Below are positions 1 to 39,390 of a stretch of DNA of 39,390 nucleotides, in pieces. Source of the stretch: Patescibacteria group bacterium (GTDB lineage: Bacteria; Patescibacteriota; Microgenomatia; UBA1406; GWC2-37-13). Both the position numbers and the translations under genes were made by a program. The notes under the pieces were generated by a model. The model saw nothing but the letters and a program-made list of their open reading frames with translations. It was not told the origin of the DNA and searched no databases. Position 1 is the stretch's first letter. Each line of letters starts with the position of its first letter. The stretch is from contig JAOAFI010000024.1 in assembly GCA_026416375.1 (NCBI GenBank), positions 1-39,390 on the forward strand, given 5' to 3'.

Positions 1-843
1 GAACATCCGCCTCTTGGAAAAAATTTAATTGGTCTTTTTTCCCTTTATTTAAAAAATGAATATTTTTTTAGTATTTTTTCAGGGCTTTTTGCTCTTTTTT
101 CTTTTTATCTTTTAAGTCAAAATTTTTTAAAAAACAAAATATTGTCTATTATTTTAAGTTTGATTATTGCTTTTGAACCTTTATTTGCTGCCAATTATTT
201 TTCCAACAATTTAGACTTGTTGGTTTTTGCTTTTTTAAACTTATATTTTTATTTTATTTTCAAATACTTAGAAAACAAAAAAATAAAAAATATTATTTTT
301 TTAAATATTTTATTAGGAATAATTATCAGTGTTAAATTTTATCTTTTGGCTCTTCCTATAATTGCCTCAACTCTTTTTTATTTTTTAATTAAAAAAGATA
401 AAAGATTTATATTTTTTTATTTGTTAACTTTACCTTTAACAGGAATAGTATTAGTTTTAAACTATTTTCAGTATTTTTCAAAAAATCATTCTTTTATTGA
501 TTTTTTAAAACTTCAAAAATATATCTTTGTTTTTCATATTCAAGGTAGAGAAAAAGCATTAAACTTAAATTTTTCTATTTTTGAACTTTTATTTTTTGGA
601 AAATATTATCCTAATCTAAAAAACTGGACTTTTGAAAAACATTATAGTATTTTTTGGTTAATTGTTTCTTTTTTTGGTTATTTAAGTTTAATCTTCAAAA
701 AATATTTTTCGCCTATTTCTTCCTGGATAATTTTTTATACTTTTTTTCAAATGTTTTCTTTTACTAGCGCTAAATATTTAATTATTCTTCTTCCTTTTTT
801 ATATTTAAGTTTTTTTAATCTTCTAAATCAAAAAATAAAGTAA
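1..843 (+). CDS. 5'-truncated PMT/ArnT-like (GT-C fold) membrane glycosyltransferase
   Basis: Frame 1 is open from base 1 (EHPPLGKNLIGLFSLYLKNEYFF...), so the listed ORF start at 142 (a TTG) is internal. The EHPPLGK motif is typical of protein O-mannosyltransferase-like enzymes and is followed by multiple TM segments. Confidence 0.75.
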   Translation, partial: EHPPLGKNLIGLFSLYLKNEYFFSIFSGLFALFSFYLLSQNFLKNKILSIILSLIIAFEPLFAANYFSNNLDLLVFAFLNLYFYFIFKYLENKKIKNIIFLNILLGIIISVKFYLLALPIIASTLFYFLIKKDKRFIFFYLLTLPLTGIVLVLNYFQYFSKNHSFIDFLKLQKYIFVFHIQGREKALNLNFSIFELLFFGKYYPNLKNWTFEKHYSIFWLIVSFFGYLSLIFKKYFSPISSWIIFYTFFQMFSFTSAKYLIILLPFLYLSFFNLLNQKIK

Positions 844-852
844 AATATATAT

Positions 853-1626
853 ATGAAAACAAAAAATCAAAAGACATCCTTAGTGTGTCCAAGGCTAGAC
901 ACCTTTAATGTGTCCAATATTACTGTTTTAATTTATACATTCAAAAAAAATAATCAAATTAATGATTCAATAAAAAACGCAAAAATATTGACCGATAACA
1001 TTATTCTTGTTTATCCTGATTCTTCAATTGTTGAAACTGTTAGAGAAAAAGGCATAAGAGAAGCAAAAACTGACTGGGTACTTCTTCTTGATGCTGATGA
1101 AAGAATTTCTTTAAAACTAGCTGAAGAAATAAAAACAATAATCGCTGATTATCAAAAATCTAAAAATCAACAATTACCAACTCATTTTAAAATTCCAAGA
1201 AAAAATATTTTTGGACAAAAAAAATGGCTACGCTGGGGAGGCTGGTGGCCCGATTATCAAATAAGATTAATCAATAAAAAATACTTTGTTTCTTGGCCAA
1301 AAATAATTCATTCAACGCCAATAATCAAAGGAAATTTTGGTTTTTTAAAAAATCCTCTTTATCATTATTTTCACGGAGATTTAGAAAAAATGGTTGAAAA
1401 AACTATTATTTTTGAAAACATTGAATCTGAGCTTTTATATCAATCAGGAAAAAATGCCAATGTTTTGATTTTTTTTCGAAAATTTATCGCTGAACTTTGG
1501 CGAAGATTTTTTAAAAATCTTGGTTTTTTAGACGGCACAATAGGAATAATTGAGTCTATTTATCAAGCTTTTTCAAAAACAATTACTTATTTATTTTTAT
1601 ATGAAAAAAATAGATTTAAAAAATAA
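853..1626 (+). CDS. Glycosyltransferase family 2 (WaaE-like), atypical N-terminal region
   Basis: ITVLIYTF strand, LLLDADER (DXD) motif and a WGGWWPDYQIRL region typical of WaaE-like GT2 enzymes. Confidence 0.75.
   Translation: MKTKNQKTSLVCPRLDTFNVSNITVLIYTFKKNNQINDSIKNAKILTDNIILVYPDSSIVETVREKGIREAKTDWVLLLDADERISLKLAEEIKTIIADYQKSKNQQLPTHFKIPRKNIFGQKKWLRWGGWWPDYQIRLINKKYFVSWPKIIHSTPIIKGNFGFLKNPLYHYFHGDLEKMVEKTIIFENIESELLYQSGKNANVLIFFRKFIAELWRRFFKNLGFLDGTIGIIESIYQAFSKTITYLFLYEKNRFKK
885..915. repeat. GTGTC/GACAC/GTGTC stem-loop element
   Basis: gtgtccaaggctagacacctttaatgtgtcc: tgtgtccaa repeated directly at 884 and 909, with an intervening GACAC able to pair with either GTGTC. Much more GC-rich than its surroundings. 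Confidence 0.6.
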
Positions 1627-2689
1627 AAAAGTGGCTCTTTATAATCCTTTTATTGAGACTTTAGGCGGAGGCGAAAAACATATTTTTTTAATCCTTGATA
1701 TTTTTTGGAAAAATGGCGCTCAAATTAATATTTTTTGGGATAAAAATATTTCAAAAGAACTTGAAAATAGATTTCCACTAGCTTTATTTAAAAAAACAAA
1801 ATGGCTTCCAAAAAAACTTATCTGCTCATCTTTAAATGCTTTAAAAACTTTAAAAAACTTTGATTATTTTTTTTACATAACAGACGGCAGTTATTTTTTC
1901 TCAAGCGCCAAAAAAAATTTTGTTTTTGCTATGGTGCCGGATAAAAAACTTTATAATTTAAATTTTTTAAATCGTTTAAAATTATGGAATTATCAATTTA
2001 TCAGCAACTCGCTTTATACTGCTGAATGGCTTAAAAAATGGAGAATAAAATCAACAATAATTAATCCTTATATTGAAGAAAATTTTTTTGCTGAAGAAAA
2101 TATAAAAAAAGAAAAAATAATTTTATCAGTTGCTAGATTTTTTCCTCATCTTCACAGCAAAAACCAGGAAAAAATTATCAAAACATTTTTAAAATTAAAA
2201 AACATTTCTTCTTTTTTTAAAGATTATAAGCTGATTCTTGCTGGCGGACTAAAAACAGAGGATAAAAGTTATTTTCAAAATTTAAAATCATTAGCAAAAA
2301 ATGATTCATCAATAATTTTTAAACCAAATATTTCTTTTGATGAGCTTAAAAAACTTTATAAAATCTCAAATTATTTCTGGCATTTTACTGGTCTTGGAGT
2401 TGATGAAAAAAAACATCCGGAACAAGTCGAACATTTTGGAATAGCACCTCTTGAAGCAATGGCTTCTGGATGTTTTGTTTTTTGCCATAATTCCGGTGGA
2501 CCAAAAATAATTTTTCAAAATAATAAAATTGGCGTTTTGTTTAATAATGAAGATAAATTAATTAAAAATATGATTTACTTTGAAAAAAACAAAAATATTA
2601 AAAATAAAATAATTAATAAAAATATAAATAATATAAAAAACACTTTTAACTATAAAAATTTTTTTAATAAAGTTTTAACTATAATTTAA
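1601..2689 (+). CDS. Glycosyltransferase group 1 (GT4-like)
   Basis: VALYNPFIETLGGGEKHIF N-terminus and EHFGIAPLEAMASGCFVFCHNSGGP donor-site motif. The ORF track starts at 1550; the ATG at 1601 (MKKIDLKNKKVALYNP) is the more plausible start. Confidence 0.8.
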   Translation: MKKIDLKNKKVALYNPFIETLGGGEKHIFLILDIFWKNGAQINIFWDKNISKELENRFPLALFKKTKWLPKKLICSSLNALKTLKNFDYFFYITDGSYFFSSAKKNFVFAMVPDKKLYNLNFLNRLKLWNYQFISNSLYTAEWLKKWRIKSTIINPYIEENFFAEENIKKEKIILSVARFFPHLHSKNQEKIIKTFLKLKNISSFFKDYKLILAGGLKTEDKSYFQNLKSLAKNDSSIIFKPNISFDELKKLYKISNYFWHFTGLGVDEKKHPEQVEHFGIAPLEAMASGCFVFCHNSGGPKIIFQNNKIGVLFNNEDKLIKNMIYFEKNKNIKNKIINKNINNIKNTFNYKNFFNKVLTII

Positions 2690-2728
2690 TTTTTATTGAT
2701 ATAAAAACATATTTGCTATAATTATTCA

Positions 2729-3625
2729 ATGAAAAAAAATTATCCCATCTCAATTATTATTCCTGTTTATAAAAACTACGAAATGTTTTATAAATACCTT
2801 GAAATTAATAAAAAATATTTTGATGGTTGTGAGGTGATTGTGATGAATGATTATCCTTTTGAAAATATTAGTAGCCAAATTAAAAAAATTTATTCTTTAG
2901 CTGTTGTTGTTAATAATAAAAAAAATTTAGGCTTTGCCGGCAATATTAATAAAGGAGTAAAACTGGCTAAAAGAAACTATATTTTTTTAATGAACTCTGA
3001 TGTTGTTTTAAAAAATGATTCATTTAAAAAATCGCTTTTTCATTTTAAAAAAAACAAAAATCTATTTGCAGTTGGCTTTGCCCAAGAAGAAAAAGACAAA
3101 AGAATTGTCGGTTCAAATTTAGGTTATTTTAAAAACGGCTTTATCAATCATTCAAGCAAACCAATTAAAAATCAATCACCAATTATTAATTTTTGGGCTG
3201 AGGGCGGAACATCAATTTTTAACCGCAAAATATTTATAGAATTAGGTCTTCTTGATGATCTTTTCAATCCTTTTTACTGGGAAGATATTGATTTGTCATA
3301 TCGCGCCTGGAAGGCTGGATATAAGATAATTTTTGACCCAACAATTGTTGTTAAACATCATCATGAATCAACGATCGGCAAATACTTCCAGCAAAAAAAA
3401 ATCTTAAAAACTGCTTTTCGCAATCAGCTTTTTTTTCATTGGAAAAACATAACAGATAAAGATATATTAACTAATCACCTAATTAATCTGTCAAAATATT
3501 TTTTTACTCCTGGATTTTTTAATGCTTTAATAAAACTTCCTTTAATTCTTAAAAATAGAAAAAAAAATATTAAAATTTTTAAAAAAACAGACAAAGAAAT
3601 ATTAAATTTATTTAAAAATCTATGA
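2729..3625 (+). CDS. Glycosyltransferase family 2 (rhamnosyltransferase-like)
   Basis: ISIIIPVYKNYEMFYKYL, NKKNLGFAGNINKGVKLAKRNYIFLMNSDVVL and FYWEDIDLSYRAWKAGY motifs. Confidence 0.85.
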   Translation: MKKNYPISIIIPVYKNYEMFYKYLEINKKYFDGCEVIVMNDYPFENISSQIKKIYSLAVVVNNKKNLGFAGNINKGVKLAKRNYIFLMNSDVVLKNDSFKKSLFHFKKNKNLFAVGFAQEEKDKRIVGSNLGYFKNGFINHSSKPIKNQSPIINFWAEGGTSIFNRKIFIELGLLDDLFNPFYWEDIDLSYRAWKAGYKIIFDPTIVVKHHHESTIGKYFQQKKILKTAFRNQLFFHWKNITDKDILTNHLINLSKYFFTPGFFNALIKLPLILKNRKKNIKIFKKTDKEILNLFKNL

Positions 3626-5199
3626 AAAAATATTCAATTTCAATAATTTTAATTTTAATAAGCATCTTATCAGTTATTCTTTTTTTTTATAAATTAAATT
3701 CTTCGCCTCCTTTTCTTAATGCTGATGAAGCAACAAATGCTTATGATGCTTATTCAATTTTAAAAACCAGCAAAGATCAATATGGAAATTTTTTGCCTTT
3801 TAGATTTCAATCTTTTGGAGATTATAAACTGCCTCTTTTAACTTACTTAGCTGTTCCTTGGATAAAATTTTTTGGCTTAAATGAATTATCAATAAGACTT
3901 GTTAATCTTCCTTTTGTTTTTTTATTTCCAATAATAATTTATCTTTTAGTTAAAGAATTTTTTAATAATAAAATTATCGCTATAATCGCCTCTTTTTTAT
4001 CTGCTTTTTCCCCAGGCCTTCAGCTTTTAGGACGTCATGCCCATGAAGGCTATATGACTGTTTTTTTTCTCACTTTAACTTTTTATTTTCTTATAAAGTT
4101 TATTAAAGAAAAAAAAACTATTCATTATTTATTATTTATTATTTTTTATTTGTCAATGTTGTTTGGCTATCATCCTTCACGTCTTTGGGCTGGATTTATA
4201 ATTTTATTTTTAATTTATTTTATTTCTAAAAAAAAATTAAATCTAATATATTTTATTGGTGTTATAATTATTACTTTATTTTTTATTTATACTGATATTA
4301 AATACTCGCCAACTAGAATTCAAAATCTTTTATTTTTTAAAACATCAGGATTTTCAAGCAAACTTTATGAGTTAAAAATTGAATCTCCTCTTCCTTTTAT
4401 ACATAATTTTTTAAGTCTTTCTATAAAAGAAGTTATCAATAACTATTTAATTTATTTTTCTCCAGAATTTTTAGTATTAAGAGGCGATGATAATATTCGT
4501 TTTGGTTTTCCTGGAGTTTCGCCAATTACTCCAGTTGAGTATTTTTTTATATTTGTCGGTCTTTATTTTTTATTTAAAAATAAAGAAAAATGGCGTTATT
4601 TAATTTTAGCTATGATTTTATTTTCTCCTTTGTCAGGATCACTTTCTTGGGCAAAACAATCATTAACAAGAACAGTTTTTATTTTTATTCCTCTTATTGC
4701 CACAATTAGTTATGGTTTTTTTCATTTTTTATATAAAAAAAATTATTTTTACTTATTAATAATTATTTTTTCTTATTTAATATTTTTATTTTATTCATGG
4801 GAATTTTATCTTTTTCATTATCCTAAAAAAGCTCTTGTTGTCAGAAGCTGGCAAGCAGGATATAAAGAATTAGCAAATTATATTAAAGAAAATTACAACA
4901 ATTTTGATAAATTTTATATCACTAAAAAAAATGGTCAACCATATATTTTTCTTCTTTTTTATCTTCAATATCCTCCAGAAAAATTTCAAAAACAAGCAAA
5001 AACAACAAATCCTGATGAATACGGATTTACTCAAATTAACGAATTTGATAAATTTTATTTTAATGTTTGGCCGATAAAAGAAAAAAATCGATATGTTGTT
5101 ATTGGTTATCCTGATGATTTTGATTTATCAAAAGAAAAAAATTTAAAAGAAATAAAAATTGGAACTGAAAAAATCTTTTTAATTAAAGAAGTAAAATAA
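3622..5199 (+). CDS. ArnT/PMT-like glycosyltransferase, polytopic membrane protein
   Basis: NADEATNAYDAYSILKTSKDQYGNFLPF motif near the N-terminus plus many TM helices. ATGA overlap with the upstream gene. Confidence 0.75.
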   Translation: MKKYSISIILILISILSVILFFYKLNSSPPFLNADEATNAYDAYSILKTSKDQYGNFLPFRFQSFGDYKLPLLTYLAVPWIKFFGLNELSIRLVNLPFVFLFPIIIYLLVKEFFNNKIIAIIASFLSAFSPGLQLLGRHAHEGYMTVFFLTLTFYFLIKFIKEKKTIHYLLFIIFYLSMLFGYHPSRLWAGFIILFLIYFISKKKLNLIYFIGVIIITLFFIYTDIKYSPTRIQNLLFFKTSGFSSKLYELKIESPLPFIHNFLSLSIKEVINNYLIYFSPEFLVLRGDDNIRFGFPGVSPITPVEYFFIFVGLYFLFKNKEKWRYLILAMILFSPLSGSLSWAKQSLTRTVFIFIPLIATISYGFFHFLYKKNYFYLLIIIFSYLIFLFYSWEFYLFHYPKKALVVRSWQAGYKELANYIKENYNNFDKFYITKKNGQPYIFLLFYLQYPPEKFQKQAKTTNPDEYGFTQINEFDKFYFNVWPIKEKNRYVVIGYPDDFDLSKEKNLKEIKIGTEKIFLIKEVK

Positions 5200-5203
5200 A
5201 AAA

Positions 5204-5872
5204 TTAAATAAATGCTAAATAAATAATAATATTATAAAATGCATGAATTAAAATTGGCGCTATCAAGCTTTTTTTCCAAAGAAAAATAATTCCATTTATC
5301 ATTGATAAAAGCAAATCAGTAGTTAAAAACATTAAAAGCATCTGTCCATTAATTCTTGGATTAACAAATAATATTGGAACATGAAGGAAAAAAAATAAAA
5401 CACTTGCAAAAAAAGTTGAAGAATAAATATTTTTTGATTCTTCATATAATTTCTTTAAAACAAAACCTCTTGATAATATTTCTTCTGTTATTCCTGTAGC
5501 TAAAGAAGTAAAAAAAATCAATAAAAAATTATTAATTCCAGGAAAATTATTTAACAAAATCATTTTTTTGTCTCGAAAATAAATAGAAAAAAAAGCAACT
5601 AATAAAAATATTCCACCAATAAACATACTATTTAAAATATCTTTAATGACTATTTTGGGTTTAAAATGAAAATAAAGACTTTCAAAAATTGGTTTTTTAT
5701 CAATATTTTTAATATAGTAAAAAACAGGAAAAACAAAAACTAAAGGTTTTGCTATAAATTCATCAAACCACTCAGGCATTTTTAAATAAGCACGGTAAAA
5801 TGCCCAGACAATAAGAATAACTGCCCAGAAATTAAGCGCTCTTTGAGTTGGTGTTATTTTTTCTTTTACCAT
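5204..5872 (-). CDS. CPBP family intramembrane metalloprotease
   Basis: EEILSRGFVLKKL (EExxxR), FFFLHVP and LIHAFYNIII motifs within TM segments. Confidence 0.8.
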   Translation of the reverse strand: MVKEKITPTQRALNFWAVILIVWAFYRAYLKMPEWFDEFIAKPLVFVFPVFYYIKNIDKKPIFESLYFHFKPKIVIKDILNSMFIGGIFLLVAFFSIYFRDKKMILLNNFPGINNFLLIFFTSLATGITEEILSRGFVLKKLYEESKNIYSSTFFASVLFFFLHVPILFVNPRINGQMLLMFLTTDLLLSMINGIIFLWKKSLIAPILIHAFYNIIIYLAFI

Positions 5873-5893
5873 AAATAATTATTTATATATTTA

Positions 5894-6991
5894 TTATTCC
5901 AAAAAATCTCTTAATTTTCGAGCTCTTGTTGGATGTTTTAGTTTTCTTATAGCTTTTGCCTCAATCTGTCTTATTCGCTCTCGTGTTACTTTAAATTCTT
6001 TGCCGACTTCTTCTAATGTTTTTGGCTTGCCATCTTCTAATCCAAATCTCATTACTAAAACTTTTCTTTCTCTTGGAGATAAAGTATCAAGAACTTTTGA
6101 TAAAGCATCTTTTAACAATTCTCTTGAAACTTTATCATATAAAGTCGGCTGATTAGCATCGCTTACAAATTGTTCTAAAGTTGCTTCTTTATCATCTCCA
6201 ATTGGAGTAGAAAGAGAACGAGGTTGTTGAGAAATTTTTATTAAATTCTCAATTTCATCAACTGACATCTGCATTTCTTTAGCAATTTCTTTTATTTTTG
6301 GCTCTCTTCCTAATTTTTGAGTTAATTTTCGCTGAGTTTTATAAAATCTATTAATATGATCAACCATATGAACTGGAATCCTGATTGTTCTTGATTGATC
6401 AGCAATTGCTCTTGTTATTGCCTGTCTTATCCACCAAGTTGCATAAGTAGAAAATTTAAAACCACGTCTCCAATCATATTTTTCTACTCCTCTTATTAAT
6501 CCCTTATTTCCTTCTTGAATTAAATCAAGAAAAGACAATCGACGACCAAGATATTTTTTTGCAATTGACACTACTAATCTTAAATTTGCTTTAATTAATT
6601 TTTCTTTTGCTTTTTTATCACCTTTTTCATATTTTTTTGCTAATTCTATTTCATCATCAAAAGTTAAAAGCGGAGTTTTTCCAATTTCTTTTAGATACAT
6701 TTTTATTGGATCTAAAGATTCTCCATGTTTTAAAACAACAAGCTGTTCTAATTCTTTCTCAATTTCTTCAACTGATTTTTTTGCATCATGCTCTTCTCTT
6801 GTTGAAATTGTTTCAAAAATATCAATTCCTTTTTTTAAAGCTTGATCAAAAAAATCATCAATTTCTTCTATATGCTTTTCAGGTTCAGAATAAACTAAAA
6901 AAACATCATCTTGAACTAAAAAACCATCTTCTTTTCCTTGATTAAGAAGTTCTTTTAATGTTTTTGGCAGATTTTGATTATTTTTCATCAT
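5894..6991 (-). CDS. rpoD: RNA polymerase primary sigma factor (sigma-70)
   Basis: [78 protein letters not shown] and the region 4 [33 protein letters not shown]. Confidence 0.97.
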
Positions 6992-7010
6992 ACAAGAATA
7001 AATTTTACTA

Positions 7011-8768
7011 CTATAATATGTTTTTTTCTAGTTCTTTTAATTGTCTATTCAAATTAATTAAAATTAATTTATTTTCCTGATTATCTTCTTTAATAATTAT
7101 TTCTTTTATTTTTCTTTTTATAGAATTCCTTCTTATTTCTAATACTAATTTATTAATATTCTCTTGATCTAAATCATTTTCTATTGATGAAAAAAGATAC
7201 AATTCATCAAAAACAGATTTTAATTCAAAAGATAAATAATTAATAAATTCATTTAAAACAAATTCTCTTTTTTCTTGTTTATATTTTAAAAACAAATTTA
7301 ATATTTTTTGAAAAGAAATTTGAGAAAAATCATTTGGAGAAATTATTTTAAAAATTTCTTCAGCAAATAAAAAAGGATTTTCTTTTTGAAATAAATAACT
7401 CAAAAAATATTTTTCAATAATTAATTCTCTATTTGATTTTGTTGTTTTTTTAAATTTTATTTTATTTGATTCTTTATATTTTTCTTTTTTATTAATAATT
7501 CTTAACATTTTATTAATACTTTCTTCGTCAACATTTAAAATATTAGAAATTTTTTTTACATAATAAGATTTAACAATTGGATTAGAAATTTTTTCAATAA
7601 AAGGCAAAATCATATCAGCAATCTTTTTTTTATCAGATGAAGTTTCTTCCGGATATCTTTTTCTGGCAATATCAATTAAAAAATCATATACTGGTACAGG
7701 TTTGCTGATTTCTTTTTTAAAAATTTTAATATCGCTTCTTACTGCCTCATCAGGATCTTTTCCTGAAGAAAGAGAAACTATTCTTAAATCAAATTCAAGT
7801 CTTTCAGCTTCCTCTATTGCTCTTTTTGTTGATTCAATACCTGCTTCATCCATATCAAGCATTAAAGTAATCTTTTCAGTATATCTTTTTAAAAGCAATA
7901 ATTGTTCTGTTGTTAAAGCAGTTCCTTTAATTGCTACAAAATTAGTAAAACCATACTGATAAGGAGAAATCACATCAAATTCTCCTTCAACTAAAAAAAC
8001 ATTATTTTCTTTTTTAATAGATTCTTTAGTTAAATTTATTCCATATAAAGTTTCTCTTTTGTGATAAACCGGAGTTTCTGGAGAATTAACATATTTTGCT
8101 TCTTTTGTTGAATTATCTAAAATTCTTCCTGAAAATCCAATAATAAATCCACGACTATCTTTTATTGGAAAAATTAATCTTCCTCTAAAACGATCATAAT
8201 AATTTTCTTTTTCGCTTTTAATAACAAGCCCATTTTCAAACATTTCCTCATCAGTAAATTTTTTCTTTCTTAAAAAATTTCTCAAAGAATCCCAAGAATT
8301 AGGCGCATAACCTAAATTAAAGCTTTTTATAGTTGATATTTTTATTTGTCTTGATTTAAGATAATCCATTGCTTTCTGGCCATATTTTTGATTAAATAAA
8401 ATATATGAAAAAAATTCTGAAGCTAAATTATTCATATTAATAAATCTTTCTTTTTTTTGCCAAGTTTTATCTTGAAAATTAATTTGATTTAAAATAATTC
8501 CTGTTTTTTTGGCTAATTCTTTTAAAGCTTCATAAAAAGTAATATTTTCCCACTTCATTAAAAATTTAATAACATCGCCTCCCTCACTGCAAGCTCCAAA
8601 ACAATGCCAAATTTGTCTATCAGGAGACACAATAAAAGAAGGACTTTTTTCTTGATGAAAAGGGCAAAGAGCTTTATAATTTCTTCCTGATTTTTTTAAG
8701 GTGATAAAACCGCCAATAAAATCAACAATGTCAATTCTTTTTTTCACTTCTTCTATTTGATTATCCAT
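7011..8768 (-). CDS. dnaG: DNA primase
   Basis: N-terminal CHC2 zinc domain ([31 protein letters not shown]), [12 protein letters not shown] and TOPRIM motifs ([19 protein letters not shown]). Adjacent to rpoD, as in the macromolecular synthesis operon. Confidence 0.95.
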
Positions 8769-8774
8769 GTTTAT

Positions 8775-8783
8775 ATTTTAGCA
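8775..8783 (-). promoter_or_regulatory. Extended -10 (TGC-TAAAAT) 6 nt upstream of the dnaG start codon
   Basis: The minus strand reads TGC TAAAAT ATAAAC ATG. Confidence 0.5.
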
Positions 8784-8856
8784 GAAAATAACAATTAAAA
8801 ATACAATCTTAAATTATATTTGATATTTAATATTTAATATTTTATATTATATTTAT

Positions 8857-10296
8857 ATGATCTATCTTTATCTAAATAAAAATAAAATTAAAATTCTCTA
8901 TCTTAAAAAAACACTATTAAAACAAGAAGAAACTGCTTTTTTTGAAAAAACTTATCAAACAAATATATTAGAAAATAATAAATCTATTAATGTTGATTTA
9001 TTAGCATCAGCTGTTAAAGAAGCTATTTCTTCTGTGTCCGAAAAAAAAATCAATGAAAACCAAATAATCTTAATTCTTCCTCAAGAATTTTTTTATTTTT
9101 TTAGAACTGAAGTTCCATCAGATATTGCTGAAACTGCCATTAACTCTTTTATAACTGACAAAATTTCGTCTCTTTTATCAATTATTCCTGAAGATATAGT
9201 TTTTGATTATTTTGTAAAAAACAATAATCAAGAAAAAATTATTAATTTTTTTGGAATTGAAAAAGAAATCTTAAATCTTATACAACAAGCTTTTTCTTTA
9301 ATAGATTTAAAAATTGCCAATATCTTGCCGGAAACATTAGTTTATTACAAACTTTTTGAAAAAACTTTAAAAACTGATAAAAAAGAAAATATTTTATATA
9401 TGATTTTAGAAAAAGATTTTGTTTCCGGCTATTTATTTGATAATTTTGGCTTAATTGAAAAAAATATTTTTTTTGAGAAGATATCTGAAGAAAAAAATCA
9501 TCTTTCTAATTTAAAAAAAATTATTAAACATTTAGAAGAAGAAAAGAAAATTAAATTAAATCGTTTAATTATTTCAGGAACGCAATCAGAAAACATAAGA
9601 CAAGATACTTTTACTAAAGATGTTGGAGTCTGGACTAATCTTTTAAAAAGAATTATTCCTAATTTTTATGATCAATATATAAAAATGCTTGTTGTTGACA
9701 AAAACCAAATTTTTCCAATCTTAATATATGATGTCTGTTTTGGTGCTTTTGTTTTTTTGAAAGAAGAAAAATTTTCAATTCTTAAAAATCAGCAATTTTC
9801 TTTTAAAAAATCATATTCAAGCAATATAAAAACTAATGACTCTTCAAAAAAAGAAATTTTTCTTTTTGCTTTTTCTTTTCTTGTTTCTTTCGGCTTATTT
9901 ATTTTGATTAGTAATTTAAAAAATTTAAAAACTCCATCTTTTTTTGCTAAAATAACCCCAACAATTACTCCATCTCCTATTCCATCACCTACTCCAACTC
10001 CTTCTTTTAAAAAAGAAGATTTAAAAATCCAAATATTAAATGGTTCAGGAGTAGCTGGCAAAGCTTCAGAAATGAAAAAAATACTTAAAGATAAAGGATA
10101 TGACGATATTGTCACAGGCAACGCTGATAATTTTGATTATAAAACTACTGAAATTCAAACAAAAAAATCAAAATCTCAAGCATCAGAAATGATAAAAGAA
10201 GATTTAAAAGATTATATTTCATCATTTAAAGAAACTCTTCTTGATGAAAATAAAGCTCCTGATGTAATCATTATATTTGGCTCTGATTTTAAATAA
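8857..10296 (+). CDS. PilM-like (actin-fold) protein with TM segment, TP-rich linker and C-terminal LytR_C-like domain
   Basis: N-terminal half resembles PilM-type ATPases. It is followed by a TM segment, a PTITPSPIPSPTPTPSF linker and IQILNGSGVAGKASEMKKILKDKGYDDIVTGNADNFDYKTTEIQ, typical of LytR C-terminal domains. Confidence 0.6.
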   Translation: MIYLYLNKNKIKILYLKKTLLKQEETAFFEKTYQTNILENNKSINVDLLASAVKEAISSVSEKKINENQIILILPQEFFYFFRTEVPSDIAETAINSFITDKISSLLSIIPEDIVFDYFVKNNNQEKIINFFGIEKEILNLIQQAFSLIDLKIANILPETLVYYKLFEKTLKTDKKENILYMILEKDFVSGYLFDNFGLIEKNIFFEKISEEKNHLSNLKKIIKHLEEEKKIKLNRLIISGTQSENIRQDTFTKDVGVWTNLLKRIIPNFYDQYIKMLVVDKNQIFPILIYDVCFGAFVFLKEEKFSILKNQQFSFKKSYSSNIKTNDSSKKEIFLFAFSFLVSFGLFILISNLKNLKTPSFFAKITPTITPSPIPSPTPTPSFKKEDLKIQILNGSGVAGKASEMKKILKDKGYDDIVTGNADNFDYKTTEIQTKKSKSQASEMIKEDLKDYISSFKETLLDENKAPDVIIIFGSDFK

Positions 10297-10298
10297 AA

Positions 10299-11702
10299 AT
10301 GAAAATTACAAATATTGATAAAATATTAATAATTTTATTAATAATACTTTATTTATCAGGTTATCTTATTGGTGGCTGGAATATTTTTCTAAATTTAGTT
10401 TATTTTTCTTTTGCTCTTTCTTTAATTAAGAAAAGCTATGACAATAAAAAAATCAATACTTTATATTTAATTTTTTTTATTATTTTTATTGTTTTAAATT
10501 TATTAATAAAAATAGGTTATTTTTTAAATTTATTTCAAAATCAACTAATAAAACAAAAAAAATTTACAAAAGAATCTGTTTCTACACCAACTATTTATCA
10601 ATGTCCTGTTATCAATAAAAAAACTGAAGAAGATATTGCTGAAGAAAACGCAGAAAAAACACTATCTTCTTATAATTTTCAAGAAAAATATCCAATTGAA
10701 CAAAATGTAACTGTAAAAATTATTGAAAAAATACTTTTGCCATGTGAAAAATATGATGAAAATTATTGTCTGCTTAAAAATGGCAATCAATGGAAAATAA
10801 AATATCCGTCAAAATGGAAATTATATAGAATAAAAAAACAAATTTTTAATGATCGTTCTTCTGAAAATAATAATGGCTACTATTATGATTTAAAATTTGA
10901 AGATGGTTCGTCATATTTTTATTTAAAAGAATCTATTATTTTAAGTGAACAACCAATAGTTAATACTCAAAACCAATGGAATTATTTAAAAAAATACTGT
11001 CCTCATATGTTTTATTCAATATCAATAAATGATTTTGAACACTATATCTGTTATGGAAATATTTTGAATTATTCTTTGAATGCAAAAGGATGTTTTAATG
11101 AAAAATATTTTATAAATTCTTATTATAAATCATTCATTAAAGTCAACTCTAAAACGCAAAAAGAAACATTAATTTATGATTTATATATTCCATCAATTAA
11201 ATTTGAAAAAATAGAAAATAATAAAAATATTAAAGAATTAAGAGTTTATGATTTTTCTTCAAATTTTTATTCAGATGACGAAAAATTTATCAATGAATTA
11301 GTAAGAATATATTTATCATTATACTTGCAAAATAATAAAGAATATTTATATAAAGATAATTTCACTAAAGAATTTATTAATAATATAAAAAACAAACCAA
11401 AAGAATGGGATGATGCAATAAAAATTTCAGCAGAAAAAATTGCCTCTGATGTTGTCAGACTGTTTATTGTTAATTCTCCAAAATTTTTTGAAGGTAAAAT
11501 ATCCGAAAAACCAGAAGGTTATTTTGATTACGTTGAATACTGGGGAAAATCCAAAAATGATCAATGGTTTTTTATTGAAAGATTTTCTGGATCTCAAGAA
11601 GGACCTATTTCTTGTGAATATTGGGAAAAATTAAAAATCGGCAAAGGAATGGGCTGTACAAGATTAAATAATCAAGAAAAACCAAACTATGTAGATTTTT
11701 AA
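10299..11702 (+). CDS. Hypothetical protein with N-terminal TM helices and a large probably extracytoplasmic region
   Basis: Long ORF 2 nt after the previous gene, with hydrophobic N-terminus. No family recognised. Confidence 0.7.
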   Translation: MKITNIDKILIILLIILYLSGYLIGGWNIFLNLVYFSFALSLIKKSYDNKKINTLYLIFFIIFIVLNLLIKIGYFLNLFQNQLIKQKKFTKESVSTPTIYQCPVINKKTEEDIAEENAEKTLSSYNFQEKYPIEQNVTVKIIEKILLPCEKYDENYCLLKNGNQWKIKYPSKWKLYRIKKQIFNDRSSENNNGYYYDLKFEDGSSYFYLKESIILSEQPIVNTQNQWNYLKKYCPHMFYSISINDFEHYICYGNILNYSLNAKGCFNEKYFINSYYKSFIKVNSKTQKETLIYDLYIPSIKFEKIENNKNIKELRVYDFSSNFYSDDEKFINELVRIYLSLYLQNNKEYLYKDNFTKEFINNIKNKPKEWDDAIKISAEKIASDVVRLFIVNSPKFFEGKISEKPEGYFDYVEYWGKSKNDQWFFIERFSGSQEGPISCEYWEKLKIGKGMGCTRLNNQEKPNYVDF

Positions 11703-11738
11703 TTTTTTTATCTTTGTTCTTCTTATATAATATCTTCT

Positions 11739-12749
11739 ATGGAAAAAAACGAACTTGAAAAAAAATTAAAAAGTATTTTAGAAAAAATCTCTCTTGACAA
11801 AAAAAAACAAGAAATTGTTTTTCTTGAACAGCAATCTTTAGCTTCTGATTTTTGGCAGGATCCAAAAAAAGCAGGAGAAATAATGAAAAAAATAAATGAT
11901 TTAAAAAAAGAAGTTGATGATATTGAGATGATTCAGCTTCTTCTTGAAGAGAATGATCTTGAAGAGGCTGAAAAATTAATAAAAAAATATGAGATAACTC
12001 TTTTTTTATCAGGTCCTTATGATAAAAGCGATGCTATTTTTTCCATTCATGCCGGACAAGGAGGCACTGAAGCTATGGACTGGTCGCAAATGCTTTTTCG
12101 AATGTATACCCGATATTTTGAAAAAAAAGGCTGGCGCTGGGATGAGGTTGATAGAGTTGCTGGCGAGGAAGCCGGAATAAAAAGCTCAGTCATAAATGTT
12201 TCTGGAAATTTTGCCTATGGTTATTTAAAAGCTGAAGCAGGAGTCCATAGATTAGTCCGGCAGTCGCCTTTTAATGCTGATAAATTAAGACAAACTTCTT
12301 TTGCTTTAGTTGAGGTTCTTCCTCAGATTGAAGACAAACAAATAGAAATCAAAGAAGAAGATCTTGAATGGCAGTTCTTTCGTTCAGGAGGAAAGGGCGG
12401 ACAAAACGTCAATAAAGTAGCCACAGCTGTTAGACTTATTCATAAACCAACAAAAATTATTATTACTTGTCAAAGCGAAAGATATCAAGGAGCAAATCGA
12501 GAAACTGCCTTAAAAATCTTAAAAAGCAAGCTTTGGGCAATTGAAGAAGAAAAAAAACAAAAAACTGTTTCAAATTTTAAAACTGAAACCATTGCTTCCT
12601 GGGGAAGACAAATAAGAAGTTATGTTCTTCATCCTTATAAACTAATTAAAGATTTACGAACTGATTATGAAGAAACAAATATTCAAAAAATCCTTGATGG
12701 AGATCTTGACGGCTTTATTGAGGCGTACTTAAAAAATATTAAAGATTAA
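11739..12749 (+). CDS. prfB: Peptide chain release factor 2
   Basis: [18 protein letters not shown] (GGQ) and [26 protein letters not shown], with the SPF tripeptide diagnostic of RF2. Single uninterrupted frame. Confidence 0.95.
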
Positions 12750-12790
12750 GGTTTGCATCTTAAAAATTAAATATGTTATTATAAAATAAT

Positions 12791-13219
12791 ATGAACAATA
12801 TAATTCGAAGCTTTAATGAAAAAAATTCAAATAATAATATTTCTTATAAATATTTTTTTACATTTGTTGCTTTTGCTGTAATCTTAGGTGTTGTGAGTGG
12901 TTTTTTGACTTCTAAAATTAATAAAAAAAATGTTAACAATACTTCTTCCCTAAAAAAAGAAAAAATTGTTGGAATTGCTGATAAAAAAACATTTAAAGAT
13001 CAAGCTGAAGGAATACTCAAAGAAGGTGGAATTGACGGAGAAGGAAATTTTCATTTAGATCGTCCTGGAGGACCATCCCAAAATGTTTATTTAACATCAA
13101 CTACTGTTGATTTATCTTTATATATCGGAAAAAAAGTTAGAGTTTGGGGCAAAACTTTTTCTGCAGAAAAAGCAGGCTGGCTTATGGATGTTGGATTAGT
13201 TGAAATATTAGAAAAATGA
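12791..13219 (+). CDS. Membrane-anchored hypothetical protein, possible OB-fold-like C-terminus
   Basis: N-terminal TM followed by VYLTSTTVDLSLYIGKKVRVWGKTF. Its TGA stop overlaps the ftsE ATG. Confidence 0.6.
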   Translation: MNNIIRSFNEKNSNNNISYKYFFTFVAFAVILGVVSGFLTSKINKKNVNNTSSLKKEKIVGIADKKTFKDQAEGILKEGGIDGEGNFHLDRPGGPSQNVYLTSTTVDLSLYIGKKVRVWGKTFSAEKAGWLMDVGLVEILEK

Positions 13220-13893
13220 TAATTTTTGACAAAGTTACAAAAAAATTTCCTCTAGGCAATTTTGGCTTAAATGAAATTTCTTTTGAAATAAATGATAATG
13301 AATTTGTTTTTTTAGTAGGACCATCTGGCGCAGGAAAAACCACTATTATTAAACTTATTATAAAAGAAACAAATATTTCTTCCGGATCAATTATTATTGA
13401 TAACGAAGATATCTCTTCTTCAAATTATAAAAACAAAGCTCAATTAAGACAAAAAATTGGTGTTATTTTTCAAGATTTTAAAATACTTTATGAAAAAAAC
13501 ATTTTTGAAAATATTGCTTTAGCTTGTCAAATAAAAAATTTTTCTTATTCTGCCACTAAAGAAAAAGTAAAAAAAGCGCTTGAGATGGTTGGGCTTTTGG
13601 AAAAAGAAAAAGTTTTTCCGATTCAACTTTCGGCTGGAGAACTTCAAAGAGTAGCTATAGCCAGGGCAATTGTTGATGATAGAAAATATCTATTAGCTGA
13701 TGAACCAACTGGCAATCTTGACCCAAAAACTTCATGGGAAATAATGAAGATTTTCAAAAAACTTGAAAACAAAAAAACTATTATTATTGCAACTCATAAT
13801 AATGACATTGTTAATAGTTTTCAAAAAAGAGTTATTACATTAAAAAATGGAAAGATTATCAAAGATAAAAGAAAAGGAGGTTATGAGATATGA
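13216..13893 (+). CDS. ftsE: Cell division ATP-binding protein FtsE
   Basis: Walker A GPSGAGKTT, signature LSAGELQRVAIARAIV and Walker B LLADEPTGNLDP. Overlaps ftsX. Confidence 0.93.
   Translation: MIIFDKVTKKFPLGNFGLNEISFEINDNEFVFLVGPSGAGKTTIIKLIIKETNISSGSIIIDNEDISSSNYKNKAQLRQKIGVIFQDFKILYEKNIFENIALACQIKNFSYSATKEKVKKALEMVGLLEKEKVFPIQLSAGELQRVAIARAIVDDRKYLLADEPTGNLDPKTSWEIMKIFKKLENKKTIIIATHNNDIVNSFQKRVITLKNGKIIKDKRKGGYEI
13874..13880 (+). promoter_or_regulatory. Shine-Dalgarno AAGGAGG for ftsX
   Basis: aaggagg, then 9 nt, then the ATG at 13890. Confidence 0.75.
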
Positions 13894-14786
13894 AAGAAAT
13901 ATTTAAATCAATAAAAAGAACGCCATATCAATCTTTAGCAGGATTTTTAGTTTTATTTTTTAGTTTTTTTTTATCGTTAATAATTTTGTTTTCTCTTAGT
14001 CTTGCTAATGGAATTTTAAATTATTTAGAAACAAAACCTCAGGTAACAGTTTATTTTCAACCAAAAACACCAGAAAACCAAATCTTCAAAATCAGAGATG
14101 AACTTTCTCAGTCAGGAAAAACTTTATCTATAAAATATATTTCTCAAAAAGAAGCTTTTGAAATTTATAAAAATTTAAATAAAGATAATCCTCTGCTTTT
14201 GGAAATGATTTCGTCTGATATTTTCCCACCTTCTCTTGAAATTTTCGCTAAAAAACCATATTTTTTACCTGAAATTGCCGAATATTTAAAAAAACAGCCT
14301 GATATTGATGAGGTTCAATTTCAAAAAGATATTGTTGATAAACTTTTAACATTTACCAATGTTTTAAGAAAAATCAGTTTTATTTTTTTTGGATATTTAA
14401 TAATAATGTCAATTATTGTTTTGACAACAACTATTTCTTTTAAAATCGCCCTAAAAAAAGACGAGATAGAACTGTTGCGTTTGCTTGGAGCAACAAATTC
14501 ATATATTAGAAAGCCTTTTTTAAAAGAAAGTTTGTTTATGGGTTTTATTGCTAGTATTTTTTCTTTTTTAATTCTTTTAGGATTAATTTTTTATCTAAAT
14601 CCTTTTTTAAAATATTATTTCTTCGAAATTTCTGAAATTTCTTTTGATTTTAACTTTATAAAAATTATTATCTGGCCGTTTAATTTTTTATTTATTAGTC
14701 TAATATTTTTATTCGTTTTATTTTTTAGCTGTTTTATAAGTATTGTTTCAACTTATCTTGCTACTAATAAATATTTGAAAGTATAA
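13890..14786 (+). CDS. ftsX: Cell division protein FtsX (permease-like)
   Basis: N-terminal TM, an extracellular region with VTVYFQPKTPENQI and a KKDEIELLRLLGATNSYIRKPFLKES motif. Follows ftsE with an ATGA overlap. Confidence 0.92.
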   Translation: MKEIFKSIKRTPYQSLAGFLVLFFSFFLSLIILFSLSLANGILNYLETKPQVTVYFQPKTPENQIFKIRDELSQSGKTLSIKYISQKEAFEIYKNLNKDNPLLLEMISSDIFPPSLEIFAKKPYFLPEIAEYLKKQPDIDEVQFQKDIVDKLLTFTNVLRKISFIFFGYLIIMSIIVLTTTISFKIALKKDEIELLRLLGATNSYIRKPFLKESLFMGFIASIFSFLILLGLIFYLNPFLKYYFFEISEISFDFNFIKIIIWPFNFLFISLIFLFVLFFSCFISIVSTYLATNKYLKV

Positions 14787-14794
14787 TAAAATTA

Positions 14795-16024
14795 ATGATT
14801 AATAAAAATCTTTTTATAAAATCATTTCTTTTTTTAATTATTTTTTTTGTTTTTTTAAATAAAATTAATGGCCAAGAAAATCAACAAACTTCAGATTTAA
14901 GAAAAAAAATTGAAGAATATGAAAAAAAATTAACAGAAATAAGACAACAAAAAAACACTCTTTTTTCTCAAATTCAATATATGAATACTCAAATTTATCT
15001 TACTAATTTAAAAATACAAGAAACTGAAGAAAAAATTGAAAAAACAATAAAAGAAATTGGAATACTAGAAACAAAAATAGAAGATCTTGATTCATCACTT
15101 AATCATCTTTCAAGATTAATGATAAATAAAATTATTCAAAATTATAAACAAAAAAACTTCTCTTTTTTAGATATATTTTTTCAAAGTGAAAATACTAATA
15201 ATCTAATAAACAAAATAAAATATATAAAAATTGTTCGTGATAATAATCAAAAACTTATTGTTCAAGTTCAAAAAACTAAAATTAATTTTGAAGAGCAAAA
15301 AAATCTGAGAGAAAAAAAGAAAAAAGAACTTGATAACTTAAAAATAATCTTAGCCAGACAACAAGATGATTTAAAAAATCAAAAATTAGCTAAACAAAAA
15401 CTTTTAATTGACACTCAAAATAATGAAACTGTTTATCAACAATTATTATCTCAGGCAAGATCACAATTATCTTCATTATCAAACTTTGTAAGAAACCAAG
15501 GAGGAGCAACAATTTTATCCGGACAAACAATTTGCGATTCTTGGGGATGTTATTATAATCAAAGAGATAGCCAATGGGGCAATTTTATCGTCAATAATAG
15601 TTATGATTGCAATGATGGGGTTACTTCTGCGTGTACATTAGCAAAAATAGGTTGTTTAATAACATCAGTAGCTATGATATCAACTCATTATGGAAAAAAT
15701 ATAAATCCATTAGATATTGCTATAAATTCAAATAATTTTTGGCTAAACACTGCTCTTCTTCAAAAAGGAACAATATCAGCAAAAGGAATAAATATTAATA
15801 GAACAACAATAGCAAGTTATTTAACTAACGATATAGTAAGTAATAGACCAGTAATTGTTGGAATAAACCATGGGGTTTTTGGAACTCATTTTCTTGTTAT
15901 AAAAAAATATGAAAATGGAAATTATATAATGAATGACCCATATATTGAAAACGGAAAAGATAAAAATTTTACAGATTATTATTCATTAAATAATATTTTT
16001 TCAGTAGATATAATAAATTTTTAA
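14795..16024 (+). CDS. Secreted coiled-coil protein with C-terminal C39-like cysteine peptidase domain, putative FtsEX effector
   Basis: Signal peptide/TM, long coiled coil (PcsB/EnvC-like), then YYNQRDSQWGN...IGCLITSVAMISTHYGKN...GTHFLVIKKYENGNYIMNDPY, matching the Cys/His/Asp layout of C39_2-like peptidases. Confidence 0.8.
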   Translation: MINKNLFIKSFLFLIIFFVFLNKINGQENQQTSDLRKKIEEYEKKLTEIRQQKNTLFSQIQYMNTQIYLTNLKIQETEEKIEKTIKEIGILETKIEDLDSSLNHLSRLMINKIIQNYKQKNFSFLDIFFQSENTNNLINKIKYIKIVRDNNQKLIVQVQKTKINFEEQKNLREKKKKELDNLKIILARQQDDLKNQKLAKQKLLIDTQNNETVYQQLLSQARSQLSSLSNFVRNQGGATILSGQTICDSWGCYYNQRDSQWGNFIVNNSYDCNDGVTSACTLAKIGCLITSVAMISTHYGKNINPLDIAINSNNFWLNTALLQKGTISAKGININRTTIASYLTNDIVSNRPVIVGINHGVFGTHFLVIKKYENGNYIMNDPYIENGKDKNFTDYYSLNNIFSVDIINF

Positions 16025-16073
16025 AAAAAGGATAATAAAAATCTAAAAAAATATTTTTGTAGGTTATAGTCCA

Positions 16074-16102
16074 TAGACAAAATATTCTTCAACATCTATA
16101 AA
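16074..16102 (+). promoter_or_regulatory. Putative sigma-70 promoter for the LTD-domain gene
   Basis: TAGACA (16074-16079), N17, TATAAA (16097-16102), then ATG at 16115. Confidence 0.45.
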
Positions 16103-16114
16103 ACTAATATACAC

Positions 16115-17449
16115 ATGAAAAAAATAATAATATTTATTCTTTTTTTGTTTTTGCTTTTTTATTTTTTAAATATTAAACAAATTTTTGCTCAGTCAAAAAT
16201 TTTAATCAATGAATTTTTGCTTGAACCTCAACCTCAACAAGTGGAAATAATAAATATAGGAACAGAAAGCGCTGATTTAAAAAATTGGGTTATTGATGAT
16301 GATGGCGGATCATCTAGTTTTTATACTATTGGAGAAAATTCAATGCTTTATCCTAATAGTTGTCTTGTTTTTTCTTCAAATTTTTATTTAAACACAAAAT
16401 CATCAGACACAATCAGATTATTTGATGATAAAAATAATTTAATTGATTCTTTTTCTTATAAAGCAAGTTCTGGCTCAGGAATATCTTTTCAGCGAATTCC
16501 TGATGGAAATAATAATTGGATAACAGCAAGCGCTAATATTGGTTTTTTTAATTCATCAAAAAATTCATGTATTTTTACAACACCAACACCAACTCTAACA
16601 ACAATTTTTCCAACAATTAATCAAACAGAAACAACACCAGCCATCACACCAACACCAACAACCACTCCTGCTTTAACTATCTATCAAACACCAATTATTC
16701 AACCCATATCATATGAAAATATTTTTATTTCAGAAGTTATGGTTAATCCTTTGCTCAATGAAAAAGAATGGCTGGAAATTTTTAACAATAATAATTATCC
16801 TGTTTATCTTAATAATTGGTATATTGATGATATTGAAAATGCCGGTTCATCACCAAAATCTTTTTCTTTAGAAATACCAGCAAAAGGATATAAGGCAATT
16901 TTTTTATCAACAGCAGTTTTTAATAATTCAGGAGATTATGTCAGACTTTTAGATTTTAATAAAAATCTTAAAGATAGTTTTGAGTATTTAGAATCAAAAC
17001 AAAATAAAACTTGGGGAAGAATAAATTTTGAAAATGATAATTTTTGTCTTCAACAACCATCATTGGAAGAAAAAAATAATTCTTGCCTTGAACCATCCCC
17101 AACACTAAACAATCAATCAAATCAAACAAAAACAACTTCTAATCAAAATTCAACCTTGACTTTAACAACTAAACCAACAGCTCAAGAATTAAAAAAAACA
17201 ATTAAAAAAAATTCTAGATCTTTTTTAAATAATCAAGATCAAAATACTAGCCTTTATAACTTTAACCAAGGAAAAATTCTTGGAATAAAAGACAAAATAA
17301 ATAATAACAATAATCAAAAAATAATTATTTTTTTTGCTGTTAATTCTTTTTTTTATTCTTTTTTGACAGTTATCTTAATTTTAATTAAAATAAAAATATT
17401 ATATGGAAAAATTAAAAAATTTCTTCTATCACTTATTTATACCCAATGA
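16115..17449 (+). CDS. Secreted protein with two lamin-tail (LTD) domains, T/P-rich linkers and C-terminal TM
   Basis: Signal peptide, KILINEFLLEPQPQQVEIINIGTESADLKNWVIDD, then NIFISEVMVNPLLNEKEWLEIFNNNNYPVYLNNWYIDD, plus a TPTP linker and a hydrophobic C-terminus. Confidence 0.8.
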   Translation: MKKIIIFILFLFLLFYFLNIKQIFAQSKILINEFLLEPQPQQVEIINIGTESADLKNWVIDDDGGSSSFYTIGENSMLYPNSCLVFSSNFYLNTKSSDTIRLFDDKNNLIDSFSYKASSGSGISFQRIPDGNNNWITASANIGFFNSSKNSCIFTTPTPTLTTIFPTINQTETTPAITPTPTTTPALTIYQTPIIQPISYENIFISEVMVNPLLNEKEWLEIFNNNNYPVYLNNWYIDDIENAGSSPKSFSLEIPAKGYKAIFLSTAVFNNSGDYVRLLDFNKNLKDSFEYLESKQNKTWGRINFENDNFCLQQPSLEEKNNSCLEPSPTLNNQSNQTKTTSNQNSTLTLTTKPTAQELKKTIKKNSRSFLNNQDQNTSLYNFNQGKILGIKDKINNNNNQKIIIFFAVNSFFYSFLTVILILIKIKILYGKIKKFLLSLIYTQ

Positions 17450-18281
17450 AAAAAATAATTACAAAGCCAAAGCTCTTCATACTGATTTTCTTTTTATCTA
17501 TCTTATAATTGCTGTTTTTTTAACTTTTTCTTTTAAAAAAATAAATGTCAATAATGTTTTAGGATTTGCAACCGATATTACTGTTCAAAAACTTTTTGAA
17601 TTAACTAATAAAGAACGTCAAAAAAATAATTTAAAATCTTTAAACTATAATGAAAATTTATCAAAAGCTGCATATGAAAAAGCTTTAGATATGTTTTCAA
17701 AAAATTATTGGGCTCATTTTGGACCAAATGGTGAAACTCCCTGGGATTTTATTTTAAAAAATAATTATCAATATGAATATGCTGGTGAAAATTTAGCAAA
17801 AAATTTTTTATTCAGCAATGGCGTTGTTTCTGCTTGGATGAATTCGCCAAGCCATCGTGAAAATATTCTAAAAAAAGAATATACTGATGTTGGTTTTGCT
17901 GTAGTTAATGGTATTTTAAATGGAGAAGAAACAACTTTAGTTGTTCAAATGTTTGCTAATCCTCTTAATAGAAATATCAAAACAAATAATTATTTAAACG
18001 AAAATACAAAAACCTTTGTTAAAAAATACAATAATTATGATAATCAAAAAAATGTTGTTTTAGCTCAAACTACTAATAATAAAAATTTATTAAATTGGCA
18101 AATTGTTTTTAATAGTCAAATATTATTTTTTATTTTTCTTATAATTGCTTTAATATTAGATATATACTTTGCAGAAAAATTTGGAATTATTAGAATTGAA
18201 GGTAAAAATATCGCTCATTTTATATTTATATTTTTTATTTTAATAAGTTTATTAATTATTTCAAAAGGATCAATTATATAA
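17403..18281 (+). CDS. CAP/SCP domain membrane protein
   Basis: LTNKERQKNNLKSLNYNENLSKAAYEKALDMFSKNYWAHFGPNGETPWDFI...YAGENLAKNF...AWMNSPSHRENIL, hallmark CAP motifs. Overlaps the preceding gene by 47 nt. Confidence 0.88.
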   Translation: MEKLKNFFYHLFIPNEKNNYKAKALHTDFLFIYLIIAVFLTFSFKKINVNNVLGFATDITVQKLFELTNKERQKNNLKSLNYNENLSKAAYEKALDMFSKNYWAHFGPNGETPWDFILKNNYQYEYAGENLAKNFLFSNGVVSAWMNSPSHRENILKKEYTDVGFAVVNGILNGEETTLVVQMFANPLNRNIKTNNYLNENTKTFVKKYNNYDNQKNVVLAQTTNNKNLLNWQIVFNSQILFFIFLIIALILDIYFAEKFGIIRIEGKNIAHFIFIFFILISLLIISKGSII

Positions 18282-18290
18282 AATAAATTT

Positions 18291-18572
18291 ATGAAGAATT
18301 TATTCAATCAAATAAAAAAAGAATTTAAAAAACATTTTTTTGATTATTTATTATTAATAACAGCAGGAGTTTTTTTTCTTATTGGATTAAATATTTTTAA
18401 AGGAGAAAGAATAATTGAATTTATTATTTTATTGGCTTTTTCAAGTTTTTATATTATTTGGGGAATTTATCATCATTTAATTAAAGATGTTTTTAGATTA
18501 AAAATTGTGATAGAATATATATTAATAGGTTTTATTGTTTTATTTTTATTAAAAATTATTCTTATTCCATGA
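18291..18572 (+). CDS. Small integral membrane protein of unknown function
   Basis: 93 aa with three predicted TM segments, ATGA overlap with the next gene. Confidence 0.6.
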   Translation: MKNLFNQIKKEFKKHFFDYLLLITAGVFFLIGLNIFKGERIIEFIILLAFSSFYIIWGIYHHLIKDVFRLKIVIEYILIGFIVLFLLKIILIP

Positions 18573-19306
18573 AGGGAATTATTTTAGCTGGAGGATTAGC
18601 AACAAGACTTAGACCATTAACCTGGGTAACAAACAAACATCTTCTTCCAATTTATAATAAACCAATGATATATTATCCAATTCTTTCAATGAAAAAAGCA
18701 GGAATTACTGAGGTTTTAATTTCTACTTCTCCTGATCATGCTGGAGATTTTGCTGAATTATTAAAAGATGGTAGTGAATTTGGAATGAAATTTTATTATT
18801 CTATTCAAAGTAATCCAAAAGGAGGAATTGCCAATGCCATTGGTTTAGCTGAAAATTATGCTAAAGGAGAAAAAATCTTAGTTATTTTAGGAGACAATAT
18901 CTTTGGTTACGATCTAAAAAATGATGTTGAAGAATTCTCTAAAATAAAAAAAGGGGCTCTTGTTTATGGAGTAAAAATGAATACTCAAACAAAACAATAT
19001 GGAGTTATAGAAATTGATAAAAATAATAACGTTATATCAATAGAAGAAAAACCTGAAAATCCAAAATCTAATATTGCTCAAATTGGAGTATATATGTATG
19101 ATGAAAGAGTTTTCGATTTTATAAAAAAATTAAAACCATCATTAAGAGGAGAATTAGAAGTTACTGATTTAAATAATATTTATCTTAAAGAAAAAACTCT
19201 TTATTGCAAAATTATAGACTGGTGGATAGATGCCGGAACATCTCATGATGAATTATTAAAAGCTAATAATTTAGTATTCGAAAAAATAAAAAATAAAAAA
19301 ATTTAA
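18569..19306 (+). CDS. Sugar-phosphate nucleotidyltransferase, RmlA/RfbA-like glucose-1-phosphate thymidylyltransferase
   Basis: MKGIILAGGLATRLRPLTWVTNKHLLPIYNKPMIYYPI, VILGDNIFG and SIEEKPENPKSNIAQIGVYMYD. Confidence 0.88.
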   Translation: MKGIILAGGLATRLRPLTWVTNKHLLPIYNKPMIYYPILSMKKAGITEVLISTSPDHAGDFAELLKDGSEFGMKFYYSIQSNPKGGIANAIGLAENYAKGEKILVILGDNIFGYDLKNDVEEFSKIKKGALVYGVKMNTQTKQYGVIEIDKNNNVISIEEKPENPKSNIAQIGVYMYDERVFDFIKKLKPSLRGELEVTDLNNIYLKEKTLYCKIIDWWIDAGTSHDELLKANNLVFEKIKNKKI

Positions 19307-19307
19307 A

Positions 19308-19568
19308 ATGGAAAATAGCGAATTTTTATTAATATTAGTAATTACTTTTATTACAATTTTAATATTAATTATAGGAATTCAGTTAATTTTTATTTTAAAA
19401 GAAATAACAAAATTAATAAAGAAAATATCAAATTTAATAGATAAAGAAAATTTTAATAATAATGAACAAAAAAATATAGATGAAAATAATAAACAACAAA
19501 AAAAATTTGAAAATTCTAATTTATATAATATAATTAATAAAATAAAATTTTTTTATCCAAAAAAATAA
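19308..19568 (+). CDS. Small membrane-anchored hypothetical protein
   Basis: N-terminal TM and charged tail, 1 nt after the previous stop. Confidence 0.5.
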   Translation: MENSEFLLILVITFITILILIIGIQLIFILKEITKLIKKISNLIDKENFNNNEQKNIDENNKQQKKFENSNLYNIINKIKFFYPKK

Positions 19569-19610
19569 GAATTAAGATTATAAAAAATTTAAAAGATGTT
19601 TAAAAATCAT

Positions 19611-19644
19611 TTGACTTTAAAAATAATATATAGTATGCTATAAT
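19611..19644 (+). promoter_or_regulatory. Putative promoter of the rpoB operon (extended -10)
   Basis: TGC-TATAAT at 19636-19644 with TTGACT at 19611-19616. Spacing to TATAAT is 22 nt; a 17-nt spacer would give TATGCT instead. The extended -10 is probably the main determinant. Confidence 0.65.
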
Positions 19645-19652
19645 AGTTTTTT

Positions 19653-19678
19653 AAACCCATTATTTTTGGGTTTTTTTT
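19653..19678 (+). terminator. Intrinsic-terminator-like hairpin plus U tract in the rpoB 5' leader
   Basis: aaaccca-ttatttt-tgggttt followed by ttttt; 7-bp stem, 7-nt loop. Confidence 0.7.
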
Positions 19679-19712
19679 ATCATTAAAAAAATATTAATAA
19701 AAATTCTTTCAG

Positions 19713-22700
19713 ATGATTAAAACAGATAAAAAATCTCAAAAAAAAGAAAAAAATAATTTATTTTTAGGCAATAAAGATTTATTTCTTGAAGAAATAAATT
19801 TAATTGATGTTCAAAAAAAATCATGGGAAAATTTTATAAATTTTGATTTAAAAGAAACACTAGAAGAATTTTTCCCGATTGATGACTACACTGAAAAAAA
19901 ATTCTCTTTATTTTTTGAAGATGTTTATTTTGGAGAACCAAGGTATTCAATAGATCTATGCTTAAAGAAAAAATTAACCTATGATGTTCCTGTTTATTTA
20001 AAACTTAAACTTGTTAATAAAAAAACAGGTTCAGAAAAAAAACAAGATGTTTACTTCTTTAATCTTCCAAAAATGACCGAAAGAGGAACTTTTATAATAA
20101 ATGGAATAGAAAGAGCAATAATTAATCAAATTGTTAGATCTCCAGGAGTTTATTTTACAGCAGAAATCGATAAAACAACTGGTCTTACATTATATAATGC
20201 TGAAATAAGACCTTATATTGGAGCTTGGATTGATATAACAATAAACAAAAATAATTTAATTGAAATGAAAATTAACAAAAAAAGAAAATTTTTAGCAACA
20301 ACTTTTATTAAAATTTTTGAAAACGAAAGTGAATCTCAATTAATTTCTTATTTTAAAGATATTAATAAAGGTTTGTTTGAAAAATACATTTTACCAACAA
20401 TAAAAAAAGATCAAACAAAAACAAAAGATGAAGCTATATTAGAAATATACAGAAAAATAAAGCCAGGAGAACCATTAATACTTGAAAATGCTTATGAAAC
20501 TATTAAAAATTTATTTTTTGATAATAGAAAATATTCTTTAGCTGATTTTGGAAGATATAAAATAAACAAAAAGCTTAATCTTGATATAGAAATAAATAAA
20601 CAAAATCGCCTTCTAACAAAAAGAGATATTATTGAAACAATAAAATATTTAGTAAATTTAACTAACAATATTGGAGAATTTGACAATATTGATCATCTTG
20701 GAAACAGAAGACTTAGAACTGTCGGAGAACTTGTTTCAATGTATGGAATAAGAGTTGGTATGGTTAGAACAACAAGAGAAATAAAAGAAAGAATGAGCTT
20801 AGTTTCAAATGAAACTAATGTTCTTCCTTCTCAAATAGTTAATTCAAAACCAATAATTGTAGCTATTAATTCATTTTATAGAACAAGTCAATTATCAACA
20901 ATTGTTGACCAAACAAATCCTCTATCTGAACTAGATAATTTAAGAAGAATTACTGTTGGTGGACCAGGTGGAATTGAAAAAGAAAGAGCATCTTTTTCAA
21001 TTCGTGATATCTCTTCATCTCAATATGGAAGAATTTGTCCTATAAGAAGCCCTGAAGGTCCAAATATTGGTGTAGTTACCTACATGGCTTTATACTCTCG
21101 AGTTAATAAATATGGATTTTTAGAAACACCATATAAAAAAGTAATCAATAAAAAAATTACTAATGAAATTGTTTATCTTCAAGCAGATGATGAAGAAAAT
21201 TATTATATTACTTCTAATGATGTAAAAATAGAAAATAATGAAATAAAAGATGATTTTGTTGTTTGTCGATATAAAGGAGAAATTATTGAAATTGATTCAA
21301 AAAAAATAAATTTTATTGATTTATCTCCTCGTCAAGTTGTTGGAGCATCTGCTTCTCTTATTCCATTTTTACAAAACGATGATGCTTCGCGTGCTTTAAT
21401 GGGATCTCACATGCAATGTCAGGCTGTTCCACTTATAAAACCAGAGGCTCCAATTGTTGGAACAGGAATTGAAGAAAAAATTTCAACATCTTTAGGAAGA
21501 ACTATTAAAGCTCCAGAAGATGGAATTATAGAATATGTTGATGGTCAAAAAGTAATTTTAAAAGGAAAAAGTGGAAAAATTTTTGAATATAATTTAGAAA
21601 GATTCATAAGAACAAATAAAGATGTTTGTTTTGATCAAAGACCAAAAGTAGAAAAAAATCAAAAAATAAAAAAAGGCGAAATAATAATTGATGGTCCTTC
21701 AACTGATAATGGAAAATTAGCTTTAGGAAAAAATCTTGTTGTTGCTTATACATCTTTAAATGGTTTAGGATATGAAGATGGTTTTGTAATTTCAGAAAGA
21801 TTAGTAAAAGAAAATGTTTTAACTTCAATTACTATTGAAGAATTTATTGCTGATTTAGTTGATACTAAACTTGGACCTGAAGAACTAACACGCGATATTC
21901 CAAACGTAAGAGAAGAAGTATTAGCTAATTTAGATAAAAATGGATTAATTAATATTGGAACTGAAGTAAAAGGAGGAGATATTTTAGTTGGAAAAGTAGC
22001 TCCAAAAGGAGAAAAAGAATTGACAGCTGAAGAAAGACTTCTTAGAGCTATATTTGGAGAAAAAGCAAAAGATATAAAAGATACATCACTTCGTGTTCCT
22101 TATGGAAAAAGAGGTACTGTTGTTAATATCGAAACAATTGATGCAAAAAAAGATCCAAATGAACTTGAACCAAGCGTTATAAAAAGAATTATTATCAATA
22201 CAGCACAACTTAGAAAAATATCAGTCGGCGATAAATTAGCCGGACGTCATGGAAACAAAGGTGTTATTTCAAAAATACTTCCAGAGTGGGATATGCCTTA
22301 TTTAGAAGACGGTACACCAGTTGATGTAATTCTTTCTCCTCTATCAATTCTTTCAAGAATGAATTTAGGACAACTTTTTGAAAATTTACTTGGAACAATA
22401 GCAAACAAAAAAAATGTTCAAATTTCTGTTCCTGTTTTTGAAAAAATAAAAGAAGAATTTATAATTGAATCATTAAAACAATTAGGTTTACCTGTTGATA
22501 ATAAGGTTACTTTATATGACGGTCAAACAGGTATTCCTTTTGAGAGAAAAGTTTTAGTAGGAACATCATACATTATGAAACTTATTCATATGGTTGAAGA
22601 TAAATTTCATGCAAGATCAGTTGGCCCATATTCTCTTGTTACTCAGCAACCTCTTGGCGGAAAATCACAATTAGGCGGACAAAGATTTGGAGAAATGGAA

Positions 22701-22904
22701 GTTTGGGCTCTTGAATCACATAGAGTTCCTTATACTCTACAGGAAATGTTAACAATAAAAAGTGATGATGTAAGAGGAAGAACAAAAGCTTTTGAATCAA
22801 TAATTAAAGGAACAGATATCCCACAATCATCTGTTCCTGAATCATTCAATGTTTTAATAAAAGAATTAAATGCATTAGGATTATCAATTGAATATGTTAA
22901 ATAA
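19713..22904 (+). CDS. rpoB: DNA-directed RNA polymerase subunit beta
   Basis: YGRICPIRSPEGPNIG, DDASRALMGSHMQCQAVPLI, GDKLAGRHGNKGVISKILP and GGQRFGEMEVWALESHR. Confidence 0.98.
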   Translation: MIKTDKKSQKKEKNNLFLGNKDLFLEEINLIDVQKKSWENFINFDLKETLEEFFPIDDYTEKKFSLFFEDVYFGEPRYSIDLCLKKKLTYDVPVYLKLKLVNKKTGSEKKQDVYFFNLPKMTERGTFIINGIERAIINQIVRSPGVYFTAEIDKTTGLTLYNAEIRPYIGAWIDITINKNNLIEMKINKKRKFLATTFIKIFENESESQLISYFKDINKGLFEKYILPTIKKDQTKTKDEAILEIYRKIKPGEPLILENAYETIKNLFFDNRKYSLADFGRYKINKKLNLDIEINKQNRLLTKRDIIETIKYLVNLTNNIGEFDNIDHLGNRRLRTVGELVSMYGIRVGMVRTTREIKERMSLVSNETNVLPSQIVNSKPIIVAINSFYRTSQLSTIVDQTNPLSELDNLRRITVGGPGGIEKERASFSIRDISSSQYGRICPIRSPEGPNIGVVTYMALYSRVNKYGFLETPYKKVINKKITNEIVYLQADDEENYYITSNDVKIENNEIKDDFVVCRYKGEIIEIDSKKINFIDLSPRQVVGASASLIPFLQNDDASRALMGSHMQCQAVPLIKPEAPIVGTGIEEKISTSLGRTIKAPEDGIIEYVDGQKVILKGKSGKIFEYNLERFIRTNKDVCFDQRPKVEKNQKIKKGEIIIDGPSTDNGKLALGKNLVVAYTSLNGLGYEDGFVISERLVKENVLTSITIEEFIADLVDTKLGPEELTRDIPNVREEVLANLDKNGLINIGTEVKGGDILVGKVAPKGEKELTAEERLLRAIFGEKAKDIKDTSLRVPYGKRGTVVNIETIDAKKDPNELEPSVIKRIIINTAQLRKISVGDKLAGRHGNKGVISKILPEWDMPYLEDGTPVDVILSPLSILSRMNLGQLFENLLGTIANKKNVQISVPVFEKIKEEFIIESLKQLGLPVDNKVTLYDGQTGIPFERKVLVGTSYIMKLIHMVEDKFHARSVGPYSLVTQQPLGGKSQLGGQRFGEMEVWALESHRVPYTLQEMLTIKSDDVRGRTKAFESIIKGTDIPQSSVPESFNVLIKELNALGLSIEYVK

Positions 22905-22906
22905 AA

Positions 22907-25900
22907 ATGGAAAATAATTTAAATATCATTGATTTTTCTGGTTTAAAAATTACTTTAGCTTCTCCTGAAAATATAATTAAATGGTCTCATGGTGAAGTAA
23001 CCAAACCAGAAACAATAAATTATCGAACTTTTAGAGCAGAAAAAGACGGTCTTTTTGATGAAAAAATTTTTGGACCAACAAAAGATTATGAATGTTATTG
23101 TGGAAAGTATAAAAGAATTCGTTATAAAGGAATTATTTGTGATAGATGTGGAGTTGAAGTCACCACCTCAGCTGTTAGACGCGAAAGAATGGGTCATATA
23201 AAATTAGCTTCTCCGATTGCTCATATCTGGTATTTTAAAGGTTCATCATCTATTTTAAGCATAATATTAGGTATTCCTCCGCAATCATTAGAAAGAATTA
23301 TTTATTATGCTTTATATTTAGTAAAAAAAGTTGATGAAAATAAACAAAAAAAAGCAATAAAAATAATTGAAGAAGATCAAAAAAAAGAATTGCAAAAATT
23401 AGAAGAAGAATACAATAAAGAAGTTGAAAAAATAAAAAAAGATTTTGAAAATCAATTTAAAAATTTAAAAGAAAAAATATCAAATAAAGAACAATGGGAA
23501 ATTATTAAACAAGAAATAGAATTTAAACAAAGAGAACAATTAAAACTAGCCTCAAATAATCATCTTGATAAAAAAACAAGAAAAAATGTTTTTTATGAAA
23601 GAATTTTAAAAATTGTTAAAAATTTACAACCCTATGATATTTTTGAAGAAGATGATTATATTTATCTAAAAGAAAAAAATATTGATGACTTTTTAGAATT
23701 GGGAATGGGATCAGAAACCATTTATGAAATATTATCTTCAATTGATATCCATAAAGAATATTCTTTATGTTTAAAAGAACTTACTGATTCAGCAGGAGAA
23801 AAAAGAAATAAATTATTAAAAAAAGTAAGAATTCTTGAAGCTTTTATTAAAGCAAAAATTGATCCAAAATGGATGATTATGACAGTTTTGCCAGTTATTC
23901 CTCCAGATCTTAGGCCTGTAGTTCAATTACCAGGAGGAAAATTTGCAACTAGTGATTTAAATGATTTTTACAGAAGAGTAATAAATAGAAACAATAGATT
24001 AAAACAACTTATTGATCTTGGAGCTCCAGAAATAATATTAAGAAATGAAAAAAGAATGTTGCAGGAAGCTGTTGATTCATTAATTGATCTTCAAAAATCA
24101 AGAGGAAAAGCAAGAACTGCTGGTGCTGCTTCAAAGGTTCAAAAATCTTTATCAGATATTTTAAGAGGAAAACAAGGAAGATTTAGACAAAATTTGCTTG
24201 GAAAAAGAGTTGATTATTCAGGAAGATCGACAATTATTGTTGGACCAGAATTAAAACTTGATCAGGTTGGTATTCCAAAAGAAATGGCTCTTGAACTTTT
24301 TAAACCATTTTTGCTTCATGAAATAATTGTTAGAGGCTTAGCTCCAAATATTAAAAGCGCCAAAAATTTCTTAGAAAAAAAAGAGCCTGTTGTTTATGAT
24401 ATTTTAGAAGAAATTACAAAAAATCATCCAGTATTATTAAACAGAGCTCCTACTCTTCATAAACTCTCTATTTTAGGATTTTATCCTGTTTTAACTGATG
24501 ATTATGCTATAAAACTTCATCCAACAGTTTGTGCTGGATATAATGCTGATTTTGATGGAGATGCTATGGGTGTATTCTTGCCAATTTCAAAAAATGCAAT
24601 TGAAGAAGTAAAATCAAGAATGCTTCCTTATTATAATCTTTTAAAACCAGCTGATGGTTCGCCGATTGTTTTACCAAATAAAGAAATGGCTTTAGGATGT
24701 TATTATTTAACAACAATTGATAAAAATTTAATTAATAAAAAAGATGAAGAATTAAAATATTTTGCTACTTATAATGAAGCCTACAGATTTTTTCAAGTTG
24801 GAAAAATAAAATTAAGAGAACCAATACTGGTAAAAATAGAAGATAAATTAATAAAAACAACCGTTGGAAGAATTATTTTTAATAATTCCCTACCTCAAGA
24901 CTTTAGTAATTTTATAAATGAAGATATAAAAGCAAGCGATTTAAAAAATATCATTATTAAAGCAATAAAACATTATGATGAAAAAACTGTTGGAGAATTA
25001 ATTGATAGATTAAAAGAATTAGGTTTTTGGGCGTCAACCATTGCCGGAGGACTTTCTGTATCTATATTCGATTGTCAGATGATTGAAGAAAAAGATAATA
25101 TTATAAAAGAAACTGAAAAAGAAATTAAAAAAATTAATAAAAATTATCTTGAAGGGCTTTTAACTCTTGAAGAAAAAAAACGATATTCAAATAAACTTTG
25201 GATTGATACAACAGAAATTTTAGCCGATAAAACATGGAAAGCTTTAGATGAAGAAAATCCAGTTAAAATAATCATTAATTCAGGAGGAGCTCGTGCTTCA
25301 AAAGAACAATTAAAACAACTTTCAGCTATAAAAGGTCTTGTTGTTGATCCTTTAGGAAAAATTATTGAGGTTCCAACAAAATCAAATTACAGACAAGGAC
25401 TTTCGATTTTTGAATATGTCATTTCAGCTAGAGGTGCAAGAAAAGGATTAACTGATTCAGCATTAAAAACAGCTGATGCTGGTTATTTAACAAGACGCCT
25501 TGTTGATGTTGCTCATGATATGATTATCAAAGAAATTGATTGCAATACAAATGAAGGATTAGAAATAATTAATCAAGGAACAAGAGGAGAAAAATTTAAA
25601 GAAAGAATTATAAATAGATTCTTAGCTCAAGATATATTAAATGAAAAAAATGAAATTATTGCTAAAAGAAATGATTTAATTAATGAAGAATTAGCTGATT
25701 TAATAATAAAAAACAAAATAAACAAAGTAATAGTTAGGTCTCCTTTATATTGTGCATCAGCCTATGGTCTATGTCAAAAATGTTACGGAGTTGATCTTTC
25801 AACTCATAAAGTTGTTGATATGGGTGTTCCTGTTGGTGTTATAGCTGCTCAATCAATAGGTGAACCAGGAACTCAATTGACAATGAGAGTTAGACATTTT

Positions 25901-26707
25901 GGAGGAATTGTTATTTCAGATGTTACTCAAGGATTGCCAAGAGTTGAAGAATTATTTGAAACCAGAACTCCAAAAATTGTTTCTCCTATTTCTGAAATAA
26001 ATGGAAAAGTATCGGTTCAAGAAGATACAGAAAAAGATCTTTATTTAATAAAAATAACATCATCAAATAAAAATTCTCAAATAAAAGAACAACAATTTAC
26101 TATTCCAAAATCTCAAAAATTAAAAGTCAAAGACGGAGATCTAATAACAGAAGGAACACCATTATCAGAAGGATATCTTGATATTAATGATATTTTATCA
26201 ATAAAAGGATTAAGAGCTGCCCAACTTTATCTTTTAAATGAAATTCAAAAAGTTTATGAATCTCAAGGAATTGCAATACACGATAAACACTTTGAAACAA
26301 TTATTAGAAAAATGAGCGATAAGGTAATTATTGAAGATGAAGGAGATACATCATTTATAAAAGATGAAGTTGTTTCAAAAATAAGATTTGAAGAAGAAAA
26401 TAAAAAAATTCTCGCCAAAGGCCAAAAACCAGCAACTGGAAAAATATCAATTTTAGGTATTACAAGAGCCGCTATTTATACTGATTCATGGTTATCTGCT
26501 GCATCATTTGAACAAACAACAAACGTATTAAGCTCAGCAGCTATAAAAGGACAAGTAGATTATTTGTTAGGATTAAAAGAAAATGTTATAATAGGCAGAT
26601 TGATACCAGTAACAAAAGAATTAATTGAAAAATATTATGGTAAGTTTTTAAACAAATATGCCAACAATCAACCAACTGGTCAAGAAAAAAAGACAAAAGA
26701 GGATTAA
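22907..26707 (+). CDS. rpoC: DNA-directed RNA polymerase subunit beta'
   Basis: [31 protein letters not shown] catalytic loop and [18 protein letters not shown] trigger-loop region. Confidence 0.98.
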
Positions 26708-27074
26708 AAAATCAAAAGCAGTTGCTTTAAAACAAAATTTTAATTCTCTTAAAAGAAAATATTTAAAAAATAATAATCCTTTTAAAAGAGGTGTTTGTAC
26801 TATTGTAAGAACAATGACACCTAAAAAACCAAATTCAGCTTTAAGAAAAGTCGCTAGAGTAAGACTTTCCAATAAAATGGAAGTAACTGCATATATTCAA
26901 GGAATAGGTCATAATCTAGCTGAACATTCAATTGTTTTAGTTAGAGGAGGAAGAGTAAAGGATCTTCCAGGAGTTAAATATCATATTGTAAGAGGTAAAT
27001 ATGATACTGCTGGAGTTGAAAATAGAAAAAGTTCTCGTTCCAAATACGGAACTAAATTGCCAAAACAAAAATAA
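26658..27074 (+). CDS. rpsL: 30S ribosomal protein S12
   Basis: [36 protein letters not shown] and [20 protein letters not shown]. Overlaps the 3' end of rpoC by 50 nt in another frame. Confidence 0.97.
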
Positions 27075-27093
27075 TTAATAGTTAATAAATGAT

Positions 27094-27567
27094 ATGCCTC
27101 GTCATCGTTATAAAAAAATAAAAATAAAACCAGATAAAATTTATGAAAGTTTTGAAGTAGCTAAATTAATAAACTACGTCATGAAAGATGGGGAAAAAAA
27201 AGTAGCTGAAAAAATTGTTTATCAAGCTTTTGATGAAATAAAAAAACAAGGAAAAGATCCAATCAAAATTTTTTATCAAGCAATTGAAAATACTTCTCCT
27301 CAAATGGAAGTCAAACCAAGAAGATTAGGAGGTGCTTCTTATTTAGTACCAGTTGAAGTTAGAAAAGAAAGAAAATTATTTTTATCTTTAAATTGGATTA
27401 TTGAAGCGGCATCTGCTAGATCAAATAAAGAATATCATAATTTTTATAAAAAATTATCAGCAGAAATTATTGACGCAGCCAACAATCAAGGTCAAGCTGT
27501 TGTAAAAAAACAACAAACAGAAGCTCTAGCTGAAAAAAACAAAGCTTTTTCTCATTTAAAGTGGTAA
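27094..27567 (+). CDS. rpsG: 30S ribosomal protein S7
   Basis: MPRHRYKKIKIKPDKIYESFEVAKLINYVMKDGEKKVAEKIVYQAF and GGASYLVPVEV. Confidence 0.96.
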   Translation: MPRHRYKKIKIKPDKIYESFEVAKLINYVMKDGEKKVAEKIVYQAFDEIKKQGKDPIKIFYQAIENTSPQMEVKPRRLGGASYLVPVEVRKERKLFLSLNWIIEAASARSNKEYHNFYKKLSAEIIDAANNQGQAVVKKQQTEALAEKNKAFSHLKW

Positions 27568-27607
27568 GTTTATTTATTAATTTTAATTTTATTTATTTTT
27601 AATTTTT

Positions 27608-29707
27608 ATGGCTCAACAATCAATAATTACCAAAAATCGAATTGTCCCTTTAGATAAAATCAGAAATGTCGGCATTATTGCCCATATAGATTCAGGAAAA
27701 ACAACAACTACAGAACGATTTCTTTTTTATACTGGAAGAACTTATAAAATCGGCGATATTGATGAAGGTAATACTCAAATGGATTGGATGCCTCAAGAAA
27801 GGGAAAGAGGAATTACTATTGTTTCTGCTGCCACCACTACTTTTTGGAAAGGAGTAAGAATTAACATTATTGATACTCCAGGACATGTTGACTTCACTGC
27901 TGAAGTTGAAAGATCTTTAAGAGTTTTAGATGGCGGAGTGGTAATTTTTGATGCTGAAGAAGGGGTTCAATCACAATCTGAAACTGTTTGGCGTCAAGCT
28001 GATAAATATAAAGTTCCAAGAATATGCTTTATTAATAAGATGGATAAATTAGGAGCTGATTTTGAAGCAACTGTTGCTGAAATAAAAGATAGGCTTGGAG
28101 CCAATCCAGCAGTAATGACTTTACCAATCGGCAAAGAACAAGAATTTAAAGGAGTAATTGATCTTTTAACTCTAAAAGCTAAATATTGGGATAAAGATCC
28201 GCAAGGCATAGAATATACAGAAACAGATGTTATTCCTGAAGATTTAAAAAACAAAGTTCTTGAAGCAAGAGCAAAATTAATTGAACAAATTGCTGAAAAT
28301 GATGATAATCTTTTAAATAAATATTTAAATGGAGAACAAATATCAATTGATGAATTAAAACTATCTCTTAGAAAATCAGTTATTGCTTACAAGCTTATTC
28401 CTGTTTATTGTGGAAGTTCTTTAAGAAATAAAGCAGTTCAACCGGTTCTTGATGCTGTTGTTGACTATCTTCCCTCCCCTGCTGATTTAAAAGAAATAAA
28501 AGGAATAAATCCAAATAATAACAATGAAGAAAAAAGAAAACTAATTAATGAAGAAAAATTTTCCGCTTTAGCTTTTAAAATTCAACTTGATCCCCATGTT
28601 GGAAAACTTACTTACACAAGAATTTATTCGGGAATGCTTGAATCAGGAAGTTATATTTACAATGTAAATAGAGGAAAACAAGAAAGAGTCAGCCGAATTC
28701 TTTTAATGCATGCTAATAATCGAGAAGAAATTGACAAAGCTTATGCTGGAGAAATTGTTGCTCTAGTTGGACCAAAAGAAACAAAAACAGGCGATACTTT
28801 AGCTGATCCAAATGCGCCAATAATTTTAGAACAGATTACCTTCCCAGAACCAGTTATATCTTTGGCAATTGAACCAAAAACTAAAGCTGATCAAGAAAAA
28901 CTTTCTTACACTCTTCAAAGACTAGCTGAAGAAGATCCAACATTTAAAGTTAAAATAAATCATGAAACTGGCCAAACAATAATGTCCGGAATGGGTGAAC
29001 TCCATCTTGAAATCTTAGTTGACAGAATGAAAAGAGAAATGGGTATGGATGTTAATGTCGGAAAACCTCAAGTAGCTTATAAAGAAACAATAACAAAAAA
29101 TGTTGATAACATTGAAGGAAAATATATCAAACAAACAGGCGGCCACGGACAATATGGTCATTGTGTTATAAAAATCGAACCGTTAGGTCGAGGTGAAGGA
29201 TTTAAATTTGTTAATAAAATTAAAGGGGGCGTAATTCCTTCAGAATTTATTCCTTCAGTTGAGAAAGGAGTGATTGAAGCAATGGAAAAAGGAGTTTTAC
29301 TTGGTTATCCAATGACTGATCTTCAAGTAACTTTATATGATGGAAGCTATCACGAAGTTGATTCTTCAGACATTGCTTTTAAAATTGCAGGTTCAATGGC
29401 TCTTCAAGAAGGAGCTAAAAAAGCTGGATTAACTCTTCTTGAGCCAATTATGAAACTTGAAGTAACCGTTCCTGAAGAATTCATGGGAGTTGTAATTGGC
29501 GATATATCTTCAAAAAGAGGAAAAATTATGGGCACAGAAAAAAGATCAAGAGCTGTTGTTATAAAAGCTTTTGTTCCTTTAGCTGAACTTTCTGGATATG
29601 CTACAAATTTAAGATCATTAACTGAAGGAAGAGGGATATTTTATATGGAACCATCCCATTACGAAGAAGTACCTCAAAATATAATTTCATCAATGCTTAA
29701 AAAATAA
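27608..29707 (+). CDS. fusA: Elongation factor G
   Basis: [43 protein letters not shown] and NKMD; C-terminal EF-G domains present. Confidence 0.98.
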
Positions 29708-29711
29708 TTAT

Positions 29712-30755
29712 TTAAAGATAAATATACTGACAATAATCAAAATCTATCTTTTCAACAGAACTAGCAATAGTTTGATAATTATTAATTATTGGAAAAATAA
29801 TTTTTTTATTGTTTTCATCTAATTCAGAAAAAATATCATCAAGCAAAATCAAAGGTTTTATTTTTTTATTTTTTTCAATATATTTTATTTCATTTATTTT
29901 AAGCCAAAAAATAGCTAATCTTTGTTCACTTCTTGAGCCAAATTTATGAATATTTTTATCTTGATTATTTTTATGATCTAATAAATAAATTTCAAAATCG
30001 TCTCTTTGAGGTCCAACAATTGTTTTTTTATATTTAATACTTTCTTCAAAACTATTTTTTAATCTTTCTCTATTTATTTCATTTTTTAAATATTTTATTG
30101 AAAAAAATTTAAAGTCAATTTTCTGATTTAAATTTAAAAAATTTATATACTCTTCTCTTTTTTGTGTTAGATAATTACCATTTTTTATCAAATAATCATC
30201 CCAAAAATTAAGCTCATTATTTAAATCAATAAAATTTGATTTTAGTTCTAAAATTTTATTTCTTTTTCTTAATGCTTGTTCATAATTAATTAATTTTTTC
30301 TTATATTCTGAATCAAGAAAACTAATTATTTTATCAAAATATCTTCTTCTTTTTTCAGGAGAACCAATAATAATTTCAAGTTGTTCTGGAGAAAATAAAA
30401 CTGTATTGGTTTGTTCTTGTTGATATAAAAAATGTTTTTTTTCGCTTTTTTCAATATAAAATTTTTTTGTCAACTTTTTTGTTTTTTCTAATTTTAAAAA
30501 AATAGAAAATGATAAAAAATCACTATTTATTAAAAAATCGCCGAAAACCTTTGATTCTTTTTCATAAAAATTTATCAATTCTTCTTCCTTCTCTTCTCTA
30601 AAACCAATTCCATTAATTAAAAAATGAATTGATTCTAAAATATTTGTTTTTCCAAGAGAATTTTTGCCAATAATCAAATTTATATTCTTATCAAAGATTA
30701 ATTCTTTTTCTTTAAAATTTCGAAAATTAATTAGCTTTATTCTTTTTAAAAACAT
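29712..30755 (-). CDS. recF: DNA replication/repair protein RecF
   Basis: LINFRNFKEKELIFDKNINLIIGKNSLGKTNILESIHFL, GPQRDDFEIYL and ILLDDIFSELDENN. Confidence 0.92.
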   Translation of the reverse strand: MFLKRIKLINFRNFKEKELIFDKNINLIIGKNSLGKTNILESIHFLINGIGFREEKEEELINFYEKESKVFGDFLINSDFLSFSIFLKLEKTKKLTKKFYIEKSEKKHFLYQQEQTNTVLFSPEQLEIIIGSPEKRRRYFDKIISFLDSEYKKKLINYEQALRKRNKILELKSNFIDLNNELNFWDDYLIKNGNYLTQKREEYINFLNLNQKIDFKFFSIKYLKNEINRERLKNSFEESIKYKKTIVGPQRDDFEIYLLDHKNNQDKNIHKFGSRSEQRLAIFWLKINEIKYIEKNKKIKPLILLDDIFSELDENNKKIIFPIINNYQTIASSVEKIDFDYCQYIYL

Positions 30756-30762
30756 AAAGTAG

Positions 30763-30768
30763 ATTATA
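30763..30768 (-). promoter_or_regulatory. -10 box TATAAT 7 nt upstream of the recF start
   Basis: The minus strand reads TATAAT CTACTTT ATG. Confidence 0.5.
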
Positions 30769-30779
30769 TATTTTTTTAT

Positions 30780-32111
30780 TTATTTTTTCTTTAGGACAAA
30801 TTTTGTCTCAATAAATGAGGGCAACATTATTTTTCTTTTTAAAATTAATGCTTTATCTTTAAATTCAAAAAAAATTTTTTCCCAATATTTTTTATAAAAA
30901 AAAGAAACATCAGAAAAATCTTTTTTATGAAATATTTTATACCAAATATTTTCTTTAGTAAAAATTTTATGAACTATATATTTTTTTGAAACTCTAATGC
31001 TTTCTTTTATTGTTTTTTGAATTTTTTCATAATCCATTTTTTCTAAAAGATCATGACTATAAACTAAATCAAATTGATTATTTTTAAAAGGAAGATTGGT
31101 AGCATCAGCTAAAATAATATACGGTTTAATATTTTCTTTAGCTAAATTATAAGCAGTTTTTGAAAAATCAATTCCTTTAGCATCAACACCAAAAAATCTT
31201 AAATATTTTATCGTCGTTCCAAGACCACAACCTAACTCAAGAGCTGTTTTTGGATTTAAAGTAATTTTATAAATAAATGCTCGATAAAAACTAACCAAAT
31301 TATGAAATATTTCTCCAAAAAAAGAATCAACTTTACTTATTTTATGACCACCTTTTTTACCCATATAATAATCTCTATCATAATAGCTTGAATCAATTCT
31401 AAAAGGAGTAATCACTGTTCCTCTGAAAGTTTTTCCTTCAATTATTTTTTCTAAATTATTAAAATCATGACCTGAAGCAACAATTACTGTCAAGCCTAAT
31501 TTTTTTGCTAAAGGAGTTGCTACTGGATCAAAAGGAGCATTTAAACCAGGAGTCCATTTATTTCCAATAATTTTTTCTACTTCTTCCCAAGTTATTTTTT
31601 CAATAATTTTAGCATTTTTAAATTTTTTTGGATCTTTATCATATATTCCATCAACATTTGAAAGATTAATAATTAAATTAGCTTTATAATCACGAGCTAA
31701 AATTACCGCATCATAATCAGTAGACCATCCAGGTTTCCAGCCAGCCCCAATAGCAATTGGCTCTTTCCAATAAAAAATTTTTTTATCATAATTTGTAATA
31801 ATTCTTGGATGTGAAACATCTTGAAAAATTGTTCGCAATAAATGAGCATTAAAACGAGTAGCATGAATACCAAGCCAATCCAAATCTTCATTATTAATGT
31901 TTCCAATTACTTGTTTTCCTGCATCTTGATAATGACGAGCAATTTTTCCGCCACCTGATATAAGCATAAATCTTTTTCCTTTTAAAATTTGAGATCTAAT
32001 AAAATAATTTAATTGTGAAAGAAATTTTGTATCAACTCCTCCATTTGGAACAATTAAACTTCCTCCAACAGATATAATAATTGGCGGTTCTTTTTTATCA
32101 AAAAAAAACAT
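30780..32111 (-). CDS. Fusion of UMP kinase-like amino acid kinase domain (N-terminal) and class I SAM-dependent methyltransferase (C-terminal)
   Basis: N-terminal half: IISVGGSLIVPNGGVD, LISGGGKIARHYQDAG, LDWLGIHATRFNAHLL, STDYDAVILARDYKANLIINLSNVDGIYDKDP. C-terminal half: TALELGCGLGTTIKYLRFFGVDAKGIDFSKTAYNLAKENI...DATNLPFKNNQFDLVYSHDLLE. One continuous ORF. Confidence 0.85.
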   Translation of the reverse strand: MFFFDKKEPPIIISVGGSLIVPNGGVDTKFLSQLNYFIRSQILKGKRFMLISGGGKIARHYQDAGKQVIGNINNEDLDWLGIHATRFNAHLLRTIFQDVSHPRIITNYDKKIFYWKEPIAIGAGWKPGWSTDYDAVILARDYKANLIINLSNVDGIYDKDPKKFKNAKIIEKITWEEVEKIIGNKWTPGLNAPFDPVATPLAKKLGLTVIVASGHDFNNLEKIIEGKTFRGTVITPFRIDSSYYDRDYYMGKKGGHKISKVDSFFGEIFHNLVSFYRAFIYKITLNPKTALELGCGLGTTIKYLRFFGVDAKGIDFSKTAYNLAKENIKPYIILADATNLPFKNNQFDLVYSHDLLEKMDYEKIQKTIKESIRVSKKYIVHKIFTKENIWYKIFHKKDFSDVSFFYKKYWEKIFFEFKDKALILKRKIMLPSFIETKFVLKKK

Positions 32112-32153
32112 ATTTTTTAATTCATATAATTATACAAAAAAATAAATCTTTAT

Positions 32154-32489
32154 TCAAATTATTCCTCCTTGAAGTCCAAAAATAAAAGAAATAAGTCTAA
32201 CTAAAAAATAAGAAAAAATTAATATTCCAAAACCAATAAGACCAGCGGTAATTTTTGCTTGAGCGCTTTTTATTTTATCTTGATTGCCTTGAGATAAAAT
32301 ATAATCATATCCGCCCCAAATCAAAATAAAAAGAAGAATTATTCCAGCTAAAGGCATCATAAATTGTAAAATTCTTCCTATAATATGACTAAGTTTTATC
32401 TCAGAAGAATCAACTCCAGGAATTCTTAAAGGTCCTTCAATTGTCTGTCCATTAAGATTAACTGCTTGAGCTAATATTTGTTTTATCAT
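32154..32489 (-). CDS. Small two-TM protein, VirB2/TrbC-like pilin candidate
   Basis: Two hydrophobic helices around a polar loop YILSQGNQDKIKSAQAKITAGLIG. Overlaps the 3' end of the Hsp100 gene. Confidence 0.6.
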   Translation of the reverse strand: MIKQILAQAVNLNGQTIEGPLRIPGVDSSEIKLSHIIGRILQFMMPLAGIILLFILIWGGYDYILSQGNQDKIKSAQAKITAGLIGFGILIFSYFLVRLISFIFGLQGGII

Positions 32490-35397
32490 TGTTTTTGTCT
32501 AAATAATTTTTAACATCTTTTATTTCTTCTTTTTCTTTTGAATTTATTGATTCATTAATTTTTATTTTGATTTTGTTTTTAGCGCATTTTGGACAAATAA
32601 TCGTTGTATTAACAATAATTTCTTGTTCAAAAACAAAACCACAATTTAAGCATAAATATTTTTTAATATTTTTTGGAACAAAATTTGCTTTCTCAATATC
32701 AAAAAAAAGTTCATTATCTTTAATTTTTACTTTTATAATATCTCCTTTTTTTACTTTTCCTTCAATAATTAAATTAGAAATTGGATTTTCAATATATTTT
32801 TGAATTGCTCGTTTTAGAGGACGAGCTCCATAAATTGGATCAAAACCTACCTGAGCTAAATCATCAATCACTTCATCACTATAACAAAAACCAATTTCTT
32901 GATCTTCAAGCAACTTTTCTACGCCTTTAAGTTGAAGTTTAATAATTTTTGATATATCTTTAAATTTTAAAGGTTCAAAAATTATAATCTCATCAAAACG
33001 ATTAACTAATTCAGGTCTAAAAAACTTTAAAAGTTCAATCATTACTTTTTCTTTTATTTTTTCAAAATCATTATTTTTTTCATTATTAGTTTTATTTTTT
33101 TCTTTATTTTGATCTTTATCTGTTTCTCTTTTAAGAATTTCTTGTTGAATCAAATTTGAAGCAATGTTTGAAGTACAAATAACAACTGTATTTTTAAAGG
33201 AAATAGTTCTTCCTTTGTTATCAGTTAATCTACCATCATCTAGTATTTGAAGCAAAATATTAAAAATATCAGGATGAGCTTTTTCAATTTCATCAAAAAG
33301 AACAACACTATATGGTTTTCTTCTAACAGCCTCAGTTAATTTACCGCCTTCTTCATAGCCAACATATCCAGGAGGAGCACCAAGCAATTTTGCCACTTCA
33401 TGGCGCTCCATATACTCTGTCATATCAAACCTAATCATTGCCTCCTCGCTTCCAAACAAAACATCAGCTAAAGTTTTAGCTAATTCCGTTTTTCCAACAC
33501 CAGTTGGACCTAAAAAAACAAAACTTCCAATAGGCCGAGAGGCTGATTTTAAACCAGCTCTTCCACGCCTGACAGCTTGAGAAACTGAGGCTACTGCTTT
33601 TTCCTGATTAATTAATCTTTGATGAATAATCTCTTCAAGATGAGCTAAACGCTCAATTTCAGATGAAGTAATTTTAGAAACAGGAATTCCAGTCCAACGA
33701 GAAATAATATCGCGGATAATATCAACAGTAACACTTGTTGTTGTTTGGCCTTTTTTAAGATTATATTCCTCTTGTTTTTCTTTTAATTGAGATTGAATAT
33801 CATCTATTTTTGAATTTAAAATTCTTACTTTTATCTGATCCCCTTTTTTTTCAGCTTCAATTTTTTCTTGAGACAACTCTTTTATTCTTGTTTCAAGAGA
33901 TCTTATTTCTTCAGGCAAAGAAATTAAAGGTAGTCTAACAGCTGAAGCTGCCTCATCAATTAAATCAACTGCTTTATCAGGCAAAAATCTATCTCCAATA
34001 TATCTTTTAGATAATTTTACCGCTATTTCAATTGCCTCAAGCGGTATTTTTACTTTATGAAAAGCTTCATATTTATCTTTTATTGCCTGAAGCATTTTAA
34101 TTGTCTGTTCTTCTGTTGGCTCAGGAACCAACACCGGCTGAAAACGCCGCTCTAATGCTGGATCTTTTTCAATATACTTTCTATATTCAGTCAAAGTTGT
34201 TGCGCCAATTATCTGAACTTCTCCCCGGGCCAGAGCTGGCTTTAAAAAATTTGAAGCATCAAGAGATCCTTCTCCGCTTGATCCAGCACCAACAATATTG
34301 TGAATTTCATCAATAAAAAGAATTATCTGTCCATTTGAAGCTTTAATCTGTTCAAGCAAGTCTTTCATTCTTTCTTCAAATTCTCCTCTGTGGGAAGCTC
34401 CAGCTAAAATACTCATTAAATCAAGCTGTAGAATCTTTTTATTTAAAAGAGGCTCCGGAACTTCACGGGAAACAATTTTTTGAGCCAACCCCTCAACAAT
34501 TGCTGTTTTTCCAACTCCAGCCTCGCCGACCAATGACGGATTATTTTTGCTTCGGCGAGACAAAATATGAATTACTCTCTCAATTACTGAAGATCTTTCA
34601 ACTACCGGATCAAGAAGTCCTTGAGAAGCTTTGGCAGTTAAATCAATAGTAAATTCCTCCAAAACTTTTTTCTTTTTCTGGGCTTTTATTTCTTCTTCGC
34701 TCATTAATCCTTCTTTTTTGCCAGTAATTTTTTTATTTAAATCTTCTTTTTTTAATCCTAATTTAACTAATATTCTGGCGCCAACTCCTTCTCCTTCCTC
34801 ATACAAAGAAACTAAAAGATGTTCAGGAGCAATAAATTCAAAACCAAGTTTTCTAGCAATAATAAGAGAGTCGTTTATTATTTTTTTTATCCTTGGAGAA
34901 ATCTGAGGAAGTTTATCAGCTGTTCCTTTTTTATAAATTTTATTTAACTCTTCTTGAATTAATTGAGGAGAGGTTTTTAATTCTGTTAAAAGATTATAAA
35001 TCTCTGAGTCAGTAGTTAAACCGTACAAAAGATGTTCGCTGTCAAGATAATCACTTTTTAATTCTTTAGCTTTACTTTGAGCCATCATAATTACTCTATT
35101 GGACCTTGAGGTTAAATGAGTCATTAGATCAAGATTGGCTGTTTGAGGCTGATTTTCTTGGATTTTTTTTTCAGTCGGTTTTTTTATATTATTTTGTTCT
35201 GTTTGATTATTAATTTTTTGATTAATTTGATTGCCAGCTAAATTATTTTGAACTTGATTATTATTAAAATTTTGATTGTTAGTATTTAATTGATTAGGGA
35301 TATTAGAATTAGTGTTTGAACCATTAGGATTGCTATGATTGTTTGGATTTAAATTTGCATTTTGTTGATTATTTAAAAAATCAAAAAAGTTTGCCAT
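32458..35397 (-). CDS. ClpC/ClpB-like Hsp100 AAA+ unfoldase with N/Q-rich N-terminus and C-terminal zinc ribbon
   Basis: Clp N-domain (SRSNRVIMMAQSKAKELKSDYLDSEHLLYGL), Walker A motifs GEAGVGKTA and GPTGVGKTE, GAPPGYVGYEEGGKLTEAVRRKPYSVVLFDEIEKAHPD. C-terminal CLNCG...CPKC. Confidence 0.93.
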   Translation of the reverse strand: MANFFDFLNNQQNANLNPNNHSNPNGSNTNSNIPNQLNTNNQNFNNNQVQNNLAGNQINQKINNQTEQNNIKKPTEKKIQENQPQTANLDLMTHLTSRSNRVIMMAQSKAKELKSDYLDSEHLLYGLTTDSEIYNLLTELKTSPQLIQEELNKIYKKGTADKLPQISPRIKKIINDSLIIARKLGFEFIAPEHLLVSLYEEGEGVGARILVKLGLKKEDLNKKITGKKEGLMSEEEIKAQKKKKVLEEFTIDLTAKASQGLLDPVVERSSVIERVIHILSRRSKNNPSLVGEAGVGKTAIVEGLAQKIVSREVPEPLLNKKILQLDLMSILAGASHRGEFEERMKDLLEQIKASNGQIILFIDEIHNIVGAGSSGEGSLDASNFLKPALARGEVQIIGATTLTEYRKYIEKDPALERRFQPVLVPEPTEEQTIKMLQAIKDKYEAFHKVKIPLEAIEIAVKLSKRYIGDRFLPDKAVDLIDEAASAVRLPLISLPEEIRSLETRIKELSQEKIEAEKKGDQIKVRILNSKIDDIQSQLKEKQEEYNLKKGQTTTSVTVDIIRDIISRWTGIPVSKITSSEIERLAHLEEIIHQRLINQEKAVASVSQAVRRGRAGLKSASRPIGSFVFLGPTGVGKTELAKTLADVLFGSEEAMIRFDMTEYMERHEVAKLLGAPPGYVGYEEGGKLTEAVRRKPYSVVLFDEIEKAHPDIFNILLQILDDGRLTDNKGRTISFKNTVVICTSNIASNLIQQEILKRETDKDQNKEKNKTNNEKNNDFEKIKEKVMIELLKFFRPELVNRFDEIIIFEPLKFKDISKIIKLQLKGVEKLLEDQEIGFCYSDEVIDDLAQVGFDPIYGARPLKRAIQKYIENPISNLIIEGKVKKGDIIKVKIKDNELFFDIEKANFVPKNIKKYLCLNCGFVFEQEIIVNTTIICPKCAKNKIKIKINESINSKEKEEIKDVKNYLDKNNDKTNISSSS

Positions 35398-35403
35398 AAT
35401 CTT

Positions 35404-35432
35404 ATTATGGAGAAAAAAAATATTAGTGTCAA
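35404..35432 (-). promoter_or_regulatory. Strong sigma-70 promoter for the Hsp100 gene, predicted leaderless
   Basis: The minus strand reads TTGACA - 17 nt - CATAAT - AAGATT - ATG (start codon at 35397). Confidence 0.75.
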
Positions 35433-36186
35433 CATAATCATTTTTATTATTTTTTTATTCTTTAATTCTTTTTATGTTTTTGCTTCAAATGAAAACAAAA
35501 ATAATCAATCAATAAAACTGAATGAATTAAAACTTACGCCAATTATTGCCTCGCCAACTATTATCCCGCAAATAAATATTACAAACAATTTGTCTGAATT
35601 AATTGATGATAAAAATAATAAAAAGCAAAAAAACCAAAATATTTCTTATGGAAAAATAATTAATAATTTGATTTATTATACTCAATACAATAATAATTAT
35701 TCTTTACCAAATCAAGACAACAAAGAAAAAAAATGCACTATTCATTATGCTGGCTGCGGACCAACAACCTCAGCAATGATTATTGCCTCATATATAGATA
35801 AATCAATCACTCCTGAAAAAATTGTTGATTATTTTAAAGAAAAAAAATACTATCTTGGATGTAATGGATCATCAATTTATGATAATAAATCAGTAATTGA
35901 AGCGTTTGGAGTAAAAACAAGCAGTGATGTAATGAGTTTTAATCTTGATGAGGCTAATAAAATTATACCTATTATTAAAAATTATCTTAAAGCTGGCTGG
36001 ACTTTTTTTGCTTTGGCAAATTTTCGTGAAAATGGAGGCGGTCATTTTTTCTGGATCGTTGATATTGATAATTCAGGCAATATCTGGGCTTTTGATCCTT
36101 GGTACGGCAGATATCAACAGCCTTTTAATGAAAATACTTATTATCCATTTCCAAAATATCGGCAAATTTTTAAAGTAAAAAAATAA
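35407..36186 (+). CDS. Secreted C39-like cysteine peptidase domain protein
   Basis: Signal peptide, then CTIHYAGCGPTTSAMIIASYID, GGGHFFWIVDIDNSGNIWAFDPWYG (Cys/His/Asp pattern). Confidence 0.75.
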   Translation: MEKKNISVNIIIFIIFLFFNSFYVFASNENKNNQSIKLNELKLTPIIASPTIIPQINITNNLSELIDDKNNKKQKNQNISYGKIINNLIYYTQYNNNYSLPNQDNKEKKCTIHYAGCGPTTSAMIIASYIDKSITPEKIVDYFKEKKYYLGCNGSSIYDNKSVIEAFGVKTSSDVMSFNLDEANKIIPIIKNYLKAGWTFFALANFRENGGGHFFWIVDIDNSGNIWAFDPWYGRYQQPFNENTYYPFPKYRQIFKVKK

Positions 36187-36223
36187 TTTTTAATTAAATA
36201 TTAAATAAATGTATAATAAAATT

Positions 36224-36658
36224 ATGGATAAAAAAATTTTAGTTTTTATTGGAATTTTTTTTGTTTTTATTATTTTTATTTTGTTTTTAATTGCTTCAAA
36301 TAAACCAAAAGTAAAAAATGATTCAAATCAGACTCAAACCATTGTCTCTCCAATACAAAAAATTCAAATTAAAGATTCTGAAAAACCAACTAATCCGCCA
36401 ATCATTTCTCCAGCTGAATTTACCGGAGTTAAAGAAGAAGAACTTCCGCCAAAAATAAAAGATTATAGCGATCAAAAACTTGATCTTCTAAAAAAATTGC
36501 CTTTAAAAATGAGTTATTTTATTATTGATTTTGATTATGTTGAGGATAAATTCACTGTTTCTTATCTTGAACCAAAATCTTCCTCCAAAAACCTTTTCTC
36601 TTCATGGCTTTTCCAAAACTATCCAGCATTAAAAATTAGTGATTTTATAGAAAAATAA
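36224..36658 (+). CDS. Small membrane-anchored hypothetical protein
   Basis: MDKKILVFIGIFFVFIIFILFLIA TM anchor. The ORF-track start at 36209 contains a TATAAT 6 nt before the ATG at 36224. Confidence 0.65.
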   Translation: MDKKILVFIGIFFVFIIFILFLIASNKPKVKNDSNQTQTIVSPIQKIQIKDSEKPTNPPIISPAEFTGVKEEELPPKIKDYSDQKLDLLKKLPLKMSYFIIDFDYVEDKFTVSYLEPKSSSKNLFSSWLFQNYPALKISDFIEK

Positions 36659-36699
36659 TCATTTGAAAACAAAACTATTTTTGTTTTAAAATCAATAAT

Positions 36700-38553
36700 A
36701 TGTTGTCTTTTTATATCCTTGGAGCAAAAAAAATATTTTCTATTTTAAAAAAGATATTTTTTATTTTTACTGTTTATTTTGTTATTATTTTTTTATTTAT
36801 AAACTTCACTTCAAATAATTCAATTAAAACTGAAAGAAATTTTGAAAAAAAAATAAATAAATATGATGATAAAATATTAAAAGATGAAAAATTAACAAAT
36901 AATCCTTATGGTAAAATCTATATTCAAATTTATAAAGGATCAAATTGTTTTCTTTTTGGTCAATTATGTGATAATAATAATTTAGATGAACAAAATTATA
37001 AAAATAGCTTTTTTGGAAAATTTAATACTCTTTTTGAATCTTTATACTTAAATCAACCTGCTTCTTTTTCTTTTTGGGCCTCAAATTCATTAAATAAAGC
37101 TGGTTTTATTCCAAATGTTTTTGCTTTAGATAATTCTAGACAAGCTACAACTGGAATAGGTTTTCAATCTTTAAAATCTTTTTATATCTTATGGGAAAAT
37201 TTTAGAAATTTAAGTTTTCTTATTATTACTCTAGTTTTAGTAACAATCGGTTTTATGATTATGTTTCGAACAAAAATCAATCCACAAACAGTTATTTCTA
37301 TTGAAAATGCTCTGCCAAAAATTATAATCTCAATGATTCTTATTACTTTTTCTTATCCAATAGCTGGATTAATGATTGATTTAATGTATGTATCTTTGCC
37401 AATTGTTGCTGGATTATTTAAAAATATTCTTTATATGCCTCCTGATGATTTAGCTAAAAGCATAGATCTTGCTCCAATAATTCCTTCAAAAACACCTGCT
37501 GATATTGTTTTAAAAAATATTATTTTTGAATTAATAAATAATGCAATAAAATTAATGAATCCTTTTGGTAATAGATCTATTTTAGATTTAACTTTTGATC
37601 AATTTATAAATGATAATGCTTTTGCTATTGTTTTTGATTGGCTTAATTTTAATCTTTATATAAAAGCAATAAACGATATAATATCAGGAGCTTTTTTAAG
37701 TCAAAATATTATTTTTCAAGAATCTTTTAAAATAATTATAAGTGTTATTGGTTTATTTCTAATAAGCGCATTAATAAACCCAGTTGGAGAATATTTAAGT
37801 AGTATATTAGGAAATCTTGGAGAAGGCGCTGGAATAGGCATACCTAGATTAATTTTTTTTGGTTTTGTAACTATGATTCTTGTAAATTTTGGCATTATAT
37901 TGATAGCTTTCTTAGGATTGTTTTTTTTAGCTTTTAGAATTTTTTTCTTTCTTCTATCTTGTTTTTTTAATCTAATAATTTACATAATCTTAGCGCCTTT
38001 ACTTCTTTTACTTGAAGCAATTCCTGGTAAAAATTCTTTTTCTTCTTGGATTAAAAATATTGCTGGTAACTTAATTGTTTTTCCTGTTTTTCTTTTTATT
38101 ATTCTTCTACAAAAATCTTTTTATGTATTTTTAAGTCAAGATTCTTCTTTTATTTCTTTACCTGGATTAAATTTCTATCTTTTTGGAGTAAAATTTGAAC
38201 CAATAAACATTCAAACAAGCATTCCATTCTTTATTTCTTTAATAAATATATATATTATTCTTATGATTCCTGATTTATTAAAAACAGCTAAAGCTTTAGT
38301 TATAGGAAAAGAAGGAATATCTATTCCAACAAATGCTGGAATTATGTTAGGAGGAATTGGAGCTGCAACAGGTAGTATAATGGGTTTTGCTAATCAATTT
38401 TATTATTTAAAAACTGGATATGAAGCTTTGCTTCAAAAAAAATCTATTCCAGCTAGAGAAACTGGTCAACAAGAACCTGAAAAAGAAAAAAATATATTTA
38501 GAAATACTTTTAATGAAGGAATTAAGTGGGTTAGTAAAAAATTTGGTTTTTAA
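36700..38553 (+). CDS. Polytopic VirB6/TrbL-like membrane protein
   Basis: Multiple TM segments and FFLLSCFFNLIIYIILAPLLLLLEAIPGKNSFSSWIKNIAGNLIVFPVFLFI. Located beside a VirB2/TrbC-like gene. Confidence 0.55.
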   Translation: MLSFYILGAKKIFSILKKIFFIFTVYFVIIFLFINFTSNNSIKTERNFEKKINKYDDKILKDEKLTNNPYGKIYIQIYKGSNCFLFGQLCDNNNLDEQNYKNSFFGKFNTLFESLYLNQPASFSFWASNSLNKAGFIPNVFALDNSRQATTGIGFQSLKSFYILWENFRNLSFLIITLVLVTIGFMIMFRTKINPQTVISIENALPKIIISMILITFSYPIAGLMIDLMYVSLPIVAGLFKNILYMPPDDLAKSIDLAPIIPSKTPADIVLKNIIFELINNAIKLMNPFGNRSILDLTFDQFINDNAFAIVFDWLNFNLYIKAINDIISGAFLSQNIIFQESFKIIISVIGLFLISALINPVGEYLSSILGNLGEGAGIGIPRLIFFGFVTMILVNFGIILIAFLGLFFLAFRIFFFLLSCFFNLIIYIILAPLLLLLEAIPGKNSFSSWIKNIAGNLIVFPVFLFIILLQKSFYVFLSQDSSFISLPGLNFYLFGVKFEPINIQTSIPFFISLINIYIILMIPDLLKTAKALVIGKEGISIPTNAGIMLGGIGAATGSIMGFANQFYYLKTGYEALLQKKSIPARETGQQEPEKEKNIFRNTFNEGIKWVSKKFGF

Positions 38554-38558
38554 TTTTT

Positions 38559-39311
38559 TTATCTAATAAATCCTGGTAATTTTAAAACATCAACTCCAAT
38601 AAATCTTAATATAAATACTGAAAAAATTATAAAAACTAATCCTAATATGCAAGAAGTTAAAAGCTCTTGTGCTTTTTTTAGTTTTTCTTGATTGCCTTGA
38701 GAAGATTGAATTATAAAAGAAGAATAAATAATACAAAAAAAAGCTATTATACCAGCAAGACCAATAAGTCTAACAAGCAAAAAATTACTTATAAAAACTG
38801 ATAAATCAAATGGAATACAACCAAAACCACTATAATAACTATTATTTTCTATACAATTTAAACATTTATTTAATTGAGAATTATTATTTTTAAAATAAAT
38901 TTCACATAATGATTTATATTTTTTATCTGTTATATTAACAATAGTATTATCACTAATACAAATACAATTGCCATTTTCATAACTTTCTTCTCCTACCTTA
39001 CATCTATCTTTTAAAAAATTAGGCACAATAGGACTTTTTTCTATTAAAAAAGATTTAAAATTTTTCATAAAAGGTTCTATAAGAATATCTAAACCAAAAC
39101 CAATATGAGTTTGATCTGGTTGAATTGTTTCTTCAAAAGAATCACAACATTTATTATAAGAAGTATTAGCAAAACCACACTTAAAAAAATACTCATAATT
39201 ATTATTTATTAAAGTAGGTGATAAATCAGGGGTTATTGTTTGAGCAAAAATATAATTAAATTTAAAAATAAATAAAAAAATAAATAAAAAAATAGCAAAA
39301 ATTTTTTTCAT
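38559..39311 (-). CDS. Secreted Cys-rich protein with C-terminal VirB2/TrbC-like two-TM module
   Basis: Signal peptide MKKIFAIFLFIFLFIFKFNYIFA, many Cys residues, C-terminal SSFIIQSSQGNQEKLKKAQELLTSCILGLVFIIFSVFILRFIG. The listed start at 39329 lies upstream of a TATAAT box; ATG at 39311 is preferred. Confidence 0.6.
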   Translation of the reverse strand: MKKIFAIFLFIFLFIFKFNYIFAQTITPDLSPTLINNNYEYFFKCGFANTSYNKCCDSFEETIQPDQTHIGFGLDILIEPFMKNFKSFLIEKSPIVPNFLKDRCKVGEESYENGNCICISDNTIVNITDKKYKSLCEIYFKNNNSQLNKCLNCIENNSYYSGFGCIPFDLSVFISNFLLVRLIGLAGIIAFFCIIYSSFIIQSSQGNQEKLKKAQELLTSCILGLVFIIFSVFILRFIGVDVLKLPGFIR

Positions 39312-39328
39312 AAGATTAATTATAAACA

Positions 39329-39390
39329 TTATTTTTTACCTTTTCCAATTTCGAAATCATCCTTAGCTGATTTAAAAGCCAATATTAAAG
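39329..39390 (-). CDS. 3' end of an unidentified minus-strand CDS, truncated by the window
   Basis: The minus strand reads ...LILAFKSAKDDFEIGKGKK-stop, open to the window edge. Confidence 0.4.
   Translation of the reverse strand, partial: LILAFKSAKDDFEIGKGKK

Follow-up and report, generated by a model that had tools for sequence, protein, structure and literature searches.

A conserved fusion of an archaeal-type UMP kinase and a class I methyltransferase in Microgenomatia

The fused gene and its occurrence

The window, as the whole analysed stretch of 39,390 nucleotides from a Patescibacteria draft genome is called here, carries on its minus strand a gene whose product joins a UMP kinase to a class I methyltransferase. 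The gene, its domains and its neighbours are as follows:

30780..32111, minus strand: pyrH-methyltransferase fusion gene, 443 codons with an ATG start; assigned by Pfam and NCBIfam, with the same fusion in relatives
31404..32081, minus strand: archaeal-type UMP kinase domain (residues 11-236); TIGR02076 at 190 bits, about 31% identity to PDB entries 2bmu/2ji5, UMP/ATP-site residues G53-G55, R59, D78, T131, Y157 and D160 kept
30783..31391, minus strand: class I SAM methyltransferase domain (residues 241-443); Methyltransf_11 at E 6.7e-15, model pLDDT 84.7, Foldseek matches to class I methyltransferases
31218..31244, minus strand: methyltransferase motif I ALELGCGLG, the SAM-binding loop (residues 290-298), from the alignment of fused sequences
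30969..30971, minus strand: codon of H381, a candidate functional residue that all fused methyltransferase domains share without exception and that their nearest free-standing relatives lack
29712..30755, minus strand: recF (TIGR00611, 241 bits), the next gene downstream and a conserved neighbour with or without the methyltransferase domain
32154..32489, minus strand: T4SS-pilin-like gene (PF18895, 32.9 bits), upstream, a conserved neighbour in the window's order
32458..35397, minus strand: gene further upstream, assigned by translation and synteny, whose product is taken from its sequence to be a ClpC-type AAA+ ATPase

Within the window's order the genes run clpC, T4SS-pilin-like gene, pyrH-methyltransferase and recF. 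Wherever checked, recF lies behind the fusion. Beyond recF in the window come rpsL, rpsG and EF-G. Elsewhere in the window, a second minus-strand protein (38559-39329) matches T4SS_pilin below the cut-off, and two proteins of 149 and 617 aa, encoded within 36209-38553, have no match in Pfam or NCBIfam.

The fused frame is free of internal stops, and the description in the earlier note of one uninterrupted 443-codon frame holding both enzymes is borne out by the reading frame, Pfam and NCBIfam. All motifs quoted there were located in the translation: GGSL (residues 16-19), GGGK (53-56), LGIHATRFNAHLL and NVDGIYDKDP in the kinase half, and ALELGCGLG (290-298) and NQFDLVYSHDLL (345-356) in the methyltransferase half. 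Two Pfam families match above their curated cut-offs, AA_kinase over residues 11-213 (E 1e-25) and Methyltransf_11 over residues 291-377 (E 6.7e-15), and the split that had been placed near residue 237 is correct to within a few residues, the kinase spanning 11-236 and the methyltransferase 241-443. The chance that the fusion is an assembly or frameshift artefact, or a chance joining of two genes in a single genome, is negligible: nothing in the window points to it, the sole irregularities being a frame break in one relative (G057) and a deletion in another (G031), and the full-length fused frame is open in 37 further genomes. Since dozens of genomes, each assembled independently, carry the fused frame uninterrupted, this reading was rejected; the fusion is a real, conserved single polypeptide.

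These 37 genomes all belong to the class Microgenomatia, 21 coming from a search of relatives and 16 from a search of the class, so that 38 full-length fused sequences are known with the window included; one additional genome (G031) carries the fusion with an internal deletion and is among the 22 further genomes in which the search of relatives found it. The fusion occurs in six family-level groups (f1, f2, f3, f12, f21 and f42) and is present in broken form in f24. Within a class draw of 281 genomes, 108 carry an archaeal-type pyrH and 26 the full fused frame, plus the broken one in G057, while a phylum draw of 380 genomes, with the methyltransferase profile at E 1e-30, gave 2 pyrH-fused proteins and 4 relatives without pyrH. 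When 85,462 species genomes were scanned and the best 80 loci retained, the fused matches among these came only from genomes titled Roizmanbacteria, Microgenomates or simply Patescibacteria, and the remaining ones, from other Patescibacteria, DPANN archaea and Borrelia, cover the kinase part only. As a separate observation, G057 (L132:3679-5666) holds a divergent stand-alone pyrH in tandem with a pyrH-methyltransferase fusion whose frame breaks at about residue 84 or further on.

The two halves of the protein

The kinase half is matched over residues 11-234 by the NCBIfam family pyrH_arch (TIGR02076) at 190.2 bits against a cut-off of 158.05 (E 3.7e-56), and the bacterial PyrH model gives just 64 bits against 244, which agrees with the earlier reading of the N-terminal motifs as closer to archaeal-type UMP kinases. 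In a PDB sequence search the top matches are UMP kinases from Pyrococcus furiosus, Sulfolobus solfataricus and Archaeoglobus fulgidus, and a Foldseek search with an AlphaFold model (pLDDT 83, pTM 0.77) returned the Sulfolobus and Pyrococcus enzymes 2j4j, 2bmu and 2brx at the top (TMt 0.85-0.91). In solved UMP kinases the substrate is contacted by Arg49, Tyr146 and Asp149 of P. furiosus and by Asp69 and Thr137 of T. thermophilus (PMC12404492). R59, Y157 and D160 of the window kinase align with the former set and D78 and T131 with the latter, so that all five substrate-site residues are present; they vary little or not at all among fused relatives, R59, D78, T131 and D160 being invariant in 22 fused sequences. 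By analogy with its archaeal relatives, the kinase half probably forms a hexamer.

Family searches of the window's 93% complete genome, which bear on whether the cell also has a stand-alone pyrH, found no second UMP kinase and no cytidylate kinase over cut-off. The only other AA_kinase protein was considered as a second pyrH and rejected, since it belongs to the isopentenyl phosphate kinases. As the draft yielded no further UMP kinase, this half of the fusion is probably the sole enzyme of the cell for ATP + UMP to UDP, a function assigned here from family, fold and retained site residues, and is therefore probably a housekeeping one. The isopentenyl phosphate kinase (L002:1489-2292, on contig C48 of the window's genome) is itself of archaeal type (NF040647, 196.7 bits against a cut-off of 120), hinting at an unusual isoprenoid route in this Patescibacteria genome.

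The methyltransferase half exceeds the Pfam gathering scores of both PF08241 (55.9 against 21.2 bits) and PF13649 (49.8 against 27). The window has an intact motif I (ELGCGLG) and, after beta2, an intact acidic residue (in GIDFS); among 37 fused sequences, a count that leaves out G031, motif I (D/E-x-G-x-G-x-G) is full in 33, the deviating ones being L004, L008, L010 and L127, and every one has an acidic residue where beta2 ends. Y248, R373, H381, T385, S400 and W410 are invariant in the fused sequences. The histidines of the EH and DxSH motifs are kept in most other genera and mostly missing in the window's genus, where 3 of the 12 fused sequences (L004, L008 and L010) also deviate in motif I; given the loss of these histidines, the specificity or activity of the methyltransferase may have drifted in this genus. 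In G031 (L029:1492-2697) the fused protein is without about 36 residues around motif I and the frame stays open, which may reflect decay, a non-catalytic variant or an assembly error.

Several routes to a substrate were tried. Foldseek with the model of this half (pLDDT 84.7) returned generic class I methyltransferases at TM 0.5-0.7, which gave no substrate call. All 31 members compared match the pseudaminic-acid-associated methylase TIGR03587, far under its cut-off (L116 at 40.7 against 112 bits), and mycofactocin-glycan and quinone methyltransferases match weakly as well; with matches this weak and conflicting, a named subfamily from NCBIfam or PDB was rejected. The nearest non-fused relatives are of two types. 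One, a long branch in the methyltransferase tree, forms the C-terminal half of a protein in G108 (L169:3450-5480) that also contains a GT4 glycosyltransferase and whose gene adjoins an ABC-2 exporter, a second GT4 glycosyltransferase and an O-antigen ligase in a polysaccharide cluster. The other consists of small free Patescibacteria methyltransferases (in G039, G368, G393 and G407), and the contexts of close free relatives are tsaD/valS, ABC transporter/pgk and tyrS/FemAB.

Neither the bacterial (TIGR01034) nor the archaeal (PF01941) SAM synthetase was found in the window's 93% complete genome. Across the genus and among relatives metK is patchy, with many genomes showing none, and judged by eye the retention of the methyltransferase follows its presence in no clear pattern. 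In the window's genome a fragment of trmD, lying where a contig ends, implies that the cell uses SAM, which would then be imported or made by a synthetase encoded in the missing part of the draft. Given the loss of most EH and DxSH histidines and the missing synthetase, the activity of the methyltransferase in the window's genome is not certain.

Gain and loss of the methyltransferase

A stand-alone pyrH occupies the same slot, with recF directly behind, in G001, G007, G013, G015 (window's genus), G109 and G028, and the order pyrH-recF recurs in more distant members of the class. The methyltransferase is thus best seen as a C-terminal addition, since relatives with the same gene order have none, and the direction of change is taken to be a gain because the outgroups have a stand-alone pyrH followed by recF. 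None of the loci compared has a separate methyltransferase gene lodged between the two, such as an intermediate stage would show. On the kinase tree the methyltransferase label changes at least 5 times by gain or loss (bootstrap range 4-6), as against 26.7 times when labels are shuffled; the tree alone does not fix the direction, and an old gain with several later losses is the best fit. Pairwise distances of the kinase and the methyltransferase correlate (r 0.69, with 0 of 2000 permutations as high): the halves of the fusion are co-inherited.

Omega was estimated by the Nei-Gojobori count, for which only the closest pairs are informative, synonymous sites being near saturation in most pairs. 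In these pairs the kinase has values of 0.02-0.12 and the methyltransferase of 0.06-0.17; between the window and its nearest relative, L004, they are 0.12 and 0.17 respectively. Both halves are thus under purifying selection, and the methyltransferase, which changes about 1.4- to 3-fold faster than the kinase, is kept by selection in the window's lineage too, though less tightly.

Possible roles and comparison with known systems

It is suggested that the fusion is a two-domain housekeeping protein, a UMP kinase with an appended, mostly active glycan or small-molecule methyltransferase that would act on its own substrate with no coupling needed, and this reading has about an even chance of being correct. 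The N-terminal half would convert ATP and UMP to UDP, and a class I methyltransferase of glycan or small-molecule type would have been added behind pyrH and ahead of recF in an ancestor within the class and subsequently lost in some descendants. The appended domain most likely has a methylation substrate of its own, for which the best guess is a sugar, glycan or lipid-linked intermediate, and may simply be co-expressed with the kinase and displayed on it, which would make direct chemical coupling of the two reactions unnecessary. The earlier suggestion of a glycan-type substrate draws a little support from the nearest relatives of the methyltransferase, with the weak TIGR03587 matches as a further hint. 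Against it, the fusion's own neighbourhood (clpC, pilin-like gene and recF) contains no glycan genes, other close free relatives lie in mixed contexts, and the GT4-linked relative is a long branch. The further proposal, that the fusion couples UMP/UDP formation to methylation, is not supported: several close relatives without the methyltransferase keep pyrH in the same operon position, and the methyltransferase also evolves the faster of the two halves.

A form of that proposal in which substrate is channelled, the methyltransferase acting on UMP, on UDP or on a UDP-sugar derived from the UDP formed alongside, would suit both the stability of the fusion over several families, with its halves co-inherited, and the likeness of the methyltransferase to those acting on glycans and sugars. 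It is nonetheless distinctly improbable, given that the locus has no nucleotide-sugar genes, that the methyltransferase has been lost repeatedly and that its relatives exist without any kinase. It is also possible that the methyltransferase half no longer catalyses and instead senses SAM or SAH, regulating the UMP kinase and linking pyrimidine flux to one-carbon status. Its faster change, the departures within the window's genus (a deviant motif I in three of twelve fused sequences, and EH and DxSH histidines mostly missing), the open frame without the motif I region in G031 and the lack of metK in many of these genomes, the window's included, would all fit a sensor. However, most members retain both motif I and the acidic residue of beta2, the invariant Y248, H381, T385, S400 and W410 resemble a conserved active centre and not a bare binding fold, and close relatives have lost the domain altogether, which makes this reading rather improbable.

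Finally, the methyltransferase may modify a macromolecule (tRNA, rRNA or protein), with the kinase as a mere carrier. Its housekeeping neighbours (clpC and recF, then rpsL, rpsG and EF-G) and a class I fold common to RNA and protein methyltransferases would accord with this, but the best family and profile matches are mostly to small-molecule and glycan methyltransferases and no RNA-binding domain was found in the protein, so that this too is quite improbable. The broader idea that the sole UMP kinase passes UDP, or a sugar derived from it, on to the fused methyltransferase, or that the SAM level controls UMP phosphorylation, is unlikely; if true, it would tie pyrimidine metabolism directly to methyl metabolism, and we know of no such link from other organisms.

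Both domains are of known families and their combination is the new element. A search of open-licence papers found no description of a UMP kinase-methyltransferase fusion, and hence no already characterised bifunctional enzyme of this kind, though the architecture may have been catalogued earlier in domain-architecture databases. A single-copy nucleotide kinase with a conserved yet losable methyltransferase appendage is unusual, and it lets domain fusion in reduced genomes be probed as a matter of shared pathway versus co-expression alone: natural versions with the methyltransferase, without it and with the SAM loop missing occur within one order, and the invariant Y248, H381, T385, S400 and W410 offer concrete positions for mutants.

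Compared with the archaeal UMP kinases (TIGR02076; P. furiosus 2BMU and S. solfataricus 2J4J), the window protein shares fold, length and UMP/ATP site residues at about 31% identity to the P. furiosus enzyme, from which it differs in having S14 in place of Asp and W125 in place of Thr, and it bears an additional C-terminal methyltransferase domain. Other Patescibacteria, DPANN archaea and Borrelia also have an archaeal-type pyrH without that domain, as a stand-alone protein whose kinase domain is about 40-60% identical. The methyltransferase shares its Rossmann-type fold with the solved class I enzymes PH0226 (1VE3), phosphoethanolamine methyltransferase (3UJ6) and AtmM (6UV6), at an identity of just 15-21% or so from which a substrate is not transferable. 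Closer to it are the GT4-linked protein of G108, whose methyltransferase half fits the fused-methyltransferase profile at about E 1e-35 and shares the Y(N/D)R-x-Y(F/Y) start and the DxSHxS motif, and the four free Patescibacteria methyltransferases, which match the profile at E 1e-33 to 1e-38. Unlike the fusion, the former is joined to a glycosyltransferase within a polysaccharide cluster and the latter have no kinase and lie in mixed gene neighbourhoods; both are without H381, which, on the sequences compared, appears specific to the fused family.
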